The position numbers and the translations under genes are program-made. The notes below the pieces were generated by a model. It was not told the DNA's origin, did no database searches, and worked only from the letters and a program-made list of their open reading frames with translations. Positions 1-64,000 of a stretch of DNA of 64,000 nucleotides are shown here, piece after piece. Each line of letters starts with the position of its first letter. Position 1 is the first letter of the stretch. Source of the stretch: Prauserella cavernicola (GTDB taxonomy: Bacteria > Actinomycetota > Actinomycetes > Mycobacteriales > Pseudonocardiaceae); assembly GCF_016595675.1 (NCBI RefSeq), contig NZ_JAENJH010000007.1, positions 62,001-126,000 of the forward strand. The letters are read 5' to 3'.

Positions 1-12
1 CGGACGGCACGG

Positions 13-180
13 TCAGCGGTTCCGAGGAGAGGGCGGGCACTCCCGCGCGGTCTCGCGCACGCGGGTCGTCGCCAGCGCGAGCAGGCCCGTCCTCTCGTCG
101 ACGCGGACGACGAGATCCTCGGCCCGTGACCGGGTGTGCGCCGCCCTGAGGCGCACACCGGGCCTGTCGGGGATGGTCAT
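13..180 (-). CDS. Small coupled ORF, possible PqqD/RRE-like fragment
   Basis: A 55-residue reading frame whose ATG overlaps the TGA of the upstream bacteriocin gene (ATGA, 178-180), so translational coupling is likely. The middle of the peptide (PGVRLR, then DLVVRVDERTGLLAL) faintly resembles the beta strands of PqqD-like RiPP recognition elements, which carry a similar LxxRTGxxxxLN pattern. It is much shorter than PqqD (about 90 aa) and ends in a Pro/Arg-rich tail, so it may be a truncated or frameshifted remnant or an unrelated small protein. Function unknown. The next gene downstream lies outside the window. Confidence 0.4.
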   Translation of the reverse strand: MTIPDRPGVRLRAAHTRSRAEDLVVRVDERTGLLALATTRVRETARECPPSPRNR

Positions 181-1079
181 ACGACCGCCTCCTCGCCGGC
201 GAGCTCGGCGAAGACCCTGTTGGAGAGGTCGCGCAGCCGCGACTCCCCGGTCAGGCTCACGCCGAGGCGATTGCAGGTCAGCCGGGCACACCGGTCGAGG
301 ACGTCCCGCGGGGCGTCGGGCGCCTCGATCCGGCCGGCCAGTGTCGTGGCGGACGCCGCGAGGGCACCGGCCAATTCGGACGGTTCCGATGGCGGATTCG
401 CGGCCAGCGCTCGCATCCGTGCCGAGATGGCGAGCAGGGTGTCCCGCCGGTTTTCGTACCGGGCCGCAGCCGCGGCCTCTCCGCCGGGCGTCCACATCAC
501 CGACGCGGACTGCGGCCGGCCGGTGCCGTGCGAGGCGATCCACCGGTTCACGGCGAGCGCGGCGAACGCCGCCGCGCCGCGTTGCTCGTTCGAGGGCCGG
601 GTCTCCAGGAACCGCCGCACCGCCGCGCTGCACCGGACGAAGTGGTCCTCGGCGGCGCGCAGGGACGCGCCCGTACCGTACTTGTGGGTCTCCGGCCGGT
701 ACGGGCTGAACGCGAAGGAGTTGTTGGGGCGGCGGCGAAGCTCGTAGGACCGCACCTGTTCGCGGGTCGCCTTCGAGGGCGCGTAGCGGTCGTAGTCCGC
801 CTGGCTCCCGCGGGCCGGTGCGGGGGCGCGACGCAGGAAGTCCACGATGGCCCCGGACACGATCCGCCGGACGTCGTCCGTGTGGAGCCGAGTGGCGAGC
901 ACCCGGATGCGAACGTGTGGTCCGCCGTTCCAGTACCGCAGGAAGAACAGTTCCGCCCCGGCGGCCACCTCGTCGAGCCGGCTCTGCACCGTGGCCAGCA
1001 GATCGGTGATGACGAGGTCGAGCTCGCCGTCGTAGAAGACGTGGGCGCTGACCCACGATCGCGTAGCGGCCACCCGCAC
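177..1079 (-). CDS. Thiopeptide-type bacteriocin biosynthesis (LanB C-terminal-like) protein
   Basis: A protein of about 300 aa matching the stand-alone C-terminal (elimination) domain of class I lantibiotic dehydratases, annotated in thiopeptide-type clusters. The family hallmark W(V)SAHVFYDG near the N terminus and FFLRYWNGGPHVRIR around residue 45 are visible. These domains eliminate glutamate from glutamylated Ser/Thr, or catalyse thiopeptide-type cyclisation, in RiPP maturation. The GTG at 1079 is chosen because GGAAGGGG lies just upstream; the frame stays open to 1307 but that extension is Arg-rich and unlike the family. It is the first gene of a leftward operon, coupled to the 55-aa ORF. 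The precursor and the remaining enzymes must lie left of the window. Confidence 0.75.
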   Translation of the reverse strand: MRVAATRSWVSAHVFYDGELDLVITDLLATVQSRLDEVAAGAELFFLRYWNGGPHVRIRVLATRLHTDDVRRIVSGAIVDFLRRAPAPARGSQADYDRYAPSKATREQVRSYELRRRPNNSFAFSPYRPETHKYGTGASLRAAEDHFVRCSAAVRRFLETRPSNEQRGAAAFAALAVNRWIASHGTGRPQSASVMWTPGGEAAAAARYENRRDTLLAISARMRALAANPPSEPSELAGALAASATTLAGRIEAPDAPRDVLDRCARLTCNRLGVSLTGESRLRDLSNRVFAELAGEEAVV

Positions 1080-1287
1080 GGCCCCCTTCCGCACTCGCCC
1101 CGCCTCCGACCAGCGGGCCGACGAACACCGTAGGGACCGCCGGAATATCTCTGGTACACGCTTCGTGCACGCGCCCGGTGCGTGACCGCTGGAACCCCGC
1201 GATCTCGGCCAGCGGCCGTATTCCCGGCGAATACCAGGCGTGTAGTCGCTGTGGCTAACCTCCAGCGAGAACTGCCGCTGGGACGTC

Positions 1288-1326
1288 CGCCGGCCTCGCG
1301 TCGGCAAGGCCGGCGTCTTCTCTTTT
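1288..1326 (+). terminator. Attenuator/terminator-like hairpin upstream of sensor kinase
   Basis: A perfect 9-bp stem (CGCCGGCCT at 1288-1296, AGGCCGGCG at 1307-1315) with a 10-nt loop is followed by the pyrimidine-rich TCTTCTCTTTT. This is the shape of an intrinsic terminator reading rightward. No rightward gene precedes it, so it sits in the leader of the kinase gene that starts about 60 nt downstream. The rest of the 1080-1387 divergent intergenic region shows no gene and must hold both promoters. Confidence 0.5.
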
Positions 1327-1387
1327 CGACCACAGTGTCGGCGGTTGCGGGGGCAGCGTCGGATGCCTGTCCCTGTCGAAAGGACGG

Positions 1388-2542
1388 GTGACGGGGATGG
1401 CGACTGCTCCGCTCCGTCGCCGGTGGGCGGAACCCGGTCACGCCGAGTCGGACTTCCTGCTCGTGGTGCGCCGGTTCGCAGGACCCGTCCGCGGGGTCCT
1501 GCTCGTGCTGGTCAGTGTTTTCGGGACTCTGGCGGCTCCGGCGGCGCAGGTCCCGCTCGCGTTCGCGTTGCTGGGGCTCGCCGTCGTGTGCGGGGCGGCG
1601 GACGTCGTCGCCGGTTGGACGGATCGGGGCACGCGCGCGGCCCTGGTGCTGACGGTGGTGCGGGCGGCGGCGATCTGCCTGGCGCAGGACGCGACCGCAC
1701 CCGTGCCCGGAGGTGTGAACCAGTGGGCGTTCAACACGCTGACGATCACCGCGATCACCATGCAGTGGCAGTGGCCGCCCCGGGTGACCGTGCCCGCGCT
1801 GGCGGCCGTGCTGGCGGTGTCTCTGCCCTCGTCCGGGGCCGACGACACGCTCATGACGGTGCTCAGAGTGCTGATCGAGAGCGTGCTCGCGCGACTGGCA
1901 CTGATGCTGCTGCTCCGGTCGGCGCGGGAGGTCGACAGCGCGCGCGAGCGCCAGGTGGAGTCGGAGCGCGCGGAGTCCGTCGCACTGGCGCGGCGTCGCG
2001 AGGAGCGGGAGTACCTGGCGCTGCTGCACGACACCGCGTCGGCGACGTTCCTGATGGTCGCCTCGCGGGGCGCCGACTCCGATCCCGACGAAGTCGCGAG
2101 GTACGCGCGACGGGACCTCGACGTCCTGACCGGCTTCTCCGACGACTCGCAGGCCTACGACGGGCTCGTCGCCCTCGAGCCCTCGTTGCGGCCGGTTCTG
2201 GAGCACAGTCCGCTCGACGTGAACGACCGGTGGGACCAGTCGCCGATGGTCCCGGTGCCGGTCGCCCTCGCGCTGGTGCGCGCGTTGCGGGAAGCGCTGC
2301 TCAACGTCGAACGGCACGCGGGCGTGGCGGAGGTGGACGTGCACGTCGCGGCCGAGGGCGGTGGTGTGGCGGTGACGGTGACCGACACCGGCCGCGGGTT
2401 CGACCCCGCGGCGGTGCCCGCGGACCGGCACGGCGTGCGCGGCTCGCTGGTCGAGCGGATGCGGGCCGCGGGGGGCAGCGCGGTCGTCAGCTCGTCGCCG
2501 GGCTCGGGGACCACCGTGCGTTTGGCGTGGTCCGATGACTGA
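1388..2542 (+). CDS. Membrane sensor histidine kinase (NarL/DesK-type)
   Basis: A sensor kinase of about 384 aa. Hydrophobic segments lie at about residues 36-70, 85-100, 115-150 and 155-176, followed by a charged helix (180-208). His214 (LLHDTASAT) is the likely phosphoacceptor in a HisKA_3-like dimerisation helix. The C-terminal HATPase has an N box (EALLNVERH, 303-310), a G1 box (DTGRGF, 333-338) and a G2 box (HGVRGSLVERM, 349-359). It should phosphorylate the LuxR-type regulator two genes downstream. It overlaps the next gene by 8 nt, and the three form one operon. The start could be GTG 1388 or ATG 1397; AAAGGA at 1379 does not decide. Confidence 0.85.
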   Translation: MTGMATAPLRRRWAEPGHAESDFLLVVRRFAGPVRGVLLVLVSVFGTLAAPAAQVPLAFALLGLAVVCGAADVVAGWTDRGTRAALVLTVVRAAAICLAQDATAPVPGGVNQWAFNTLTITAITMQWQWPPRVTVPALAAVLAVSLPSSGADDTLMTVLRVLIESVLARLALMLLLRSAREVDSARERQVESERAESVALARRREEREYLALLHDTASATFLMVASRGADSDPDEVARYARRDLDVLTGFSDDSQAYDGLVALEPSLRPVLEHSPLDVNDRWDQSPMVPVPVALALVRALREALLNVERHAGVAEVDVHVAAEGGGVAVTVTDTGRGFDPAAVPADRHGVRGSLVERMRAAGGSAVVSSSPGSGTTVRLAWSDD

Positions 2543-3668
2543 GCCGACGAGCGGCACGCGCTCGTACCTGTTCGCCGACCAGGTGTTCCCGGTGCTGCGG
2601 ATCATCCTGCTGGCCATCGTGACGCTCGTGCAGACGGTGCTGTGCGGGGTGCCGTTGCTGGCCAACCACGACGTCTACGACCCCGCGTGGGTCGCCGACG
2701 CCGCGTTCGTGGTGCTGGCGCTGGTGGGTGCGGCGTGCGCGCCCTGGGTGCTGCGTGGCAGGCCACTGCCCGCCGCGGTGGCGTTGCCGGGAACCGCGGT
2801 GTCGCTGCTCGCCGCGGCAGCCGCCACCTGGACGGTGCCGCCCGATCTGCACTTCAGCGAGGTGGACTGGTCGTTCGGACTGGTCGGCTGGCACCTGTTC
2901 CTGTTGCTCGCCGAACGCGTGGCCGTGCTCATCGCGGCCCTGTGCCTGCACGTCGTGATCAGTCTCGGGCTGTTCGTCGTGCCCGGACCGCCGGATCGGG
3001 GCGCGGTCGGGTCCGGGATGATCTTCCTGGTCAGCATCATCGCGTTCCAGTTCGCCGTCGTCGTGGTCGTCTGGGTGTTGCACCGCAGGGCCGAGCGGGT
3101 CGGCGAGCTGGCCGCCGAACGCGACCGGCTCAGGACCGGTCAGGCTCTCGCCGAACAGCGCAGGCTCGATCACCGGCAGCGGTTCGCGGGGCAGCTCGGT
3201 GCCACGTTGCCGCTGCTCGCGGGCATGGCCGACGGAACACTGGATCTGCGCGCGCCCGGCACCCTGCAGCGCGTCACGCTCGCCGCCACCCAGTTGCGCA
3301 GACTGTTCGCCGAGAACGACGACGTGCCCGACCCGCTGGTGCACGAACTGTCGGCGTGCGTCGACGTCGCCGAGCGCCGGGGCCTGGACGTGTCACTCGG
3401 CGTCAGCGGCGAGACGGTACCGGTGCCGACGGCGATTCGCCGCGAGCTGACCGGTCCGGTGATCACCGCCCTGTCGCTGGCACGGTCGCGGGCCAAGGTC
3501 ACGCTGCTGCGCGCCGCCGACGACGTTCGGGTCGCCGTCGTCGCCGACTCCGGGACAATCGACTCCGCCACGTCGGGCTCTCACGGAACCGTCGTGGCCT
3601 GGTATTCACACGGTCAGCACACTCGCATGGAGGCCAGATGGCGCCCAGAACCGATCCGGCTGACCTGA
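2535..3668 (+). CDS. Degenerate membrane histidine-kinase-like protein
   Basis: A 377-aa protein with about six hydrophobic segments (roughly residues 20-180), a coiled segment (about 185-215) and a C-terminal domain placed like a kinase catalytic region. The ATPase boxes are eroded: the N box is replaced by TGPVITALSLARSRA, and the DxGxG box reads ADSGTID and then stops matching. No clear phosphoacceptor His stands in an H-box context, although a DHRQRF segment occupies that position. It is most simply a paralogue of the preceding kinase that lost catalysis and may act as a co-sensor or dimer partner. It overlaps the kinase by 8 nt and the response regulator by 31 nt, implying tightly coupled synthesis. 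Confidence 0.7.
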   Translation: MTEPTSGTRSYLFADQVFPVLRIILLAIVTLVQTVLCGVPLLANHDVYDPAWVADAAFVVLALVGAACAPWVLRGRPLPAAVALPGTAVSLLAAAAATWTVPPDLHFSEVDWSFGLVGWHLFLLLAERVAVLIAALCLHVVISLGLFVVPGPPDRGAVGSGMIFLVSIIAFQFAVVVVVWVLHRRAERVGELAAERDRLRTGQALAEQRRLDHRQRFAGQLGATLPLLAGMADGTLDLRAPGTLQRVTLAATQLRRLFAENDDVPDPLVHELSACVDVAERRGLDVSLGVSGETVPVPTAIRRELTGPVITALSLARSRAKVTLLRAADDVRVAVVADSGTIDSATSGSHGTVVAWYSHGQHTRMEARWRPEPIRLT

Positions 3669-4303
3669 CCGCCGTGGTGGTCGACGACCATCCGGCCGTG
3701 CGCGCGGGCGTCGCCTACTGGCTCTCCGCGGGAGTTCCGCCGGTCACGATGGTCGCCGAGGGAGAGGACGTGCGCGTGGCCTGGCTGGGCGAGGGTGCCG
3801 AGGCCGACGTGGTCGTCCTCGACCTGAATCTGGGCGGCCCGGTGCCGGCGCTCGGCGACCTGCGCAGGCTCGTGGAAGCGGGCAGGCGAGTTGTGGTCTA
3901 TTCCATGCGGGCCGACGACGGTATCGCGTTGCAGTGCCTTGACCTCGGGGCGCTGTCGTACCTGACGAAGGCCGAGAGCGCGAGTCACCTCGTCGAGGCC
4001 GTGCACGCTGCGGCCTGGGACAAGCCCTACACGCCGCCGTCGCTGGCGGGTGCCCTCGCGGGGGACCGCTCCGAGCGGCGGCCGACGTTGTCCTCCCGCG
4101 AGACCGAGGTGCTCGTCGAGTGGTTCCAGTCGGAGTCGAAGGAGTTCGTCGCCCACCGGCTCGGAATCGCCGCGAGCACGGTCAACTCCCACCTCGAGCG
4201 CATCCGGATCAAGTACGCCCAGACCGGCAGGGAGGCGTCGACCAAGGCCGCCCTCGTCGCCAGGGCCATCCAGGACGGCCTCATCGGCGTCGACGACCTC
4301 TGA
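3638..4303 (+). CDS. LuxR/NarL-family response regulator
   Basis: A 221-aa two-domain regulator. The receiver domain (about 10-125) has the acidic pair D16-D17, the phosphoacceptor D62 (VVVLDLNLGG), S89 and K111. The C-terminal LuxR HTH (about 148-215) begins LSSRETEVL and contains the recognition-helix segment AHRLGIAASTVNSHLERIR. ATG 3638 is chosen because GGAGG at 3629-3633 is well spaced, although the start lies inside the previous gene. It should be phosphorylated by the kinase at 1388-2542. Target genes are unknown; the divergent bacteriocin operon and this operon itself are the nearest candidates. Confidence 0.88.
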   Translation: MAPRTDPADLTAVVVDDHPAVRAGVAYWLSAGVPPVTMVAEGEDVRVAWLGEGAEADVVVLDLNLGGPVPALGDLRRLVEAGRRVVVYSMRADDGIALQCLDLGALSYLTKAESASHLVEAVHAAAWDKPYTPPSLAGALAGDRSERRPTLSSRETEVLVEWFQSESKEFVAHRLGIAASTVNSHLERIRIKYAQTGREASTKAALVARAIQDGLIGVDDL

Positions 4304-4618
4304 CGAGGCGACCGGCGCTTACACGGCATCGGCATTCATGTCAATCGGTTGTTCGACCCACACCGCCGCGCCGCGAGGGCGGATACCGTCGGCTCGCCTG
4401 GCTGCGGACCCGGATGCGGCGGTCGTCTTCCTGTCGATTTCCGGTGATCGCGCTGTCGTCGGACCCTGCGCTGGGGGTGCAGGGTCCGTTGCGGCGCGCG
4501 TGCCGTCGACGTGGGCACGCCGGTACCGCGGATACCCTGACAGCGGCGCCGACCAGGCGGCCAGCCGGCGCACGCGTCCCGGTACGTCCGTCGGCTCCGA
4601 ACTCACCGATGGGCCGCA
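4304..4618. other. Intergenic region with one hairpin
   Basis: This 315-bp stretch has no convincing gene. It contains a perfect 9-bp inverted repeat (GGACCCTGC at 4461-4469, GCAGGGTCC at 4479-4487, 9-nt loop) without a T tract. It may terminate the two-component operon or be a leader structure for the next one. The promoter of the 4619 operon should lie here but no clear -35/-10 pair stands out. Confidence 0.4.
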
Positions 4619-5827
4619 GTGATCTCCGAAACCCCCGACACCTCTGAGCTCGACGACGAACGGTATCGGCTGGCCGCGCTCCGCAGGTTGTGCCGCATCC
4701 CGTCCGCGGTGCCACTCGGACCGGACACGCTCATCGGCCCCGACGACCCGATCATCACCGAGTACCTGCGCCGTGGGCCACGTCGTGAGTTCGCCGAGCT
4801 CGGCGTGACCGGTCTGGTCGAGCTGCCGATGAACCAGTTCGCCGTGCGCTTCGGCGACGGTGACGGGCCCGGCTTGGCCGTCATGGCGTACACGCCGACC
4901 CAGCACAACAACCTGATGGCCGATCCGTGGTCGGGTGACGTGCGGACTCCGCACGCGCACGGCGTGGACGAACCGTGCGTCTTCGGGCAGGGCGTGTCGC
5001 AGAACAAGGCTCCCCAGGTCGCGCTGCTCGACCTCGCCCGCTGGATCCTGGAACACCGGCCGCGGATTCGCGGCACCCTGTGGCTCATGATCAACAACGA
5101 GGGTCGCAGCAGCCACGCGTGCAGCACGGCGGCGCTCGAGGCGTTGCCCGAGCTCCCGGACAACGTCCTGCAGCTGTTCCCCACCGGTTTCCAGAGCTCG
5201 GTCGGCAACCGCGGGCGCGTGGATGTCACCGTCCACATCCGGGGCCGGGCCGTGCATTCCTCGCGCGCTCCCCGCGACGGCCGGGTGATCGACACCGCGG
5301 CCGAGTTCGTCACGCGCCTGCGGGCGCTCGACCTCGAACTGCGGACGAACGTGCACCACCGGCTCGGCGGCGAGCAGGCCGTGGTCTACCAGCAGACGTT
5401 CGACCCGGTCGCTCCGCACACCCTGCCCGCGTCGGCGACGCTCGTCGTGGACCGGCGGCTGCTTCCCGGCACGGCGGTCGACGCGGCGGTCGACCAGATC
5501 CGCCGCATCGCCGCCACCCTCGACGGTCCGGACTGCGAGCTGGTCGTGGAGCCAGGGGTGGTGATGGATCCGGTGCTGCTCGAGGGACGGCCTCCGGTGC
5601 TCGACGCGCTGCGCGAGGCGGGGGAGGAGCATCTGGGACAGGCGCCGCCCGAGACCGTGTACGGCGGCAGTTTCGACGCTGGGGGACCGGTGCGGCTGGG
5701 GATCCCCACGGTGATGTTCGGGCTCCCGGCGGAGGGCGATCTGCTCGGCGACGACTTCGTGCGCGTCTCGGCGGTGCACCGGCAGTCGCGGGTGCTGCGC
5801 TCGGCGGTCCGGCGGTACTTCGCATGA
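4619..5827 (+). CDS. M20-family peptidase-like protein with altered metal site
   Basis: A 402-aa protein with the fold plan of M20 peptidases (ArgE/DapE/CPG2): N-terminal catalytic part, dimerisation domain (about 195-305, beginning VTVHIRGRAVHSS) and C-terminal catalytic part. The canonical zinc ligands are mostly missing. The GHxD box is YTPTQHNNLMAD (His96). The GxGxxDxKG box reads GQGVSQNKA, putting Gln at the bridging Asp. The catalytic Glu-Glu pair is Asn160-Glu161. It is therefore either a metal-site variant with another chemistry or a non-catalytic member. It starts with GTG and overlaps the following oxidoreductase by 4 nt (ATGA), placing it in a catabolic operon with an amidohydrolase. 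Confidence 0.75.
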   Translation: MISETPDTSELDDERYRLAALRRLCRIPSAVPLGPDTLIGPDDPIITEYLRRGPRREFAELGVTGLVELPMNQFAVRFGDGDGPGLAVMAYTPTQHNNLMADPWSGDVRTPHAHGVDEPCVFGQGVSQNKAPQVALLDLARWILEHRPRIRGTLWLMINNEGRSSHACSTAALEALPELPDNVLQLFPTGFQSSVGNRGRVDVTVHIRGRAVHSSRAPRDGRVIDTAAEFVTRLRALDLELRTNVHHRLGGEQAVVYQQTFDPVAPHTLPASATLVVDRRLLPGTAVDAAVDQIRRIAATLDGPDCELVVEPGVVMDPVLLEGRPPVLDALREAGEEHLGQAPPETVYGGSFDAGGPVRLGIPTVMFGLPAEGDLLGDDFVRVSAVHRQSRVLRSAVRRYFA

Positions 5828-6927
5828 GCACGATCGCGCTGATCGGCTGCGGGAGCATGGGCGTGCGCCACGCGCGAGCCCTGCTCGCGGCCCGCGACCT
5901 CGCCCCGCGGCTGACCCACGTGTGCGACCGCGACCCCGTCCGGGCCGGGGACGTGGCCTCGCTGGTCGCCGAGGCGGGATTCGAACGTCCCCGGGTGTGC
6001 GCGGATGTCGAGGAGCTGTTCGCCGACCCCGGCCTGGACGCGGTGATCGTCGTCCTGCCGACCTCGGCCCACCACGATGTCTGCCTGAGCGCCCTGCGGT
6101 CCGGCAAGCACGTGCTCGTGGAGAAGCCACTGGCGCTGACACCCGCTCAGGCCATCGCACTGGCCGAGGCGGCCGACCGGCACCAGCGTGTGCTGTCGGT
6201 GGCCGAGAACTATCGCCGGCTGCCGGCCAATCGTGCGCTGCGCGGACTGCTCGACGACGCGGGCGGCGCGATCTCCATGACGACGGACATCGTGTGCTCT
6301 CCCCGCCTCGAGCGACAGCTCAACGGAGCCGACTGGTACGGCGACCCCGCCATCGCCGGGTCCTACCTCGCGCACGAGATGGGCGCCCACGAGATCGACC
6401 TCACCCGCTATCTGCTCGGCGAGATCGAGTCGGTGTCCTGCGTCGCGCGCTGCGCGGGCCCGGACGGCGACCCGAGACGGGCCGAGGAGCTCGTCGCCAC
6501 CCTGCGCTGCGCGTCCGGAGCGGTCGCGCAGCTGAACCTGCGGTCCTCCGAGCACGAACAGCCCGGAGGTGACCGCCGGATCGTGCTGGAGAACGGATCC
6601 GTGGACAGTGCCGCGTGGGAGGTCTGGGACGGCAGGCACGTCGATCGCGCGGGGCGGCCGACCACGACCGATGAAGTGCTGCGCCACCGCTACGCGGAAT
6701 CGGGCCTCGTGGAGCCGGTCCGGCCGTTGTTCGACCGCTCCGATGTCACGCGCAGCGGCACAGTGTCGGTCCTGCGGGAGTTCCTGGACTCTGTCGCGGG
6801 GCACGCCGAGCCCGAGATCGACGGCTGGGACGGCGCTCGCACACTGGCGGCCTGCGAGGCGCTGATCGCCTCCGCGAGCACCGGGCAGGCCGTGCGGCCC
6901 GCCGACCTCGTGACTGGCCTGCGATGA
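5824..6927 (+). CDS. Gfo/Idh/MocA-family oxidoreductase
   Basis: A 367-aa NAD(P)-dependent dehydrogenase. The N-terminal Rossmann motif is IGCGSMGVRHA (residues 7-17) and the family signature is HVLVEKPLALT, whose Lys is the usual catalytic/substrate lysine. A C-terminal alpha/beta sheet domain follows, including the helix with GSYLAHEMGAHEIDL. Members oxidise hydroxyls of sugars, inositols and related compounds. The ATG is fused to the stop of the M20-like gene (ATGA). The substrate is not evident; the M20-like and amidohydrolase neighbours suggest degradation of an amide- or peptide-linked compound. Confidence 0.85.
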   Translation: MSTIALIGCGSMGVRHARALLAARDLAPRLTHVCDRDPVRAGDVASLVAEAGFERPRVCADVEELFADPGLDAVIVVLPTSAHHDVCLSALRSGKHVLVEKPLALTPAQAIALAEAADRHQRVLSVAENYRRLPANRALRGLLDDAGGAISMTTDIVCSPRLERQLNGADWYGDPAIAGSYLAHEMGAHEIDLTRYLLGEIESVSCVARCAGPDGDPRRAEELVATLRCASGAVAQLNLRSSEHEQPGGDRRIVLENGSVDSAAWEVWDGRHVDRAGRPTTTDEVLRHRYAESGLVEPVRPLFDRSDVTRSGTVSVLREFLDSVAGHAEPEIDGWDGARTLAACEALIASASTGQAVRPADLVTGLR

Positions 6928-7005
6928 CGCTCTGATCGTCCGGCCTCCGGCCCGGATGAGAGGGTGTAGCCGGTATCGGTGGTGATCACAGGGAAGAGGT
7001 GCGTG

Positions 7006-8241
7006 ATGGGCGATCGGCGATCGTGGCTCCTGCGCGACGCGGACGTGCTGGACGTGCTCACCGGTGAGGTGGCGACGGGGCAGCGGATCCTGGTGGTCGG
7101 CGGGACGATCCGCGAGATCGGCGGTGCCGACGTCGGTTTCGCCGGTGCCGAGACCATCGACCTGGGCGGCCTCACGGTCATGCCCGGCATGATCGACGGA
7201 CACGTCCACGTCACCGCGCCGACCCACGACCTGGCGTCGATGCGCACACTGTCGCCGTCCTACACCGCCATCTACGCGGCCAACCAGCTCAGGGCCATGC
7301 TCGGCCGGGGTTTCACGACGGTCCGCGACTGCGGTGGTGCCGACCACGGGCTCGCCAGAGCGCTCGACGACGGGATGATCGTCGGGTCGCGGCTGTACTA
7401 CGGGGGCAAGGCGATCTCGCAGACCGGCGGCCACGGCGACATGCGCGCGGCCGGTGAGCACGTGCGGGACGACTCGTACTGCTGCCCGGACTGGGGCCGC
7501 GTCTGTGATGGCGTGCCCGAGATGCGCAGGGCGGTCCGCGACGAGATCCGCAAGGGCGCGCACCACGTGAAGCTCATGCTGTCGGGAGGAGTGGCCTCGC
7601 CCACCGACCGTGTCGACTCCACGCAGTTCGCGCTCGACGAGATCCGAGCCGCCGTCGAGGAGACGACCGCCGCCAACCGCTATGTCGCGGGGCACGCCTA
7701 CACCGCCGAGGCGGTCCGGCGCGGTCTCGTCAACGGTGTCCGGACGATCGAGCACGGCAACTTCATCGACGAGCAGACCGCCGCACTGTTCCCTGAGCAC
7801 GGCGCGTTTCTCGTTCCGACGCTGACGAACCTGCGGGCGGTCGCCAAGCGGGGCACGGAGATCGGCTCGGCCCCGGAGACGATGGCGAAGGTGTCCACTG
7901 CGCTCGAGGCCGGGCTGAGCGGCCTGGAGGTCGCCTACCGCGCCGGCGTCGACATCGTCTACGGAACGGACCTGTGCGGGCTCCCGCTGCAGGAGCTCCA
8001 GCCCCAGGAACTGCTCGCCCGCGCGGAGGTGCAGAAGCCGATCGACGTCATCCGGTCCTGCACGTCGGTCGCGGCGCGGATGCTCGGCGAGGAGGGCAGG
8101 CTCGGAATCGTCGCCCCGGGCGCGCACGCCGACCTGCTGGCGGTTCGCGGCAACCCCGTCGACGACCTCCACCGGCTGACGCGGGGCGAGCACTTGGGCC
8201 TGATCATGCGGGGTGGCGCGCTCATCCGGGACCCCCACTAG
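7006..8241 (+). CDS. Amidohydrolase-superfamily metal-dependent hydrolase
   Basis: A 411-aa member of the Zn-dependent amidohydrolase superfamily, closest in layout to the Xaa-Arg/Xaa-Pro dipeptidase-like and imidazolonepropionase-type proteins. The metal ligands are readable: HVHVT (HxH, about residues 65-67), Lys in HHVKLMLSGG (bridging carboxylated Lys), His in AGHAYT, His in EHGNF and Asp in YGTDLCG. The C terminus has the usual LGIVAPGAHADLLAV segment that completes the small beta domain. ATG 7006 follows GAAGAGG; an in-frame GTG at 6979 is less likely. It probably belongs with the two upstream genes, separated by 78 nt. Confidence 0.85.
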   Translation: MGDRRSWLLRDADVLDVLTGEVATGQRILVVGGTIREIGGADVGFAGAETIDLGGLTVMPGMIDGHVHVTAPTHDLASMRTLSPSYTAIYAANQLRAMLGRGFTTVRDCGGADHGLARALDDGMIVGSRLYYGGKAISQTGGHGDMRAAGEHVRDDSYCCPDWGRVCDGVPEMRRAVRDEIRKGAHHVKLMLSGGVASPTDRVDSTQFALDEIRAAVEETTAANRYVAGHAYTAEAVRRGLVNGVRTIEHGNFIDEQTAALFPEHGAFLVPTLTNLRAVAKRGTEIGSAPETMAKVSTALEAGLSGLEVAYRAGVDIVYGTDLCGLPLQELQPQELLARAEVQKPIDVIRSCTSVAARMLGEEGRLGIVAPGAHADLLAVRGNPVDDLHRLTRGEHLGLIMRGGALIRDPH

Positions 8242-8250
8242 CGCGGCCAC

Positions 8251-8859
8251 TCAGGCGTGGACGGCCACGCGGGCGCGTGCGTCGGCGCCGGGGTCCGCGG
8301 CGCGGCGGGGTGGTACTCCACCGGTCTCGGGCCGGTGTTCGAAGTGCCACCATTCGTTGTCGTAGGTGCGGTAGAGGTTGTGGCCTGCGCCGTGTTCCTC
8401 GAGCCACCGGGCGCCCTCGCGCGGGCGGACGTCGAGTGCGATTCCCTTGACGTGGCGCGATTGCTCGGGCGGCAGCACCAGCAGCCTCGCCGCGGCCTCC
8501 GATCCGGACCGGCGCACCTCCTCGTCGAAGAGGTGCCGCTGGGTCCCGGGGTCGCGGTGTCCCGACGTGAGCCCGATGAGCTGGCCGTGCTGCCAGAACG
8601 CCTCGGTGCGGGCGGCGGTGAACGCGGCGCGCGCACCGTCGGCCAGCCCGCCGAGGTCCTCCCTGGGGAACCGCAGGCCCAGCGCCCAGCCGCAGGCCAG
8701 CTCGCGAGCCCGACGGGGCCGCCAGGCCAGAGCGGGCAGCAGCAGGAGCACGGCGAGCAGCTTCGTGACGGCGGCGAAGACCCGGTCCCGGGCGGCGCGC
8801 GGGCCGTCCACGGTCGGAGTCGGCGCGGGCCTGTCGCCACGGGTGTCACCGGCGCTCAT
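8251..8859 (-). CDS. Membrane-anchored VanY-like D-Ala-D-Ala carboxypeptidase (M15)
   Basis: A 202-aa protein with an uncleaved N-terminal hydrophobic helix (about residues 28-46) and an extracytoplasmic M15B peptidase domain. Visible motifs are TSGHRDPGTQ (98-107, containing Arg102), SRHVKGIALDV (134-144) with metal ligands His136 and Asp143, and NEWWHFE (168-174) with metal ligand His172. These match zinc carboxypeptidases that trim D-alanine from peptidoglycan stems. It stands alone, convergent with the amidohydrolase gene only 9 nt away, so no vancomycin-resistance operon is implied. The C-terminal tail is Arg/Pro-rich and not conserved. Confidence 0.82.
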   Translation of the reverse strand: MSAGDTRGDRPAPTPTVDGPRAARDRVFAAVTKLLAVLLLLPALAWRPRRARELACGWALGLRFPREDLGGLADGARAAFTAARTEAFWQHGQLIGLTSGHRDPGTQRHLFDEEVRRSGSEAAARLLVLPPEQSRHVKGIALDVRPREGARWLEEHGAGHNLYRTYDNEWWHFEHRPETGGVPPRRAADPGADARARVAVHA

Positions 8860-9043
8860 CTTGCCTCATCCCCTCTGGTGCACGATGCGTTGTTCCCTCA
8901 AGGGTGTCCCGGCCGCGAGTTCTGGACATCGGCTCTCCGGACGGGCCTGGAGGCGTCCGCATCGGCCGTCTGGCCGATGCCGGATGGCCGATCGCGAGCC
9001 CGCGCCTCGGGACAACCGCCTGATGGTCCACTGAGGACAGAGA

Positions 9044-9075
9044 AACGGGGCTCGCGGTGACCCGCGAGCCCCGTT
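9044..9075 (-). terminator. Strong hairpin terminator of the DUF4232 gene
   Basis: A perfect 14-bp inverted repeat (AACGGGGCTCGCGG / CCGCGAGCCCCGTT) with a 4-nt TGAC loop lies 24 nt beyond the stop of the DUF4232 gene. No T tract follows, as is usual in actinomycetes. The remaining sequence up to 8860 shows no gene. Confidence 0.75.
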
Positions 9076-9098
9076 CTCACGCTGTCATGGTGTGGTGA

Positions 9099-9665
9099 TC
9101 AGGGCAGACCCAGGACGTAGGAGCCCGGGTGCGTGGCGCCGTCCTGGCGCAGGACCGGCAAGTCCTCGGGCCACGCGAAGGTCACCGGGGTGTCGAGGCC
9201 CGGAGGCGTGACGCTGATGGTCTCGGGCGTCCAGTCGTCCTCGGGCAGGCTCGGGGTCAGCGTCCGCAGCGTCGCCACCTCGCTGCCCTCACCGGGTGTG
9301 AGGGCGACGAAGTCCTTGTCGTGACCAGGTTCCTGCGGCAGGCGGAACGTGTCGCCGTAGGGCGCGTGCTCGGGGCCGGTGAGGTCCACAGTGGGCAGTC
9401 CTTCGACGCCGCAGGTGGTCTCGGAGATGTTCTTGAGGATGAGCGTGCGGTCGAATTGTCCCTGCACGCCCTCGGTGGGTTGCGGCTCACCCGCGATGAC
9501 CTTCAGCTGCCCGGAGGCGCACGGCGGAACCTCGGCGCCCTCCGTGGCTCCCGGCGAGTCGGCCGTCGACGCCGAGGCGGTGGTCATTCCGACGATCCCG
9601 ACGACGAGGGCGCCGCTCGCGGCGACGACACCGGTGGTCACACGCTTGGCAATGGACTTGGACAT
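9099..9665 (-). CDS. Secreted DUF4232-family protein
   Basis: A 188-aa exported protein. It has a signal peptide (MSKSIAKR, hydrophobic core VVAASGALVVGIVGM, cleavage near TASA at about 30-33) and then a DUF4232 domain, recognised by its two Cys residues (PPCASGQL near 49 and ETTCGVEGLPTVDL near 98) and the NISETTCGVEG turn. DUF4232 proteins are actinobacterial extracytoplasmic proteins of unknown function, often lipoproteins. This one has no lipobox. The ATG follows GGGAGGAAAG. It is monocistronic with its own terminator, and the moderately AT-rich region upstream (9666-9940) should hold its promoter. Confidence 0.8.
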   Translation of the reverse strand: MSKSIAKRVTTGVVAASGALVVGIVGMTTASASTADSPGATEGAEVPPCASGQLKVIAGEPQPTEGVQGQFDRTLILKNISETTCGVEGLPTVDLTGPEHAPYGDTFRLPQEPGHDKDFVALTPGEGSEVATLRTLTPSLPEDDWTPETISVTPPGLDTPVTFAWPEDLPVLRQDGATHPGSYVLGLP

Positions 9666-9985
9666 CGAACTTTCCTCCCTTGATCGGGTGATTGCTCGTC
9701 ATTTCTGAATGACGACTACCCGTTCTCCGGTTCGCTCACTCTGTTCTTTCGGTCAGTGAATTCTGACTCCTCGACTCTTTCTCATGACCGGTAGACGCAC
9801 GTCGAGAGCGCGAAGTTGACCGGAAGTGAACTCAGTCACAAAATTCTGAAATGGTGAACCCTGTGCAATTCGCGACGACGGTGAGCTTTATTAGCGGCGA
9901 ATTAGCTGCCCGGATTTACGTGTTTATCGAGGTACGGCCACGCGGCGTCGTCCCGGGTGTGAGCGCGCCGCTGCTTCCGCGGACT
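9666..9985. other. AT-richer intergenic region
   Basis: This stretch is clearly less GC-rich than its surroundings and contains no convincing gene. Short dyads occur (TCATT-TCTG-AATGA near 9701, GTCAG-TGAATT-CTGAC near 9754). It should carry the promoter of the leftward DUF4232 gene. On the right it runs into a degraded gene. Confidence 0.4.
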
Positions 9986-10297
9986 GAGGCGACAGCGGGC
10001 GTTGTCGACCCCGCCGGCCTGTCCTCCGGTGACGCGTGGGCCAACAGCCGCCAGCCCCGCACGATGGCCGGAGCGGACGCCAGGGGCAGGCTCCTTCTGA
10101 CCACAGTGGATGGTCGCTGATCCGGTGGCAGCGAGGGCTTCACGCTCGAGGAGGCCGCCCGCTTCATGCGCTCGATCGTGAACGCGATCAACCTCGACGG
10201 CGGCTCGACCACCAGGGCCGTCACCGGAGTTCTCGTCAACACACCCTCGGATGCCGCGGGGGAGCGGGCGGTCGGCGACACGATCCAGGTGCTGCCC
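9986..10297 (+). pseudogene. Remnant of a phosphodiester glycosidase (NAGPA-domain) gene
   Basis: One frame encodes the C-terminal half of a NAGPA/phosphodiester glycosidase domain: NSRQPRTMAGADARGR, LLLTTVDGR, then EEAARFMRSIVNAINLDGG and NTPSDAAGERAVGDTIQVLP. These match the family's RxPRTAxGxxxxGxLxxVxVDGR and NLDGGGS motifs. An in-frame TGA at 10118-10120 splits it directly after VDGR, where intact homologues read VDGRQPGGSEG. A residue is also missing from the LDGGGS loop. The N-terminal half and a start codon are absent. It is a 5'-truncated, stop-containing relic next to an exported phosphoesterase gene. Confidence 0.7.
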
Positions 10298-10424
10298 GGC
10301 CGACTCGGCCGTGACGTGTCCAGAAGTTCACGGTTTGGTCGCATGGAGCTAGCCACGCCGCACCTTGTGGTTGGACTTCGCGGATAACCTCGGCGTCCCC
10401 CGAACCGACTTGCAAGGGACGACG

Positions 10425-11624
10425 ATGGACGAGCGGGCCGACCTTTCCGCAGCACCCGAATCGACCGAGGCCGGCGTCGGCAGGCGCCAGTTCATGGCGC
10501 TGGGCGGACTCGGCGCCGCCACCGTTGCGCTCGGCGGCACCGCACCCGCGGCGTCGGCGGCGCCCGCGCCGGCCTCGCGAACGGCGAAGCTGCGCTTTCG
10601 CAAGGACGGCACGTACAAGATCGTGCAGTTCAACGACACGCAGGACGACGAGCGCATCGACCGGCGCACCCTCGAGCTGATGAACGCCGTGCTGGACGAC
10701 GAGCGACCCGACCTGGTGATCCTCAACGGCGACAACATCACCGGCGGCTGCGACACCGAGCTGGAGATGCGGCAGGCGATGAACAACGTCGTGCAGCCGA
10801 TGGAGGAACGGAAGATCCCGTGGGCCATCACCTACGGCAACCACGACGAGGACTCCACTGAGACGGCCGGTCTCGACGAGTCCGAGATGCTGGAGTTCTA
10901 CCGGTCCTACGACCACAACGTGAACGAGCGCGGCCCGCGCGGCGTCACCGGCACCGGCAACATGAACCTGTTCGTCCGCGCCTCCCGCGGGAACAAGCCG
11001 AAGTTCAACCTCTGGCTGCTGGACAGCGGCCGTTACGCGCCGGAGACCCTCGCCGGCCAGGACTTCGAGGGCTACCCGACCTGGGACTGGCTGCGGATGG
11101 ACCAGGTCGCCTGGTACTACCAGCGGTCGACGGAGATCGAGCGGCAGGCCGGCCGGAAGGTGCCGGGCCTGATGTTCATCCACATCCCGCTCTGGGAGTA
11201 CCGCTTCATGTGGTTCGGCAGCGTCGACGGCCGCACCGACGCCGACCACGCGCGTGGCGTGGCCCGGCACGGCATCGTCGGTGAGCGCAACGAGGCCGAG
11301 TGCCCCGGGCCGTTCAACAGCGGCATGTTCAACGCGATCCAGACCCGCGGCGACGTCAAGGGCGTGTTCTGCGGGCACGACCACATCAACACCTACCACG
11401 GCGACTACTACGGCGTGCTGCTCGGCTACGCGGGCAACACCGGCTTCGGTACCTACGGGCTGTCCGGTGCCGAGCGCAACCGGCTGCGTGGCGCGCGGGT
11501 CTACACCCTCGACGAGAACACCGAGGACGTGCTGGAGAGCACCTACATGGTCTTCGCCAAGGACTACGGCATCGACCTGACCGCGAACGACCAGAGCATC
11601 GACCCGGGGCCGTTGCCGTCCTGA
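10425..11624 (+). CDS. Tat-exported metallophosphoesterase
   Basis: A 399-aa calcineurin-like phosphoesterase. The Tat signal is visible: RRQFMALGG at residues 20-28, a hydrophobic stretch to about 45 and an ASA cleavage region. Metal and active-site blocks are NDTQ (70-73, in the DxH position), NGDN (101-104), GNHDE (138-142), FIHIPLWEY and GHDH. These match the purple-acid-phosphatase/Dcr2-like branch acting on phosphoester substrates outside the membrane. ATG 10425 is preceded by AAGGGA. A hairpin follows the stop. The substrate is unknown. The adjacent phosphodiester glycosidase relic suggests a former phospho-sugar scavenging locus, which is inference. Confidence 0.85.
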   Translation: MDERADLSAAPESTEAGVGRRQFMALGGLGAATVALGGTAPAASAAPAPASRTAKLRFRKDGTYKIVQFNDTQDDERIDRRTLELMNAVLDDERPDLVILNGDNITGGCDTELEMRQAMNNVVQPMEERKIPWAITYGNHDEDSTETAGLDESEMLEFYRSYDHNVNERGPRGVTGTGNMNLFVRASRGNKPKFNLWLLDSGRYAPETLAGQDFEGYPTWDWLRMDQVAWYYQRSTEIERQAGRKVPGLMFIHIPLWEYRFMWFGSVDGRTDADHARGVARHGIVGERNEAECPGPFNSGMFNAIQTRGDVKGVFCGHDHINTYHGDYYGVLLGYAGNTGFGTYGLSGAERNRLRGARVYTLDENTEDVLESTYMVFAKDYGIDLTANDQSIDPGPLPS

Positions 11625-11633
11625 TCGGACACT

Positions 11634-11666
11634 CCGGGCCGCCGGACGTCGTGTCCGGCGGGCCGG
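11634..11666. terminator. Bidirectional terminator between convergent genes
   Basis: CCGCCGGAC (11639-11647) and GTCCGGCGG (11653-11661) form a 9-bp stem with a 5-nt loop. After one mismatch the stem continues for 4 bp (CCGG at 11634-11637 with 11663-11666). It lies between the convergent phosphoesterase and FMN oxidase genes and can serve both. Confidence 0.7.
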
Positions 11667-11668
11667 GA

Positions 11669-12886
11669 TCACGCCAGCCAGGGTGCGCGCACGAACGAGC
11701 GGTCCAGATCGCCGATCCTGGCCGCGCCCATGAGCTGCATACCGACGCGGACCTCGTTGGTGAGCAGGTCGAGAGCCCTGGTCACGCCCTGCCGTCCGCC
11801 CGCCATCAGCCCGTACAGGTAGGCCCGTCCCAGCAGGACGAAGTCGGCGCCACAGCACAGGGCGGCGATGACGTCCGCCCCGCTCATGACACCCGAGTCG
11901 AGCACGATCGGGATGTCAGGGCCGAGCTCACGGCGCACTTCGGGCAGTGCCGTGAGCGACGCGGGCACGTGGTCGAGCTGGCGTCCACCGTGGTTCGAGA
12001 CCACCACGCCGTCGGCGCCCGTGTCGACGGACCTGCGGGCGTCCTTGCCGGTGAGCACTCCCTTGACGAAGAGCTGCCCCGGCCACACCGAGCGGATCCA
12101 CGCCAGGTCCGAGAAGTCCAGGGACGGGTCGAACATCGAGTTGATCAGTGTCGGCAGGTCGGTGCTCGACGGCGAGAGCGAGGCGAAACTCAAGGGATCG
12201 GTGGTGAGGAAGTTGAACCACCACTCGGGCCGGTACGACGCGTCGGCCAGTGTGCGCAGCCGGATCCGGGGCGGGATGGTCATCCCGTTGCGAACGTCGC
12301 GCAGGCGCTGGCCCGCGACCGGGGTGTCGACAGTGACCAGCAGGGTGTCGAACCCGCTCGCCCACGCCCGGTCGAGCAGCTCCTGCGACCGGGCGCGGTC
12401 CTTCCACAGATACAGCTGGAACCACCGCCGGGCCTGCGGCGCCACGGCGGCGACGTCCTCGATGGACCGAGTGCCCATCGTGGACAGTGAGAACGGAATC
12501 CCCGCCCGTTGCGCCGCCACGGCGCCCGCCTCCTCGCCCTCGGCGTGCATGAAGCGAGTGAAGCCCGTCGGGCCGATGCCGAAGGGCAGGGCGGAGTGCC
12601 CTCCGGCGATCGTCACCGACAGGTCCACCTCGGCGGTGCCGTGGAGGACGGGCGGGAGCAGTTCGACGTCGTCGAACGCCGCCCGGTTGCGCGCCAGTGT
12701 CCGCTCGCGGCCCGCGCCGCCGTCCACGTAGTCGAACGCGGGCTTGGGCGTGCGGCGTTTGGCGATCGTCCGCAGGTCCCAGACGTCGGCCGCTCGGGCG
12801 AGCCGCGCGGCGCGACGGTCGGGGTTGAACCGCTCGAAGCGCATCAGCGCGGCGAGCTCGGAGAGCTGGGGTCGGCGTCGCATCAT
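11669..12886 (-). CDS. FMN-dependent alpha-hydroxyacid oxidase/dehydrogenase
   Basis: A 405-aa member of the LldD/glycolate oxidase/mandelate dehydrogenase family, which oxidises 2-hydroxyacids to 2-oxoacids with FMN. Visible signatures are FDYVDGGAG (substrate Tyr region), GPTGFTRFMH, FQLYLWKDR, the FMN lysine in FVKGVLTGKDA, and the active-site SNHGGRQLDH holding the catalytic His and substrate-binding Arg. The C terminus has LGRAYLYGLMAGG. The ATG overlaps the stop of the upstream MHS transporter (ATGA, 12883-12886), so the transporter probably imports the hydroxyacid oxidised here. Lactate, mandelate and glycolate cannot be told apart by eye. Confidence 0.88.
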   Translation of the reverse strand: MMRRRPQLSELAALMRFERFNPDRRAARLARAADVWDLRTIAKRRTPKPAFDYVDGGAGRERTLARNRAAFDDVELLPPVLHGTAEVDLSVTIAGGHSALPFGIGPTGFTRFMHAEGEEAGAVAAQRAGIPFSLSTMGTRSIEDVAAVAPQARRWFQLYLWKDRARSQELLDRAWASGFDTLLVTVDTPVAGQRLRDVRNGMTIPPRIRLRTLADASYRPEWWFNFLTTDPLSFASLSPSSTDLPTLINSMFDPSLDFSDLAWIRSVWPGQLFVKGVLTGKDARRSVDTGADGVVVSNHGGRQLDHVPASLTALPEVRRELGPDIPIVLDSGVMSGADVIAALCCGADFVLLGRAYLYGLMAGGRQGVTRALDLLTNEVRVGMQLMGAARIGDLDRSFVRAPWLA

Positions 12887-14229
12887 CGTTCCGTCGTCGT
12901 GGCTTCGGTGGTCAGGGGCGCGACGGCGGGCCTGCGGCGGGACCACACGAGAAGTGCCGCCACCGAGCTCACGCAGCACAGGGTGAGGAACGACGCCGCC
13001 GGCCAGGTCGCACCGTCGAACGCGGCGATCAGCGCGGTCGCCACCAGCGGCGTGGTGCCGGCCACGAGCACGCCGTTGAACTCGCGTACCAGCGCGATAC
13101 CGCTGAATCGTTGTTCGGCGGGAAACAGGTCGGCCAGGAACGCGCCCTGAGCACCCGAGGTGCAGGCGATGACCACGCCGTAGCCGATGGCGAGCGCCAC
13201 CGTCGCCACGACGGTGTCGCCGGTCGTCAGCGCCGAGAAGAGCGGGAACGCGAACAACGCGCCGGCCGCCGACCCGAACAGCAGAACTCTGCGCGCCCCG
13301 AACCGGTCCGCGGCCCAGCCGCCGACCGGGGTGCCGATGATGCCGAAGACGGTTCCGATGGTGACCGCGGCCAGCGCCTCACTGCGCTCCATGCCCACCG
13401 CCGACGACGTCATGTACGCCAGCGAGAAGGTGGCCATGATGTAGTTCAGTGCGTTGTGGCCGGTGATCGAGAAGAAGCCCACCGCCACCGCTGCCCGGTG
13501 CCTGCGGAGCAGTTCGACGAGCGGGAGCTTGGTGTCCTGCTGATCGGCCGCGCGGCGCTGCGCCTCGACGTACTCCGGGGTCTCCTCCAGCCGCTGCCGG
13601 ATGAACACGGCGAGCCCGAAGAGCACGGCGGAGGCCAGGAACGGCACTCGCCACGCCCAGTCCAGCAGTACGGCGTCGTCCAACGCCGACACACCCAGGA
13701 ACGCGCCGGTGGCCAGCACGATGCCGGCGGGAACGGTGGCGAGCACGAGTGAGGTCAGGTAGCCGCGGCTGCGGCTCGGCGCGAACTCGGCCACGAGGGT
13801 CACGGCCCCGGCCAGCTCGGCTCCGGCGCCCATGCCCTGCAACAGGCGTAGCACCACGAGCAGTACCGGAGCCAGTACGCCGAGCGTGGCGGGTGTGGGC
13901 AACAGTCCGATGCCGACCGTGGCGACGCCCATCAGCACGATCGTCAGCAGCAGTGCGGGTTTGCGCCCGACGCGGTCTCCGATGTGGCCGATCAGGATGC
14001 CGCCCAGTGGCCGGGCGAGGAATCCGACGGCGAACGTGGCGAAGGCGGCCAGGGTGGCGGCGGTCTCGGTGCCTTCGAAGAACAGCGGCCCGATCACGAC
14101 GGCGGCCGCCGCGCCGTACAAGGCGTAGTCGTACCACTCGATGAGGGTGCCGGTCATCGCCGCGATGAGTGCTCTGCGAGTGCCCTTGCTCAGCTTCGCC
14201 GACGCAGGGGGTGGGACGTCGTTGTCCAT
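12883..14229 (-). CDS. MHS-family MFS transporter (metabolite:H+ symporter)
   Basis: A 448-aa, 12-helix major facilitator of the metabolite:H+ symporter group (shikimate/KgtP/ProP-like). Markers are the N-terminal GTLIEWYDYALYG, typical of MHS carriers, and the loop 2-3 motif GDRVGRKPALL. It is the first gene of a leftward two-gene operon with the FMN oxidase and is divergent from a GntR regulator, which should control it. The expected substrate is an organic acid, plausibly a 2-hydroxy acid given the coupled enzyme. Confidence 0.88.
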   Translation of the reverse strand: MDNDVPPPASAKLSKGTRRALIAAMTGTLIEWYDYALYGAAAAVVIGPLFFEGTETAATLAAFATFAVGFLARPLGGILIGHIGDRVGRKPALLLTIVLMGVATVGIGLLPTPATLGVLAPVLLVVLRLLQGMGAGAELAGAVTLVAEFAPSRSRGYLTSLVLATVPAGIVLATGAFLGVSALDDAVLLDWAWRVPFLASAVLFGLAVFIRQRLEETPEYVEAQRRAADQQDTKLPLVELLRRHRAAVAVGFFSITGHNALNYIMATFSLAYMTSSAVGMERSEALAAVTIGTVFGIIGTPVGGWAADRFGARRVLLFGSAAGALFAFPLFSALTTGDTVVATVALAIGYGVVIACTSGAQGAFLADLFPAEQRFSGIALVREFNGVLVAGTTPLVATALIAAFDGATWPAASFLTLCCVSSVAALLVWSRRRPAVAPLTTEATTTER

Positions 14230-14254
14230 GCCCGAATCTCCAGTGGGGGAGGTG

Positions 14255-14277
14255 AGATATTTCTGAAAGATATTTCT
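14255..14277. promoter_or_regulatory. Direct-repeat operator between MHS operon and GntR gene
   Basis: Two perfect 10-bp direct repeats AGATATTTCT (14255-14264, 14268-14277) are separated by GAA, in an AT-rich patch between divergent genes. The placement fits an operator for the adjacent GntR-family regulator or a promoter core for both genes. Confidence 0.5.
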
Positions 14278-14322
14278 ATCATGGGTGTGTGGCGCTATGG
14301 AAGTATCCGCGTGGAGGTGTGC

Positions 14323-14985
14323 ATGGCCCAGGAGTCGATGGCTGATCGCTTGGTGCGTCAGTTGCGCGAGATGGTGCTCACGGGAGGGCTGGCTCCCGGG
14401 TCGGTCATCGTCGAGCCGCAGTTGGCCGAGCAGTTCGGTGTCTCCAAGACGCCGGTGCGGGAGGCGCTACGGCTGCTGGCGACCGAGGGGCTGGTCGCGG
14501 TGGTGCCCAAGAAGGGCTATCTGGTCAGGACCCTTGGCCCGCAGGACGTCAGCGAGGTGCTCGACCTGCGCATGCTGCTGGAGCCCCATGCGGCAGGTGC
14601 GGCGGCGATGTTCGCCGACGCGTCCCTGGCGAGCGAGCTGCGCGCCATCCTCGACCGGCAGGCGGAGGTGGCCGGTGCCGATCCGCTGGCCGGAATGTAC
14701 GAGGCGCGGCTGTTCCACCAGGGAATCGCGCGCGCGGCTCGCAATCGCCGCCTGGCCGAGACACTCCAGCGCTGCTTCGACGAGTCGGCCCGCGCGCACC
14801 ACGTCCTGCCGGGACTCCAGTTGCACATGACCAGGAAGCAGGAGCTCGAGGAACACGAGGCCGTCTTCGAGGCCATCGCCGCCGGAGACCCGAACCGGGC
14901 GGGCGAGGCCATGCGTGCCCACCTACGGACGATCCACGACACGGTCATGCGTCAGGTCGCCCACGGCTCCGGGCTGTGGGACTAG
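14323..14985 (+). CDS. GntR-family (FCD-type) transcriptional regulator
   Basis: A regulator of about 220 aa. The N-terminal winged helix (LVRQLREMVLTGGLAPG, then LAEQFGVSKTPVREALRLLATEGLV) is followed by an all-helical FCD effector domain (about 85-215) with the conserved metal/acid-binding positions in DLRMLLEP, FHQGIARAA and HEAVFEAIAAGD. FCD regulators sense organic acids. It is divergent from the MHS transporter/FMN oxidase operon and is its likely repressor. ATG 14323 has GGAGGT at 14313-14318; an alternative ATG at 14281 would add 14 residues of non-conserved sequence. Confidence 0.85.
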   Translation: MAQESMADRLVRQLREMVLTGGLAPGSVIVEPQLAEQFGVSKTPVREALRLLATEGLVAVVPKKGYLVRTLGPQDVSEVLDLRMLLEPHAAGAAAMFADASLASELRAILDRQAEVAGADPLAGMYEARLFHQGIARAARNRRLAETLQRCFDESARAHHVLPGLQLHMTRKQELEEHEAVFEAIAAGDPNRAGEAMRAHLRTIHDTVMRQVAHGSGLWD

Positions 14986-15003
14986 CACCGCACGCGGCTG
15001 TCG

Positions 15004-15927
15004 CTACGTGGTCAGGTGCTCACGGTAGAAGGGAACGAGCCGGGACATGGCCTGCTCGATGTACTCGGGCACGTCGTACATCTCGTAGTGGCCCGCTCCC
15101 TCGACGATGTGGAGGTCGACCGGGTTCGGCGCTCGCTTCCACAGCTCCATTCCCGCCTCGTAGGAGCCGGTGTTGCCCCGGCGTCCGGCGACGACGACGG
15201 CCAGCGGCTGCGTGAGCAGTTCCTCGATGTGGGCGAACGCGTCGTAGCCGAGCAGGAGGGAGTCGCTGCGCGCGAGCCGACGGTTGGTGGAGTGCTCGCT
15301 GTGTCCACGCGGGGTGCGGTAGTACGTGATCGCCTGTGTGGTGTCGATGTCGGTGAGTCCGATGGCCTCGGCGTCCTCGAGGGTGTCGGGCAGCCAGTTG
15401 ACGCGGCCGAGCCGTCCATTCAGGACTTCCCGCGTGCGTGCCGCCGCGAGGTCGTCCAGTGCCGCGGCGGCGCCGTGCGGAGCGAAACTCCGGAACGACG
15501 AGCCCATGTTGCCGCCGACGACGGTGCCGACCGCCCGGATGCGGTGGTCGGTGCGGGCTGTGTGCACGGCATATCCGCCACCGGCGCAGATTCCGAGGAC
15601 TCCGAGGCGCTCCGGGGTGACACCGGGAAGGAGGGTCAGGGCGTCGATGGCGTAGGAGATGTCCTCGCCGCGGCGATAGGGATCCTCCACGTCCCGTGGT
15701 TCGCCACCGCTTCGACCCTGGTGGGCGGGATCGAAGACGAGTGCGACGAACCCGTTGTCCGCCAGCCGCGATGCGTAGTTCGCGCCGATCTGCTCCTTGA
15801 CACTGCTGCCGGGTGTGGAGAGCACGACCGCGGCGTGGGACTGCCCGGGGTCGAACCCGTCCGGCAGGTACAGGTCGGCCGCGAGGTCGAACGGGTCTCG
15901 CGGGATGGAGATGTGCTGCAGTGGCAT
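15004..15927 (-). CDS. Alpha/beta hydrolase (dienelactone-hydrolase-like, Cys nucleophile)
   Basis: A 307-aa alpha/beta hydrolase. The oxyanion region includes LSTPGSSVKEQ and the nucleophile elbow is LGICAGGGYAV, with Cys rather than Ser, as in dienelactone hydrolases (GYCxGG). A catalytic His is likely in VEGAGHYEMYD near the C terminus and an Asp/Glu lies in the preceding loop. It resembles the X-Pro-peptidase/YcjY-like branch. It is divergent from a MarR regulator with operator-like repeats between them, so it is probably the regulated gene. The substrate is unknown; lactones or esters are plausible. Confidence 0.8.
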   Translation of the reverse strand: MPLQHISIPRDPFDLAADLYLPDGFDPGQSHAAVVLSTPGSSVKEQIGANYASRLADNGFVALVFDPAHQGRSGGEPRDVEDPYRRGEDISYAIDALTLLPGVTPERLGVLGICAGGGYAVHTARTDHRIRAVGTVVGGNMGSSFRSFAPHGAAAALDDLAAARTREVLNGRLGRVNWLPDTLEDAEAIGLTDIDTTQAITYYRTPRGHSEHSTNRRLARSDSLLLGYDAFAHIEELLTQPLAVVVAGRRGNTGSYEAGMELWKRAPNPVDLHIVEGAGHYEMYDVPEYIEQAMSRLVPFYREHLTT

Positions 15928-15966
15928 GGGCCGAGCCCCTTTCGCCTACGCTGTACGATCGTAGTC

Positions 15967-16000
15967 TTGTTCAGAGTTCGTGTTTGTTCAGTATCGAACT
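15967..16000. promoter_or_regulatory. Putative MarR operator
   Basis: TTGTTCAG occurs twice (15967-15974 and 15984-15991), 17 bp apart. The second copy forms an imperfect dyad GTTCAGTATCGAAC (15987-16000). The site lies between the divergent hydrolase and MarR genes, where an autoregulatory operator is expected. Confidence 0.5.
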
Positions 16001-16036
16001 AACATGGGACTGTATCACTGCGGGGAGGAGTGTGCG

Positions 16037-16453
16037 ATGTCCTCGGACGACGCGGCGCAGCTCTGGAAGTTGAACCAGCGCCTGCTGACGGTGGTGATGA
16101 ACTCCTGTGCGGACACGTTCGACGAGCTCGGCCTGGAGACCAAGGAGTTCTTCGTCCTGGACGAGGTCGACACCTGTCAGTACCCCGCAGCGCTCGCCGC
16201 GAAGCTGATGATCCCGAAGGCGAGCGTGACCATGTATCTGAGGAGCCTGGTCGCGAAGGGGCTCGTGCGCAGGGAGATCGACGACCAGGATCTGCGCCGT
16301 CATCGGCTGGCGACCACGGACAGAGGTCGAGAGGTGCGCCAGCGCGCGCTCGACGCGCTCGCCGCGGAGTTCGCGATCATCATGGGCCGGCTCGACCAAC
16401 GCGACCGCGACGAACTACGGCGACTGCTGCACGCGCTGCTCGACCCGAGCTAG
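16037..16453 (+). CDS. MarR-family transcriptional regulator
   Basis: A 138-aa winged-helix regulator. The helix-turn-helix spans about residues 45-90 (YPAALAAKLMIPKASVTMYLRSLVAKGLVRR), followed by the wing DDQDLRRHRLATTDRG typical of MarR. It is probably a dimer, de-repressed by a small aromatic or phenolic ligand. ATG 16037 is preceded by GGGGAGGAG; the frame is open upstream to 15980 but without a better ribosome site. It probably controls the divergent Cys-type hydrolase. The nucleoside hydrolase gene begins 3 nt after its stop. Confidence 0.85.
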   Translation: MSSDDAAQLWKLNQRLLTVVMNSCADTFDELGLETKEFFVLDEVDTCQYPAALAAKLMIPKASVTMYLRSLVAKGLVRREIDDQDLRRHRLATTDRGREVRQRALDALAAEFAIIMGRLDQRDRDELRRLLHALLDPS

Positions 16454-16455
16454 CG

Positions 16456-17409
16456 GTGACCGATCCCTGTCCCGTGGCCGTCGACCAGGACGGCGGTGTG
16501 GACGACGCGTTCGCGCTGGCCCTGCTGGCCGCTGATCCGCGAGCCGCGCTCGTCGCGGTGGGCTCGGTCCACGGCAACGTCGAGGCCGAGCGCGCGGCCC
16601 GCAGCGCGGCGCGCGTGCTCGACCTGGCCGGCGAGCACTCCACCCCGGTCGCGTGCGGGGCAGCTCGGCCGCTCGTGCAGCCGCTGCGGCTGGCGCATCC
16701 CCGGGACCCGCTGGGCGCGCTGATCGGCTCCTCCTCGGCCCGCGTCCCGGCCGATGTCGATGCGGTGGGCCAGTTGCTCGCCGCCGCGCGCACCCACTCA
16801 GGCCGGCTGTCGGTGCTGACACTCGGGCCGTTGACCAACCTGGCCATGGCCCTCCAGCGAGCTCCTCGGCTTCCTCATCTGGTGCACCGGGTCGTCGTGA
16901 TGGGCGGCGCCCACCGCATCAGCGGCAACGCCACTGCCACGGCCGAGAGCAACATCTGGCACGACCCGGATGCGGCCGAGATCGTGCTCGGCGCCGGATT
17001 CGCGAACCTGACGCTGGTCCCGCTCGACCTCACCCGTGAGGGCACCGCCGTGCGTCTGGGACTCCACCACCTCGCGGCATCCGGGGGCCTGCGCGGCCGA
17101 GTCGGGCGGTCGCTGCTGGCCCACCGGAGTCGGCTGCCCGCTTTCGCGATCCACGACGCCCTGGCCGCCGCCATCCTGCTCGACCCGCACCTCGCCACGT
17201 ACGAGCACCGCGGGCTGCGCGTACTGCTCGAGGGCGAGCACCGCGGCCGGATCGTGCCCGCCGACCCCGTCTCGCGGCTCCCGGTCGCAATCGCGCGGGA
17301 CGCGGACTTGAGCGGACTCGGCATTCGGCTGTGCCGTGCGCTCCGGGGGCCGGTGGCGGCGCGGTGGCGTGAACGGGGGAGTGGCGCGGCCGGGAAGTCG
17401 GTGCGGTGA
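16456..17409 (+). CDS. Inosine-uridine-preferring nucleoside hydrolase
   Basis: A 317-aa nucleoside N-ribohydrolase. The N-terminal calcium-binding aspartate cluster is VDQDGGVDDAFAL, keeping the D-x-D-x-x-x-D-D spacing of the family motif DTDPGxDDA. Other blocks are GSVHGN, LGPLTNLA, RVVVMGGA, AESNIWHDPDAA and AIHDALAAAILL, with the catalytic His near the end. The family hydrolyses ribonucleosides to base and ribose for salvage. The GTG start is 3 nt after the MarR stop, so it is co-transcribed with that regulator. Confidence 0.85.
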   Translation: MTDPCPVAVDQDGGVDDAFALALLAADPRAALVAVGSVHGNVEAERAARSAARVLDLAGEHSTPVACGAARPLVQPLRLAHPRDPLGALIGSSSARVPADVDAVGQLLAAARTHSGRLSVLTLGPLTNLAMALQRAPRLPHLVHRVVVMGGAHRISGNATATAESNIWHDPDAAEIVLGAGFANLTLVPLDLTREGTAVRLGLHHLAASGGLRGRVGRSLLAHRSRLPAFAIHDALAAAILLDPHLATYEHRGLRVLLEGEHRGRIVPADPVSRLPVAIARDADLSGLGIRLCRALRGPVAARWRERGSGAAGKSVR

Positions 17410-17445
17410 CGGCTGTCGGGAACGGATTGGGGCACTCGCGGTCCC

Positions 17446-17508
17446 GAGTGCAGAACTCGCGGTTGGGAGCGCAGGACTCGCGGGCTGGAGTGCAGGACTC
17501 GCGCGTTA
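17446..17508. repeat. Three tandem 21-bp repeats (GAGTGCAGGACTCGCG type)
   Basis: Three 21-bp units begin at 17446, 17467 and 17488, with the shared core GAG(T/C)GCAG(A/G)ACTCGCG. Each core contains a small dyad, GAGT...ACTC. A partial copy (CACTCGCGGTCC) precedes them. They fill most of the 17410-17535 gap between convergent genes. A dispersed actinomycete intergenic element is plausible. Confidence 0.75.
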
Positions 17509-17535
17509 GGCGTCTCGTCGTGGTCACAGAATGGG

Positions 17536-18468
17536 TCAGTGGGACGGGATGTCGCGGATCGCCCGCACCACGGCGTCGGGCCGGCGCCAGGCGATGCCCG
17601 AGTGCCCGGCGTCGTCCACCCGGCGCACTGTGGTCCGGGGGAGTGTCGCGGCCAGGTCGGTGTAGAGCCGGTGCTTGGTCTGCGCGGACTCGGCCAGCGA
17701 GGCCCGCGCCTCCGGCGGCACCAGTTCCTCGGCGACGGTGTCGGTACCCATCGCGGACACGATGATCGTCGGCACGTCGGGGTCGGGTCCCGCGTCGCGG
17801 ACCTCGCCGAACAGCCGGGGCAGGTTCATCGGCTCCCGCAGCGACCGCCGGTAGGTCTCGCGGCTGAATCCCTGGTCCAGCACCGGTTCGCGGATCTCGG
17901 CGGGCCAGTCGGCGAGTGCCCGGCCGAACGTGGCCCGGTACGCGGTCCGCATCGCGTCCAGCTGCTCGGGCGAGAACCGCTCGTCGGTACCGGTGTCCCG
18001 CAGCAGCCGTGCCCGCTCCTCCGGCAGGTAGCCGACGATGTCCTCGTGGGTCGGGTCGAGCAGGACCAGACCGGCGATCTCGCCGGGGAACCGCTTGGCG
18101 TAGAGCCGCGCGTACAGGCCGCCGAGTGAGTGCCCGACCAGCACGTACGGGTCCGGCACAGCCGCGGCGCGCAGAAGTTCGCGCAGGTCGTCGGTCACCC
18201 GCGTGCCGCTGCGCGGCAGATCCACCGGGTCGCTCCAGCCCGTGCCCAGCCGGTCGTAGACCACGCTCGTGGTGAACTCCGCGACCAGGGTGTGCACGTT
18301 CCAGTAGTAGAGACCGAACATGCCGCCGCCCGCCAGGAACACCACGGGTGGCCCGCCGGTTCCGCAACGATGGAGCAGCATCGCCGCACCCGAGACGTCG
18401 TAGTGCTCACCCAGCGGAGCCCGCGCGGTGTCGTCGGCCGATGACCGTCCACTGTGCGGTGTCGTCAC
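17536..18468 (-). CDS. Alpha/beta hydrolase
   Basis: A 310-aa alpha/beta hydrolase. It has the oxyanion segment VVFLAGGGMFGLYYW, the nucleophile elbow VGHSLGGLYARL (Ser nucleophile), an acid in the LVLLDPTHED region and the C-terminal catalytic His in VDDAGHSGIAW. A helical cap lies in between (LPEERARLLRD onward). The substrate is unknown. The GTG start overlaps the TetR stop (GTGA, 18465-18468), so it is translated from the TetR transcript. This coupling suggests the hydrolase and the divergent amidohydrolase share one substrate pathway under that TetR. Confidence 0.82.
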   Translation of the reverse strand: MTTPHSGRSSADDTARAPLGEHYDVSGAAMLLHRCGTGGPPVVFLAGGGMFGLYYWNVHTLVAEFTTSVVYDRLGTGWSDPVDLPRSGTRVTDDLRELLRAAAVPDPYVLVGHSLGGLYARLYAKRFPGEIAGLVLLDPTHEDIVGYLPEERARLLRDTGTDERFSPEQLDAMRTAYRATFGRALADWPAEIREPVLDQGFSRETYRRSLREPMNLPRLFGEVRDAGPDPDVPTIIVSAMGTDTVAEELVPPEARASLAESAQTKHRLYTDLAATLPRTTVRRVDDAGHSGIAWRRPDAVVRAIRDIPSH

Positions 18469-19112
18469 CGGGGCGTCCGCGCGACCGGGGGCACGGGGCG
18501 CCGCGCGACCTCGGCGGCGTCGTCGGGCCGCAGGCCGAGCATCCGCAGCACCAGTTCGGCCATGCCGATCGCGGTGGCGTCGCCGTCCAGCTCTGGGCGG
18601 CTGAACCGCAGCTCGATCAGCGACAGCAGCGAGCCGCCGAGTACCGAGACCGCCAGTACCGGGTCGGCGACGTCGAAGCGGCCCGTGGCGATGCCCTGCT
18701 CGATGTCCCGTCGCGCGCGGGGTGCCAGCCCGAGGTCGGAGTGCGCGAGGCCGAGCGCGCGGCGCCGCAGCACCTGCATCACCTCCGGGTGCGTGTCCGA
18801 CATGCGCGCGGCGAGCCGGAAGCCGCCCGACACGAGCTCGGCCGGGTCCTCGACGTCGCCGAGTCCGTCGTCGAAGGTGCGGCCTATCTCCTCGAGCGCG
18901 TCGGTCACGGCGGCGTCGAAGAGCTCGCTCTTGGACTCGAAGTGGTTGTAGAAGGAGCCGAAGCCCACGTCGGCCCGGTGCGCGATGTGCTGGATGCTCG
19001 CGCCGTTCTCCCCGCCCTCGGCCAGGATCTGCCGGGCCGCGTGCACGAGTGCCTGCCGGGTGGCGGCACGACGTCGCTCGTTGCGGGTTCCCGGCGGGGC
19101 GGAGGTCGGCAT
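18465..19112 (-). CDS. TetR-family transcriptional regulator
   Basis: A 215-aa regulator with an N-terminal HTH (ALVHAARQILAEGGENGASIQHIAHRADVGFGSFYNHFESKSELF, about residues 22-66) and a variable helical ligand-binding domain. It is first in a leftward operon with an alpha/beta hydrolase and divergent from an amidohydrolase gene. The perfect dyad ACTGAT-N6-ATCAGT in the shared intergenic region, directly in front of the amidohydrolase start, is its probable operator. Confidence 0.85.
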   Translation of the reverse strand: MPTSAPPGTRNERRRAATRQALVHAARQILAEGGENGASIQHIAHRADVGFGSFYNHFESKSELFDAAVTDALEEIGRTFDDGLGDVEDPAELVSGGFRLAARMSDTHPEVMQVLRRRALGLAHSDLGLAPRARRDIEQGIATGRFDVADPVLAVSVLGGSLLSLIELRFSRPELDGDATAIGMAELVLRMLGLRPDDAAEVARRPVPPVARTPR

Positions 19113-19168
19113 GCGGCGAGCCTAACAACGCCGGTGAGCCGATCAGCAGAAATGACGGGTCGATCAAA

Positions 19169-19186
19169 ACTGATAGAGTCATCAGT
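19169..19186. promoter_or_regulatory. Palindromic TetR operator abutting a start codon
   Basis: A perfect dyad ACTGAT-AGAGTC-ATCAGT ends immediately before ATG 19187. It sits between divergent TetR and amidohydrolase genes. Because no Shine-Dalgarno sequence can fit between the dyad and the ATG, a leaderless amidohydrolase transcript is likely. Confidence 0.65.
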
Positions 19187-20158
19187 ATGGTCGAGAACGC
19201 GGTGCCGTTGACCGGGGCGATCGACGTGCACGCCCACTACGTCACTCCGTCCCTGCGCACGGCGATGGAGGCCGCCGGTCACGGCAGACCGGACGGGATG
19301 CCCTCGATCCCGGACTGGGACCCGGACGCCGCGCTCGCCGTCATGGACCGCACCGGCATCGCCGCCATGCTGCTCTCGGTGTCCTCTCCCGGTGTGCACT
19401 TCGGCGACGACGAGGCGGCGCGGCGGCTGGCGCGCTCGGTGAACGACGAGGGCGCGGCGCTGGTGGCGCAGAGTCCGCACCGGTTCGGCCTCCTGGCGTC
19501 GCTGCCGCTGCCCGACCCGCCGGGTGCGCTGGCCGAGCTCCGGCACGCGTTCGATGTCCTCGGGGCCGACGGCATCACCCTGCTCACCCACTACGAGGGC
19601 CGCCACCTCGGCCATCCCTGCTACGAACCGCTCCTGGCCGAACTCGACGAGCGTGCGGCGGTGGTGTTGCTGCATCCGACCTCGCCGCGGTGCCCGGAGC
19701 AGGCGGGTTTTCCCGCGCCGATGCTCGAGTTCCCGTTCGAGACCACGCGAGCCGTGGCATCGCTCGTGCTGTCGGGGGTGCCCGAGCGCTACCCGGCGAT
19801 CCGGTTCATCGTCGCGCACGCGGGTGCCGCGCTGTCCGCGCTGGCCGACCGCGTCACGGCGTTCTCGTTCACGATCGGCGAGCGGCCGGTGGACGTGGCG
19901 GGCGCGCTCGGCGGGCTGTACTACGACGTGGCCGGGTTCGCGCTCCCGCGGTTGCTGCCCGCGCTGCTGTCGCTCACCACCGCCGACCGCCTGCTCTACG
20001 GCAGTGACTACCCGTTCACGCCGGACGGGGTCGTGCACGGTCTCGCGAGCGCACTGGCGACCACCGACGTCCTGAACGCGGACGAGCACCGCGCGCTGCA
20101 GTGTCGGACGGCGACGCGGCTCTTCCCGAGGTTGTCCTCCTCGGGCTCCGCCCGGTGA
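19187..20158 (+). CDS. Amidohydrolase-2 (ACMSD-like) family protein
   Basis: A 323-aa TIM-barrel metal hydrolase of the amidohydrolase_2 group, which includes 2-amino-3-carboxymuconate-6-semialdehyde decarboxylase and gamma-resorcylate decarboxylase. Metal ligands are visible as DVHAHYVTP (HxH), His in VLLHPTSPR, His in FIVAHAGAALSALADR and Asp in YGSDYPFTPDG. Members decarboxylate or hydrolyse aromatic acids and ring-cleavage products. ATG 19187 abuts the TetR operator and lacks a Shine-Dalgarno. A 14-bp-stem terminator follows. It may serve the neighbouring aromatic catabolic island, but the link is inference. Confidence 0.82.
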   Translation: MVENAVPLTGAIDVHAHYVTPSLRTAMEAAGHGRPDGMPSIPDWDPDAALAVMDRTGIAAMLLSVSSPGVHFGDDEAARRLARSVNDEGAALVAQSPHRFGLLASLPLPDPPGALAELRHAFDVLGADGITLLTHYEGRHLGHPCYEPLLAELDERAAVVLLHPTSPRCPEQAGFPAPMLEFPFETTRAVASLVLSGVPERYPAIRFIVAHAGAALSALADRVTAFSFTIGERPVDVAGALGGLYYDVAGFALPRLLPALLSLTTADRLLYGSDYPFTPDGVVHGLASALATTDVLNADEHRALQCRTATRLFPRLSSSGSAR

Positions 20159-20223
20159 CCGGGAGAAAACCAGGTCAGGTCGCACGCTGAGCCGCCGTGC
20201 TGTCGGGGGAGCGGCCTCGCAAG

Positions 20224-20255
20224 CGGGTGCACCGGCGCTGCCGCCGGTGCACCCG
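20224..20255. terminator. Bidirectional hairpin terminator
   Basis: CGGGTGCACCGGCG (20224-20237) and CGCCGGTGCACCCG (20242-20255) form a perfect 14-bp stem with a 4-nt loop, between the convergent amidohydrolase and alkylsulfatase-like genes. Confidence 0.78.
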
Positions 20256-20260
20256 TCGTG

Positions 20261-21583
20261 TCAGGACGCGGCCGAGCTCGCCGCCGACCGGCGGGCCTCG
20301 TAGGTGAAGATGCCCTTCGCCATCAACGAGGTCTCGGTCTCGCCGCGGGCGGTGTAGAGGGCGGCCCTGGCCCGGTGGACCTCCCTGTTGTCCGGGTCGG
20401 CGTCGGCGGCCCACTCCACGAGCTGGCACGCGAGCCGGAAGTCGCCCGTCGCGGCCAGCTCCTCGGCGCGGCGGACGAGTTCCCCGCCGCCCCCGGCCAG
20501 CGCGGCGACCTCGGTGGCGACGGCGGTGTCGGTCGCGGGCTTGAGGCGCGCCGGGTTTCCGTCGTACCAGCCGCCGTAGAGCCTCCAGATGTTGCGCACG
20601 ACGAACTCGGGCTCGTCGTAGAGCGGCCGCAGGTAGGGCTTCGCGAGCGTCGCCTCCGGCACCGTCACCGTGTGCAGGATCGTGTTCAGCGACGCGCCCT
20701 GGTTCATCAGCGTCACGGTCTCGCGCACGAGGTACTCGAGCACCTCGGCCACCTCGGTGAGCACGGTCCGGATGCGCTCGCGGCCCGCGATCGGCAGACC
20801 GTGCGCGGGCAGCACGAGCTCGGGCTCCTTCTCGAGCATCGCGCGCAGCGCCTGTGCCCACTCGCAGGGGTAGCGCTGGACCTTCTGCGGGTTGCCCGCG
20901 TTCGGGAAGTTCCAGATCAGCAGGTCGCCGGTGCAGATCGCGCGCTTGCCGGGGATCCAGGCCCACAGGTGGTCGTCGGTCTCGCCCTTGGCGTGGTTGA
21001 GCTCGATGTCGAGCCCGCCCACCGACAGCGTGTGCGAGTCGCCCACGAGCACGTCCGGGCGCACGAGGTCTTTCGGCAGCCAGCCCCGCTCGAGGGGGTT
21101 GGCGGACGGCCGCAGTTCGCCCGCGCCGGTGCCGTCCGTCGCGGGTTTCTCCACGAGCCAGCCGAACTGCCGCAGGTTGATGAGCACGTTGTAGGGGTCG
21201 GTCTCGGCGTAGCGGTCGAAGCGCTTCGGGGCGTTCTCGTGCGCGATGACCCTCGGGGCCTGTTCGCCCCGGCGCTCCGCGTCGGCCCGTACCGCCGCGC
21301 CGCCGCCGACGTGGTCGAGGTGGCCGTGGGTGTAGACCACGGTGTGAACGGGGTCGTCGCTCCACTCGCGCAGGGCCGCGACGACCTCGGTGCCGCTGGA
21401 GGAGCTGCTGGCGTCGAACAGCACCAGACCCTCGTCGGTGCGCAGCGCCACGCAGTGCGAGAACGACTCGACCATCGCGACGTCCTCGACGATCTCGGTC
21501 AGCTTCTGGGTGACCCGGTTGACCGGTTCGTCGCGGTCGCCGGTGTCGATGATCCGGGCGGACAGCTCGAGGAGCTCGGACAC
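20261..21583 (-). CDS. MBL-fold alkylsulfatase-like hydrolase
   Basis: A 440-aa metallo-beta-lactamase-fold protein of the alkyl sulfatase (SdsA/BDS1) type. The metal motif is THGHLDHVGG, with further ligands in KGETDDHLWAW and PAHGLPI. After the MBL domain (about 20-250) comes the helical alkylsulfatase dimerisation domain (about 290-410), with NIWRLYGGWYDGNPARLKP as the clearest signature. It lacks the C-terminal SCP2-like domain of full-length SdsA and has no signal peptide. It is divergent from the aromatic catabolic operon and shares a long palindromic operator region, so it is likely co-regulated by the TetR there. The GTG start follows AAGGAG. Confidence 0.82.
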   Translation of the reverse strand: MSELLELSARIIDTGDRDEPVNRVTQKLTEIVEDVAMVESFSHCVALRTDEGLVLFDASSSSSGTEVVAALREWSDDPVHTVVYTHGHLDHVGGGAAVRADAERRGEQAPRVIAHENAPKRFDRYAETDPYNVLINLRQFGWLVEKPATDGTGAGELRPSANPLERGWLPKDLVRPDVLVGDSHTLSVGGLDIELNHAKGETDDHLWAWIPGKRAICTGDLLIWNFPNAGNPQKVQRYPCEWAQALRAMLEKEPELVLPAHGLPIAGRERIRTVLTEVAEVLEYLVRETVTLMNQGASLNTILHTVTVPEATLAKPYLRPLYDEPEFVVRNIWRLYGGWYDGNPARLKPATDTAVATEVAALAGGGGELVRRAEELAATGDFRLACQLVEWAADADPDNREVHRARAALYTARGETETSLMAKGIFTYEARRSAASSAAS

Positions 21584-21690
21584 GGTTTCTCCTTCGTTGT
21601 GTTACTGGCGAAAGAAATGAGGCCGTCTGTTTCCTCCACTGTGGAGGGACCTCGGCCGCGAGGTGATCACTTTCGCGACCCGTGGTCATC

Positions 21691-21744
21691 ACGATACTCA
21701 CGGGTATTCGATGCTTGCAAGTATTCAATACCTATGAGTATCGT
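21691..21744. promoter_or_regulatory. 54-bp near-palindrome with two ATAC-N6-GTAT dyads
   Basis: Arms 21691-21713 and 21722-21744 are complementary at 18 of 23 positions around a perfect CTTGCAAG centre. Each arm is itself a dyad: ATAC-TCACGG-GTAT on the left and ATAC-CTATGA-GTAT on the right. It lies between the alkylsulfatase-like gene and the DUF3159/TetR operon and ends 6 nt before ATG 21751. It is a probable double operator for the operon's TetR. Confidence 0.7.
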
Positions 21745-21750
21745 ACCGGC

Positions 21751-22407
21751 ATGACTTCATCACAGGAGGCTCGAGAGGAGTCGCGGCCGCAGAGCCGGGA
21801 CGCACGGCGTCACGTGGCGGACGCCGTGGTGCCGAACGTCGCGTTCCTCGTCGCCTACGAGACGGTCGGTGTCACGGCCGGGGTGATCTCGGCGATCGTG
21901 GCGGGAGCCGTGCTGGTCGTCATCCGGCTGCTGAACAAACAGAAGCTCACGATGGTGTTCGCGGCGTTCGGCGTGGTCCTGCTGCACGCGGGCACCGTGG
22001 TGGCCACCGGCGACGGGCGCGACTACTTCCTGCCGTGGCTGCTCTTCAACGTCGGCCTGACGGTGGTGCTCGCCGGCTCGCTGCTGCTGGGCAGACCGAT
22101 CTCGGCCCGCATGACGCGCTCGGCCGCGCTGTCCCGCGACATCTCGAAGCACAAGAAGGTCACCGCGCTCTGGACCCTGCTGGGTGCACTGCACCTGCTC
22201 GTGGGTCTGCCGCTGTACTCCGCCGATCTCGTCGTGGCGCTCGGCGTGGCCAAGTTCGCGCTCGGGCCGCCCGCGATCCTGCTGCTCGGCGTGCTGTCGT
22301 GGCGGATCCTGCGCACCCCGGACCAGGACGACGAGAGCGGCGAGAGCGGCGAGGGCGGCGAGGGCGGCGAGGGTGAGGAGTCCAGAACGGAGAACCAGGC
22401 GTCATGA
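21751..22407 (+). CDS. DUF3159-family integral membrane protein
   Basis: A 218-aa membrane protein with about five to six hydrophobic helices (near residues 27-60, 66-84, 91-112, 140-160, 168-190). It matches actinobacterial DUF3159 (N-terminal VPNVAFLVAYE, then RLLNKQKLTM). Function unknown. The C terminus is an acidic low-complexity tail encoded by five 9-bp tandem units. It opens the aromatic operon, and its stop overlaps the TetR start (ATGA). It may aid uptake or sensing of the hydrophobic substrate, but that is a guess. Confidence 0.75.
   Translation: MTSSQEAREESRPQSRDARRHVADAVVPNVAFLVAYETVGVTAGVISAIVAGAVLVVIRLLNKQKLTMVFAAFGVVLLHAGTVVATGDGRDYFLPWLLFNVGLTVVLAGSLLLGRPISARMTRSAALSRDISKHKKVTALWTLLGALHLLVGLPLYSADLVVALGVAKFALGPPAILLLGVLSWRILRTPDQDDESGESGEGGEGGEGEESRTENQAS
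22333..22377 (+). repeat. 9-bp tandem repeat coding an acidic tail
   Basis: Five consecutive 9-bp units (GAGAGCGGC twice, GAGGGCGGC twice, GAGGGTGAG) encode the Glu/Gly/Ser-rich C-terminal tail of the DUF3159 protein. The in-frame unit length keeps the reading frame if copy number changes. Confidence 0.8.
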
Positions 22408-23048
22408 CGACCCCGGTTCCCCGCGTCCGGCGCGAGGAGGTGCGCCGCCGGTTGCTCGACGCCGCGGCGGAGGTCTTCGCCGAGCGCGGCTACGAGGCCG
22501 CGAGGCTCGACGAGATCGCTCACGCCGCCGGGTTCACCAAGGGCGCGGTGTATTCCAACTTCGCGGGCAAGCCGGCACTGCTCGCCGCACTGATCGAGCA
22601 GCAGGCCAGAAAGCAGCTGCTGGTGGGCGCTGTCGAAGTGCGCGCCCAGAACCGACCCGGCGCGGTGCTGGACCACCTCGCCGAGGTCGTCGCCAGGGAG
22701 ATCGTCGAGCAGAGCACGTGGAGCAGGCTCCACGTCGAGATCGCCCAGCGGGCCGCGCACGACCCCGAGGTCCGCGAGACCTACGTCGACGTCCGCCGGA
22801 GTCTGCGCGACCAGCTGGCCACGACGCTCGCGGCGGGGTGTGCCCGGCTCGGCGTGGAGCTGACCGTGCCGGCCGAACAGCTCGCCCTGACCCTGCAGGC
22901 GCTGCGGCTCGGGCTCGCGCTCGAGCACGGCACCGACCCCGAGCAGGTGGACCGCGCCACCGTCACGTCCGTCGTCGCCAGCACGTTGCGTGGCGTGCTG
23001 CGCGGCCATACACAGTCCACTGTAGACCCATGGAGGGATTCCGCATGA
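22404..23048 (+). CDS. TetR-family regulator, paralogue of the one at 28797
   Basis: A 214-aa TetR protein. The HTH (VRRRLLDAAAEVFAERGYE, ARLDEIAHAAGFTKGAVYSNF) is followed by a ligand domain similar along its whole length to the TetR encoded at 28797-29429 (shared VPAEQLALTLQ, LRLGLALE, GTDPEQVD). It is embedded in the aromatic operon, overlapping genes on both sides by 4 nt, so it is made with the enzymes it probably regulates. The double ATAC-N6-GTAT dyad upstream of the operon is its likely target. The inducer is presumably the substrate or a ring-cleavage intermediate. Confidence 0.87.
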   Translation: MTTPVPRVRREEVRRRLLDAAAEVFAERGYEAARLDEIAHAAGFTKGAVYSNFAGKPALLAALIEQQARKQLLVGAVEVRAQNRPGAVLDHLAEVVAREIVEQSTWSRLHVEIAQRAAHDPEVRETYVDVRRSLRDQLATTLAAGCARLGVELTVPAEQLALTLQALRLGLALEHGTDPEQVDRATVTSVVASTLRGVLRGHTQSTVDPWRDSA

Positions 23049-24106
23049 CCACGACCAGTTCTCCCGAACGCGCGCCGTTGACGTCGGACGCGCGCACCAG
23101 GCTCGCGTTGCTCGGCACCGCGGGCGGGCCCAACTGGTGGCTCGACAGCCCCCGGTGCGGCATCTCGTCGGCCGTCGTGGTGGGCGACAAGTACTACCTC
23201 GTCGACGCGGGTGCCGGGGTCGGCCCGCAGATCCGCAGGGCCCGGCTCGGCAACTGGGAGTCGCGGCTGTGGGGCCCGCTCGACGGGCTGCGCTCGGTGT
23301 TCCTGACGCACCTGCACTCCGATCACGTCTGCGACCTCAACAACATCCTCAACAACGGCCTCGCGAACGGGCTCGGGCTCGGCGGCCCCGTCTCGGTGTG
23401 GGGCCCCGGGGATCGCGGCGCGCTGCCACCCGCCCGGCCCGGCAGCTCGCCGACGCCCGTCGCGCCGGACAGTCCCACGCCGGGCACCCGCGAGCTGGTG
23501 GAGTCGATCGCGCGCACCTTCGCCACCGACTACAACGACCGGATCTTCGAGAACGGCATCGAGGGCACCGACGGCTTCATCACGGGTCACGACGTGCCGA
23601 TCCCGAAGGAGTACCTGGCCGACCCGAACGGCGACCCGCACCCGCGGATGAGCCCGGTGCCGTTCTACGAGGACGACCGCGTGCGCGTGTCGGCCACGCT
23701 CGTGCGGCACGCACCCGTGTTCCCCGCGCTGGCCTTCCGCTTCGACACCGACGACGGCTCCATCGTCTTCTCCGGCGACACCGGACCGAGCGAGAACCTG
23801 GTCGAGCTCGCGACCGGCGCGGACGTCCTCGTGCACGAGGTGATCGCGGGGGAGTGGGTGGCCGCCGACTTCCCGTCGCCGCGCGATCCCGTCAACGAGG
23901 CGATCTATCAGCACCTCATCGGCAGGCACACGCTCATCGAGGACGTCGGCCCGCTGGCCGAGCGCGCGGGCGTGCCGACGCTGGTGCTCAACCACCTGGT
24001 GCCCGCCACCTGGCCCGTCGAGCGCTGGGAGGAGGCACAGAAGGGCTACTCCGGCCGGCTCGTCGTCGGCATGGACCTCGACCAGATCGGCATCGGCGCG
24101 GCGTGA
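23045..24106 (+). CDS. MBL-fold metallohydrolase (RNase Z/arylsulfatase-like)
   Basis: A 353-aa metallo-beta-lactamase-fold hydrolase. The zinc motif is THLHSDHVCD (HxHxDH), with further ligands in VRHAPVFPAL, FSGDTGPSEN and LNHLVPA. The plan is like RNase Z and arylsulfatase AtsA rather than the alkylsulfatase upstream. In this operon it may open an ester, lactone or sulfate of the aromatic substrate. The ATG overlaps the TetR stop (ATGA) and is preceded by GGAGG. Confidence 0.8.
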   Translation: MTTTSSPERAPLTSDARTRLALLGTAGGPNWWLDSPRCGISSAVVVGDKYYLVDAGAGVGPQIRRARLGNWESRLWGPLDGLRSVFLTHLHSDHVCDLNNILNNGLANGLGLGGPVSVWGPGDRGALPPARPGSSPTPVAPDSPTPGTRELVESIARTFATDYNDRIFENGIEGTDGFITGHDVPIPKEYLADPNGDPHPRMSPVPFYEDDRVRVSATLVRHAPVFPALAFRFDTDDGSIVFSGDTGPSENLVELATGADVLVHEVIAGEWVAADFPSPRDPVNEAIYQHLIGRHTLIEDVGPLAERAGVPTLVLNHLVPATWPVERWEEAQKGYSGRLVVGMDLDQIGIGAA

Positions 24107-24143
24107 CCCGCCCGGCCCACATCCGAGACGTTTGGAGGAACTC

Positions 24144-25301
24144 GTGACCATCGAGATACCCGCACCACCCGACCTGCCCGGCGCCGCGCACAGCGACCTG
24201 CACAGCGAGCACGGCAGGCGCCGGGGCGAGCACCCCGGCCGCTCGCGCGACCCGATCATCAAGGTCCGCGACCTCGCGTGGCTGCAGTTCGAGAAGCCGG
24301 ACCTGGACCGCACCGAGATCTTCGCCCGCGACTTCGGTTTCGTCGTCGCGTCGCGGACGCCGGACGAGCTGCGGCTGCGCGGCACGTTCGCCGGTACCGA
24401 CTCGATCGTCGTCCGGCGCGGACCGTCGTCGCGGTTCGTCGGCCCCGTCTTCCGGGCCGCGGCCGTCGAGGACGTCGACCGGCTGGCCCGCCACACCGGC
24501 ACCCGTGCCCGGCCGGTGGCACCCGGCAGGCCGGGGCGCATCGTGGAGGTCCGCGATCCCTCCGGCATCCCGGTGGGGGTGGTCGGCGGCGCCGAGGAAC
24601 ACGACGACCTGCCCGGTCAGCTCGCGCTGCCGCTGAACACCGGGCTCACGTCGCAGCGCCGGTTCACCCGCGTCAACGCCACGCAACGGCCTGCCCGCGA
24701 ACCCGCGAGGGTGCAGCGGCTCGGGCACGTCGTGCTCGAGACACCGAGGTTCCAGGCCTCGCTGGACTGGTACCTGGACACGCTCGGCATGATCGTCAGC
24801 GACTTCCTCTTCCTGCCTGGCGACCGGGACTTCGGGCCCACGATGGCGTTCATCCGGTGCGACCGCGGCGGCGAGCCCGCCGACCACCACACGCTGGCCA
24901 TGCACCTCGGCCCGGCGAGCGGCTACGTGCACTCCGCCTTCCAGGTCACCGACCTCGACGCGATCGCCGCGGGCGGCGAGTACCTGACCGAGCGCGGGTA
25001 CAAGCGGGCGTGGGGCATCGGCCGCCACATCCAGGGCAGCCAGCTCTTCGACTACTGGCGGGACCCGGACGGCCTGATGGTGGAGCACTTCGCCGACGGC
25101 GACGTGTTCGACGCGACCGTCGAGCCGGGCTGGGCCGCCATGTCGTCCTCCGGGCTCGCCCAGTGGGGACCGCCCGTGACCCGCGACTTCCTCGGCACCT
25201 CCCCGGCGCGCCTCGTCGAGGCGCTGCACGCGCTGCGCGCCGACGACAACGACCTGACCCCCGCCCGCCTGCGGGCCCTGATGAAAGCGATGAACTCATG
25301 A
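24144..25301 (+). CDS. VOC-family extradiol dioxygenase
   Basis: A 385-aa two-module vicinal-oxygen-chelate protein like type I extradiol (catechol 2,3-/2,3-dihydroxybiphenyl-type) dioxygenases. The N-terminal module (about 38-150) lacks metal ligands, as usual. The C-terminal module (about 190-320) has the 2-His-1-Glu Fe site: His195 (QRLGHVVLET), His263 (YVHSAFQV) and Glu314 (GLMVEHFADG). It should cleave a catechol ring next to a hydroxyl. GTG 24144 follows GGAGG (24134-24138). The stop overlaps the FAH-family gene (ATGA). The first about 35 residues, rich in His and Arg, look non-conserved. Confidence 0.85.
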   Translation: MTIEIPAPPDLPGAAHSDLHSEHGRRRGEHPGRSRDPIIKVRDLAWLQFEKPDLDRTEIFARDFGFVVASRTPDELRLRGTFAGTDSIVVRRGPSSRFVGPVFRAAAVEDVDRLARHTGTRARPVAPGRPGRIVEVRDPSGIPVGVVGGAEEHDDLPGQLALPLNTGLTSQRRFTRVNATQRPAREPARVQRLGHVVLETPRFQASLDWYLDTLGMIVSDFLFLPGDRDFGPTMAFIRCDRGGEPADHHTLAMHLGPASGYVHSAFQVTDLDAIAAGGEYLTERGYKRAWGIGRHIQGSQLFDYWRDPDGLMVEHFADGDVFDATVEPGWAAMSSSGLAQWGPPVTRDFLGTSPARLVEALHALRADDNDLTPARLRALMKAMNS

Positions 25302-26269
25302 GCATCTCCGTGCTGCGCACCGCCGACGCCTGGTACGTCGAGGTTCCGGGCACCGGCAAGGCCGTCGAGGTCACCACGAAGGCCACCACCACGGCGGACC
25401 TGCTCGCCGACCGCGCGGCGGTGGACAAGGCCGCCGCGACAGCCTCCGAGGCGACCGAGGCGACCGAGGCGACGGGCGCGGTGGACGTCGCCTCGCTGGA
25501 CACCGTCTCCCCGGTGACCACGCCCTGTCGCGTGGTGGCGCAGATGGTCAACTTCCGTTCGCATGCCAAGGATTCCGGTTTCGACCCGGACACGGTGCTG
25601 CCCACGTTCTTCCGCAAGGCGTCGGGCTCGGTGAGCGGTCCGGGCGTGACGATCGTGCGGCCCGCCCACGTCCGGCTGCTCGACTACGAGGTGGAGCTCG
25701 GCCTCGTGCTCGGCGCCCCGCTGCCGGTCGGCACCACCGTCACCGAGCGCGACCTGCCCCGCTACGTGGCGGGGCTCGTGGTCACCAACGACGTCAGCGC
25801 CCGCGACATCCAGCTGCCCAAGGGCCAGTTCTACGAGTCGAAGTCGTACCCGACGTTCACGCCCGTCGGGCCGAGGCTCGTGCTGCTGGAGACAGGCGAC
25901 GTAGCGCGGCTCGAGCGGCTGCGGCTGCGGTTGTGGGTCAACGACGTGCTCCGGCAGGACCGCACGCTCGCCGACATGATCGTGCGCCCCGCCGAGGCGC
26001 TGACCCTGCTGGCCCGCTTCCAGGCGCTCGACGCGGGCGATCTGCTGCTGACCGGCACGCCGGGCGGCACGGCGCTCAAGGCGCCCGCCAAGATCGCCGA
26101 GATCATCGGCGGGCTGCTGCCGCCAGCCGTGAAGTGGAAGGCGTTCTTCTCGCGCGCGGAGTCCAATCCGGACTACCTGCAGCACGGCGACGTCGTCACC
26201 GCCACCATCGCCACCGACGACGGCGCACTCGACCTCGGCACCCAGCGCACCCCCGTCGAACACAGCTGA
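25298..26269 (+). CDS. Fumarylacetoacetate-hydrolase-family protein
   Basis: A 323-aa FAH-superfamily protein. The core (about 85-320) has MVNFRSHAKDSG, the metal ligands in DYEVELGLVLG, VTNDVSARDIQ, GPRLVLLETGD and LLTGTPGGTALK. The family hydrolyses or decarboxylates/isomerises ring-cleavage acids (FAH, 2-hydroxymuconate pathway enzymes), which fits its place directly after the dioxygenase. An Ala/Glu/Thr-rich linker of 9-bp repeats separates a variable N-terminal segment from the core. The ATG overlaps the dioxygenase stop. Confidence 0.85.
   Translation: MSISVLRTADAWYVEVPGTGKAVEVTTKATTTADLLADRAAVDKAAATASEATEATEATGAVDVASLDTVSPVTTPCRVVAQMVNFRSHAKDSGFDPDTVLPTFFRKASGSVSGPGVTIVRPAHVRLLDYEVELGLVLGAPLPVGTTVTERDLPRYVAGLVVTNDVSARDIQLPKGQFYESKSYPTFTPVGPRLVLLETGDVARLERLRLRLWVNDVLRQDRTLADMIVRPAEALTLLARFQALDAGDLLLTGTPGGTALKAPAKIAEIIGGLLPPAVKWKAFFSRAESNPDYLQHGDVVTATIATDDGALDLGTQRTPVEHS
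25448..25474 (+). repeat. 9-bp tandem repeat in the FAH-family gene
   Basis: Three units of GAGGCGAC(C/G) encode three Glu-Ala-Thr triplets in an inter-domain linker. This is in-frame low complexity like that in the DUF3159 tail of the same operon. Confidence 0.75.
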
Positions 26270-26285
26270 CTCCTGGAGTGAGGCC

Positions 26286-27815
26286 ATGACCGAACGAGTC
26301 TCCGTGGTGGTGATCGGCGGCGGACCGACCGGCGTCACCGCGGCATCACTGCTGGCCCGCGAGGGGGTGGATTGCCTGGTGCTCGACCGCTGGGCCGACG
26401 TCTACCCCCAGCCGAGGGCGGTCCACCTTGACGACGAGATCTACCGGATCCTGAGCAGGCTCGGACTGCGGCGCGAGTTCGCGGCCATCTCCCGGCCCTC
26501 CCGCGGCCTGCGCCTGCTCGATCCCGATCACGACGTGCTGGCCGAGTTCACCCGCTCCGGCCACGACGGCGTCCACGGGTTCCCGCAGGCGAGCATGTTC
26601 GACCAGCCCGACCTCGAGCGCGTGCTGCGGGCCGGGCTCGCCCGGCTGCCCTCGGCCCGCTTCCGCGGCGACGTCGAGGTGACCGGGATCGTCCGCAACG
26701 AGCTCGGCGGCGACGGCGCCGTCACCGTCGAGCTGAGAGACCGCGAGACCGGCGAGCCCGACGCGGTGTTCGCCGACTACGTGCTCGGCTGCGACGGCGC
26801 GAACAGCGTGGTGCGCGACTCCATCGGAGCGACGCTGACCGATCTGGGATTCGCGCAACGCTGGCTGGTGGTCGACATCGCGACCGGGACCGACCTCGGG
26901 CAGTGGGAGGGCGTGCACCAGGTGTGCTCGTCCGAGCGGGCCGCGACCTTCATGCGGATCGGCGACGATCGCTACCGCTGGGAGTTCCAGCTGCTCGAGG
27001 GCGAGTCCGCCGCCGACTTCGGGTCGGTGGAAGCGTTGCGCCCGCTGCTGCGGCCGTGGATCGGCACCATCCCGACCGGGGACCTGACCCTGGTGCGCAC
27101 CACGGACTACACCTTCCACGCGCGCATCGCGGACACGTGGCGGGCCGGGCGGGTCTTCCTGCTCGGCGACGCCGCGCACCTCACGCCCCCGTTCATCGGC
27201 CAGGGCATGGGTGCCGGACTGCGGGACGCGGACAACCTGACGTGGAAGCTGTCCGGCGTGCTGCGCGGTGCACTACCGGAGTCCGATTTGGACTCCTATC
27301 AGCGGGAGCGCAAGCCGCACGCGGCCGCCATGATCCGCCAGGCGGTGTCTGTGGGCCGGATCATGACCGGCGGAGGCCGGGCCGGCACCCTGCTGCGCCG
27401 GGCGATCGCGCCGGCGCTGCACCGGATCCCGGGGGTGAACAGCCTGGTGCTCGACAGCGCGACGCCGGCGCTGCACCGCTCGACGCTCGTGCGTCCCGGC
27501 GGGATCCGGTCCGGGCTCGCGGGCCGCGTCTGTCCGAACGCGCCGGTGGGCGGCACGAGCCGGTTCGACGACCACGTCGGCCGCCGGTTCGCGCTCGTGT
27601 GCGACCACCTGGCGCAGACGTCGGAACGCAGGGCCGCGCGCGAGGCGGGTGTCGTGCTGGTCGAGGTGAGTCCGGCCGACCCGCTCGGGCGGTGGCTCGC
27701 CGAGGGCGGCGTGCACAGCGCGCTGGTCCGCCCGGACCGCACCGTCCTGGCGACCGGGGCGACGGCGAGGCGCGCCCTGCGCTCCGGACTGCTCACGAGA
27801 GGAGAACGACAGTGA
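26286..27815 (+). CDS. FAD-dependent aromatic monooxygenase (MhpA-like)
   Basis: A 509-aa class A flavoprotein hydroxylase. It has the dinucleotide motif VIGGGPTGVTAA (about 8-19), the DG motif YVLGCDGANSVVRD and the second FAD motif LLGDAAHLTPPFIGQGMGAGLRDADNL. Layout and GMGAGLRDADNLTWKL are typical of 3-(3-hydroxyphenyl)propionate hydroxylases and related phenolic acid hydroxylases, using NAD(P)H and O2. It probably makes the catechol cleaved by the operon's dioxygenase. The ATG follows a TGGAGTGAGG leader 16 nt after the previous stop. Its stop overlaps the hydratase gene (GTGA). Confidence 0.87.
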   Translation: MTERVSVVVIGGGPTGVTAASLLAREGVDCLVLDRWADVYPQPRAVHLDDEIYRILSRLGLRREFAAISRPSRGLRLLDPDHDVLAEFTRSGHDGVHGFPQASMFDQPDLERVLRAGLARLPSARFRGDVEVTGIVRNELGGDGAVTVELRDRETGEPDAVFADYVLGCDGANSVVRDSIGATLTDLGFAQRWLVVDIATGTDLGQWEGVHQVCSSERAATFMRIGDDRYRWEFQLLEGESAADFGSVEALRPLLRPWIGTIPTGDLTLVRTTDYTFHARIADTWRAGRVFLLGDAAHLTPPFIGQGMGAGLRDADNLTWKLSGVLRGALPESDLDSYQRERKPHAAAMIRQAVSVGRIMTGGGRAGTLLRRAIAPALHRIPGVNSLVLDSATPALHRSTLVRPGGIRSGLAGRVCPNAPVGGTSRFDDHVGRRFALVCDHLAQTSERRAAREAGVVLVEVSPADPLGRWLAEGGVHSALVRPDRTVLATGATARRALRSGLLTRGERQ

Positions 27816-28786
27816 CGACCCGATGGACCGGTCCCGCGGCGAGCCTGCGGTACTCGACCCTGCGCGCCGAGCAGGACGGCCGCGTGCTGACGGTGTCGGT
27901 GACGGACCCGCCCTACAACTACATGACCGCCGCGATGCAGGACGACGTCATCCGGCTGGTCGATGCCGTCGAGACGGATCCGGGCGTCGGCGCGGTCGTC
28001 GTCACCGGGGGAGTGCCGGGCCGCTTCGTCACCCACTACGACATCACCGACCTGCTCGGCGCGGCGGAGCGCTCGCCGAACCTGCCGTCCGCGGTCACCT
28101 CCGCGCTCGTGCGGGCGACGACGCTGCTGGCGCGTGCGGGCGGCGACCGGGTGGGCGCGGCGATCCGCCGCACCTCGCTGGGGGACCTGTACCGGCTCGC
28201 GCGGTTCCACCACGCGCTCGAACGGATCCTGCGCTCACCTGCCGTGTGGATCGGCGCGATCGACGGTCCGTGCGGCGGCGGGGGACTCGAGATGTCGGCG
28301 TTCTTCGACCTCCGGTTCTGCTCCGAGACCGCGACGTTTCTGTTGCCGGAGCTCAGTATCGGGCTGTCGACGACGTTCGGCGGTCAGCGGCTGGCGCGGC
28401 TGGTCGGCCCGTCGCGAGCGCTGGAGGTGATGCTCGAGTCCCGGGCCTACAGCGCGAGCGAGGCGCGGGAGTACGGACTGGCCGACGGTGTGGTGCCGGG
28501 CGGCGAGCTGACAGAGCACGTCCACGAGCGCGCCACCCGTTACGCCCGCCGGCCCCGCGAGGTGGTCGCCGTGCAGAAGCGGATCTTCCACGACGTCGAC
28601 CGCGACACGGCGGCGCGCGGTCTGCTGCGCGAGTCGATCGCGCAGAGCATCGGACTCGGCAGGATGCGCACGCGCGCGGCGCTGCGCCGGTGGCTGCGGC
28701 TGCAGGACGCCTCGGGCGACTCGACGTTCCTGACCGACCCGCGGCCCTGGGCCGAGGGCACCGCCGCCGACCTCGTGGGCAGCTGA
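27812..28786 (+). CDS. Enoyl-CoA hydratase/isomerase-family protein
   Basis: A 324-aa crotonase-family protein. It shows the strand VVVTGGVPGRFVTHYDI (oxyanion hole I), the second oxyanion segment IDGPCGGGGLEMSAFFDLRF, and LPELSIGLSTTFGGQRLARLVG. The position that carries catalytic Glu in hydratases is at or near LLPELSIGL. An Arg-rich insert of about 40 residues (about 100-145) is longer than in standard 260-aa crotonases. It starts with GTG overlapping the monooxygenase stop and ends the operon. It may process the CoA ester of the side chain or a ring-cleavage product. Confidence 0.82.
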   Translation: MTTRWTGPAASLRYSTLRAEQDGRVLTVSVTDPPYNYMTAAMQDDVIRLVDAVETDPGVGAVVVTGGVPGRFVTHYDITDLLGAAERSPNLPSAVTSALVRATTLLARAGGDRVGAAIRRTSLGDLYRLARFHHALERILRSPAVWIGAIDGPCGGGGLEMSAFFDLRFCSETATFLLPELSIGLSTTFGGQRLARLVGPSRALEVMLESRAYSASEAREYGLADGVVPGGELTEHVHERATRYARRPREVVAVQKRIFHDVDRDTAARGLLRESIAQSIGLGRMRTRAALRRWLRLQDASGDSTFLTDPRPWAEGTAADLVGS

Positions 28787-28796
28787 GCGGGCCCGG

Positions 28797-29429
28797 TCAG
28801 CGCAGCGCGCCGCGCAGGGTGTCGGCGAAGACGGCCGTGATGGCCGCCTGGTCGACCTGCTCCGGGTCGGTGCCGTACTCGAGGGCGAGTCCGAGCCGCA
28901 GCGACTGCAGCGTCAGCGCCAGCTGCTCGGCGGGCACGACGAGGTCGAGGTCGAGGTCGCCGCAGGCCCTGGTGATGACGGCGGCGAGCTCGTCGCGCAG
29001 GGTCCTGCGGACCCCGACGTAGACCTCGCGGACGTCGGGATCGTGGCTCGCCAGCTGGCCGATCTCCACGAGCAGCCGGGTCCACGTGGTCTGTTCGGCG
29101 ATGCCCGTGGCGAAGACCGCGGCGACGTCGTCGATCACGCGCTCCGGCCGGTTCTTCGCGCGGATCTCGAACGTGCTGACCGTGAACTGCGTGCGGACGT
29201 GCTGCTCGATCAGCTCGGCGAGTAGCGCGTGCTTGCCGTCGAAGTTGGAGTAGACCGCGCCCTTGGTGAAACCCGCGGCGTGGGCGATCTCGTCCAGGCG
29301 GGCGGCCTGGTAGCCGCGCTGGGCGAAGACCTCCGCCGCGGCGTCGAGCAGCCGGCGGCGCACCTCGTCGCGGCGGACGCGGGGGACCGGTCCGCTCGTG
29401 CCGGGGTCCTCGGAGACGGGAGCGATCAT
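28797..29429 (-). CDS. TetR-family regulator, paralogue of the one at 22404
   Basis: A 210-aa TetR protein with HTH segments almost identical to the operon TetR (VRRRLLDAAAEVFAQRGYQAARLDEIAHAAGFTKGAVYSNF is one residue or so different per ten) and a diverged ligand domain. It is convergent with the catabolic operon, 10 nt from its last gene, and divergent from an HxlR gene. The 17-bp palindrome CGATACCGCCGGTATCG begins 8 nt upstream of its start and should be its operator. Near-identical recognition helices suggest cross-talk with the operon operator. Confidence 0.87.
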   Translation of the reverse strand: MIAPVSEDPGTSGPVPRVRRDEVRRRLLDAAAEVFAQRGYQAARLDEIAHAAGFTKGAVYSNFDGKHALLAELIEQHVRTQFTVSTFEIRAKNRPERVIDDVAAVFATGIAEQTTWTRLLVEIGQLASHDPDVREVYVGVRRTLRDELAAVITRACGDLDLDLVVPAEQLALTLQSLRLGLALEYGTDPEQVDQAAITAVFADTLRGALR

Positions 29430-29436
29430 GCCCGCA

Positions 29437-29453
29437 CGATACCGCCGGTATCG
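29437..29453. promoter_or_regulatory. Perfect TetR-type palindrome
   Basis: CGATACCG-C-CGGTATCG is a perfect 8+1+8 dyad just upstream of the TetR start at 29429. Its GATAC/GTATC ends resemble the ATAC/GTAT half-sites at 21691-21744. Confidence 0.7.
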
Positions 29454-29521
29454 AACGCCGCGGCCCGAGGACCGGGCACGGGCTTTGCCGGGTGTCGTCG
29501 TGGCGCGTTAACTTCGGAGGG

Positions 29522-29902
29522 GTGAGTACCCGAGCCCGCACGCCACGGCCGCGCCGCACCGCGGCCCCGGCGATCGACGAAGGCCAGTGCAGGACCTACG
29601 TGCCGATCCTCGAGTTCATCGGGCGCCGGTGGATGGCGGCCATCCTGCTCGCCGGGGCGCACGGAGCGGTCCGCTTCGCCGACTACCGGGAGTCGGTGGT
29701 GGGGATCTCCGACCGGTTGCTGACCGTGCGACTGCGCGAACTCCAGGAGCGAGAACTGTTGCGGCGCGAGGTGATCCCGACCACTCCCGTGCAGATTCGC
29801 TACCGCCCCACCGAGGAGGGACTGGAGCTGGTGCGGGCGATCCAGCCACTGCTGCAGTGGAGCAGACGTCCTGCTCAGGAGCAGGAGCGCTCGGAGGACT
29901 AG
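29522..29902 (+). CDS. HxlR-family transcriptional regulator
   Basis: A regulator of about 126 aa with the HxlR winged helix: CRTYVPILEFIGRRWMAAILL, then RFADYRESVVGISDRLLTVRLRELQERELLRR and the wing VQIRYRPTEEG. The usual N-terminal Cys is present in QCRTY. HxlR proteins often sense electrophiles or quinones. It lies upstream of, and in the same direction as, an Old Yellow Enzyme gene with a triple half-site operator between them. GTG 29522 is chosen; a GTG at 29492 would add 10 residues. Confidence 0.82.
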   Translation: MSTRARTPRPRRTAAPAIDEGQCRTYVPILEFIGRRWMAAILLAGAHGAVRFADYRESVVGISDRLLTVRLRELQERELLRREVIPTTPVQIRYRPTEEGLELVRAIQPLLQWSRRPAQEQERSED

Positions 29903-29919
29903 GCGCCGCGACGACGATG

Positions 29920-29945
29920 CACTTACTTCGGGTAAGTGACTTACC
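29920..29945. promoter_or_regulatory. Three alternating GTAAGT half-sites (HxlR operator)
   Basis: CACTTAC-TTCGG-GTAAGTG (29920-29938) is a perfect 7-bp-arm dyad. It overlaps a second perfect palindrome GTAAGT-G-ACTTAC (29932-29944). The site lies 40 nt before the flavin oxidoreductase start, downstream of the HxlR gene. Confidence 0.68.
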
Positions 29946-29987
29946 GTCTCGTTGCCGCCCGTGGCGATCACCGGCTGACTCGGTGGC

Positions 29988-31064
29988 ATGACCACGGAAT
30001 CAGCTTTCAGTCCCCTGACCATCGGCCGCACGCACCTGCGCAACCGCCTGGTGATGTCCGCGATGACCCGCAGCCGCGCCACCGGTGACGGCCGGGCCAC
30101 CGCCGACATCGCCGAGTACTACCGGCAGCGCACCGGTGCCGGGCTCCTCGTCACCGAGACCACCCAGATCAGCACCCGGGCGCGGTCGTACCCGACCACG
30201 CCCGGCATCCACTCCACCGAGCAGGCCGCGTCGTGGGAGCGGGTCGCCGAGGTCGTGCACGACGCGGGTTCGGCCGTGTACCTGCAGCTCTTCCACGGCG
30301 GGCGCGTCGGCGACGACTCCATGCGGGGCGGACTCGCGGCGCACGCACCGTCGGCGGTGGCCGCGCCGGGCAAGTCCTTCACGCCAGCCGGGCTCGTGGA
30401 CCACCCGGTGCCCACCGCGATGACCGACGCGGAGATCCGGGCGACGATCCGGGAGTTCGCCGGCGCCGCACGGCTCGCGGTCGGCGCCGGCTTCGACGGG
30501 GTGCAGCTGCACGGCGCGAACGGCTACCTGCCGCACCAGTTCCTGGGCCGCTCCAGCAACCTGCGCACCGACGACTGGGGTGGCAGCGCCGCCAATCGGG
30601 TGCGCTTCACCGTCGAGACGATCAGGGCGATGGCCGACGCGGTGGGCCCGGACCGGGTGTCGCTGCGGATCTCGCCCGCCGCCGACGTCCTCGGCGTCGA
30701 CGAGGAGGGCACCGAGGAGCTCTACGGCGAGATGCTGTCCGCTGTGGACGGTGTCGGGCTCGCGTTCCTCGATGTGGTCGAAGCTGTCGGACAGCGCGAG
30801 CTGACCCAGCGGCTGCGCAAGTCCTGGAGCGGTGTGCTCGCACTCAACCCGCACCGCGACGCCGAGCCCGCACCGCCGCACGAGGTGGTGCCGGACGCGC
30901 TGGACTCGGGTGCGGACCTGGTGGTGCTGGGCAAGCCGTGGCTGGCCAACCCCGACCTGGACCGGCGGATCGCGAGCGGCGGCCCGTACAACGAGCCGGA
31001 TCACACCACGTTCTACGGCGGCACCGCCGCCGGTTTCCTCGACTACCCGGCGCTGGCGGGCTGA
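29988..31064 (+). CDS. Old Yellow Enzyme family alkene reductase
   Basis: A 358-aa FMN-dependent NAD(P)H:flavin oxidoreductase of the NemA/OYE branch. It has LRNRLVMSAMTRSRA (FMN-binding Thr region), VYLQLFHGGRVG, VQLHGANGYLPHQFL with the substrate-binding His-x-x-Asn pair and the proton-donor Tyr, RTDDWGGSAANRVRF and VVLGKPWLANPDL. These enzymes reduce activated C=C bonds, quinones and nitro-compounds. The operator in front suggests HxlR control by such electrophiles. An SDR gene follows 4 nt after the stop, making a two-gene detoxification operon. Confidence 0.88.
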   Translation: MTTESAFSPLTIGRTHLRNRLVMSAMTRSRATGDGRATADIAEYYRQRTGAGLLVTETTQISTRARSYPTTPGIHSTEQAASWERVAEVVHDAGSAVYLQLFHGGRVGDDSMRGGLAAHAPSAVAAPGKSFTPAGLVDHPVPTAMTDAEIRATIREFAGAARLAVGAGFDGVQLHGANGYLPHQFLGRSSNLRTDDWGGSAANRVRFTVETIRAMADAVGPDRVSLRISPAADVLGVDEEGTEELYGEMLSAVDGVGLAFLDVVEAVGQRELTQRLRKSWSGVLALNPHRDAEPAPPHEVVPDALDSGADLVVLGKPWLANPDLDRRIASGGPYNEPDHTTFYGGTAAGFLDYPALAG

Positions 31065-31068
31065 TCCG

Positions 31069-31806
31069 GTGGTGCAATCGAGACTGGCGGGCAGGACCGC
31101 GGTGGTGACCGGCGGCAGCGGGGGCATCGGACTGGCGACCGCGCACCGGCTCGTCGCCGAGGGCGCGCACGTGCTCGTGACCGGCAGACGTGCGGGCGCG
31201 GTGCGCGCGGCGGCCGAGGAGCTGGGGCCGTCGGCGACCGCGGTGCCGGGCGACGCCTCCGATCCGGACGACCTGCGGCGACTGTGTCAGGTGGTGCGGG
31301 AGCGCGGCGCGGGACTGGACGTGCTGTTCGCCAACGCGGGCACCGGGACGGCGCAGCCGATCGGCGAGGTCGCGGTCGAGGACTTCGACAAAGCGGTCGG
31401 GGCGAACCTGCGCTCCACCTGGTTCACCGTGCAGACCCTGCTGCCGGAGCTGAACCGGGGCGCGTCGGTCGTGCTCATGTCGTCGATCGCCGCCACGGCG
31501 GGGCTGCCGGGTCTCGGCCCGTACGGCGCTGCCAAGGCCGGGATCCGGTCGCTGACGCGCACGCTGGCCGTGGAGCTGGCGCAGCGGGGCGTGCGGGTCA
31601 ACGCGGTCAGCCCCGGCTACATCGCCACCCACCCCGACGACTCCGGTCAGGCCGAGTTCCAGTCGGCGGGCGTGCCGCGGGTGCCGCTCGGCCGGGTGGG
31701 GCGGCCCGACGAGGTCGCCGCCGTCGTGGCGTTCCTCGCCTCCGACGACGCCTCCTACGTCACCGGCAGCGACCTGGGCGTCGACGGCGGACGCAACCAG
31801 GTCTGA
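31069..31806 (+). CDS. Short-chain dehydrogenase/reductase
   Basis: A 245-aa classical SDR. It has the TGGSGGIG cofactor motif (about 13-20), NAG (FANAGTG), SSIAAT with the catalytic Ser, YGAAK (Tyr-x-x-x-Lys) and the C-terminal VTGSDLGVDGG typical of FabG-like reductases. Arg residues after the second strand (TGRRAG) favour NADP(H). The start is GTG 31069 or 31072, 4 nt downstream of the OYE stop. It probably reduces a carbonyl of the same class of enone/quinone substrates. A strong terminator follows. Confidence 0.85.
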   Translation: MVQSRLAGRTAVVTGGSGGIGLATAHRLVAEGAHVLVTGRRAGAVRAAAEELGPSATAVPGDASDPDDLRRLCQVVRERGAGLDVLFANAGTGTAQPIGEVAVEDFDKAVGANLRSTWFTVQTLLPELNRGASVVLMSSIAATAGLPGLGPYGAAKAGIRSLTRTLAVELAQRGVRVNAVSPGYIATHPDDSGQAEFQSAGVPRVPLGRVGRPDEVAAVVAFLASDDASYVTGSDLGVDGGRNQV

Positions 31807-31813
31807 CGACGCG

Positions 31814-31849
31814 CCGAGCCCGGGCGGAAATCTGTTCGCCCGGGCTCGG
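31814..31849 (+). terminator. Hairpin terminator after the OYE/SDR operon
   Basis: CCGAGCCCGGGCG (31814-31826) and CGCCCGGGCTCGG (31837-31849) form a perfect 13-bp stem with a 10-nt loop, followed by TTCCT. Confidence 0.78.
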
Positions 31850-31908
31850 TTCCTCGGCTACGGTCGCGGAGTCGTTGCCGCTGGGAGTCCGGGAGAGCAG
31901 GGTTCGTC

Positions 31909-32289
31909 ATGGCGTGTCGCATCAGTGAGATCGTGCTCGGCTGCCGCGAACCCGAGGTGCTGGCGCGATTCTGGTGCGAGGTCCTGGACTTCGTGGTGCT
32001 CGATCGTGAGCACGACGGCACGCTGGAGATCGGCCCGCGCGAGGGGTTCGGCGGCGCGCAGCCGACGATCATCCTCAGCCGCAGGGACGAGCCGGAACCG
32101 GGCAAGTCCCGGCTGCACCTCGACGTCAACGCCACCGACCGCGATCAGGACGCCGAGCTCGAACGCCTGCTGGCGCTGGGCGCGCGGCGAGCCGACATCG
32201 GCCAGACCGGGCAGGAGCAGTGGCACGTCCTGGCCGATCCGGAGGGCAACGAGTTCTGCCTGCTCAAGGCCCGGCTCGACCCGCTCTGA
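31909..32289 (+). CDS. VOC-family (glyoxalase/bleomycin-resistance-like) protein
   Basis: A 126-aa single-domain VOC protein: CRISEIVLGCREPEVLARFW, then RLHLDVNATD and WHVLADPEGNEFCLL. The two beta-alpha-beta-beta-beta motifs form a small metal or ligand site. The HLDV and EGNEFC positions keep a His/Glu pair, while the first position (EIVLGC) has lost the usual His. This subfamily is abundant in actinomycetes and mostly uncharacterised. It is monocistronic, with its ATG after GGAGAGCAGGG-like sequence, and convergent with the CGNR gene 19 nt away. Confidence 0.8.
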   Translation: MACRISEIVLGCREPEVLARFWCEVLDFVVLDREHDGTLEIGPREGFGGAQPTIILSRRDEPEPGKSRLHLDVNATDRDQDAELERLLALGARRADIGQTGQEQWHVLADPEGNEFCLLKARLDPL

Positions 32290-32308
32290 CGGCGTCGCGG
32301 GTGACGGG

Positions 32309-32794
32309 TCAGCGGGTGCGTTCGTAGTGGCGGCGCGCCTTCTCGCGGTTACCGCAGACTGCCATCGAGCACCAGCGGGCCCGGTTCGCCCGGCTGCGGT
32401 CGAGCAGGAACAGCCGGCACTCGCTGTTGGCGCACGGGCGTAGCCTGCCGGGCAGGCGTTCCTCGGTGTCGGCCCAGGCGAGGACAGCCTCGACGGCTAG
32501 CCGGGCGTGCGGGGGAGTCGTGACCGTCCACCGCAGACCGTCCGAGGTGAACTCCGGGACCTTGCGGACCCCATCGAGCAGCGGGCGGGGTGCCGTTGGC
32601 GAGCGCGTTCCGCTCACCACCTGCTGCAGGATCTCGCGCGCCTCGCGCAGCAGCTCCAGCTCCGCGAGACTGCCGTCGCCACCGTGCTCCCGCGCCCAGT
32701 CCCTGCCCTGAGCCGGGTCCCCGAGCGCGTCCTGTTCCTCGCCGTTGATCAATGGCCTGCTGTTGAGCAGGTCCAGCAGCACGTCCATCGGCAC
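32309..32794 (-). CDS. CGNR zinc-finger (ABATE-domain) transcriptional regulator
   Basis: A 161-aa protein with an N-terminal ABATE/DUF1470 sensing domain (about 1-110; LLDLLNSRPLINGE at the start is typical) and a C-terminal CGNR zinc finger (Cys121, Cys126, Cys142, Cys147-Gly-Asn-Arg, then EKARRHYERTR). CGNR proteins are stress- or ligand-responsive DNA-binding regulators of actinomycetes. It is divergent from an alpha/beta hydrolase whose promoter region carries repeated CTAACC/GGTTAG boxes, the likely operators. Confidence 0.85.
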   Translation of the reverse strand: MPMDVLLDLLNSRPLINGEEQDALGDPAQGRDWAREHGGDGSLAELELLREAREILQQVVSGTRSPTAPRPLLDGVRKVPEFTSDGLRWTVTTPPHARLAVEAVLAWADTEERLPGRLRPCANSECRLFLLDRSRANRARWCSMAVCGNREKARRHYERTR

Positions 32795-32803
32795 CGCTCA
32801 CCT

Positions 32804-32890
32804 CTAACCAGATTGACTCCTTTGACAGGTTAGCCGACTCGTGCTTGCATGGCGAGCAGCTAACCGGATCAAACCATGTGAAGGGGTTAG
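32804..32890. promoter_or_regulatory. Two CTAACC...GGTTAG inverted pairs in a divergent promoter
   Basis: CTAACC at 32804-32809 pairs with GGTTAG at 32828-32833, and CTAACC at 32860-32865 pairs with GGTTAG at 32885-32890. A TTGACA (32822-32827), 17 nt, TTGCAT (32845-32850) promoter for the hydrolase is embedded, with one box in its spacer and the last box overlapping the ribosome-binding region. This layout is expected for CGNR repression. Confidence 0.65.
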
Positions 32891-32892
32891 AA

Positions 32893-33759
32893 ATGAGCCC
32901 GGTGCACCATCGGACCGCCCTCATCGACGGCCAGGAGATCTTCTACCGCGAAGCGGGGTCCGCCGACGCGCCCGCGATCGTGCTGCTGCACGGCTACCCG
33001 ACCAGCTCGTTCATGTTCCGCGAGCTCATCCCGCTGCTGGCGGACCGCTACCACGTCATCGCGCCCGACCACCTCGGGTTCGGCCACTCCGCAGCCCCGA
33101 GCGCGGCGGAGTTCACCTACACCTTCGACGCACTGGCCGGGCTCACCTCCGGGCTGCTCGACCAGCTGGGCCTGCAGCGGTACGCCCTGTACGTCCAGGA
33201 CTACGGCGCCCCCATCGGCTGGCGCCTCGCGCTCGCGCACCCCGAACGGATCTCGGCGCTGGTCACCCAGAACGGCAACGGCTACGAGGACGGGTTCGTC
33301 GAGTCGTTCTGGACCGACGTCTGGGCCTACGGGGAGAACCCCGGGCCGGACACCGAACCCGCCGTCCGCGCCGCACTGAGCCGCGAGGCCATCCGCTGGC
33401 AGTACCTGCACGGCGTGCCTGACCCGAGCCTGGTCAGCCCGGACACCTGGGAACACGACCACGCGCTGGTCTCCCGCGAGGGCAACGACGAGATCCAGCT
33501 GGCGCTGTTCCGCGACTACCGCACCAACCGCCCGCTCTACCCGCTGGTGCACGAGTTCCTGCGCACCAGCGGGGTCCCGGTGCTCGCCGTGTGGGGCCGC
33601 AACGACGAGATCTTCGGCCCCGCCGGTGCGCTGGCGTTCGCCCGCGACGCCAAGGACGCCGAGGTGCACCTGATCAACGGTGGTCACTTCCTGGTGGAGA
33701 GTCACCTGGACGTCGTCGCGGGGTACGTGCGGGGCTTTCTCGGGAGGGTGCTGCGCTGA
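32893..33759 (+). CDS. Alpha/beta hydrolase, haloalkane dehalogenase/epoxide hydrolase-like
   Basis: A 288-aa hydrolase. It has LLHGYPTSSFMFREL (HG-x-P oxyanion motif), the nucleophile elbow YVQDYGAPIGWRLA with Asp as nucleophile as in haloalkane dehalogenases and epoxide hydrolases, the acid in VWGRNDEIFGP and the base His in NGGHFLVESH. An Asp nucleophile implies hydrolysis through an alkyl-enzyme ester. The exact substrate is unclear, since this subfamily is often annotated only as alpha/beta hydrolase. ATG 32893 is just downstream of AAGGGG. It is probably controlled by the divergent CGNR regulator. Confidence 0.83.
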   Translation: MSPVHHRTALIDGQEIFYREAGSADAPAIVLLHGYPTSSFMFRELIPLLADRYHVIAPDHLGFGHSAAPSAAEFTYTFDALAGLTSGLLDQLGLQRYALYVQDYGAPIGWRLALAHPERISALVTQNGNGYEDGFVESFWTDVWAYGENPGPDTEPAVRAALSREAIRWQYLHGVPDPSLVSPDTWEHDHALVSREGNDEIQLALFRDYRTNRPLYPLVHEFLRTSGVPVLAVWGRNDEIFGPAGALAFARDAKDAEVHLINGGHFLVESHLDVVAGYVRGFLGRVLR

Positions 33760-33844
33760 ACGAGAACGGGGGCCGGAATCGTTGCGGATCCTGGCCGGTT
33801 CGCTAGATTGGATGAGCCGGACAGTGCGATGGAGGCGACGTCGG

Positions 33845-34246
33845 ATGCAGCTGCCTCGCGGAGGCGCAGGGGACGACGAGTCGGATCCCCGGGCGAGTTG
33901 CTCGGTCACCCGGATCCGGGAGGGCGACCGCTGTGACGTCGCCTTCGTCGTCGGCGAGATCGACGGGGGCAACGCCTACGACCTCGCGGCCTCACTCGGC
34001 GAGCTCCCCACCTGGTCGACGCGGTCGCTGATCATCGACCTGCGTGGCGTGGAGTTCTGCTCGGTGGCCGGGGCCAGGGTCCTGTGCGAACTCGACGCGC
34101 GCGCCAGGACCGGGGGTGTGCCGTTGGCGCTGGTGCCGTCCCCGGTCGTGCTCCTCGCGCTGCACCTGCTCGAGGTGCTGGACGACTTCACGATCTACCC
34201 CGAGCTCGACGAGGCCTTCGCCGCGCTGCCGGGCGCCCGTTCCTAG
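33845..34246 (+). CDS. STAS-domain anti-sigma-factor antagonist-like protein
   Basis: A 133-aa STAS-domain protein: VAFVVGEIDGGNAYDLAASL, LIIDLRGVEFCSVAGARVLCEL (the phosphorylatable Ser is in FCSVAG) and PSPVVLLALHLLEVLDDF. The family (SpoIIAA/RsbV) binds anti-sigma kinases and frees sigma factors. No partner kinase is adjacent. ATG 33845 has GGAGG at 33831-33835; an ATG at 33812 would add 11 Arg-rich residues. Its TAG stop lies within a CTAG that also supplies the stop of the convergent asparaginase gene. Confidence 0.78.
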   Translation: MQLPRGGAGDDESDPRASCSVTRIREGDRCDVAFVVGEIDGGNAYDLAASLGELPTWSTRSLIIDLRGVEFCSVAGARVLCELDARARTGGVPLALVPSPVVLLALHLLEVLDDFTIYPELDEAFAALPGARS

Positions 34247-35232
34247 CGCGCGGGTCGTGCGGACGCCGGGAACAGGTCACCGGCAGGGATTCCGGCGGAC
34301 AGGCCGAACAGTGTGCGCAGGCGCGCTTTCGGCGCGGAGAGCATGCCGGCGAAGTGGAGTCCGGCCCGGCGCAGCTCCGTCTCGGATCCCGCGCCGCCAT
34401 AGGTGTGGCTCAGCAGAGCGCCGTCGGGACACCGGCTGGTGATCACGACGGGCTTGCCCGCGTCCGCGATCCGTACCAGCGCCTCGCCGAGCGACGGCGA
34501 GACGTGCCCGGCGCCGAGCGCCGCCACCACCAGTGCGTCCACATCGGACGCGATGGTGCCGGCGGCGGAACCGTCGATCCCGGTGGCCGCATGCAGGAGC
34601 CCGACCCGCGTCCTCGGCGGGCCGGTGCGGGCGAGCAGGTCGGTGCCCGGTGGAGGACCGAGCAGCAGTTCGAGCCGGTCCTCGGCGACGAACCCGACCG
34701 GTCCCGCTGCCGGGGAACCGAACGCCGCGACGCGCGTGCTGTGCAGCTTGGTGACCAGGCGCGCGACGTGCACCTCGTCCTGGAACACGACGGTCGGACC
34801 GTAGCGCGCCAGTGCCGGGTCGGCCGCGGCGACGAGCGCGGCCCGGACGTTGGCCGGTCCGTCGGGTCCCGCCAGGTGGGGCGAGCGCATGGCACCGGTG
34901 AGCACCACCGGCACGCGGGTGTCGACGAGCAGCCCGAGCGCGTAGACGGTCTCCTCGAGCGTGTCCGTGCCATGAGTGACGACGACGCCGTCGCGGCCGT
35001 GCGCGATCTCCTCGGTGACGGCGGTGGCGAGCGTCCACAGGTCACCGGGTGTCATGCGCCGGGACGAGCTGCTCAGCGCGTCGCGGGGGACGACGTCGAT
35101 GCCCTCGGGGCTCGCGTCGGCGTGTGGCGTCAGCGCTCCGGCGCCGTCGTGCCGTTGCGCGTCGGCGGTGGGCGGGGCGACGGAGATGGTGCCGCCCGTG
35201 GCGATCAGGGCGATCGACCGTCGCGACGACAT
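34243..35232 (-). CDS. L-asparaginase
   Basis: A 329-aa asparaginase/glutaminase-family protein. The N-terminal threonine motif ALIATGGTIS (about 8-17) and the second motif VVVTHGTDTLEETVY hold the two catalytic Thr residues and the Thr-Asp pair, with the catalytic Lys in VVLTGAMRSP replaced by context Arg/Met and worth checking. It hydrolyses L-asparagine to L-aspartate and ammonia. There is no signal peptide, so it is cytosolic. Its ATG overlaps the IclR stop by 1 nt (TGATG), so regulator and enzyme form one leftward operon divergent from the orotate-type operon. Both pathways converge on aspartate, which may explain the shared control. Confidence 0.85.
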   Translation of the reverse strand: MSSRRSIALIATGGTISVAPPTADAQRHDGAGALTPHADASPEGIDVVPRDALSSSSRRMTPGDLWTLATAVTEEIAHGRDGVVVTHGTDTLEETVYALGLLVDTRVPVVLTGAMRSPHLAGPDGPANVRAALVAAADPALARYGPTVVFQDEVHVARLVTKLHSTRVAAFGSPAAGPVGFVAEDRLELLLGPPPGTDLLARTGPPRTRVGLLHAATGIDGSAAGTIASDVDALVVAALGAGHVSPSLGEALVRIADAGKPVVITSRCPDGALLSHTYGGAGSETELRRAGLHFAGMLSAPKARLRTLFGLSAGIPAGDLFPASARPAR

Positions 35233-36011
35233 CAGGACACGGCCTCGGGGTTGCCGAGCTCGGCCGACAGTCGCCCGGCGGCGCGCCGGGCCGCGTCGGT
35301 GATCCGCGTGCGGACCTCGGCGTCGGCGACCCGCGAACCAGGTGCGGTGATGGTGAGACTGGACAGGACCTGGTCGTCGCCGTCGCGGATCGGGACCGAC
35401 ACGGCCCACGCGTCCGGGTCGAGTTCGTTGTCACAGACCGCGTAGCCCTTCTCGCGGACCTCCTTGAGCACGTGCATGACGTCGTCGACGTGGTGCGGCG
35501 TGCCCGCGGTGTACTCGGTCAGCTCGACGCCCTCGAGCAGGGTTCGCACGACCTGTTCGTCGAGGTGGGCCAGAATCGCGCGGCTCGACGCCGCGGCGTG
35601 CAACGGCATCTCCTGTCCGATCCGGACGAACAGCCGTAGCGCGTGCTCGGCCTCCACAATGGACACGCAGACGGGAACGTCGCCGATGAACTCGGTGAGG
35701 AACACGGTCTCGCCGGTCTCGTCGGCGGCGTCGACGAGAGCGGCGGGCGGTGTCACCAGCCGGGCGCTGTGCGAACCGGTGGCGCCGGTGAGCGTGCGCG
35801 CGGCCCGTCCGACGAAGTAGCGCTTCGTCACGGGGGACCGCCGGAGGTAGTCGACCTGGCCGAGCGTGGTGAGGATGCGGTGCAGGCTGCCGAGGGGGAT
35901 GTCGAGCTCGTCGTGCAGCTCCTGCAGCGTGAGTCCGGAGCGCGCGGCGCCGACCGCGTTGAGGACCTCCACGGTGCGAACGACGACCTCGAGGGGTCGT
36001 GCGGCGCTCAT
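35232..36011 (-). CDS. IclR-family transcriptional regulator
   Basis: A 259-aa IclR regulator. The winged helix (VVRTVEVLNAVGAARSGLTLQELHDELDIPLGSLHRILTTL, about 8-50) is followed by a GAF-like effector domain (about 75-250) with the family-typical HAAASSRAILAHL and GYAVCDNELDPDAWAVSVPIR. It is divergent from the catabolic operon starting at 36200. The intergenic palindrome TGGAAAGACGTTTCCA matches the classic IclR consensus and is its likely operator. Confidence 0.88.
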   Translation of the reverse strand: MSAARPLEVVVRTVEVLNAVGAARSGLTLQELHDELDIPLGSLHRILTTLGQVDYLRRSPVTKRYFVGRAARTLTGATGSHSARLVTPPAALVDAADETGETVFLTEFIGDVPVCVSIVEAEHALRLFVRIGQEMPLHAAASSRAILAHLDEQVVRTLLEGVELTEYTAGTPHHVDDVMHVLKEVREKGYAVCDNELDPDAWAVSVPIRDGDDQVLSSLTITAPGSRVADAEVRTRITDAARRAAGRLSAELGNPEAVS

Positions 36012-36155
36012 CGGCTGACCCTCCTCTCGTGACGAGTGTGCTCGTGTGCGCGCGGCAGTGTGCCGCCGTTGTCGCCGGTCACCGGCATCTCGGCCGCGAT
36101 CCTATAGGACCTTGACAACGTCGCGAACCCTCGTCCAAGCTGCAGCCTATCGAAG

Positions 36156-36171
36156 TGGAAAGACGTTTCCA
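36156..36171. promoter_or_regulatory. IclR operator palindrome
   Basis: TGGAAA-GACG-TTTCCA is a perfect 6-bp-arm dyad 29 nt before ATG 36200. The E. coli IclR consensus is TGGAAAT-N-ATTTCCA (established knowledge). A further TGGAAA half-site overlaps the ribosome-binding region at about 36187. It lies between the divergent IclR/asparaginase and orotate-type operons. Confidence 0.75.
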
Positions 36172-36199
36172 ATATGAGCTCGCCGCTGGAAAGGACGAC

Positions 36200-37153
36200 A
36201 TGCCGCGGATCCTGGACGATCAGCACGTCGACGGCCTGCTGCCGCCCTCGGCCGCGCTCGCCGACGTGCGCACGGCGTTCGGGCTGCTCGCGGCGGGCGA
36301 GGCGACCGACGAGCCGAGGCGGCGCAGCGCCGCGGGAACCGTGACGCTCAACGTCATGTCGGCGATCGCGCCGACACTCGACGCGGCACTGGTCAAGTCC
36401 TATCCGGTGGTGCGCGCGGGGACCAACCGCGGCAGCGTCATCACCGTTCTCGTCTACTCCTGCGCGTCCGGCGAACTGCGCGGACTGCTCAGAGCGGATC
36501 TGCTCGGCAGGCGGCGGACGGCGGCGGCCTCGGCGCTCGCGACCTCGGTGCTCGCCAGACCCGAGAGCGGCACCGTGTGCTTGCTGGGCACGGGGTTCCA
36601 GGCACCGGCGCAGGTCAGTGCGCTGACCGAGGTGCTGCCGCAGCTGCGGACGGTGCTGGTCGTCGGCCGCGACGCGGACAGGGCGGCGAGCACCGCGAAC
36701 ATCCTGCGAGCCGCGCATCCGGGGCTGGACGTCGAGTCCGGCACCAGCCCGGAGCACGCGGTGCCGCGAGCCGACGTCGTCGTCACCGCGACGGGGTCGG
36801 CCGAACCGCTGTTCGACGGACGGCTCCTGCGCCCTGGCACGCACGTCAACGCCGTCGGCAGCAACCACGCGGCGCGCCGGGAGCTCGACCGCGCGACGTT
36901 CCAGCGGGCCGCGCACGTCAGCGTCGACTCCGCCGCCGTCGCCCGGCTGGAGTGCGGCGACCTGCTCGCGAACGGCCTCGACCCGGCGGAGGCGAGCGAG
37001 TTCGCCGACGTGCTCGCCGGACGAGCGGCGGGCCGCACCGACGGCGACGAGATCACCGTCTTCGAGTCGCACGGGCTCGCCATCCAGGACCTGGTCTGCG
37101 CCGTCAGGGTGCTCGGCGCGGCGGCCGAGGCAGGCGTCGGCACGGTCACCTAG
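36200..37153 (+). CDS. Ornithine cyclodeaminase/mu-crystallin-family protein
   Basis: A 317-aa NAD(P)-dependent protein of the OCD/mu-crystallin family. The substrate lysine/arginine region reads ALVKSYPVVRAGTNRGS, the Rossmann motif is CLLGTGFQAPAQVSAL, and VVVTATGSAEPLFDG and HVNAVGSNHAARREL follow. Relatives include ornithine cyclodeaminase, alanine dehydrogenase, ketimine reductase and SbnB-like N-carboxyalkyl amino acid dehydrogenase. It is first in an operon of orotate-degrading enzymes, so an imine or amino-dicarboxylate substrate is plausible but unproven. ATG 36200 follows GGAAAGGA. Confidence 0.82.
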   Translation: MPRILDDQHVDGLLPPSAALADVRTAFGLLAAGEATDEPRRRSAAGTVTLNVMSAIAPTLDAALVKSYPVVRAGTNRGSVITVLVYSCASGELRGLLRADLLGRRRTAAASALATSVLARPESGTVCLLGTGFQAPAQVSALTEVLPQLRTVLVVGRDADRAASTANILRAAHPGLDVESGTSPEHAVPRADVVVTATGSAEPLFDGRLLRPGTHVNAVGSNHAARRELDRATFQRAAHVSVDSAAVARLECGDLLANGLDPAEASEFADVLAGRAAGRTDGDEITVFESHGLAIQDLVCAVRVLGAAAEAGVGTVT

Positions 37154-37203
37154 CTCATCCGGTCCACCAGCACATCACCACCGATCCACGTCAGAGGAGA
37201 AAC

Positions 37204-38622
37204 ATGAGGTTGCACATCGTCAACGGCCGGCTCGTCACCCCGGCGGGCATTCTCGACAGCGACCTGCTCTGCACGGACGGGACCATCACGGCGATCCTGG
37301 ACCGCGGCGCGCCGGTCGAGGCCGACGAACGCTACGACGCCGCGGGCAACCTGGTGTTTCCCGGGTTCATCGATCCGCACGTGCACTCCCGCGACCCCGG
37401 TCTGAGCCACAAGGAGGACTTCGACCACTCGACGCGGGGCGCCCTCGTCGGCGGTGTCACCACGGTGCTGGAGATGCCCAACGCGATCCCGCCGGTCGAC
37501 TCGGCCGAGGTCTTCGAGCAGCGTCGCCGGCAGCACGAACAGTCGGCGTGGACCGACTTCGGCCTGTGGGGGCTGGCCCTCGGCGACGCCAACATCGACC
37601 AGATCGGCCCGCTGTTCGACGCGGGCGCCGTCGCCGTGAAGCTGTTCTGGGGCTACGCGCTGCATCGCGAGACCCGCTCGCTGGTCTACAACCTCGGTGA
37701 CGAGAAGCCCGAGGACCTGCTGATGCCGCCGCCGAACGGTCAGGTGCTGCAGCTCTTCGCCGAGGTCGCCAAGCACGGCGGCGTGCTCGCGGCGCACTGC
37801 GAGGACAAGGACGTGCTGGCCACGAGCCAGGAAGCGCTCGGCCACGCCATCGAGACCTACGAGGACCTGCTCGCCGCGCGGCCCGCGGTCGCGGAGGCCA
37901 CCACCATCTCGATCGCCGCGCAGTTCGCGAAGGCCACCGGGTGCCGTTTCCACGTGGTGCACCTGGCCTCGGAGATGGGGCTCGACGCCGTCCGCACGGC
38001 GCAGCGCAACGGGATCTCCGTCAGCGCGGAGACCTGCCCGCAGTACCTGACGCTGACCGACGCGGACTATCCCCGCGTCGGCCCGGTCATGAAGGTGTAC
38101 CCGCCGGTGCGCGAGCAGAGCGACCAGGACGCGCTGTGGGCCGGGTTCAACGACGACGCGATCTCGTCGGTCGGCTCGGACCACGCGCCGCACACCGTCG
38201 AGGAGAAGTCGCGCGGGTTCGAGACCCAGCCCGCGGGCGCGGTCGGGTGCGAGACCTTCGGCCCGGTCCTGCTGGACGCGCTCGCGCGCGGGAAGACGAC
38301 GGCGATGCGGCTCGCGGAGGTCGCCTCGACGCAGACCGCGAAGTTCTACGGCCTCTACCCCCGCAAGGGCGTGATCCGTCCCGGCAGCGACGCCGACCTG
38401 GTCATCGTCGACCCGGAGCAGACCCGGACCGTCCGCAATGACGAGCTGATCGCCAAGCAGCCGGTCAGCCCGTGGAACGGTGTCGAGCTGCGCGGTGGTC
38501 CGGTCGCGACGGTGCTGCGCGGCGAGGTCGTGGTGCGCGATCGCGAGATCGTCGCCGAGCGCCGGGGCCGGTTCGTCCCGGCCGACCACTCCGCGAATCA
38601 GACCGACGGGCGCGGCGAGTGA
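37204..38622 (+). CDS. Dihydroorotase-type cyclic amidohydrolase
   Basis: A 472-aa cyclic amidohydrolase. Metal ligands are His59 and His61 (DPHVHSRDPG), the carboxylated Lys146 (AVKLFWGY), His198 (LAAHCED), His253 (VVHLASE) and Asp326 (GSDHAPH). Arg63 after the HxH and Asn93 in MPNA are the residues that bind the dihydroorotate carboxylate in dihydroorotases (established for E. coli PyrC), separating it from hydantoinases. The length is nearer to allantoinase or dihydropyrimidinase, so those remain possible. With the dehydrogenase pair and carbamoyl hydrolase downstream, ring opening of dihydroorotate to N-carbamoyl-L-aspartate is proposed. ATG 37204 follows AGAGGAG. Confidence 0.82.
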   Translation: MRLHIVNGRLVTPAGILDSDLLCTDGTITAILDRGAPVEADERYDAAGNLVFPGFIDPHVHSRDPGLSHKEDFDHSTRGALVGGVTTVLEMPNAIPPVDSAEVFEQRRRQHEQSAWTDFGLWGLALGDANIDQIGPLFDAGAVAVKLFWGYALHRETRSLVYNLGDEKPEDLLMPPPNGQVLQLFAEVAKHGGVLAAHCEDKDVLATSQEALGHAIETYEDLLAARPAVAEATTISIAAQFAKATGCRFHVVHLASEMGLDAVRTAQRNGISVSAETCPQYLTLTDADYPRVGPVMKVYPPVREQSDQDALWAGFNDDAISSVGSDHAPHTVEEKSRGFETQPAGAVGCETFGPVLLDALARGKTTAMRLAEVASTQTAKFYGLYPRKGVIRPGSDADLVIVDPEQTRTVRNDELIAKQPVSPWNGVELRGGPVATVLRGEVVVRDREIVAERRGRFVPADHSANQTDGRGE

Positions 38623-39965
38623 GCTCCGCCGACGAGCTGACCTCGGGCGTGCGCGAGGCGGTCCGGCAGGCGTGCGCGCTCGCGGCCGAACCACTCGACG
38701 CCGCGGTGCGCCGCCACGCGGCACACGTTGTCGCTGACACCATCGGCGTGAGCATCGCGGGCGGGCGGACCGCCGAGATGACGAGTCTGCGCGCTGCCGA
38801 CGACATCGACGCCGCGCTGGGCGCCGCGCCCGGTGAGGGCCGCTCGACGGTCCTCGCCGCGGGCGCGGCACTGGCGCCCGCGGAGCACGCCGCGTTCCAC
38901 AACGCGTCGGCGGGCGGTTTCCTCGAGCTCGACGAGGGAACGCGCCCGACCGGTCATCCGGGCATGCACATCGTGCCAGCGGCACTCGCCGTGGCCGAGG
39001 CCGCGCGCCGGTCCGGCCCCGAGCTGCTGAGCGCGGTCGTCGCCGGGTACGAGGTCAGCGCCCGGCTCTTCACCGCGTTCCGGTTGCGGCCACCGACGCA
39101 CCCGCACGGCCACCTCGCCGGGGTCGGGTCGGCGGTGAGCGTGGCGTTGCTGCTCGGCGAGGACCCCGAGGCGGCGGCCGCGATCGCGGCGACGACGCCC
39201 GTGGTGCCCGTGTGGAACGCCTGCTACGTGGGGGCGACCGCGCGCAACACCGCGATGGGGCTGGCCGCGCAGGCGGCCGTGCGGGCGAACCGCCTGCTGC
39301 GCGCGGGGTTCACCGGGTCGCTCGAGTCGATCCCGGCGCTGTTCGGCGAGCTGACCGGGGAATCCGCCGACCTCGACGCGTTGCGGGAACCGTTCGATCC
39401 CGCGCGCCCGCGGATCATGCGGAACTACTTCAAGCGCCACAGTTCCTGCGCCCTGACCCACGGCGCCATCGACGCGGTGCTGTCCCTGCCCGCGGTCGAC
39501 GTCACCGACATCAGCGCGATCGAGGTGCGCACCGTCGCCAACAACCTCAAGCTCGACCGCGTTCCGTTCGCCAACGACCTGTCCTCGCGGTTCTCGCTGC
39601 CCTACGCGGTGGCGGCGGCGCTGACGCGGCGCCGGTCGACGGTCGCCACCTTCGACTACGACCCGGAGGTGGCGCGGCTCGCCGGGAAGGTCAGCGTCGG
39701 CGTCACACCGGAGTTCGAACGACGGTGGCCGGAGCACGCGCCCACCGAGGTCGTCGTCCACACCACGGACTCGACGTGCTCGGCCGTCGTCGACGACCCG
39801 CGCGGGCATCACCACGACCCGCTGTCGGCCGGCGAACTGCGCGACAAGTTCGCCGGTCTCGTGGGCGACGGCGCCGGTGCGCTGTGGGACCGGCTCCTCG
39901 CCCTGCCGCAGGTCGACGACTGCGCCGACCTGCTCGCCCCACTGCGGACCACCTCGCTCGGGTAA
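38619..39965 (+). CDS. MmgE/PrpD-family protein
   Basis: A 448-aa all-helical MmgE/PrpD protein: HVVADTIGVSIAGG near the start, HNASAGGFLELDEG, HPGMHIVPAALA, GYEVSARLF, KRHSSCALTHGAID, and the C-terminal dehydratase-like DPRGHHHDPLSAGELRDKF. The family includes 2-methylcitrate dehydratase, cis-aconitate decarboxylase and iminodisuccinate epimerase. The last acts on an aspartate-derived compound, which fits this operon better than methylcitrate, but the assignment is inference. The GTG overlaps the dihydroorotase stop (GTGA). Confidence 0.83.
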   Translation: MSSADELTSGVREAVRQACALAAEPLDAAVRRHAAHVVADTIGVSIAGGRTAEMTSLRAADDIDAALGAAPGEGRSTVLAAGAALAPAEHAAFHNASAGGFLELDEGTRPTGHPGMHIVPAALAVAEAARRSGPELLSAVVAGYEVSARLFTAFRLRPPTHPHGHLAGVGSAVSVALLLGEDPEAAAAIAATTPVVPVWNACYVGATARNTAMGLAAQAAVRANRLLRAGFTGSLESIPALFGELTGESADLDALREPFDPARPRIMRNYFKRHSSCALTHGAIDAVLSLPAVDVTDISAIEVRTVANNLKLDRVPFANDLSSRFSLPYAVAAALTRRRSTVATFDYDPEVARLAGKVSVGVTPEFERRWPEHAPTEVVVHTTDSTCSAVVDDPRGHHHDPLSAGELRDKFAGLVGDGAGALWDRLLALPQVDDCADLLAPLRTTSLG

Positions 39966-40004
39966 GCAGGCTCGCCTCCTCCAGCGTGAAAAGAGGTTCC
40001 CACC

Positions 40005-40985
40005 GTGACCACCCGCATCGTCGACGCGCCCCGGGGGCGTGAGCCCGCCACACCGTCCCGTCCACCGGCCGACCTCAGGGTGGAGCTCGGCGGCCTCGCA
40101 CTGGCCAACCCGGTGATGCCCGCCTCCGGCTGCTTCGGCCCCGAGCTCGCCGACCTCATGCCCGTCGACGTGCTCGGCGCCGTCGTGACCAAGACGGTGT
40201 TCGCCACCGCCCGGCCGGGAAACCGGACGCACCGCATCACCGAGGTGTCGCACGGGATGCTCAACAGCGTCGGGATTCCCAGCCAGGGAGCGGCGGAGTT
40301 CCGCCGATCCGGGCTGGGCGGCTATGCCGCGCTCGGCGCTCCCGTCGTGGTCAGCATCGGCGGACTGTCCACAGCGGAGTACTGGCGGGTCGCCGACGAA
40401 CTGGCCGGGGCCGGGCACGCCGCGCTCGAGGTGAACGTGTCGTGCCCCAACCTCGAACGTGGCGGCGCGACGCTCGACACCGATCCACGGGCGATGAGCG
40501 AGGTCGTGGCCGGAGTGGTCGCCCGCAGCTCCACGCCCGTGCTGGTCAAGCTGAGCCCGCAGCTCCAGACGATCGGGGACGCGGCGAAGGCCGCGGCCGA
40601 CGCGGGTGCCAGTGCGGTCACGGTCTGCAACAGCTTTCCCGGCCTGGCCGTGAATCCCGCGCGGCGCGAGCCCGAACTGGGCAACGGCACCGGCGGAGTG
40701 TCCGGGCCCGCCGTCAAACCGCTCGCGCTGCGCCTCGTCTGGCTGGCCGCACAGGCCGTCGACATTCCCGTCGTCGGCTGTGGCGGCATCCGTTCGGCCG
40801 CAGACGTCGCGGAGTTCCTCGTCGCGGGTGCCACGGCGGTCCAGGTCGGCACCGCCACCTTCGCCCAGCCCGCCCTGATGGCTCGCATCGTCGCGGAACT
40901 GCCCGCACTGGCAGCGCGGCTCGGCGTGGACAGACTCGCGGACCTCATCGCCACACTCACCACCCGACCAAAGGAACAGCCATGA
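40005..40985 (+). CDS. Class 1B-type dihydroorotate dehydrogenase catalytic subunit
   Basis: A 326-aa FMN TIM-barrel dehydrogenase. LALANPVMPASGCFG, the flavin Lys63 (VTKTVF), NSVGIPSQG and the active-site EVNVSCPNLERGG (Cys147) identify class 1; class 2 enzymes have Ser there. The glycine-rich GCGGIRSAADVAEFLVAGA binds FMN phosphate. The 1B form needs a PyrK partner, which this operon supplies at 44040. It interconverts orotate and (S)-dihydroorotate with NAD(H). In this catabolic setting, reduction of orotate is the proposed direction. Starts with GTG; its stop overlaps the MFS gene (ATGA). Confidence 0.87.
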   Translation: MTTRIVDAPRGREPATPSRPPADLRVELGGLALANPVMPASGCFGPELADLMPVDVLGAVVTKTVFATARPGNRTHRITEVSHGMLNSVGIPSQGAAEFRRSGLGGYAALGAPVVVSIGGLSTAEYWRVADELAGAGHAALEVNVSCPNLERGGATLDTDPRAMSEVVAGVVARSSTPVLVKLSPQLQTIGDAAKAAADAGASAVTVCNSFPGLAVNPARREPELGNGTGGVSGPAVKPLALRLVWLAAQAVDIPVVGCGGIRSAADVAEFLVAGATAVQVGTATFAQPALMARIVAELPALAARLGVDRLADLIATLTTRPKEQP

Positions 40986-42280
40986 GCAACGACAACGACG
41001 ACGTTGACGCGACCGCGACCCGGGCGGCGGGGGACACCTCGCACTCCGACGACGGTCAGCCGCAGGAGGTCACCCCGTACGGGCGGAAAGCGGTTCTCGG
41101 AGCCACGGTCGGCTACGCGATGGACGGTTACGACCTCCAGATCCTGGGCTTCGCGCTGCCCGCGATCACGCTGAGCCTCGGCCTGTCCGACACCCAGGGC
41201 GGCCTGCTCGCCACGATCACCCTGATCGGCACCGTCACCGGCGCGATGTTCTTCGGGGCGCTTGCCGACCGCTACGGGCGCGTGCGCATCCTGACGTACT
41301 CGATCCTGCTGTTCGCGATCTTCACCGGTTTGACGGCGTTGTCGCAGGGCTTCACCGAGATGGCGGTGTTCCGCTTCATCGCGGGCATGGGCATCGGTGG
41401 TGAGTTCGGCATCGGCATGGCGCTGGCGGCCGAGGCGTTCCCCGCGATCAAACGGGCCAGGGCGACGTCCCTGGTCGGCGTGGGGTTCCAGCTCGGGGTC
41501 CTGCTGGCGGCGTTCATCTCGGCGCCGGTGATCGCACTGTGGGGCTGGCAGGGACTGTTCGTCATCGGCATCTTCCCGGCGCTGGTCGCCATCGCGCTGC
41601 GGATGCGGCTGGCCGAGCCCGAGGCGTTCGTCCGGCACCGCGCCCGGGTCGAGGCCGGGCAGAAGCAGAAGAACCCGTACCACCTGCTCGTCGCCGACGC
41701 CAAGACCGTGCGCATCAGCATCGGCATCGTCATCATCTGCTCGATCCAGAACTTCGGCTACTACGGGATTCTCACGTGGCTGCCGACGTATCTGACCAAA
41801 CAGCTGGGGTTGAGCACGACCAACTCCGGGATCTGGACCGCGGTCACCGTGCTCGGCATGATCGCCGGGATCATGATCTTCGGCCAGCTCGCCGACCGGC
41901 TCGGGCGCCGCCGTGCCTTCTGGATCTTCCAGGCGGGCGCGTTCGTCTCGCTGCTGGTGTACAGCCAGCTGACCTCGCCCGCCGCGGTCCTCATCGGTGG
42001 CGCGGTCATGGGCGTCTTCGCCAACGGCATGCTCGGTGGTTACGGGGCGATCATCGCGGAGAACTACCCGACGGCGGCCAGGGCCACGGCACAGAACGTC
42101 CTGTTCGGAATCGGGCGCGGCGTGGGCGGGTTCGCACCGCTCGTCGTCGCGCTGATCGCCGGCTGGCAGGGATTCGGTGTGGCGCTGGGCTTCCTCGCGC
42201 TGATCTACATCATCGACATGGCGGCCATGCTGCTCATCCCGGACCGGCGGGGTGAGCGGCTCGACAACGCCGTGGCCTGA
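40982..42280 (+). CDS. AAHS-type MFS transporter (aromatic/heterocyclic acid:H+ symporter)
   Basis: A 432-aa, 12-helix MFS carrier of the aromatic acid:H+ symporter group (PcaK/BenK-like). The first helix has the motif GYAMDGYDLQILGFALP, with the conserved acidic residues of AAHS carriers. Loop 2-3 is GALADRYGRVRIL and loop 8-9 is GQLADRLGRRRAF. Orotate is a planar heteroaromatic carboxylate, so an aromatic-acid symporter is a natural importer for this operon. It is translationally coupled to the dehydrogenase gene upstream. The N terminus (about 30 residues) is acidic and cytosolic. Confidence 0.87.
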   Translation: MSNDNDDVDATATRAAGDTSHSDDGQPQEVTPYGRKAVLGATVGYAMDGYDLQILGFALPAITLSLGLSDTQGGLLATITLIGTVTGAMFFGALADRYGRVRILTYSILLFAIFTGLTALSQGFTEMAVFRFIAGMGIGGEFGIGMALAAEAFPAIKRARATSLVGVGFQLGVLLAAFISAPVIALWGWQGLFVIGIFPALVAIALRMRLAEPEAFVRHRARVEAGQKQKNPYHLLVADAKTVRISIGIVIICSIQNFGYYGILTWLPTYLTKQLGLSTTNSGIWTAVTVLGMIAGIMIFGQLADRLGRRRAFWIFQAGAFVSLLVYSQLTSPAAVLIGGAVMGVFANGMLGGYGAIIAENYPTAARATAQNVLFGIGRGVGGFAPLVVALIAGWQGFGVALGFLALIYIIDMAAMLLIPDRRGERLDNAVA

Positions 42281-42313
42281 CGGTTTTCGGTCGAACTGCG
42301 AAAGGGAGGCATC

Positions 42314-42790
42314 GTGTCGAACACACCCAGCCCAGCGGTGGCGGTGCGGACGCTCGGCGTCGCGCAGGACACCTACGGGCCGACGGTCAACACAGGCCGG
42401 TCGCCGCGGGATGTCGAGGTGCTCGGGCGGGCTCTCGCGGAGTCGTTGCGCCCGCGGAACCCGGAGACGCTGGTGGTGTGGAACACCTCGGACGAGGCCG
42501 TGCTGGCGCACGCCGTGGCCAGGGAGCTCGGCGTGATCGTCCGGCGCGCGTCGGAGGTGGAGGGAATTCTCGCCCTCGACGAGCCGATGGCACCGGGGAC
42601 GCGCGTCGCGCTGGTGGCGACGACGTGGGACGGGCGCTGGCTGGAGACGTTGCGACGCCTGGTGCTCGGCAGCGGCGGTGAGCTCGTCGTGGCCGCTGCC
42701 GTGCTCGGGTCGGATGTGCTCGATGCCGTCTCCGGCCTGCCCACGACGTCGTTGGTGTCTGCCAACGAGGTGACGGAGTCCGCCCCGTGA
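42314..42790 (+). CDS. Orotate-phosphoribosyltransferase-like protein lacking the PRPP loop
   Basis: A 158-aa protein that tracks type I PRTase/PyrE layout. YGPTVNTGR (21-29) matches the OPRT segment preceding the orotate pocket, and LGRALAESLRP, AHAVARELGV and MAPGTRVALVATTWDG (92-107) sit where PRTases have the PRPP loop with two acidic residues and TTGGS. Both acidic residues and the Gly-Gly-Ser are missing, so PRPP-dependent catalysis is unlikely. It may bind orotate as a sensor or scaffold, or do something else. The GTG is preceded by GGGAGG. Its stop overlaps the next gene (42787). Confidence 0.62.
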   Translation: MSNTPSPAVAVRTLGVAQDTYGPTVNTGRSPRDVEVLGRALAESLRPRNPETLVVWNTSDEAVLAHAVARELGVIVRRASEVEGILALDEPMAPGTRVALVATTWDGRWLETLRRLVLGSGGELVVAAAVLGSDVLDAVSGLPTTSLVSANEVTESAP

Positions 42791-44043
42791 GCGGGCTCGT
42801 CGCCGATCCGGCGCGCCTGCGGGAACTGCTCGACACGTTCGCCGGAATGTCCGAACGGGACAGTGGACCCGGTGTCACGCGCCTGGCCTACACGCCACTC
42901 GAGCGGGCCGCGCACGAGTTGTTCGCCCAGTCGATGACCGCGCTGGGGCTGACGGTGTGGACCGACGCGGCGGGCAACACGATCGCGCAGCGGCCGGGGT
43001 CCGATCCCGGGCTGCCCGCGATCGGCACGGGCTCGCATCTGGACAGTGTGCCGAACGCCGGTTCCTTCGACGGGATCGTCGGTGTGTGCGCCGCGATGGA
43101 GACGGCGCGGGCGCTCGCCGAGCACGAGGTGACGCACCGGCATCCCATGCGGTTCGTGGTGTTCGCGGCGGAGGAGGGAGCGCGCTTCGGCCAGGCCTGC
43201 ACCGGCAGCCGGATCGCGGCGGGCCTCACCGGTCCCGCCGACCTGCCGGCGAAACAGGACGCGGACGGCGTGAGCCTCGCCGACGCCATGAACGCCGTCG
43301 GGCTCGATCCCGACGCCGTGGCCGAGGCCGGCTGGCGGCCCGCCGACTGGGCCGCGTTCGTCGAGCTCCACATCGAGCAGGGCAGCGTGCTCGAGACGGA
43401 CGGGGTGCGGCTGGGCGTCGTCGACTCGATCTCGGGCAGCACGCGGCTGCTCCTCGAACTCAGTGGCCGCGCGTCGCACAGCGGTGGGACACCGATGCAC
43501 CTGCGTGCGGACGCGATGGCCGCCGCCGCGGAGGTGGTGCTGGCCGTCGAGTCGGCGGCGGGCGGCGAGGACAACGCGGGCACGCGCACGACCGTCGGCA
43601 AGATCGACGTGGCGCCGGGCTCGATCACGACCATCGCGGGCCGGGCGACGATGTGGGTCGACGTGCGGGGCACCGATGCCGGGCGGCAGCGCGACACCGC
43701 CGAGGAGATCGTGCGGCGTGCCGAGGCGATCTGCGCGCGCCGCGGGATCGCCTTCCGGCACGACCTGCTCGCCGACACTCCGCCGGTCCGGTTGCCCGAT
43801 ATCGTCCGCGACGAGCTCGCGGCGGCCTGCCGCTCCGTCGGCGTCGAGCCGCGCGTGCTCACCAGCGGCGCCAGCCACGACGCCCAGCAGATCAACACGA
43901 TCACACCGAGCGGGATGCTGTTCGTGCCGAGCAAAGAGGGGATCAGCCACGATCCGGCGGAGTGGACGAGCATCGACGACATCGCGCTGGGTACGACCGC
44001 GCTGACGGCGAGCCTGCTCCGGCTGGACGAGGGCCTGTCGTGA
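42787..44043 (+). CDS. M20-family N-carbamoyl-L-amino-acid hydrolase
   Basis: A 418-aa Zn-dependent amidohydrolase of the HyuC/AllC/beta-ureidopropionase group. Metal ligands are visible as His84 (GSHLDSVP), Asp95 (GSFDGIVGV), the Glu129-Glu130 pair (FAAEEGARFG), the His in ELHIEQG and the C-terminal His in ASHDAQQ. The dimerisation domain with GRASHSGGTPMHLRAD lies between. The family hydrolyses N-carbamoyl amino acids to amino acid, CO2 and ammonia. Here N-carbamoyl-L-aspartate from dihydroorotate opening is the expected substrate. It overlaps both neighbours by 4 nt. Confidence 0.87.
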   Translation: MSGLVADPARLRELLDTFAGMSERDSGPGVTRLAYTPLERAAHELFAQSMTALGLTVWTDAAGNTIAQRPGSDPGLPAIGTGSHLDSVPNAGSFDGIVGVCAAMETARALAEHEVTHRHPMRFVVFAAEEGARFGQACTGSRIAAGLTGPADLPAKQDADGVSLADAMNAVGLDPDAVAEAGWRPADWAAFVELHIEQGSVLETDGVRLGVVDSISGSTRLLLELSGRASHSGGTPMHLRADAMAAAAEVVLAVESAAGGEDNAGTRTTVGKIDVAPGSITTIAGRATMWVDVRGTDAGRQRDTAEEIVRRAEAICARRGIAFRHDLLADTPPVRLPDIVRDELAAACRSVGVEPRVLTSGASHDAQQINTITPSGMLFVPSKEGISHDPAEWTSIDDIALGTTALTASLLRLDEGLS

Positions 44044-44858
44044 GCGGGCCGGCGGCGCTCGGCGTCCTGGAGGGTGAGCGGCCGGTACCGGCGTGCGAAC
44101 GGGCGGAGGTGCTCGTCAGCCGGCCCCTGTCGGATCGCTACCGGCTGCTGCGGTTTCGCTCGCCTGTCATCGCCGAGCGCGCCAGGGCGGGACAGTTCGT
44201 GATGCTCGCCCCGGTGACGGAGTCCGGGCCGGTCCTGCCGCGGCCGATGGCCATCTACACCCGCGATGCCGCCGCGGGCGTCGTGGACATCGTCTACGGC
44301 GTCGTCGGTGCCGGGACCACGGCGCTGTCGGCCGTCGCGGCGGGTGAGACCGTCGTGGTCACCGGGCCACTGGGGCGAGGGTTCGCGATCCACGACGACA
44401 CCGAGCGCGTGCTCCTGCTCGGGCGGGGAGTGGGTATCTGCGCCATGACCACCGTCGCCCAGGACCTGGCGGACACGCCGGTGCGCGTGGCCGCGGTGCT
44501 GAGCGGCCGCCACGACGCGTCGATCATCGGCGCGGACGTCCTGCGCGCCTGCCGCGCCGACGTGCGCCGCGTGACCGACGCCGACGGCACCAGCGGCGTG
44601 CCCGCGGTGCGGGAGCGCCTGCACCGTGCCTTCGACGTCGACCCGCCGCAGCAGATCCTGACCAGCGGCTCCGAGCGGCTGACGCGGCTGGCCGCGCAAC
44701 TCGCCGCGCGCTGGCGCGCGACCGCGCAGGTGTCCATCGAGGCGCACATGGCCTGCGGCCTCGGCTACTGCCACGGCTGCGCCGCGGGTGACGGCGACGG
44801 AACGCGCGAGGCGCCGCTCGTCTGCCGGGACGGACCGGTTTTCCGGCTGCGGACGTGA
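44040..44858 (+). CDS. PyrK-like dihydroorotate dehydrogenase electron-transfer subunit
   Basis: A 272-aa ferredoxin-reductase-fold protein. It has an FAD site RPMAIY (68-73), the NAD region LLLGRGVGICAM (126-136) and a C-terminal [2Fe-2S] site with Cys239, Cys244, Cys247 and Cys262 (spacing C-x4-C-x2-C-x14-C), as in PyrK. It links NAD(H) to the class 1B dehydrogenase at 40005. The two subunits are separated by three genes, unlike the usual adjacent pyrK-pyrD pair. GTG start overlapping the hydrolase stop; last gene of the operon. Confidence 0.85.
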   Translation: MSGPAALGVLEGERPVPACERAEVLVSRPLSDRYRLLRFRSPVIAERARAGQFVMLAPVTESGPVLPRPMAIYTRDAAAGVVDIVYGVVGAGTTALSAVAAGETVVVTGPLGRGFAIHDDTERVLLLGRGVGICAMTTVAQDLADTPVRVAAVLSGRHDASIIGADVLRACRADVRRVTDADGTSGVPAVRERLHRAFDVDPPQQILTSGSERLTRLAAQLAARWRATAQVSIEAHMACGLGYCHGCAAGDGDGTREAPLVCRDGPVFRLRT

Positions 44859-45119
44859 CCGAGTGACAAGACTCTCGTCAGCACGTCGCACCCGCGACGC
44901 TGCGGGCGCACGCGTGCTCGGGCCGGTGGCCGATCCGCTGGTGGACGGTACTGAATCGACGGAACGGGCCGTGAGCACCGTGTCCGTTTTGCCTGTGAAG
45001 AGCCTTGCACTTTCGCTCAACCGCAGGGGCCAGGCCGTGCGATGTGGTTGCCGTGCTCTGGCGCCGCTACCTATCGTTCTCATAATGATCATCAGGATCG
45101 ACGCCGCGAGGACGGTGTC
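44859..45119. other. Intergenic region after the orotate-type operon
   Basis: No gene is seen. The stretch contains the palindromes GCACGCGTGC (about 44918) and ATGATCAT (45085-45092), the latter in an AT-rich patch 30 nt before ATG 45120 that could be an operator or promoter core for the MFS gene. Confidence 0.4.
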
Positions 45120-46301
45120 ATGAAGGCCGCGCAATCCACCCTCCGGGTGGGATTCGGCGCGGTCGCGATCACTACCTCGACCGTGCTTCCGGTCTTTCTC
45201 ACCGGGGCCATGACGGTGCAGATCTCGGCCGAGCTCGCCTTCGATCCCGCCGGGCTCGGTCTCGTGGTGGCGTTGTACTTCGCCGTGTCGGCACTGGTGT
45301 CGCTCCCGATCGGAAAGCTCGTCGAGCGCCTGGGATCCGGCCGCACCAGCCGGATCGCCGTGCTCGGCTCCGCCGCGTGCATGCTGCTGATCGCGGGATT
45401 CGCCCAGAACTACGCCACATTGCTCACGTTCCTGTTGTGCTCGGCGTGGTGCAATGTGATGGGCCAGCTGTCCTCCAACCTCACACTGGCGCGCCTGATG
45501 CCCGCCAACCGCATGGGACTGTCCTTCGGGGCCAAGCAGGCCTCGGTGCCCTTCGCCACCCTGCTGTCCGGGATCGCGGTTCCCGCCATCGGACTCACCA
45601 TCGGCTGGCGGTGGGCCTACGTGATCGCCGCGGTGGTCGCGCTGAGCGCACTGTTCCTGGCCCCGCGCGGCGCCGGGCCCGCCCCACGGGAGAAGGCCGT
45701 TCCCGAGGACAGGGCCACCGCGGCACTGTCGGTGATCGGCGCGGCCGCGGGACTCGGTGCGGCCTCGGCGAACGCGCTCGGCATCTTCCTCGTGGCGTCG
45801 GCGGTCGAACGCGGTGTGAGCCCGGGACTGGCCGGGCTGGTGCTGACCCTGGGCAGCGTGGTCGGGCTGCTGATGAGGCTGCTGCACGGCTGGCTCGCCG
45901 ACCGGCGCTCGGGCGGGCACGTCGCCGTGGTCGCGGGCTGTCTGCTGCTGGGCGCGATCGGGCTGGTGCTGCTCGCCGTGCCCGGCCCGGTCTGGCTGAT
46001 CGTCGGCACGGTGCTGGGCTTCGGGCTCGGCTGGTCATGGCCGGGGCTGCTGCAGTTCGCCGTCGTGCGGTTGAACCCGTCGGCGCCCGCTGCGGCGACG
46101 TCGATCGTGCAGGCGGGCGTCTACGCGGGCGGGTTCATCGGGCCGATCGGGTTCGGGTTCCTCGCGACCCACGCCTCGTTCACCGTGGCGTGGGCGGTGT
46201 CGGCGGCGGCGATGCTGGTCGCGGGCGGCGCCGTGTTGCTGGGCCGCCGGATGCTGGTGGCGCACGTACGGCGACCGGCCGTGCAGCCCGCTGTCTCCTG
46301 A
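45120..46301 (+). CDS. MFS transporter (CynX/NimT-like)
   Basis: A 393-aa, 12-helix major facilitator with weak loop motifs (GKLVERLGSGRTSRI in loop 2-3, HGWLADRRSGGHVAVVAG in loop 8-9) and FGAKQASVPFATLLSG in helix 5. The small size and SSNLTLARLMPANRMGLSFG resemble the CynX/NimT-like and uncharacterised actinobacterial MFS groups. Substrate unknown. It is separated from the orotate-type operon by 260 nt and probably independent of it, though a role in exporting or importing a pathway intermediate cannot be excluded. Confidence 0.8.
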   Translation: MKAAQSTLRVGFGAVAITTSTVLPVFLTGAMTVQISAELAFDPAGLGLVVALYFAVSALVSLPIGKLVERLGSGRTSRIAVLGSAACMLLIAGFAQNYATLLTFLLCSAWCNVMGQLSSNLTLARLMPANRMGLSFGAKQASVPFATLLSGIAVPAIGLTIGWRWAYVIAAVVALSALFLAPRGAGPAPREKAVPEDRATAALSVIGAAAGLGAASANALGIFLVASAVERGVSPGLAGLVLTLGSVVGLLMRLLHGWLADRRSGGHVAVVAGCLLLGAIGLVLLAVPGPVWLIVGTVLGFGLGWSWPGLLQFAVVRLNPSAPAAATSIVQAGVYAGGFIGPIGFGFLATHASFTVAWAVSAAAMLVAGGAVLLGRRMLVAHVRRPAVQPAVS

Positions 46302-46371
46302 GCAGGATGCGGGCCGGCGTCCCTGTCGCGACGTCGTGCGGTGGGGGAGCCGGCTCACGGCCGTGCGGTGG

Positions 46372-46558
46372 TCAGACGAGCGCTCCGCCGCCGTCGTCGG
46401 CGTCGTAGCGCCGGACGTCGATGTGCTTGGGCTTGTTCATGCGTGGCCCGTCGCCACGTGTTCAGCGTCTCGGCGTCTCGCCACACCTCGACCGTGTTGA
46501 CCTGTTCGGGGTTGACCGAGTCGGCCGTGATGGCGACATGGACGCACCCGACCGTCTC
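46372..46558 (-). pseudogene. Frameshifted relic of an ABM-type monooxygenase gene
   Basis: Leftward, the frame reads ETVGCVHVAITADSVNPEQ, then VNTVEVWRDAETLNTWR, which is typical of antibiotic-biosynthesis-monooxygenase (ABM) domains. At about 46441-46450 the reading continues only after a frame change, giving NKPKHIDVRRYDADDGGGALV and a TGA at 46372-46374. The N-terminal third is replaced by unrelated sequence. It is a truncated, frameshifted remnant, abutting a TetR remnant on the other strand. Confidence 0.6.
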
Positions 46559-46714
46559 GTCCGGCAGCTCGTGGCGCTGGGCCACGCGACCCCGGAGCGC
46601 GGTGCCGAGCAACTGCACCTGCTGATCGAAGGGACCCTGGTGATGGGAGCGACCCAGGACGGCAGCCACCCGGCGCGGGCCGCGCGCGAGCTCGCCGCCG
46701 TCGTCCTCGGGTGA
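46550..46714 (+). pseudogene. Relic of a TetR-family regulator C terminus
   Basis: Rightward, about 54 residues ending at TAG/TGA 46712-46714 (LVALGHATPERGAEQ, LHLLIEGTLVMGATQDGSHPARAARELAAVVLG) match the C-terminal helices of TetR regulators, where the (A/E)QLHLLIEGxxV pattern is common. No HTH-coding sequence precedes it; upstream lies the ABM relic on the opposite strand. It is probably the debris of a divergent regulator/enzyme pair joined by a deletion. Confidence 0.55.
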
Positions 46715-46749
46715 GCCCGCCGACCGGCGCACTGAGTCCTCGCCGATCG

Positions 46750-46794
46750 GCCGTCAGGGGGACCGCGACCCGTGGGCCCGATCCCCCTGACGGC
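46750..46794 (-). terminator. Hairpin downstream of the secreted nuclease gene
   Basis: GCCGTCAGGGGGA (46750-46762) and TCCCCCTGACGGC (46782-46794) form a perfect 13-bp stem with a 19-nt loop, 18 nt beyond the nuclease stop. Confidence 0.7.
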
Positions 46795-46811
46795 TTCCCC
46801 CGGCGGGGTCG

Positions 46812-47627
46812 TTACCTACTGGCCTTCGCCCACAGGAGATGGTGGTCGGAGACGCTGACGGGAACGACCTGCGCACTGAGCTTGCTGTAGCCCTTGGAGA
46901 AGAACAGGTAGTCGATCTTGCCCTCACCTCCGGTGCCACCGCCGTCGACCGTCGCCGCACCGGTGCGCCGGCCGCAGCGTTCGCTGTCCGCTTCGTAGAA
47001 AAGGCCGGAGCCCTTCGGGCTGTGGCAGCGCGCGTACATCGGATCGATGACACCGGCGCGCGGCTCGGTGTTGAAGTCGCCGCCGACGATCACCCGGTAC
47101 CCCTTCTTCTCGAATTCCCCCACCTTGGTGGCGATGAAGCCGACTTGCCGGGCGCGTTCCTCCTTGTACCTTCCTTGGGACAGGTGGGTGACACACGCCA
47201 TGGACTTGTGCGCGGTGGCCTTCACGCACAGCATTTTCCGCGTTTCCGTCTCTTCCTCCGTCCGCGGCAGCTTGTAATTCTGGTACTCCTTCACCGAGTT
47301 ATGCACGAAGATCGCGTTCCCGAATCCTTTGCCCTTGCATTTCGGCCCAGTGGGCCCGAAAGTCGCGTGGTAGCCCGATTTTTCGAGCTCTGCTTCCAGC
47401 TCGTCGTACTGTGTTTTACAGACTTCATTGAGTGTGACCACCGACGGCATCCGGTCCTTGACGCTTTTCGCCACGGCGTCGGCGACTGCCGGGTCACCGT
47501 TGTTCAACTTCTTGCCCGCCATGTTGAACTGCAGGTAGGTCCGCTCGGTGGCGGCTTCCGCGGTCGCCGGCGCCAGTAGAGTGGTCGCGGCCATCAGCCC
47601 CGCGACACACGCGCTGATCCATTTCAC
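46812..47627 (-). CDS. Secreted endonuclease/exonuclease/phosphatase-family protein
   Basis: A 271-aa exported protein with a signal peptide (VKWISACVAGLMAATTLLAPATAEA, about 25 residues) and a DNase I-like fold. The catalytic blocks are QFNMAG, VTLNEVC (metal Glu), GGDFNTEP (Asp-x-Asn) and SVSDHHLLW (SDH). It contains six to eight Cys residues, suggesting disulfides. It is Lys-rich and the region 47280-47480 is less GC-rich than neighbours, a possible sign of recent transfer. GTG 47627 follows AAGGGGG. Substrate could be nucleic acid, sphingomyelin or inositol phosphate. Confidence 0.82.
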   Translation of the reverse strand: MKWISACVAGLMAATTLLAPATAEAATERTYLQFNMAGKKLNNGDPAVADAVAKSVKDRMPSVVTLNEVCKTQYDELEAELEKSGYHATFGPTGPKCKGKGFGNAIFVHNSVKEYQNYKLPRTEEETETRKMLCVKATAHKSMACVTHLSQGRYKEERARQVGFIATKVGEFEKKGYRVIVGGDFNTEPRAGVIDPMYARCHSPKGSGLFYEADSERCGRRTGAATVDGGGTGGEGKIDYLFFSKGYSKLSAQVVPVSVSDHHLLWAKASR

Positions 47628-47720
47628 TGTCAACCCCCTTGAACCACTGTCGGTATCCCGGTGCACCAGCGTGATCGTCGCGGCCCTGCGGCGGTACCTG
47701 AGTTGTCCGAGGTTGCGCGG

Positions 47721-49067
47721 TCAGCAGCGCTCGACCCACCGGTGGGACGCGGGCGCGTAGGTCCCGTGCAGGTTCCCCTGCTGGTTCACGCTGGTGCATC
47801 CCGCTCGTTTGCTGGGGCGGGTGGTGTCGTGGCCCGCGGGGACGAAGCCGGTGCCCCGGTAGTACGCCACGTCATGACGCTCGGAGCGCTCCTGGTTGTT
47901 GTTGAAGATCGACCGCACCGGCTGGTTCCTCGTCCACCCGCACACCCGCGCACCGGCGAGCCAGTCGGGGTCGTCGCCGGACCAGCTGCACATCTCCCCG
48001 GTTCCGTTGGGGCCGTTGAAAAAACACACCGAACCCGCCGGGCAGCGGTGGTAGCCGTAGCTCGGCTCCTCGTCCCATAGCGCGTACATCCCCGTGGCGC
48101 CCAATACCGCCGCCACGAGCGCCGTGGTCAGTGCCGGGCGGCGCCAGCGGAGGGGACGCAACCGCGGCAGCCGGGGGGCGGGAGTCCCGCCCGTGATCGC
48201 CTCGATCCGCCGCAGCAGCGAGGCCGCGTCGTGTGCCGCGCGGTCCTCGTGCGTGCGGGCGAGGCAGTCGGTGACGATCGGCCGCCAAGCCTCCGGCAGG
48301 TCGGGGGAGAGCCGCAACGGCTCCGCCCCGCGTCCGTAGCGCACGGTCGCGTCCCGGCGTGCGGCGGCCGTGCCGCCGGGCAGCGGCAGGGTTCCAGTCA
48401 GCACCAGGTGGGCGAGCACGCCGAAAGCCCACACGTCGGTGCTCGGCCGGATTGTGCGGCCGTGTTCGCCGACCTCGGACCACACCAGCTCGGGCGGCGT
48501 GTAGTCCAGCGTGGCGAAGGCGGGGCCGTAGGCGTGTGTCCCGGACAGTTCGGCGGCGAGGTTGAAGTCCGCGAGCCGTGCTGTGCCGTCCTTCATCAGC
48601 AGCACGTTGGCGGGCTTGAGATCGCCATGCACCCATCCCGCGTGGTGCAGGTGCCGCAGGCCGTCGCAGACCTGCGCCAGCAGGGCGGGCCCGGCCACCG
48701 GTCGCACCGTGTGCGCCAACAGGGTGTCCAGCGATCCCTCCGCCAGCTCCAGCACGACGGCGGTGGCGCCGTCCAGTTCGGCGCAGTCGGGCGAGTCGAC
48801 GGTCACCACCTCGTACATCCGGATCAGGCGATTACCGCGGAGCCTGCTCAGCAGTTCCACCTCGCCCGCCACGAGCTCGCGCAGATGCTGCGCCTGGCGC
48901 GGTGTATGAGTGCCCCCGGGAAGGATCTTCAGCGCCGCGACCGAGGGGAACTCCGGGTCCTCGGTCACCCGCCGAGCCGCGTAGACGCTGCTGAACGAGC
49001 CTCGGGCCAGTACGTCGCAGACCTCCCAGCGTCCGATCCGCAGGCCTGTGACCGCGTTGCTCATCAC
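47721..49067 (-). CDS. Membrane Ser/Thr protein kinase with extracellular I36-inhibitor-like domain
   Basis: A protein of about 448 aa. The kinase domain (about 8-290) has the Gly loop LARGSFSSVYA, Lys47 (ALKIL), HGDLKPANV (147-155; HRD with Gly in place of Arg) and DFN (167-169; DFG with Asn). One transmembrane helix follows (about 312-331). The outside domain (340-448) has CPAGSVCFFNGPNGTGEMC and RSIFNNN, characteristic of peptidase inhibitor family I36, with six or more Cys. HGD suggests phosphorylation-independent activation. It overlaps the upstream FHA gene (GTG 49067 or ATG 49064), so they form one signalling unit. Confidence 0.83.
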   Translation of the reverse strand: MMSNAVTGLRIGRWEVCDVLARGSFSSVYAARRVTEDPEFPSVAALKILPGGTHTPRQAQHLRELVAGEVELLSRLRGNRLIRMYEVVTVDSPDCAELDGATAVVLELAEGSLDTLLAHTVRPVAGPALLAQVCDGLRHLHHAGWVHGDLKPANVLLMKDGTARLADFNLAAELSGTHAYGPAFATLDYTPPELVWSEVGEHGRTIRPSTDVWAFGVLAHLVLTGTLPLPGGTAAARRDATVRYGRGAEPLRLSPDLPEAWRPIVTDCLARTHEDRAAHDAASLLRRIEAITGGTPAPRLPRLRPLRWRRPALTTALVAAVLGATGMYALWDEEPSYGYHRCPAGSVCFFNGPNGTGEMCSWSGDDPDWLAGARVCGWTRNQPVRSIFNNNQERSERHDVAYYRGTGFVPAGHDTTRPSKRAGCTSVNQQGNLHGTYAPASHRWVERC

Positions 49068-49777
49068 GGATCCAGCCGCGTGAGGTCGCGCTCCGCGACG
49101 AGGTCGAAACGCAGAGCCAGCGACACCAGAGTGGCCTTCTTGCCGTTGACCCGAGGACCGGGATCGGCGGAATCAGGGCTCGGTTTGAGGCGCAGCTTCA
49201 CCGCGAGGTAGTCGATGTTCCATTGCACGGTGGCCCGGGTGACACCCGGCCACATCGGACGCAACCGCTCGACGACCCTGTCGACGGTGGGCAGTGGAGC
49301 ATGGGGAACGCCACGCAGCCGGGGTTCGCAGAGGGCGGCGAGCACCAGGAAGTATCGCTTGCTCCGGTCGAGCGGAAACGCCGCCGCGGTGGGGTCGCCG
49401 GTGAGCTCGGCGAGCTCGTCCAGGTACTCGTGCCGGGGCGCCCACACGTCGAAGGTGAGCAGGTCTCCGGCGGCGGGCAGCACGACCCGCGAGAACTCGA
49501 ACGGCACTGGCGCCCCGACTCGTCCCGGTCCGACCTTGAGGTGCTCGCCCGCTCCCTCGGGATTCTCGACGACGTAGGTCTGATGTCTGCTGCGATTGGT
49601 CAGGGCCCAGTGCGTCTCGGTCGCCGAGATCGTGCCGGCGTGGCGGGACACCCCCGCGTGCGCGATCCGCATGCCGATGGCGGGCTCGCGCCCGAACTCC
49701 AGCGACTCGCTCGGGGCGAGCCGGAGGTGCTCCTCCGCGGGATCGTCGGCCGCCGGAACGACGATGATGCTGAACAT
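49064..49777 (-). CDS. FHA-domain protein with C-terminal winged helix
   Basis: A 237-aa protein. The N-terminal FHA domain (about 5-110) keeps FGREP (28-32), GVSRHAGTI (42-50) and the turn LTNRS (59-63), the phosphothreonine-binding residues. The C-terminal segment (about 135-215; FPLDRSKRYFLVLAALC, then RVVERLRPMWPGVTRATVQWNIDYLAVKL) looks like a winged helix. FHA domains bind phosphothreonine, so it is the likely substrate or reader of the coupled kinase. The pairing suggests a membrane kinase that signals to a DNA- or protein-binding output. Confidence 0.78.
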   Translation of the reverse strand: MFSIIVVPAADDPAEEHLRLAPSESLEFGREPAIGMRIAHAGVSRHAGTISATETHWALTNRSRHQTYVVENPEGAGEHLKVGPGRVGAPVPFEFSRVVLPAAGDLLTFDVWAPRHEYLDELAELTGDPTAAAFPLDRSKRYFLVLAALCEPRLRGVPHAPLPTVDRVVERLRPMWPGVTRATVQWNIDYLAVKLRLKPSPDSADPGPRVNGKKATLVSLALRFDLVAERDLTRLDP

Positions 49778-49911
49778 GCCAGTACAGGAGGGTCGACCCG
49801 CGATTCAGATACGCCCGGCTGTCAGAGCCACTGCCTGGCCAGGCGGGTCGAGGTGGCGTAGTTTCGTCCCGAGTGGATCGGTGCGTGAGCGACCGGCTCC
49901 GACGAACCAGT

Positions 49912-50142
49912 TCAGGAATCTTGGGCATGGCCGACGAATTCCACCGACACAGCGGGTTGCGTGACGACACGAGTGCCCACCCGGTCACCCGCGTCGCCGG
50001 GTTCTACCCCGGGCGGGCGGCCTGCGAGTCCCCAGCGTGCACCGATTCCGGCGAGGACCATCCGGTCGCGGGTGAGGCGAGGGCTACTCACCGTGCCCCT
50101 GGTGGCGTTACCGTTATCGAAGCGGACTTCTGTGATGTGCAC
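49912..50142 (-). CDS. Possible small hypothetical protein
   Basis: A 76-residue frame starting at GTG 50142 with a good ribosome site (GGAGGAG) upstream. It has no recognised domain. It lies in the 430-bp gap (49778-50207) between the FHA gene and the hybrid kinase gene. A competing rightward frame (49927-50166) overlaps it, so coding is uncertain. Otherwise the gap appears to hold only the two divergent promoters. Confidence 0.25.
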   Translation of the reverse strand: MHITEVRFDNGNATRGTVSSPRLTRDRMVLAGIGARWGLAGRPPGVEPGDAGDRVGTRVVTQPAVSVEFVGHAQDS

Positions 50143-50207
50143 GCCTGCTCCTCCGGTCGGTGGTAGGCGCGGAACCGACGACGAGGCAACGGGAGCGGGT
50201 GCGGTTC

Positions 50208-52742
50208 ATGCGATCACCAGACACCCCTTCGGGCGAGGGCGTCGCTCTCGCCGACGAGGTCCGGCGACGCTTCGGTGTCCTGCCGAACATCTTCCGCCCC
50301 GTGCCCGGCCTCGACGACCCGGTGGCGGGGCTGTGGGCGTTCGCCAGATCCGCCTATCTGGACAATCCGCTGCCGTCGCTGTTCAAGGAGCGGCTCGTCG
50401 TGCACCTCTCGCGGTTCTGCGAGGTGCGCTACTGCGTCCTCCGGCACACGTGCTTCCTGCTCGGGCACGGACATCCGGCCGGAGATCCCCGGTCCCCGGC
50501 GGATTCGGTGGGCAGCGTCCTGCGGCTCCTGCGCCGTCCGGTGCCCGATCCGGTCGCGCTGGGGGAGTCCCTGGACCGCCTCGAGGCGGTGCGGAGCCCG
50601 GTGGTGCCCGGGATCGGCACCGAGCTCGAAGGGGACCTGTTCGACGCGTGCACCGTGCTGTTCCTGGACGGGCACGAGTCCGGCCGCGCCCGGACGGCGG
50701 CGAGCGCCGCGCTGGGCCCGCGCGGCCGCGACCAGGTCATGACCCTGCTCGCCTTCGTCCGGGCCGCGCACCACTGGACGGAGCTGCACCCGGACCTGGA
50801 ACGGGAGCCCGACGTGGCCGCCGTGCTCGCCGAGCACGCCGAGCTGGCCCGAGTGTTGTGCGACAGGGCCGACGCGCTCGCCGTGAACCCGCGCGTCGCG
50901 TACCGGCACACGGCGGATGAACTGCGCCGGACGCGGACGTCGCTGGCCGTGGTCGAGCAGCGCTACCGGTGGCTGTTCGCGTCGATGGACACCGGGTTCT
51001 CGCTGGTGGAACGAGGCTCCTCGTGCGAGCAGGACTACCGGATCGTCGTCGTCAACCCCGCTCAGGCGCTGCTGACCGGGCTCACCCCGATGGTCGGCGG
51101 CCCGGCTCGTGACCTCCTGCCCGGTGCGGGCGACGAGCTGGCCGTGCGACTGACGCGCGTGGCCGAGAGCGGCCTGCCGGAGCAGTTCGAGGTCGAGCTC
51201 CCGGCGTCGGGCCGGTGGCTGGACGTCCAGGTCGCCGCAGCAGCGGCGGAGCAGGGACGCACGTTCGTCGTGGCGGTGCGCGACGTCAGCGAGCGCGTGC
51301 GCGCCGCAGCGCTGCAATCTCGTCGGGAGCAGGCCCAGCGGGAGTTCGTGGCGAACGCCGCGCACGAGTTCCGCACGCCGTTGACCACCATGATCACCGC
51401 GATCGACACGCTCGAGGGCGGAGCCGTCGACGACCCTGTCTCCCGGGGCAGGTTCCTCGGCCACCTCCGCCGGGAGGCGGACCGGCTGGCGCGGCTCAGT
51501 GACAGCCTCCTGGTGCTGGCCGACGTGGAGGCCGGACCGGAACCGCAGTGGCACAAGATCCGGCTGGGGCCGATTCTGGACGAGATCGCCGGGGAGCTCG
51601 CCCCCGCGGCCGGTGTGGTCGTCACGGTGGACGCCCCGGCCGGCATCGCCGCCGTCACCAACCGCGGCCTGGTGGAGATCGTGGTGGCCAACCTCGCCGC
51701 CAACGCCGCGAGGCACACCGATCGCGGGCGCATCACGCTCAGCGCCGCCGAGTGCGACGCGGGAGTGCTGGTGGAGGTGCGGGACACCGGCGAGGGTCTC
51801 GGCATCTCCGCCGAGCAGGCCGTCCGCCGGTTCGCCAGGGGCGGCGCCCGCACCGCGGACGGCTTCGGCCTCGGCCTGTCGATCGCGCAGCAGGCCGCGC
51901 TCGCTCTGGGCGCCGAGCTCGGGCTGGCCGACGGTCCCGATGGCGGGGTGCACGCCCGGCTCCTGCTGCCCAGGCTGCCGCACGAGACCACACGGGTCCT
52001 GCTCATCGATGGCGACGACGCCGCCCGCGAGAGCCTCGCTCATGCGCTGACCGAGCACGGGTGCGCGGTGCTGGAGGCCGCCGACGGCGAACGGGGTCTC
52101 GCCCTCGCCCGCGAGAACGACCTCGATCTGATCGTCGTCGCCGAGCTGCTGGCCGACGGCAGGGGCAGCGACGCGATCCGCCTGCTGCGCGCGGCCGGTG
52201 ACGGCGGTCAGCGCCTGCTCGCGCTGGACGGCTCGTCAGCGCACACGGACGCGCTGGCGGCCGGAGCGGACGAGGTGGTCGCCAGGGACGATGCGCCGGC
52301 GCGGCTGGTGGAGCTCGCCCGGACGCTGGCTGATGCCGAGCGGGCGGTACCGGACGCGGACAGCGAGACCGGCGACGGGGTCGCCGTCGGCCGTGCGGTG
52401 GTGGCACTCGGACGGCACGGCGCCACGCGGGTGCTGCACGTGTCCGGCGACATCGATGCCGTCAACGCCGCCGACTGGCGGCGGGCGCTCATCGCGATGA
52501 TCGAAGACAGCCCGTCTGATGTGGACGGTGTGGTCATCGACCTCTCTGGCGTCACCCTGCTCAGCGCCAGCGGGATCCGCGCGCTCGCCGCGGCCAACGA
52601 CCATCTGCGCGACGTCCCCCTCGCGATCGTCGCGACGGGACTGACCCGGCGGATGCTCGCCGTCATCGACGTCGACGGCAGACTGCCGCTGACAGGCGAC
52701 CTCGAGTCCGCGCTGGTGTCCCTGCCGCTGCGCCGCCGCTGA
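50208..52742 (+). CDS. Hybrid AhpD-PAS-histidine kinase-REC-STAS protein
   Basis: A protein of about 844 aa with no transmembrane helix. Order of parts: AhpD/carboxymuconolactone-decarboxylase-like helical domain (about 10-230) with YCVLRH (Cys76, His80) but Val73 where the CxxC first Cys should be; PAS-like domain (about 250-365); HisKA with His386 (NAAHEFRTPL); HATPase (about 455-590) with NLAANAARH, DTGEGLG and GFGLGLSIA; receiver-like domain (about 595-710) whose phosphoacceptor position is Ala645; and STAS domain (about 725-840) with VVIDLSGVTLLSASGIRAL. It should be cytosolic, possibly redox- or peroxide-sensing. The start is uncertain: GTG 50160 adds 16 residues. Confidence 0.82.
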   Translation: MRSPDTPSGEGVALADEVRRRFGVLPNIFRPVPGLDDPVAGLWAFARSAYLDNPLPSLFKERLVVHLSRFCEVRYCVLRHTCFLLGHGHPAGDPRSPADSVGSVLRLLRRPVPDPVALGESLDRLEAVRSPVVPGIGTELEGDLFDACTVLFLDGHESGRARTAASAALGPRGRDQVMTLLAFVRAAHHWTELHPDLEREPDVAAVLAEHAELARVLCDRADALAVNPRVAYRHTADELRRTRTSLAVVEQRYRWLFASMDTGFSLVERGSSCEQDYRIVVVNPAQALLTGLTPMVGGPARDLLPGAGDELAVRLTRVAESGLPEQFEVELPASGRWLDVQVAAAAAEQGRTFVVAVRDVSERVRAAALQSRREQAQREFVANAAHEFRTPLTTMITAIDTLEGGAVDDPVSRGRFLGHLRREADRLARLSDSLLVLADVEAGPEPQWHKIRLGPILDEIAGELAPAAGVVVTVDAPAGIAAVTNRGLVEIVVANLAANAARHTDRGRITLSAAECDAGVLVEVRDTGEGLGISAEQAVRRFARGGARTADGFGLGLSIAQQAALALGAELGLADGPDGGVHARLLLPRLPHETTRVLLIDGDDAARESLAHALTEHGCAVLEAADGERGLALARENDLDLIVVAELLADGRGSDAIRLLRAAGDGGQRLLALDGSSAHTDALAAGADEVVARDDAPARLVELARTLADAERAVPDADSETGDGVAVGRAVVALGRHGATRVLHVSGDIDAVNAADWRRALIAMIEDSPSDVDGVVIDLSGVTLLSASGIRALAAANDHLRDVPLAIVATGLTRRMLAVIDVDGRLPLTGDLESALVSLPLRRR

Positions 52743-52899
52743 TGCCGGTGTTCCCGCACGGGGCCGACGAGAGCTCCCGGGGCGAACGGCCGACGCGAGT
52801 GGGTACGTCGACTCTGACTCCGGACCGGGGACGGTGGCTAGCGTCCACGCCATGAGGCCGCGACAGCCGTGGCCCCGTCCGCGGCGGTGACCGGATGTC

Positions 52900-53574
52900 A
52901 TGACGTCGTCGTCCTCAGCGCTCGTGCTCGCATCGCCCGCGGCCGCGCCGCCCGAGCTGCCCGGCGTCCTCGCGGGGCTGGCGCCGATCCTGGACACCTA
53001 CGGCTACGTCGCGGTCGCCGGACTGATCCTGATCGAGGACTTCGGCGTTCCCTCACCGGGGGAGACGGTGCTGATCCTCGGCGCGATCTACGCGGGCACG
53101 GGGCGGCTGAACGTCGTGCTGGTGGCGTTGCTGGGCTTTCTCGGTGCGGTGATCGGCGACAACATCGGTTACCTCATCGGCAGGTTCGGCGGGCGCCGGC
53201 TGGTGGAGCACTACGGCCGTTACGTCCGGCTCACCCCCGAGCGGATCGACCGGGCCGAGCGGTTCTTCAACCGCTACGGCGGGGGCATCGTCGTCGTGGC
53301 CCGTTTCGTCGAGGGCCTGCGCCAGTTCAACGGGATCGTCGCGGGGATGACCGCGATGCCCTGGCAGCGGTTCTTGGCCTACAACGTTCTCGGCGCCGCG
53401 CTGTGGGTCGGGCTCTGGGCGTCGCTGGGCGACCTCGCGGGAGGACACATCGACACGATCTACCCAGTGATCGTGCGGTACGAGCTCTACCTGGGCATCG
53501 CCATCGGGGTGGTGCTCCTGGCGGTGCTCGCGCGCGCAGTACTGAAACGCCGTAGACCCAAGCACACCCGCTAG
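52900..53574 (+). CDS. DedA-family membrane protein
   Basis: A 224-aa DedA/VTT-domain protein. It shows LIEDFGVPSPGETVLILGAIYAG (re-entrant helix), GAVIGDNIGYLIGRFGG and the conserved VVVARFVEGLRQFNGIVAGMTAMPWQRFLAYNVLGAALW with the essential Arg. DedA proteins are lipid scramblase/flippase-like and affect membrane potential and antibiotic sensitivity. The ATG follows a short leader. A lipid aminoacyltransferase-like gene follows 90 nt later, so the two may act together in membrane lipid homeostasis. Confidence 0.87.
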   Translation: MTSSSSALVLASPAAAPPELPGVLAGLAPILDTYGYVAVAGLILIEDFGVPSPGETVLILGAIYAGTGRLNVVLVALLGFLGAVIGDNIGYLIGRFGGRRLVEHYGRYVRLTPERIDRAERFFNRYGGGIVVVARFVEGLRQFNGIVAGMTAMPWQRFLAYNVLGAALWVGLWASLGDLAGGHIDTIYPVIVRYELYLGIAIGVVLLAVLARAVLKRRRPKHTR

Positions 53575-53665
53575 GTCTTTCGGCTCTTTCCCGGGCCCTG
53601 CGGACGAGCACATTCTGGGTGCCGGGAGCGCTGATGACCATCGAGGTGTGCTGCGGCGGGCCGAC

Positions 53666-55705
53666 ATGAGGGTGGTGCGTCGCGTTCCGTTCACGATCAC
53701 CTTCCTGGCGATCCTGGTGGTGGCGGGCCTCGCCACGGGCTCGCTGTGGACGGCCGTCGAGGACCGGTCGTGGTTCGCCGACGTCGCGTTCGGCCTGCCC
53801 TCCTTCGAGGACGGCCACTGGTGGACGCCCGTCACGGGGGTGGCCCTGGCGCTGACGCCGGTGTACTACGTCCCGGTCCTGCTCAGCTTCGCGCTGTTCG
53901 TCGGCGTCGCCGAGACCAGGCTGGGCACGAAGCGCACCATCGCCACCTTCGCCGGCGGGCACCTCGTCGGCGTGTTCGGTGCCGCGGCCGTGCTGTTCGC
54001 CCTGCGTGCGGTCTCCAGCTGGGCGGACGCCGTCGGCGCGGTCCGCGACGTCGGACCGTCGGCGGGGGCGTTCGCCGCGCTGACCGCCGCCACCGCGACG
54101 CTGCGCTCGCCGTGGCGGCTACGGCTGCGGATCGCGCTGGTCGCCTACTCCGGGATCGCCCTGCTCTACGGCGGCACACTCGCCGACGTCGAGCACGCCG
54201 TCGCGGTGGCCGTCGTCCTGCCGTTGTCGGCGTGGATCGCGGGGCCGTACCGGGTGACCAGCCGCGGACGGCCGAGTCGTCGAGAGTGGCGGCTGCTCGC
54301 CGCCGCCGGGCTGCTGGTCGTGGCCGCGGTGCGCATCGTGACGTGGTTCTTCCCCGCCGACGGCCCGCTCGGTCCCACGGGGACGGACAGCTCGTCGCTG
54401 GCCGAGGTAGTCGTGGTGACGGTGCTGGCGCTGCTCGTGGTGCGCGGCCTGAGCCGGGGGCGTCGCGTGGCGTGGTGGGCCGCCGTCGTCGTGGCCTCGG
54501 TGGACATCCTGCTGACCGTCCTCACCGGAATCGTCCTCGTGGTCGTCTACAGCGTCGCCGGGGCCGAGGCGATCAGCGACGTCCCGCTGGTGGTCTCCGA
54601 CAGCGTGTTCTGGCTCGGCTACCTGGTGCTGCTGCTCGCGGGCCGCGGCGCGTTCCAGGTTCCGTGGCGGCCCCGCACGGACGGCAGCGACCGCGACCGT
54701 GCCGTCGAGCTGCTCCGGCGCAACGGCGGCGGCACCCTGTCGTGGATGACCACGTGGCCGGAGAACCGCTATCTCCCGGTCGCCGACGACACCGGCTACA
54801 TCGCCTACCGCAGGCACGCCGGTGTCGCGATCGCCCTCGGCGACCCGGTCAGCACCCGCGCCGAGGGCGACGACCCGATCGCCGAGTTCGCCGAGCACTG
54901 CGACCGCGCAGGACTGGTGCCGTGCCTGTTCTCCGCGACCACGCCGTCGGTCCTCGGCGCCGACCGGCTCGGGTGGCGGCACGTGCGGATCGCCGAGGAC
55001 ACCCTGATCGACCTACCGGGCCTGGAGTTCCGGGGCAGGCACTGGCAGCAGGCGCGGACCGCGCTGCATCGCGCCGCCAGGGAGGGCGTGTCGTTCCGGC
55101 TCGTCCACCTTGCCGACGAGCCGCGCGCGATCCTGCAGCAGGTCCGCGCGATCTCGGAGGAGTGGGTCGGCGACAAGGGCCTGCCCGAGATGGGTTTCAC
55201 GCTCGGCGGGGTCGACGAGGCGCTCGACCGGCACGTCCGGGCCGGGCTCGCCGTCGACGACCACGACCGCGTGCACGGCGTCACCTCGTGGATGCCCGTC
55301 TACGCGGGCGAGGGCCGGATCGAGGGCTGGACGCTGGACGTGATGCGACGCCGCACCGGCGGGTTCACCCGCGTCGTGGAGTTCCTGATCGTCTCGGCGT
55401 GCCAGGCCTTCCGCGACGAGGGAGCCCGCTACCTGTCGCTGTCCGGGGCGCCGCTCGCGCGCGCCGACGCGGCCGGGGACACCCGCGCGCTCGACGCCCT
55501 GCTCGACAAGCTCGGTGCCGCGCTGGAGCCGTACTACGGCTTCCGGTCACTGCACGCGTTCAAGGCCAAGTTCCGGCCCCGGTACGCGCCGATGTACTTG
55601 ATCTATCGCGACGAGGGCGATCTGCCGCGGATCGGGCTGGCGATCGCGCGGGCGTATTTGCCCGAGGCGACGTTGCGCGACCTGCCGAGGCTGGTGCGGC
55701 CGTGA
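53666..55705 (+). CDS. DUF2156 (LysX/MprF-type) phospholipid aminoacyltransferase-like membrane protein
   Basis: A protein of about 679 aa. The N-terminal half has about nine hydrophobic helices (residues 10-330), beginning with a rhomboid-like segment (VAETRLGTKRTIATFAGGHLVG). The C-terminal half (about 340-670) is a DUF2156 double-GNAT domain: WPENRYLPVADDTGYIAYRR, GDPVSTRAEGDDPIAEF, RGRHWQQARTALHRAAREG, EEWVGDKGLPEMGF and LEPYYGFRSLHAFKAKFRPRYAPMYL. The family transfers amino acids from tRNA to phosphatidylglycerol. Fused catalytic and flippase-like parts resemble MprF. No lysyl-tRNA synthetase domain is present. ATG 53666 or GTG 53648 may start it. Confidence 0.82.
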   Translation: MRVVRRVPFTITFLAILVVAGLATGSLWTAVEDRSWFADVAFGLPSFEDGHWWTPVTGVALALTPVYYVPVLLSFALFVGVAETRLGTKRTIATFAGGHLVGVFGAAAVLFALRAVSSWADAVGAVRDVGPSAGAFAALTAATATLRSPWRLRLRIALVAYSGIALLYGGTLADVEHAVAVAVVLPLSAWIAGPYRVTSRGRPSRREWRLLAAAGLLVVAAVRIVTWFFPADGPLGPTGTDSSSLAEVVVVTVLALLVVRGLSRGRRVAWWAAVVVASVDILLTVLTGIVLVVVYSVAGAEAISDVPLVVSDSVFWLGYLVLLLAGRGAFQVPWRPRTDGSDRDRAVELLRRNGGGTLSWMTTWPENRYLPVADDTGYIAYRRHAGVAIALGDPVSTRAEGDDPIAEFAEHCDRAGLVPCLFSATTPSVLGADRLGWRHVRIAEDTLIDLPGLEFRGRHWQQARTALHRAAREGVSFRLVHLADEPRAILQQVRAISEEWVGDKGLPEMGFTLGGVDEALDRHVRAGLAVDDHDRVHGVTSWMPVYAGEGRIEGWTLDVMRRRTGGFTRVVEFLIVSACQAFRDEGARYLSLSGAPLARADAAGDTRALDALLDKLGAALEPYYGFRSLHAFKAKFRPRYAPMYLIYRDEGDLPRIGLAIARAYLPEATLRDLPRLVRP

Positions 55706-55706
55706 C

Positions 55707-57644
55707 TCACGTCGGGTCTCCTGGCTGCAGACGCGGCGACCGCGGTGTCCGTGGAGCCGGTGGCGTCACCGGGCCCGGCGTGCCGTCTCCTTCCGTGCGC
55801 AGCACCTCGAGCACGAGGTCGCCGCCCACCGTCTCCAGCTCGAGCAGCTTGGCGGCGAGGCGCTCCAGCGCGAGCTGGTGGTGCGAGAGCAGGCCGACGG
55901 CGCGTTCCTCGGCGTCGCGCAGCAGCCTGGCGACCTCCTCGTCCACCAGGCGCTGGGTCTGCTCGGAGTACGGTCTGCGCAGCTGCTCTCCTGGACCGGG
56001 CAGGAACAGGGGCTGTCCCGACTCGTAGCCCACCGGCCCGAGCACGGGGGAGAGCCCGAACTCGGTGACCATGCGCGTGGCCAGCTGGGTGGCGCCGGCC
56101 AGGTCGTTGACCGCCCCCGTCGAACCCTGTCCGAACATCACGAGCTCGGCGGCGCGCCCGCCGAGCCGCACGGTGAGCTGGTCGGTCAGGTAGCTCTGGC
56201 TGTACAGGTGGCGCTCGGCCTCGGGGAGCTGCTCGGTCGCGCCCAGCGCCATCCCGGCGGGCAGGATGGTCACCTTCTCCACGGGGTCGGCGTGGTCGCA
56301 CAGCGCGGCGAGCAGGGCGTGCCCGGACTCGTGGATCGCCACCGACGTCCGCTCCTCGGGCAGCAGCGCGTTGGACGTCTCGCGCCTGCCCAGCAGCACC
56401 CGGTCGCGGGCGGTGCCGATGTCGGTCTGGCTGAGGACGGTCCGCCCTGCGCGCACGGCGTTGATCGCCGCCTCGTTGACGAGGTTGGCGAGGTCGGCGC
56501 CGGAGAAGCCAGGTGTGGCGCGGGCGATGCGGGAGAGATCCACGGTGGAATTCAGGTGTTTGCCGCGCACGTGGACGGCGAGGATCGCGGCGCGTTCGAC
56601 CTGGTTGGGCAGCGGCACGGTGACCTGGCGGTCGAAGCGGCCCGGCCGCAACAGGGCGCGGTCGAGCGACTCCGGCCGGTTGGTGGCCGCCAGCACCACG
56701 ACGCCGCTGCTCTGGTCGAAGCCGTCCATCTCGGAGAGCAGCTGGTTCAGCGTCTGCTCGTGCTCCTCGTGCCCGCCGGCCACTCCCGGGCCGCGCCTGC
56801 TGCCCAGCGCGTCGAGCTCGTCGATGAAGATGATCGCCGGTGCGCGCTGACGGGCCTCCTCGAACAGGTCCCGCACCCGCGAGGCGCCGACACCCACGAA
56901 CATCTCGACGAACGCCGAGCCGCTGACGGCGAGGAACGGCACCGCGGCCTCACCGGCCACGGCCCTGCCCAGCAGCGTCTTGCCGGTGCCGGGAGGACCG
57001 ACCATGATGACGCCGCGCGGACCGGTGGCGCCCGCGGCCGCGTACTTGCCCGGGGCGCGCAGGAAGTCCACGACCTCACCGATCTCCTGTTTGACGCCCT
57101 CGTAACCGGCCACGTCGGCGAACCGCGTGGTGGGCCGCTCGGCCTCGATGATCTTGGCCTTGGACCGGCCGAACCCGCCGATCCCGCCACCGGCGAAGAC
57201 GCGCTGGGTCTGGCGTCCCGTCCAGACGAAGAACGCGACGATCAGCACCAGCGGCAGGAAGCTCAGCAGGACACCGCCCCACGAGGTCCCCGCCTTGCTG
57301 GCGGTCACGTCGACGTGGGAGGCGCGCAGCTGGGACTGCAACCGGCCGGGGCCGAGCGCGGTGGGCAGCTGGCTGGTGAAGGAGGTGCCGTCGCGCAGCG
57401 TTCCGGTGACCGCGCCCTCGTTGTCGATGTTCACCGACGAGACCCGGTTCTGGTTCACGCTCGACACGAAGCCGGAGTAGGACAGCGACGTCGACGGCTT
57501 CGACCAGACGTCGGGCACGAGCAGCAGCGCCACGGTGAGGATCAGGCCGAGCGGCAGCAGCCAGTACCGCCAGCGAGGGGGGCTGGGCGGCGGTTGTTGC
57601 GGGCCCGGTTCGGTCGGCGGACCGGGCTTCGCCGTGCGTGACAT
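55707..57644 (-). CDS. ftsH: ATP-dependent zinc metalloprotease FtsH
   Basis: A 645-aa AAA+ membrane protease. Two N-terminal helices (about 24-45 and 125-145) flank a periplasmic FtsH-extracellular domain. The AAA module has Walker A GPPGTGKT, Walker [12 protein letters not shown], the pore motif [15 protein letters not shown] and the second region of homology [17 protein letters not shown]. The protease zinc motif is HESGHAL, with a third ligand Asp in VNDLAGAT. It degrades misfolded and short-lived membrane proteins. Compared with housekeeping FtsH it is short at the C terminus, so it may be an accessory copy. Convergent stops with the DUF2156 gene are 1 nt apart. Confidence 0.9.
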
Positions 57645-57759
57645 CGGTACCTCCTCGCCCAGGCAGGCCCCTCCCCGCCAGCTTCACCGCGTCACCCGGT
57701 TTCGTCATGGGGTCGAAAGTCCCTATCGGGGCGCCGACGTACCTCGGTACCTGCCGTCC

Positions 57760-58287
57760 TCAGCGGCTCCAGCGGCGCAGGACGCGCTGGAGCAGTGGCA
57801 GCGTGCCCAAGACGACGATCGGCACCAGCAGGAGCGTGAGCAGCAGGGTGCGCACGATCCCGGGCCAGGCGTCGAGGTGGGGCATCAGCGTGGCGTTGAC
57901 GACGGCGGCGGGAGGAAACAGCGCGGCCCAGATGAGCACAGCCGAGCGCACGCGCGAGGGGGGCGGGCCGCTCGTCGCCGCGGGAACGAGCTCGGTGATG
58001 CCCAGTGCGACCGGCTCGCCGTGGGTGAGCGCGTCACCCTCCGCGAGCCGCCGGGCGCGAATGCCGCTGCGTTCCCAGCGCAGCAGCTCCGCGGCGCCAG
58101 CGAAGGTGACTCCGATGTGGACGGTGGTGTCGCCGTTCTCGATCCGGGTGTCGACGTGCGCGCCGAGGTGGCCGGGAAAACCCGCGGCGTCGCGGCACAG
58201 CTCGTGCGCCCAGCGCGTGAGCGCGGCACCGCCGGGCCCGCACGCCGTGCGGGACACGACCACGGTGACCGGCAGCGCCGTGCTCAT
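57760..58287 (-). CDS. ABM-type protein with C-terminal membrane helices
   Basis: A 175-aa protein. The N-terminal about 95 residues follow the antibiotic-biosynthesis-monooxygenase-superfamily plan (VTVVVSRTACGPGGAALTRWAHELCRDA, GFPGHLGAHV, then the FAGAAELLRWERS segment). Two or three C-terminal hydrophobic helices follow (about 112-130, 140-168). Such ABM-membrane fusions are common in proteobacteria and actinomycetes and uncharacterised. Its ATG overlaps the stop of the ThDP enzyme (TGATG), so it is the last gene of the leftward ALDH/ThDP operon. Confidence 0.7.
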   Translation of the reverse strand: MSTALPVTVVVSRTACGPGGAALTRWAHELCRDAAGFPGHLGAHVDTRIENGDTTVHIGVTFAGAAELLRWERSGIRARRLAEGDALTHGEPVALGITELVPAATSGPPPSRVRSAVLIWAALFPPAAVVNATLMPHLDAWPGIVRTLLLTLLLVPIVVLGTLPLLQRVLRRWSR

Positions 58288-59957
58288 CAGCGCGCCCGGG
58301 GCGGGGTGAGCCCGGTGGGCAGGCCTTCCATCCGGTCCTGCACGACGTCCACGATGCAGGGCCCCGGCGTGGCGAGGGCCTTCTCCAGCGCGGGCCGCAG
58401 CTCCGCGTCGGAGGTGACCCGGATGCCGTGCCCGCCCAGCAACCGGGCGTACTCCGCGAAGTCGGGGTTGCCGAGGAACACGCCCTGGTAGCGCCCGTCG
58501 TGGGCGAAGCGCTGCCGGTCCCGTGTGTTGCCGTAGGAGAAGTTGTTGACCACCACGGTGACGACGTCGATGTCCTCGCGCACGCACGTCTCGAGGTCCT
58601 GGGCCACCATCCAGAAGCTGCCGTCGCCGCTGAGCGTCACGATCCGCTCGCCCGGCCGCGCCAGCGCCATGCCCATCGCGGCGGGAAAGCCCCACGCCAT
58701 CGCCCCGCCTGCGGAGCCGTAGTAGCTGCGCGGCCGCTCGACGGGAACGTGCCGCGCCACCCAGGGGCCGAACGTGTGCACGTCCTGGACCAGCACCACG
58801 CCCTCGCGTTCGGCCAGCTCCCGCACGACTGTGGTGAGCGCGGCGGAACTCACCGCGTTCTCGCCTGGTTCGGGCGCCGGAACCGGGGCCGACACCTCGT
58901 CGAACTCCGCGCGCAGCTGCGCCCTGCGCGCGCCGCGCTGCTCGGACTGTGCTGCGTCGGCCAGCGGTCCCAGCGCGTCGGCGAGCGCGCGGGCGGCGGC
59001 CGCGGCGTCGGAGACCAGCCCGACCGTGGGCGGGTACACGCGGCCCAGCTCCGCGGGGTCGACGTCGACGTGCACGAGTCGCGCCGACGGCGGTAGCAGG
59101 GTCCACCGCTTGGTGGTGAACTCCGAGAACCGGCAGCCGAGCGCCACGATCACGTCGGCCTCCCGCACCGCCCGGTCGCTCACGTCGTGGGCGCCGTAGC
59201 CCAGCGCGCCGAGGAACGCGGGATGACTGTTGGGCACCGCGTTCTTGCGCAGCCACGTGCTGAGCACGGGCGCCTGCGCCGCCTCGGCCAGTGCCAGCAC
59301 GGCTTCCGGGTCGCCGGTGGCCCCGCCGCCGACGACGAGCGCGGGCCGCTGTGCCTCGGCGAGCAGTGCGGCGGCCTCGGCCACGCCCCGTGGGTCCGGC
59401 GCGGGCGGGTGCACGCGGAAGCGCGGTCCCGGCGCGGCTTCGGCCGGTGCCTGGAGCACGTCCAGCGGCAGCGACACCACGACCGGCCCCGGCCTGCCGG
59501 TCACGGCCGCCCGCACGGCCCGCTGTAGCAGCTCGGGGATGCGCTCGGCCTCGGTGATCTCCACGGCCCACTTGCACAGGGGCGCGAAGACCGACACCAC
59601 GTCCATCTCCTCGAAGGAGCGGCGGTGGTTGATCGACTGCGGCACCTGACCGACGAGGGCGAGCATCGGGATCGACTCGTCGTGGGCGTTCTGCACCGCG
59701 ATCGCGAGGTTGGCCGCGCCGGGGCCGCGCGAGGCCAGGCACACGCCGAGCGGCCCGCCCGCGCGGGACAATCCGTCGGCCATGAACCCGGCGACCTGTT
59801 CGTGCCGGGTGGACAGATAGCGCACGTCGGCGTGCCTGCCGAGCGCGTCGATGAGTTCCATGATCGTGGTGCCGGGCAGGCCGAAGACGTGGGTGACGCC
59901 CTCGGCGGCCAGGGTGTCGACGACCAGATCGGCGCCGAGCGCGACGTCAGACGACAA
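58287..59957 (-). CDS. Thiamine-diphosphate-dependent enzyme (acetolactate synthase/2-oxoacid decarboxylase type)
   Basis: A 556-aa ThDP enzyme with PYR, central and PP domains. The catalytic Glu is in STRHEQVAGFMADG, and the ThDP/Mg motif is GDGSFWMVAQDLETCVREDIDVVTVVVNNFSYGN. FGLPGTTIMEL and ASRGPGAANL replace the Ser26 and His70 contexts of benzoylformate decarboxylase, so it is closer to acetolactate-synthase-like decarboxylases and lyases. Between an aldehyde dehydrogenase and a ring-hydroxylating oxygenase locus, decarboxylation of an aryl 2-oxoacid to an aldehyde is a reasonable guess. It appears to start at TTG 59957, overlapping the ALDH stop by 11 nt. Confidence 0.8.
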   Translation of the reverse strand: MSSDVALGADLVVDTLAAEGVTHVFGLPGTTIMELIDALGRHADVRYLSTRHEQVAGFMADGLSRAGGPLGVCLASRGPGAANLAIAVQNAHDESIPMLALVGQVPQSINHRRSFEEMDVVSVFAPLCKWAVEITEAERIPELLQRAVRAAVTGRPGPVVVSLPLDVLQAPAEAAPGPRFRVHPPAPDPRGVAEAAALLAEAQRPALVVGGGATGDPEAVLALAEAAQAPVLSTWLRKNAVPNSHPAFLGALGYGAHDVSDRAVREADVIVALGCRFSEFTTKRWTLLPPSARLVHVDVDPAELGRVYPPTVGLVSDAAAAARALADALGPLADAAQSEQRGARRAQLRAEFDEVSAPVPAPEPGENAVSSAALTTVVRELAEREGVVLVQDVHTFGPWVARHVPVERPRSYYGSAGGAMAWGFPAAMGMALARPGERIVTLSGDGSFWMVAQDLETCVREDIDVVTVVVNNFSYGNTRDRQRFAHDGRYQGVFLGNPDFAEYARLLGGHGIRVTSDAELRPALEKALATPGPCIVDVVQDRMEGLPTGLTPPRAR

Positions 59958-61419
59958 CGTTCACCGCCTTGAGCTCGGTGTAGCTCAACAGCTCCTCCAC
60001 GCTCTCCTCCCGCCCGACGCCCGAGGACTTGGTGCCGCCGAAGGGAACGCCCCAGAAGTGCCGGGACGAGCCGTTGACCCAGACGTAGCCCGCCTCGACC
60101 CGCTCGGCGAGATCGAGCGCGGTGGAGACGTCGCGGGTCCAGATGCTCGCGGTGAGGCCGTAGTCGACGCCGTTGGCGATCCGCACGGCTTCGTCGAGGT
60201 CGGTGAAGGAGAGCACCGACATGACGGGGCCGAAGACCTCTTCCCGCGCGATGCGCATGTCCGGCTCGACGCCGGTGAAGATCGTCGGCTCGACGTAGTA
60301 GCCGCGATCGTGGCCCTCGGGCCTGCCGCCGCCGTGCAGCAGCGTCGCGCCCTCGGCCGAGGCGACGTCGATGTAGCCGCGGGCCTTCTCGTACTGGGCG
60401 CGCGAGGCGAGCGGACCCATCTGCGTGCCGGGGTCGAGAGGCGAGCCGATCCTGATCGCGGCGACGCGCTCGCGGACCAGTGCCAGCACCTCGTCGGCGA
60501 TCGCGGCGTGCAGCAGCACCCGCGACGTCGAGCCGCAGGACTGGCCCGCGGACCAGGCGAAGTTCATGCCACCGACGATGCCGTCCGCGGCGGCCTCCAG
60601 GTCGGCGTCGGGGCAGACGATGAGCGCGTTCTTGCCGCCGAGTTCGAGGCTGATGTCCTTGACGCCGGACTCGGCGGCGTCGCGCTGGATGATCCGGCCG
60701 ACGCGCTCGCTGCCGATGAAGCCGATCCGGCGGACCAGCGGGTGCCGCACGAGCGCCTGGCTGGGTGCCGGGCCGCTGCTGGTGAGCACCGACAGGGTGC
60801 CCTCGGGCAGGATCCCGGTCGCGATCTCGGCGATGCGCAGCGCGGACAGCGGCGTGATCTCCGAGGGCTTGAGCACCACGGAGTTGCCGGCCAGCAGAGG
60901 CGCCGCGATCTTGGCCGCGGCGAACATCGCGGGGTGGTTGAACGGCACGATCCGCGCGACCACGCCGAACGGCGCGCGGCGGGTGAAGTGGAGGTTCTCG
61001 GCGCTGGCGGGAATCGTCTCGCCGCCGAGGTGTGTGGCGTAGTCGGCGAAGAGTTCGAGGACGTCGGCTCCCCAGCCGACGTCCGTGCGCATCGCCGTGA
61101 CGGGGTTGCCGGAGTCGAGTGCGTCGAGCGTCGCCAGTTCGTCGGTGTGGGCCCGGATCGCGGTGGCCAGCTCGCGCAGCCTGCCCGCCCGTTCGCGGGG
61201 CTGCACCGCCCGCCAGGCGGTGGCGGCGTCGGCGGCCGATCGCACGGCCTCGTCGACGTCGTCGATCGTGGCGTCCGGCGCCTCGGCCAACGGTTGTTCG
61301 GTGGCGGGACACTCCACTGTGTACGTCGCGCCGACGCGTGCCCGCCCGCCCACGGCGAGTCGCCACTCGCGATCGGCGACCGCCGACGCGGCCGCGATCG
61401 GGTCGTCCACCACTGACAT
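59947..61419 (-). CDS. NAD(P)+-dependent aldehyde dehydrogenase
   Basis: A 490-aa ALDH. It has PFNHPAMFAAAKIAAPLLAGN, LKPSEITPLSAL, the catalytic Glu in SLELGGKNA, the catalytic Cys in WSAGQSCGSTSR and EEVFGPVMSVLSF near the C terminus. It oxidises aldehydes, probably aromatic ones here, to acids. ATG 61419 follows GGAGG; an in-frame ATG at 61431 is less well placed. It is the first gene of the leftward operon with the ThDP and ABM-membrane genes, divergent from the Rieske oxygenase operon across a shared operator. Confidence 0.88.
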   Translation of the reverse strand: MSVVDDPIAAASAVADREWRLAVGGRARVGATYTVECPATEQPLAEAPDATIDDVDEAVRSAADAATAWRAVQPRERAGRLRELATAIRAHTDELATLDALDSGNPVTAMRTDVGWGADVLELFADYATHLGGETIPASAENLHFTRRAPFGVVARIVPFNHPAMFAAAKIAAPLLAGNSVVLKPSEITPLSALRIAEIATGILPEGTLSVLTSSGPAPSQALVRHPLVRRIGFIGSERVGRIIQRDAAESGVKDISLELGGKNALIVCPDADLEAAADGIVGGMNFAWSAGQSCGSTSRVLLHAAIADEVLALVRERVAAIRIGSPLDPGTQMGPLASRAQYEKARGYIDVASAEGATLLHGGGRPEGHDRGYYVEPTIFTGVEPDMRIAREEVFGPVMSVLSFTDLDEAVRIANGVDYGLTASIWTRDVSTALDLAERVEAGYVWVNGSSRHFWGVPFGGTKSSGVGREESVEELLSYTELKAVNVVV

Positions 61420-61515
61420 GTGGGCCTCCATTCTGGGGAACGCGCCTCTGCTGGGCAGAACGTAGTCGGCGATCGCGGTGGTTGACAACAGCCGAGGGGG
61501 CCGTTCATCCTCAGA

Positions 61516-61550
61516 TTCTGCTGAAAAGACTATTGCTCTGTAGAGCAGAA
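61516..61550. promoter_or_regulatory. Inverted-repeat operator between ALDH and Rieske operons
   Basis: TTCTGCT (61516-61522) and AGCAGAA (61544-61550) form a perfect 7-bp dyad with a 21-bp centre. Inside the right half is a compact palindrome TGCTCT-GT-AGAGCA (61534-61547). A TTGACA lies upstream at 61482-61487. The site is 14 nt before the Rieske start codon and could control both divergent operons. No regulator gene is visible nearby in the window. Confidence 0.6.
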
Positions 61551-61563
61551 AACGGAGTCAGTG

Positions 61564-62946
61564 ATGACCGATCAGTCGTCGCTCCTCGAGGACGTGCGGC
61601 GGGGCATGATCCCGGCCCACATCTACAACGACGAGGAGGTGTTCCGGCTCGAGAGCGAGCGCGTCTTCGGCCGGGCGTGGGTGTTCGTGGGGCACGAGTC
61701 GGAGATCCCGCAGCCAGGCGACTACGTGGTGCGCAGGGTGCAGGAGGACTCGTTCATCGTGAGCAGGGGCGAGGACCACCGGATCCGCGCGCTGTTCAAC
61801 ATGTGCCTGCACCGCGGAATGCAGGTCTGCCGCGCGGAGATGGGCAACGCCTCGCACTTCCGCTGCCCCTACCACGGCTGGTCCTACCGCAACGACGGAC
61901 GGCTCGTCGGGCTCCCGTTCCACAAGGAGGCCTACGGCGGTGAGGCCGGTTTCCGGCGCAAGTCCCAGACCCTGCTGCCCGCCCCGGCGCTGGACACCTA
62001 CAACGGACTGATCTTCATCAGCATGGACCCGGACGCGCCGCCGCTGCGGGAGTACCTCGGCGACTTCGCGTTCTACCTGGACTACTACACCAAGCAGTCG
62101 CCCTCCGGGATCGAGCTGCGCGGACCCCAGCGCTGGCGGATCAAGGCGAACTGGAAGATCGGCGCCGAGAACTTCGCCGGCGACATGTACCACACGCCGC
62201 AGACGCACACGAGCGTCGTGGAGATCGGCCTGTTCCGCGAACCCAAGGCCGAGAAGCGCAAGGACGGCTGCACCTACTGGGCCGGCAACGGCGGCGGCAC
62301 GACCTACAAGCTGCCGCCCGGCACGCTCGAGGAGCGGCTGCGCTACGTCGGCTATCCCGACGAGATGATCGAGCGGATGACGCGGGTCTGGACGCAGGAG
62401 CAGCTCGACGTCGTGGGCCGCGACGGGTTCATGGTCTCGGCGGCCTCGGTGTTTCCGAATATGAGCTTCGTGCACAACTGGCCGAGGGTCGAGGACTCCG
62501 ACGACGTGCTGCCGTTCATCTCGATCCGCACCTGGCAGCCGGTGGGACCCGACGAGACCGAGGTGCTGTCGTGGTTCGCGGTGGACGCCGAGGCGCCGGA
62601 GGAGTTCAAGGCGCTGTCCTACAAGGCGTATCTGATGTGCTTCGGCAGCACCGGTATGTTCGAGCAGGACGACGTGGAGAACTGGGTCTCGCTGACCAAC
62701 ACGGCGGGTGGCTCGATGGCGAGGCGGCTGCTGCTCAACAGCAGGATGGGCCTGCTGGAGGACGACGCCACCGTGGTGCCGCCGCTGCCGTCCGAGCAGT
62801 TCTCGGGTCCGGGCGAGGCCTACGTCGGCTACGGCGAGTACAACCAGCGGCACCTGTTGCGCCGCTGGGCCGACCACATGGAACGACCGCCGGGGACCGC
62901 GGAGCAGATCCGTGTCGGCGGCGACGGCTCGGCGGTGACGGCATGA
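61564..62946 (+). CDS. Rieske-type aromatic ring-hydroxylating dioxygenase, alpha subunit
   Basis: A 460-aa oxygenase large subunit. The Rieske [2Fe-2S] site is Cys81-x-His83 (MCLHRG) and Cys101-x2-His104 (CPYHGWSY). The mononuclear Fe(II) site is in ENFAGDMYHTPQTH (Asp206 bridge, His209, His214), with a later Asp completing it. It dihydroxylates an aromatic ring using O2 and electrons from a ferredoxin/reductase, neither of which is in the window. ATG 61564 has GGAG at 61553-61556; a GTG at 61561 is adjacent. The substrate class (benzoate, phenylpropanoid or biphenyl type) cannot be fixed by eye. Confidence 0.9.
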   Translation: MTDQSSLLEDVRRGMIPAHIYNDEEVFRLESERVFGRAWVFVGHESEIPQPGDYVVRRVQEDSFIVSRGEDHRIRALFNMCLHRGMQVCRAEMGNASHFRCPYHGWSYRNDGRLVGLPFHKEAYGGEAGFRRKSQTLLPAPALDTYNGLIFISMDPDAPPLREYLGDFAFYLDYYTKQSPSGIELRGPQRWRIKANWKIGAENFAGDMYHTPQTHTSVVEIGLFREPKAEKRKDGCTYWAGNGGGTTYKLPPGTLEERLRYVGYPDEMIERMTRVWTQEQLDVVGRDGFMVSAASVFPNMSFVHNWPRVEDSDDVLPFISIRTWQPVGPDETEVLSWFAVDAEAPEEFKALSYKAYLMCFGSTGMFEQDDVENWVSLTNTAGGSMARRLLLNSRMGLLEDDATVVPPLPSEQFSGPGEAYVGYGEYNQRHLLRRWADHMERPPGTAEQIRVGGDGSAVTA

Positions 62947-63563
62947 CCTCGGCCCGCGCCCAGTGGCGCCCGACCGGCAACGGCGGACCCTACTCGGCCG
63001 AGTCCGCGCTCGGTGGCCACGCGCCGAGGCTGCAGCGCACCGGCCGTTCGCTGCCGTTCTCGGACGAGCGGCACCTGAGCGCCCACCACTGGCTGGTGGA
63101 GGAGTCCTACGTGCTCGACGCCCAGCACTACGACGAGTGGCTGGACCTGCTGGCCGAGGACATCCACTACCTGATGCCGGTGCGGGTCAGCACCGCGCTC
63201 GGGGCGGGCTACGACTCCGCGCCCGGCATGGCCCACTTCGACGAGAACAAGTACTCGCTGTCGCGGCGGGTCGCGCGCTTCGCCACCGAGCACGCGTGGA
63301 CGGAGGACCCGCCGTCGCGGCTGCGGCACTACGTCACCAACGTGCGCACGTTCGCCACCGACGACCCCGGGCATATCGTCGTGGACTCGGCGGTGCTGCT
63401 GTACCGCAGCAGGGGAGACGTGCGCGAGGCCGCGGTCATCTCCGCGGGCAGGGAGGACCTGCTGCGGCGCACGCCCGACGGCGAGGGCTGGCTGCTCGCG
63501 CGGCGCACGATCCTCGTCGACGACTCGGTGCTGCGCACCCAGAACCTGGCGATCTTCCTGTGA
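62943..63563 (+). CDS. Ring-hydroxylating dioxygenase, beta subunit
   Basis: A 206-aa small subunit of the NTF2-like fold: HHWLVEESYVLDAQHYDEWLDLLAEDIHYLMPVR at the start of the fold, HFDENKYSLSRRVARF and the C-terminal WLLARRTILVDDSVLRTQNLAIFL typical of aromatic dioxygenase beta subunits. The first about 45 residues are an Arg-rich extension. It provides structure for an alpha3beta3 hexamer. The ATG overlaps the alpha-subunit stop (ATGA). Confidence 0.88.
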   Translation: MTSARAQWRPTGNGGPYSAESALGGHAPRLQRTGRSLPFSDERHLSAHHWLVEESYVLDAQHYDEWLDLLAEDIHYLMPVRVSTALGAGYDSAPGMAHFDENKYSLSRRVARFATEHAWTEDPPSRLRHYVTNVRTFATDDPGHIVVDSAVLLYRSRGDVREAAVISAGREDLLRRTPDGEGWLLARRTILVDDSVLRTQNLAIFL

Positions 63564-63883
63564 CCCCGCAGACCCCGCAGTGGCCGGGGGAACAGGACGA
63601 CGCCGAGGCCGCCGCCCGCGCCGCCGACGAGCTGCGCGCGCTGCGGGCGGGCTCGCACGGTCAGGAGATCGTGCTGGGCAACGAGTTCGCCGAGATCCGG
63701 GTGAGCAGAGTGGAGACCCGCAACGGCTCCCGGCTGCTGATCGAGGCGCCCAAGTCGGGCCAGTGGGTGGCGTTGTGCCCGCTGGAGCTGGAGGCGCTGA
63801 CGTGGCAGAACGCCGCGACGTTCTCGGCGATGATCGGCACCCCGTTCGGCCCGTTGCTCGGCCACGACGAGGAGGACGCGTGA
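63560..63883 (+). CDS. Small conserved protein of the dioxygenase operon
   Basis: A 107-aa protein with GTG overlapping the beta-subunit stop and its own stop overlapping the next gene. It has an acidic Ala-rich N terminus (about 1-30) and a compact beta-rich part (GNEFAEIRVSRVETRNGSRLLIEAPKSGQWV, then CPLELEALTWQNAATFSAMIG). No catalytic motif is recognised. Its strict coupling between oxygenase and dehydrogenase genes suggests an accessory or assembly role, but nothing in the sequence proves it. It is not a ferredoxin, having a single Cys. Confidence 0.7.
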   Translation: MTPQTPQWPGEQDDAEAAARAADELRALRAGSHGQEIVLGNEFAEIRVSRVETRNGSRLLIEAPKSGQWVALCPLELEALTWQNAATFSAMIGTPFGPLLGHDEEDA

Positions 63884-64000
63884 CGGGCTGGCTGGAGGGC
63901 CGCAGGGCGCTGGTCGTCGGCGCCGGGTCGGGCATCGGCAGGGCCGTGCTCGACGCGTTCCGGCGCGAGGGTGCGCGCGTCGCCGTGCTGGAACGTGACC
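63880..64000 (+). CDS. SDR, probable cis-dihydrodiol dehydrogenase (partial, runs off window)
   Basis: Only the first 40 residues are in the window, starting at GTG 63880 (overlapping the previous stop by 4 nt). The N-terminal RRALVVGAGSGIGRAVLDAF carries the SDR cofactor motif GxxxGxG, and VAVLERD has an acidic residue after the second strand, consistent with NAD preference. Position after the alpha, beta and small-protein genes makes a cis-dihydrodiol (BenD/HcaB-like) dehydrogenase the natural reading. Confidence 0.75.
   Translation, partial: MTGWLEGRRALVVGAGSGIGRAVLDAFRREGARVAVLERD

Follow-up and report, generated by a model that had tools for sequence, protein, structure and literature searches.

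An operon probably serving reductive orotate catabolism in the actinomycete Prauserella cavernicola

Based on gene families, active-site motifs and the neighbourhoods of related genes, we propose that in this soil-type actinomycete the operon at positions 36200-44858 of the window, the 64,000-nucleotide stretch of DNA analysed here, is in all likelihood devoted to the reductive breakdown of orotate, a precursor of pyrimidines, in the manner known from Clostridium oroticum. Enzymes of pyrimidine biosynthesis would here work in the reverse direction. This is the best-supported reading, and the support for it is strong but inferential. Bacterial orotate breakdown is old biochemistry: Clostridium (Zymobacterium) oroticum converts orotate to dihydroorotate, then to N-carbamoylaspartate and finally to aspartate. 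In the window, genes for an orotate reductase, a dihydroorotate hydrolase and an N-carbamoylaspartate hydrolase, each assigned by family only, are co-located, and related sets of genes occur in several bacterial phyla. The chemistry of the pathway is already known; the gene-level, cross-phylum picture is new, as is an associated module of OCD, MmgE/PrpD and asparaginase proteins, and no gene cluster for bacterial orotate breakdown is described among the matches listed in open-licence PMC text. Orotate degradation had been put forward for this DNA in a preliminary description, and it is supported alike by the neighbourhoods of relatives, by the motif tests, by the operator and by a dihydropyrimidinase locus lying apart from the operon. 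In the proposed scheme an IclR-controlled operon would serve the use of external orotate: an AAHS-type MFS carrier would import it, PyrK would draw electrons from NADH and deliver them, via FAD and a 2Fe-2S cluster, to the FMN of PyrD, PyrD would reduce orotate to dihydroorotate, as its family and active site suggest, a dihydroorotase-type enzyme would open the ring to N-carbamoyl-L-aspartate, and an M20 enzyme would convert this to L-aspartate, CO2 and NH3.

The operon comprises eight tightly packed rightward genes, and the genes for an IclR-family regulator (35232-36011, minus strand) and an asparaginase-family protein (34243-35232, minus strand) are divergent from it, a pairing that had been recognised before. 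Stop and start codons overlap at four operon junctions and at the IclR/asparaginase junction; the remaining gaps within the operon are 50, 39 and 33 bases. The whole ten-gene arrangement is found again, with 62-90% identity, in loci L022 and L023, and also in L031 and L032, both from Pseudonocardia, and this recurrence in relatives confirms that the arrangement is more than chance. Every gene named in the preliminary description is present where it was placed; one further gene, at 42314-42790, had been overlooked. An MFS gene at 45042-46301 was considered as an additional operon member and rejected, as tblastn at 1e-20 gave no match to it in the other loci searched.

PyrD (40005-40985, plus strand), the class 1B dihydroorotate dehydrogenase catalytic subunit and proposed orotate reductase, exceeds the PRK07259 cut-off (303.3 bits against 269) and misses that of TIGR01037 (260.2 against 270). 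It has the active-site cysteine of class 1B enzymes, Cys147, and the aligned Lys and Asn residues, which have roles at the catalytic site. Its partner PyrK (44040-44858, plus strand) passes PF10418 (39.9 bits, cut-off 23.9) and carries four cysteines for a 2Fe-2S cluster, Cys239, Cys244, Cys247 and Cys262; no NCBIfam PyrK model reaches its cut-off with this protein. These residues, like the Arg63 and Asn93 discussed below, lie exactly where they had been reported. We propose PyrD-PyrK as an NAD-linked orotate/dihydroorotate enzyme pair. It shares the catalytic Cys, the aligned Lys and Asn and the PyrK cluster domain with PyrD-PyrK of Lactococcus lactis (1ep1-1ep3), but the window loop reads GIPS, not GLQN, and the operon context appears catabolic. 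The dihydropyrimidine dehydrogenase of E. coli, PreA-PreT (L118), belongs to the same superfamily and carries out the same kind of reduction on a pyrimidine ring; however, where the window PyrD retains K63, an N-S-V-G-I loop and SCPN, the aligned PreA has GFIGFKN and SCPQ, and the window has PyrK, not PreT. A PreA-like substrate loop is absent, and the PreA model gives 109.5 against a cut-off of 335.

What sets PyrDs of this kind apart from others? In a locus scan whose frequencies are biased towards the window PyrD type, because it retained the 80 loci closest to the PyrD of the window and one of the two seed patterns was GM[LI]NSVGI, 51 of the 62 rows with the IPS motif, and none of the 17 with LQN, have an M20 gene no more than 6 kb from PyrD (Fisher test on 79 of 84 rows, omitting five with other motifs). 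Eight of the 11 IPS-motif rows without a nearby M20 gene are from Cryobacterium. A tree of 84 rows splits the 53 M20-linked PyrDs from the 17 LQN PyrDs at a 100/95 branch, and the M20-linked PyrDs on one side of it stem from four phyla. L026 and L039 represent one genome and are both in the motif table, the tree omitting L026; L124 is absent from table and tree.

The dihydroorotase-type cyclic amidohydrolase (37204-38622, plus strand) exceeds the cut-off of TIGR00857, pyrC_multi (295.4 bits against 279.05), and all dihydroorotase equivalog models among the 25 NCBIfam matches listed fall below theirs. PDB alignments and comparison with relatives show that it keeps Arg63 and Asn93, the residues that bind the substrate carboxylate in dihydroorotase. 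The Arg/Asn pair is kept in 25 of the 29 M20-linked rows having an amidohydrolase match, counted on a base of 55 M20-linked rows that includes L124 and one genome twice, and it spans window-type, type-I PyrC and Pseudomonas-type amidohydrolases. Among the exceptions, the L043 protein is without the Asn and the L045 protein without either residue, and the L081 and L108 matches are partial. In 24 of the 30 proteobacterial M20-linked loci the flank examined yielded no amidohydrolase at E 1e-4. The M20 hydantoinase/carbamoylase-family amidase (42787-44043, plus strand), proposed as N-carbamoyl-L-aspartate hydrolase, passes TIGR01879 (401.3 bits, cut-off 204), and its best PDB match is an N-carbamoyl-L-amino acid hydrolase. 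The models passed by the M20 and dihydroorotase-type proteins of the operon are broad. The MFS carrier (40982-42280, plus strand), of the aromatic acid:H+ symport type and the proposed orotate importer, scores 316.6 bits with TIGR00895, below the cut-off of 418.55. Relatives at least 40% identical to it occur in 34 of the 53 M20-linked loci; NMT1-type binding proteins occur in seven of the 53, never together with an MFS relative.

The leading rival is reductive catabolism of uracil or thymine (or uridine), in which PyrD-PyrK would be a dihydropyrimidine dehydrogenase, the dihydroorotase-type protein a dihydropyrimidinase and the M20 protein a beta-ureidopropionase. The three-step chemistry is identical; class I dihydroorotate dehydrogenase relatives in fungi act on dihydrouracil by oxidising it, according to PMC9585004; and PF01180 brings up nothing PreA-like above its cut-off in the rest of the genome. 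A uridine-phosphorylase-family gene in some related actinobacterial clusters could mean uridine or uracil. We nevertheless rank uracil catabolism lower, and judge it unlikely, because PyrD is unlike PreA at the substrate loop and after the active-site Cys, because the genome's own dihydropyrimidinase, like its allantoinase, lacks the Arg/Asn pair of the operon enzyme, and because a separate locus at C44 combines an NCS1 symporter and that type of enzyme, a dihydropyrimidinase, with a nitrilase-family amidase and an aminotransferase-family protein. The operon carrier, moreover, is nearest the aromatic-acid type.

Two other explanations have to be weighed against orotate catabolism. A hydantoin or ureide operon, acting on 5-carboxymethylhydantoin or another carboxylated cyclic ureide, would have PyrD-PyrK reduce an unsaturated orotate analogue. 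Although the top scores of the amidohydrolase are with the allantoinase model and the L-hydantoinase 1gkr, both carboxylate-binding residues are absent from 1gkr, and the protein passes pyrC_multi but neither AllB (322.4, cut-off 357.85) nor ErtD. The M20 protein is also above the cut-off of PRK09290.1-5, named allantoate amidohydrolase (421.2 against 399), and MmgE relatives lie near hydantoinase-like genes in L125-L127; OPRT-fold genes in relatives, on the other hand, point to orotate, and we regard a hydantoin substrate as improbable. Least credible, and in our estimation highly improbable, is the idea that the operon is another pyrimidine cluster for biosynthesis or salvage. In some relatives a neighbouring PyrE does have a PRPP motif that looks intact, but genes are present for a protein of the N-carbamoyl hydrolase family, for a carrier and for an IclR regulator, and Pfam and NCBIfam profiles reveal no pyrB, carAB or pyrF among the operon genes, just as had been noted. 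Pyrimidine biosynthesis is encoded elsewhere: pyrB, pyrC and carA are located at C90 with carB beside them (by position and a look at the sequence only), pyrF is also at C90, pyrE at C22 and a class-2 pyrD at C2. The catabolic reading had been made to depend on a second, biosynthetic pyrD and pyrC, and with both present it stands.

The orotate catabolism proposed for the window resembles that of C. oroticum, in terms of chemistry, in the reaction sequence and the class 1B dihydroorotate dehydrogenase; it differs in its actinomycete host, the IclR-linked operon with an MFS carrier, the dead OPRT-fold protein and the OCD/MmgE/asparaginase module. That the C. oroticum enzyme is class 1B is given by a reference title in PMC9326563. 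By model names, the ergothioneine-utilisation proteins ErtD and ErtE (NF058539, NF058540) offer a further likeness, a cyclic amidohydrolase and an M20 carbamoylase leading to an acidic amino acid, but the window proteins stay below both cut-offs (266.1 of 650 bits for ErtD, 383.8 of 520 for ErtE). If orotate is indeed the substrate, a set of biosynthetic-looking PyrD/PyrK pairs would be catabolic and could be distinguished by the loop (GIPS or GLQN) and by a neighbouring M20 gene. This would matter for genome annotation, for class 1B dihydroorotate dehydrogenase as a drug target and for the question of which organisms use excreted orotate. Through the OCD/MmgE module, two orphan subfamilies, OCD and MmgE/PrpD, would likewise gain a tractable role.

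The overlooked gene (42314-42790, plus strand) encodes a 158-residue protein with no Pfam or NCBIfam match at E 0.001. Its AlphaFold2 model (pLDDT 94.7) has a phosphoribosyltransferase fold, Foldseek placing APRT first and OPRT from rank 13. At the acidic PRPP-binding loop the alignment gives ATTWDGR versus VEDVLTTG in the PyrE beside it in L043; having lost the loop, the protein probably acts as a sensor or partner and not as an enzyme. PRT-like proteins were found in 8 of 298 genomes of the order, its own included, but the matches in G187 and G135 are weak (5e-4 and 1e-3), and no cluster lies in the corresponding regions, L027 and L028. Across the phylum the PRT-like model matched 27 of 396 genomes at 1e-8; values below 1e-30 came only from G000 and G527, and the next best was 3.4e-16.

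The OCD/mu-crystallin-family protein (36200-37153, plus strand; PF02423, 157.8 bits), a possible imine reductase or amino-acid dehydrogenase, the MmgE/PrpD-family protein (38619-39965, plus strand; above the PF03972 and PF19305 cut-offs), a candidate epimerase or lyase, and the iclR-coupled asparaginase-family protein (above the PF00710 and PF17763 cut-offs) are found all together or not at all, in 6 of 85 loci, one of which belongs to another class and has another gene order. This co-occurrence ties OCD and MmgE/PrpD to the pathway, to which they had been suggested as additions, and the three proteins form a linked accessory module that most likely acts on aspartate or an N-substituted aspartate. 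MmgE occurs in 5 of 396 genomes of the phylum at 1e-40, and the G527 MmgE, searched within its class at 1e-60, in 1 of 39, G527 itself. As a guess, OCD could oxidise aspartate via iminosuccinate, giving back the NADH spent on orotate, and MmgE could epimerise or deaminate an aspartate derivative. A full extended, redox-neutral pathway, with OCD as NADH-regenerating aspartate dehydrogenase, MmgE/PrpD as a new epimerase or ammonia/urea lyase on aspartate or N-carbamoylaspartate and the dead OPRT-fold protein as an orotate sensor with IclR, seems doubtful. OCD reaches no NCBIfam cut-off, that of the iminosuccinate reductase BhcD included, and iminosuccinate reductase 6rqa is tenth of 13 solved structures compared with it. 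The MmgE/PrpD protein has the expected fold, with cis-aconitate decarboxylase first in Foldseek and iminodisuccinate epimerase at rank 4; it has ARNTAMG instead of TKPMHTG or MKPLHAG, the Lys-Pro-x-His stretch that has an active-site role.

No NCBIfam model fits the IclR protein better than BhcR, which prompted us to consider membership of the BhcD/BhcR system of the beta-hydroxyaspartate cycle; BhcD ranks seventh of 15 for OCD. Membership was rejected, as both scores are far below cut-off (120.5 of 350 bits for BhcR and 110.5 of 500 bits for BhcD). The IclR gene is operon-adjacent in relatives as well. Between it and the operon lies a probable IclR operator, TGGAAAGACGTTTCCA (36156-36171, no strand assigned), the sole exact TGGAAANNNNTTTCCA in the 7.2-Mb genome; this TGGAAA-N4-TTTCCA site occupies the same place in L022, L023, L032 and L033, and likewise in L031, where it has one mismatch. 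A second, degenerate operator with two mismatches (39987-40002, no strand assigned) stands just before pyrD, and its counterpart in relatives is exact in L031, L032 and L033 and has one mismatch in L022 and L023. Such conservation suggests that IclR may bind TGGAAA-N4-TTTCCA sites upstream of the operon and, in close relatives, also upstream of pyrD.

Based on sequence comparisons, we propose that the eight rightward genes at 36200-44858, whose ends lie close together or overlap, encode a reductive catabolism in which PyrD-PyrK, the dihydroorotase (DHOase)-type hydrolase and the M20 amidase would take orotate to aspartate. A pair comprising iclR (35232-36011, minus strand) and an asparaginase gene (34243-35232, minus strand) diverges from them. 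Pfam and NCBIfam assigned seven of the eight genes, to the OCD/mu-crystallin, DHOase-type amidohydrolase, MmgE/PrpD, PyrD, AAHS-like MFS, M20 carbamoylase and PyrK families; PyrD missed the TIGR01037 cut-off by 10 bits, PyrK reached none of the NCBIfam PyrK cut-offs, and the M20 protein also passed that of a model named allantoate amidohydrolase. The operon is as the preliminary description had it, with all the residues cited there found in place, except that a phosphoribosyltransferase-like (PRT-like) gene at 42314-42790 was absent from its list; its reading of orotate degradation is likewise favoured. A further MFS gene lies just 3' of pyrK (45042-46301); searching the remaining loci of the set at 1e-20 gave no match to it.

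Could the operon serve biosynthesis instead? Elsewhere in the 7.2-Mb assembly are pyrB, pyrC and carA, adjoined by carB as judged by position and a look at the sequence only, pyrF at C90:126832, pyrE on contig C22 and, on contig C2, a class-2 pyrD in which Ser replaces Cys (NCBIfam PRK05286.2-5, 459 bits against a cut-off of 267). The preliminary description would have been undermined by a genome without a second, biosynthetic pyrD or pyrC; a separate pyrC and class-2 pyrD are present, so this objection does not apply, and the operon, judged by gene content, is very unlikely to be biosynthetic.

A wider comparison was made by profile search of genome contigs with a PyrD alignment, one seed pattern being GM[LI]NSVGI, from which the best 80 of 560 relatives were kept. 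In an alignment of 84 PyrD rows, positions 91-93 are IPS in 62, LQN in 17 and something else in five. An M20 gene lies within 6 kb of PyrD in 51 of the 62 IPS rows versus none of the 17 LQN rows (Fisher p = 2.7e-10 over 79 rows, a value that ignores relatedness and the seed pattern). A maximum-likelihood tree was built from 84 rows, with E. coli PreA added and the duplicate L026 dropped; in it one branch (support 100/95) parts 53 M20-linked rows, from Actinomycetota, Chloroflexota, Pseudomonadota and Bacillota, from the 17 LQN rows; because the root is not fixed, the M20-linked group is one side of a branch rather than a proven clade. Five of the 17 LQN loci (L075, L087, L090, L093 and L094) have pyrC and pyrE matches beside PyrD and resemble a pyr operon. 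Counting against a catabolic PyrD group are 11 IPS rows with no M20 gene nearby; eight are Cryobacterium loci with a lone IPS-type PyrD-PyrK pair (L046-L050, L055, L059, L061), and for two (L058, L102) the available flanks are short.

The main rival to orotate as substrate is uracil. K63 and SCPN are kept in all 84 PyrD rows; every row bar L102 also has the N-[SA]-[VI]-G loop, whereas E. coli PreA, a distant row, aligns as GFIGFKN and SCPQ. Arg63 and Asn93 of the DHOase-type protein have counterparts in the solved dihydroorotases 3gri, 3mpg and 4yiw, in contrast to L-hydantoinase 1gkr, which has an equivalent of neither. Within the same genome the pair is present in PyrC (L116) and missing from the allantoinase (L020), the dihydropyrimidinase (L030) and a hydantoinase-like protein (L029). 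When the flanking DNA of 55 M20-linked rows was searched (L124 included, L026/L039 counted twice), 29 gave an amidohydrolase match and 25 of these 29 had both residues, among them window-type enzymes (including one from Sporolactobacillus, 42% identical), type-I PyrC (~28%) and Pseudomonas enzymes (~28-30%). Asn is missing from the L043 amidohydrolase, ~5 kb from PyrD; L045 has a different amidohydrolase with neither residue, and L081 and L108, with partial matches, are not among the 25. No amidohydrolase match was found in the flanking DNA of 24 of the 30 proteobacterial M20-linked loci, where the step would call for a DHOase encoded at another place.

A separate locus on contig C44 (L030) is where one would look for uracil or hydantoin use; it encodes an NCS1 symporter (408.7 bits) and a dihydropyrimidinase (TIGR02033, 602 bits), both over cut-off, with a nitrilase-family amidase and an aminotransferase-family protein. 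An F420-type oxidoreductase adjoining the dihydropyrimidinase and symporter (TIGR03842, over cut-off; L030 7459-12259) may be an F420-dependent pyrimidine reductase. On the side of other pyrimidines, a uridine-phosphorylase-family gene at some loci could release orotate from orotidine or act on uridine. At L026 (5442-6218) such a gene is coupled to the cluster or lies close by, together with an NMT1-type ABC importer, and the same situation was seen in L024, L025, L037, L038, L042 and L053.

How is the proposed orotate operon distributed? PRT-like matches occur in eight of 298 genomes of the order, own genome counted. In L022 and L023 all ten genes are arranged as in the window; two of the eight matches are weak and lie in no cluster. 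Among the best 80 of 560 PyrD relatives, L031 and L032 (Pseudonocardia) have the full set, and L033 (P. acaciae) has IclR, DHOase, PyrD, MFS, PRT, M20 and PyrK but lacks all three of OCD, MmgE and asparaginase. Among the further actinomycete loci of that set, many combine PyrD, IclR, PRT-like, M20 and PyrK genes with a type-I PyrC, several adding, by family checks on examples, a PyrE-like gene, a uridine-phosphorylase-family gene and an NMT1-type ABC importer. Chloroflexota loci carry PyrE, PRT-like, M20, PyrK and PyrD, and Pseudomonadota loci PyrK, PyrD and M20, with an MFS in many and a DHOase too in four Pseudomonas loci. A second, partial PyrD-IclR-PRT set lies beside the full cluster of Streptomyces sp. 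SID9727 (L034 999-2993). L024 and L025 (genomes G083 and G150) have IclR, nucleoside-phosphorylase-like, ABC importer, PRT-like and PyrC-like genes; PyrD, M20 and PyrK matches to the window genes were not found there within 18 kb.

OCD, MmgE and asparaginase relatives (E <=1e-10) occur in six of 85 PyrD loci (the window, L022, L023, L031, L032 and L124), always all three, their absence elsewhere being weak evidence in some loci because those are short. In L124, from a genome of another class of the phylum (G527), MFS, PyrD, PyrK and IclR (27% identical) point leftward; next come DHOase, MmgE, PyrE, M20 and PRT-like, pointing rightward, and lastly OCD, a FAD_binding_2 protein and asparaginase, again leftward. 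Almost the same genes in another order argue for shared function. Matches are split over more than one frame for DHOase and OCD in L031 and for DHOase, M20 and OCD in L124, through sequencing errors or decay. The modelled MmgE fold (pLDDT 81, from 8 sequences) is like those of cis-aconitate decarboxylase and iminodisuccinate epimerase; the protein reads ARNTAMG where they read MKPLHAG or TKPMHTG, a stretch we take to be in the active site. Since iminodisuccinate and N-carbamoylaspartate are both N-substituted aspartates, a compound of this kind is a plausible substrate for MmgE, working as an epimerase or a lyase. Iminosuccinate reductase belongs to the OCD family, and its reaction in reverse would return one NADH per orotate; counting against this role, BhcD ranks only 7th of 15 models and 6rqa only 10th of 13 structures for the OCD protein. 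In other parts of the phylum (L125, L126, L127), MmgE/PrpD genes lie near hydantoinase-like genes, with neighbours that look FAD-protein-like or xanthine-dehydrogenase-like by sequence, which we read as ureide pathways.

The PRT-like protein (42314-42790) has no match in Pfam or NCBIfam. Its AlphaFold2 model (pLDDT 94.7) has adenine phosphoribosyltransferases as top structural matches, with orotate phosphoribosyltransferases appearing from rank 13, yet the PRPP loop, judged by its motif, is missing. By eye, the PRPP motif of PyrE-like neighbours looks intact in L035 and lost in L036, L037 and L038; with L034 these look like stages of decay, next to a PRT-like gene that is fully degenerate.

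Clostridium oroticum has an orotate degradation pathway, and degradative dihydroorotate dehydrogenases were reported in aerobes in mid-century. Among the open-licence PMC papers listed by literature searches, none is on an orotate-catabolic operon; much relevant work lies outside that scope, and the absence is therefore weak evidence of novelty. The C. oroticum dihydroorotate dehydrogenase is class 1B, according to the title of a paper cited in PMC9326563. The core is known chemistry, now described at gene level and across phyla; the new parts are the dead OPRT-fold protein and the module of OCD, MmgE and asparaginase.

As an aromatic carboxylate, orotate would fit a symporter of the aromatic acid:H+ type; the model that scores best for the window carrier is TIGR00895, whose cut-off of 418.55 bits exceeds the carrier's 316.6. 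Among the 53 M20-linked loci, 34 have an MFS at least 40% identical to this carrier, seven have an NMT1-type binding protein with 50% or more identity to the L024 one, and none has both.

The palindrome TGGAAA-N4-TTTCCA, which we take to resemble the E. coli IclR consensus, has a single copy in the genome, at 36156-36171; its reversed control has none. With up to one mismatch allowed, 0.01 copies of the site would be expected in the window. L022, L023, L032 and L033 share it in the corresponding position, as does L031 apart from one mismatch; all five have a second site before pyrD, exact in three, and the window's second site (39987-40002) has two mismatches. Other sites in 98 sequences, at one mismatch, lie between divergent genes in L024 and L025, with strays in L040, L060 and L109; being so scarce beyond L022, L023 and L031-L033, the site is a feature of close relatives. 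Elsewhere in the window, a weak PF01180 match (21 bits, below cut-off) lies at ~11810-11965 on the minus strand, inside a 569-aa open frame.
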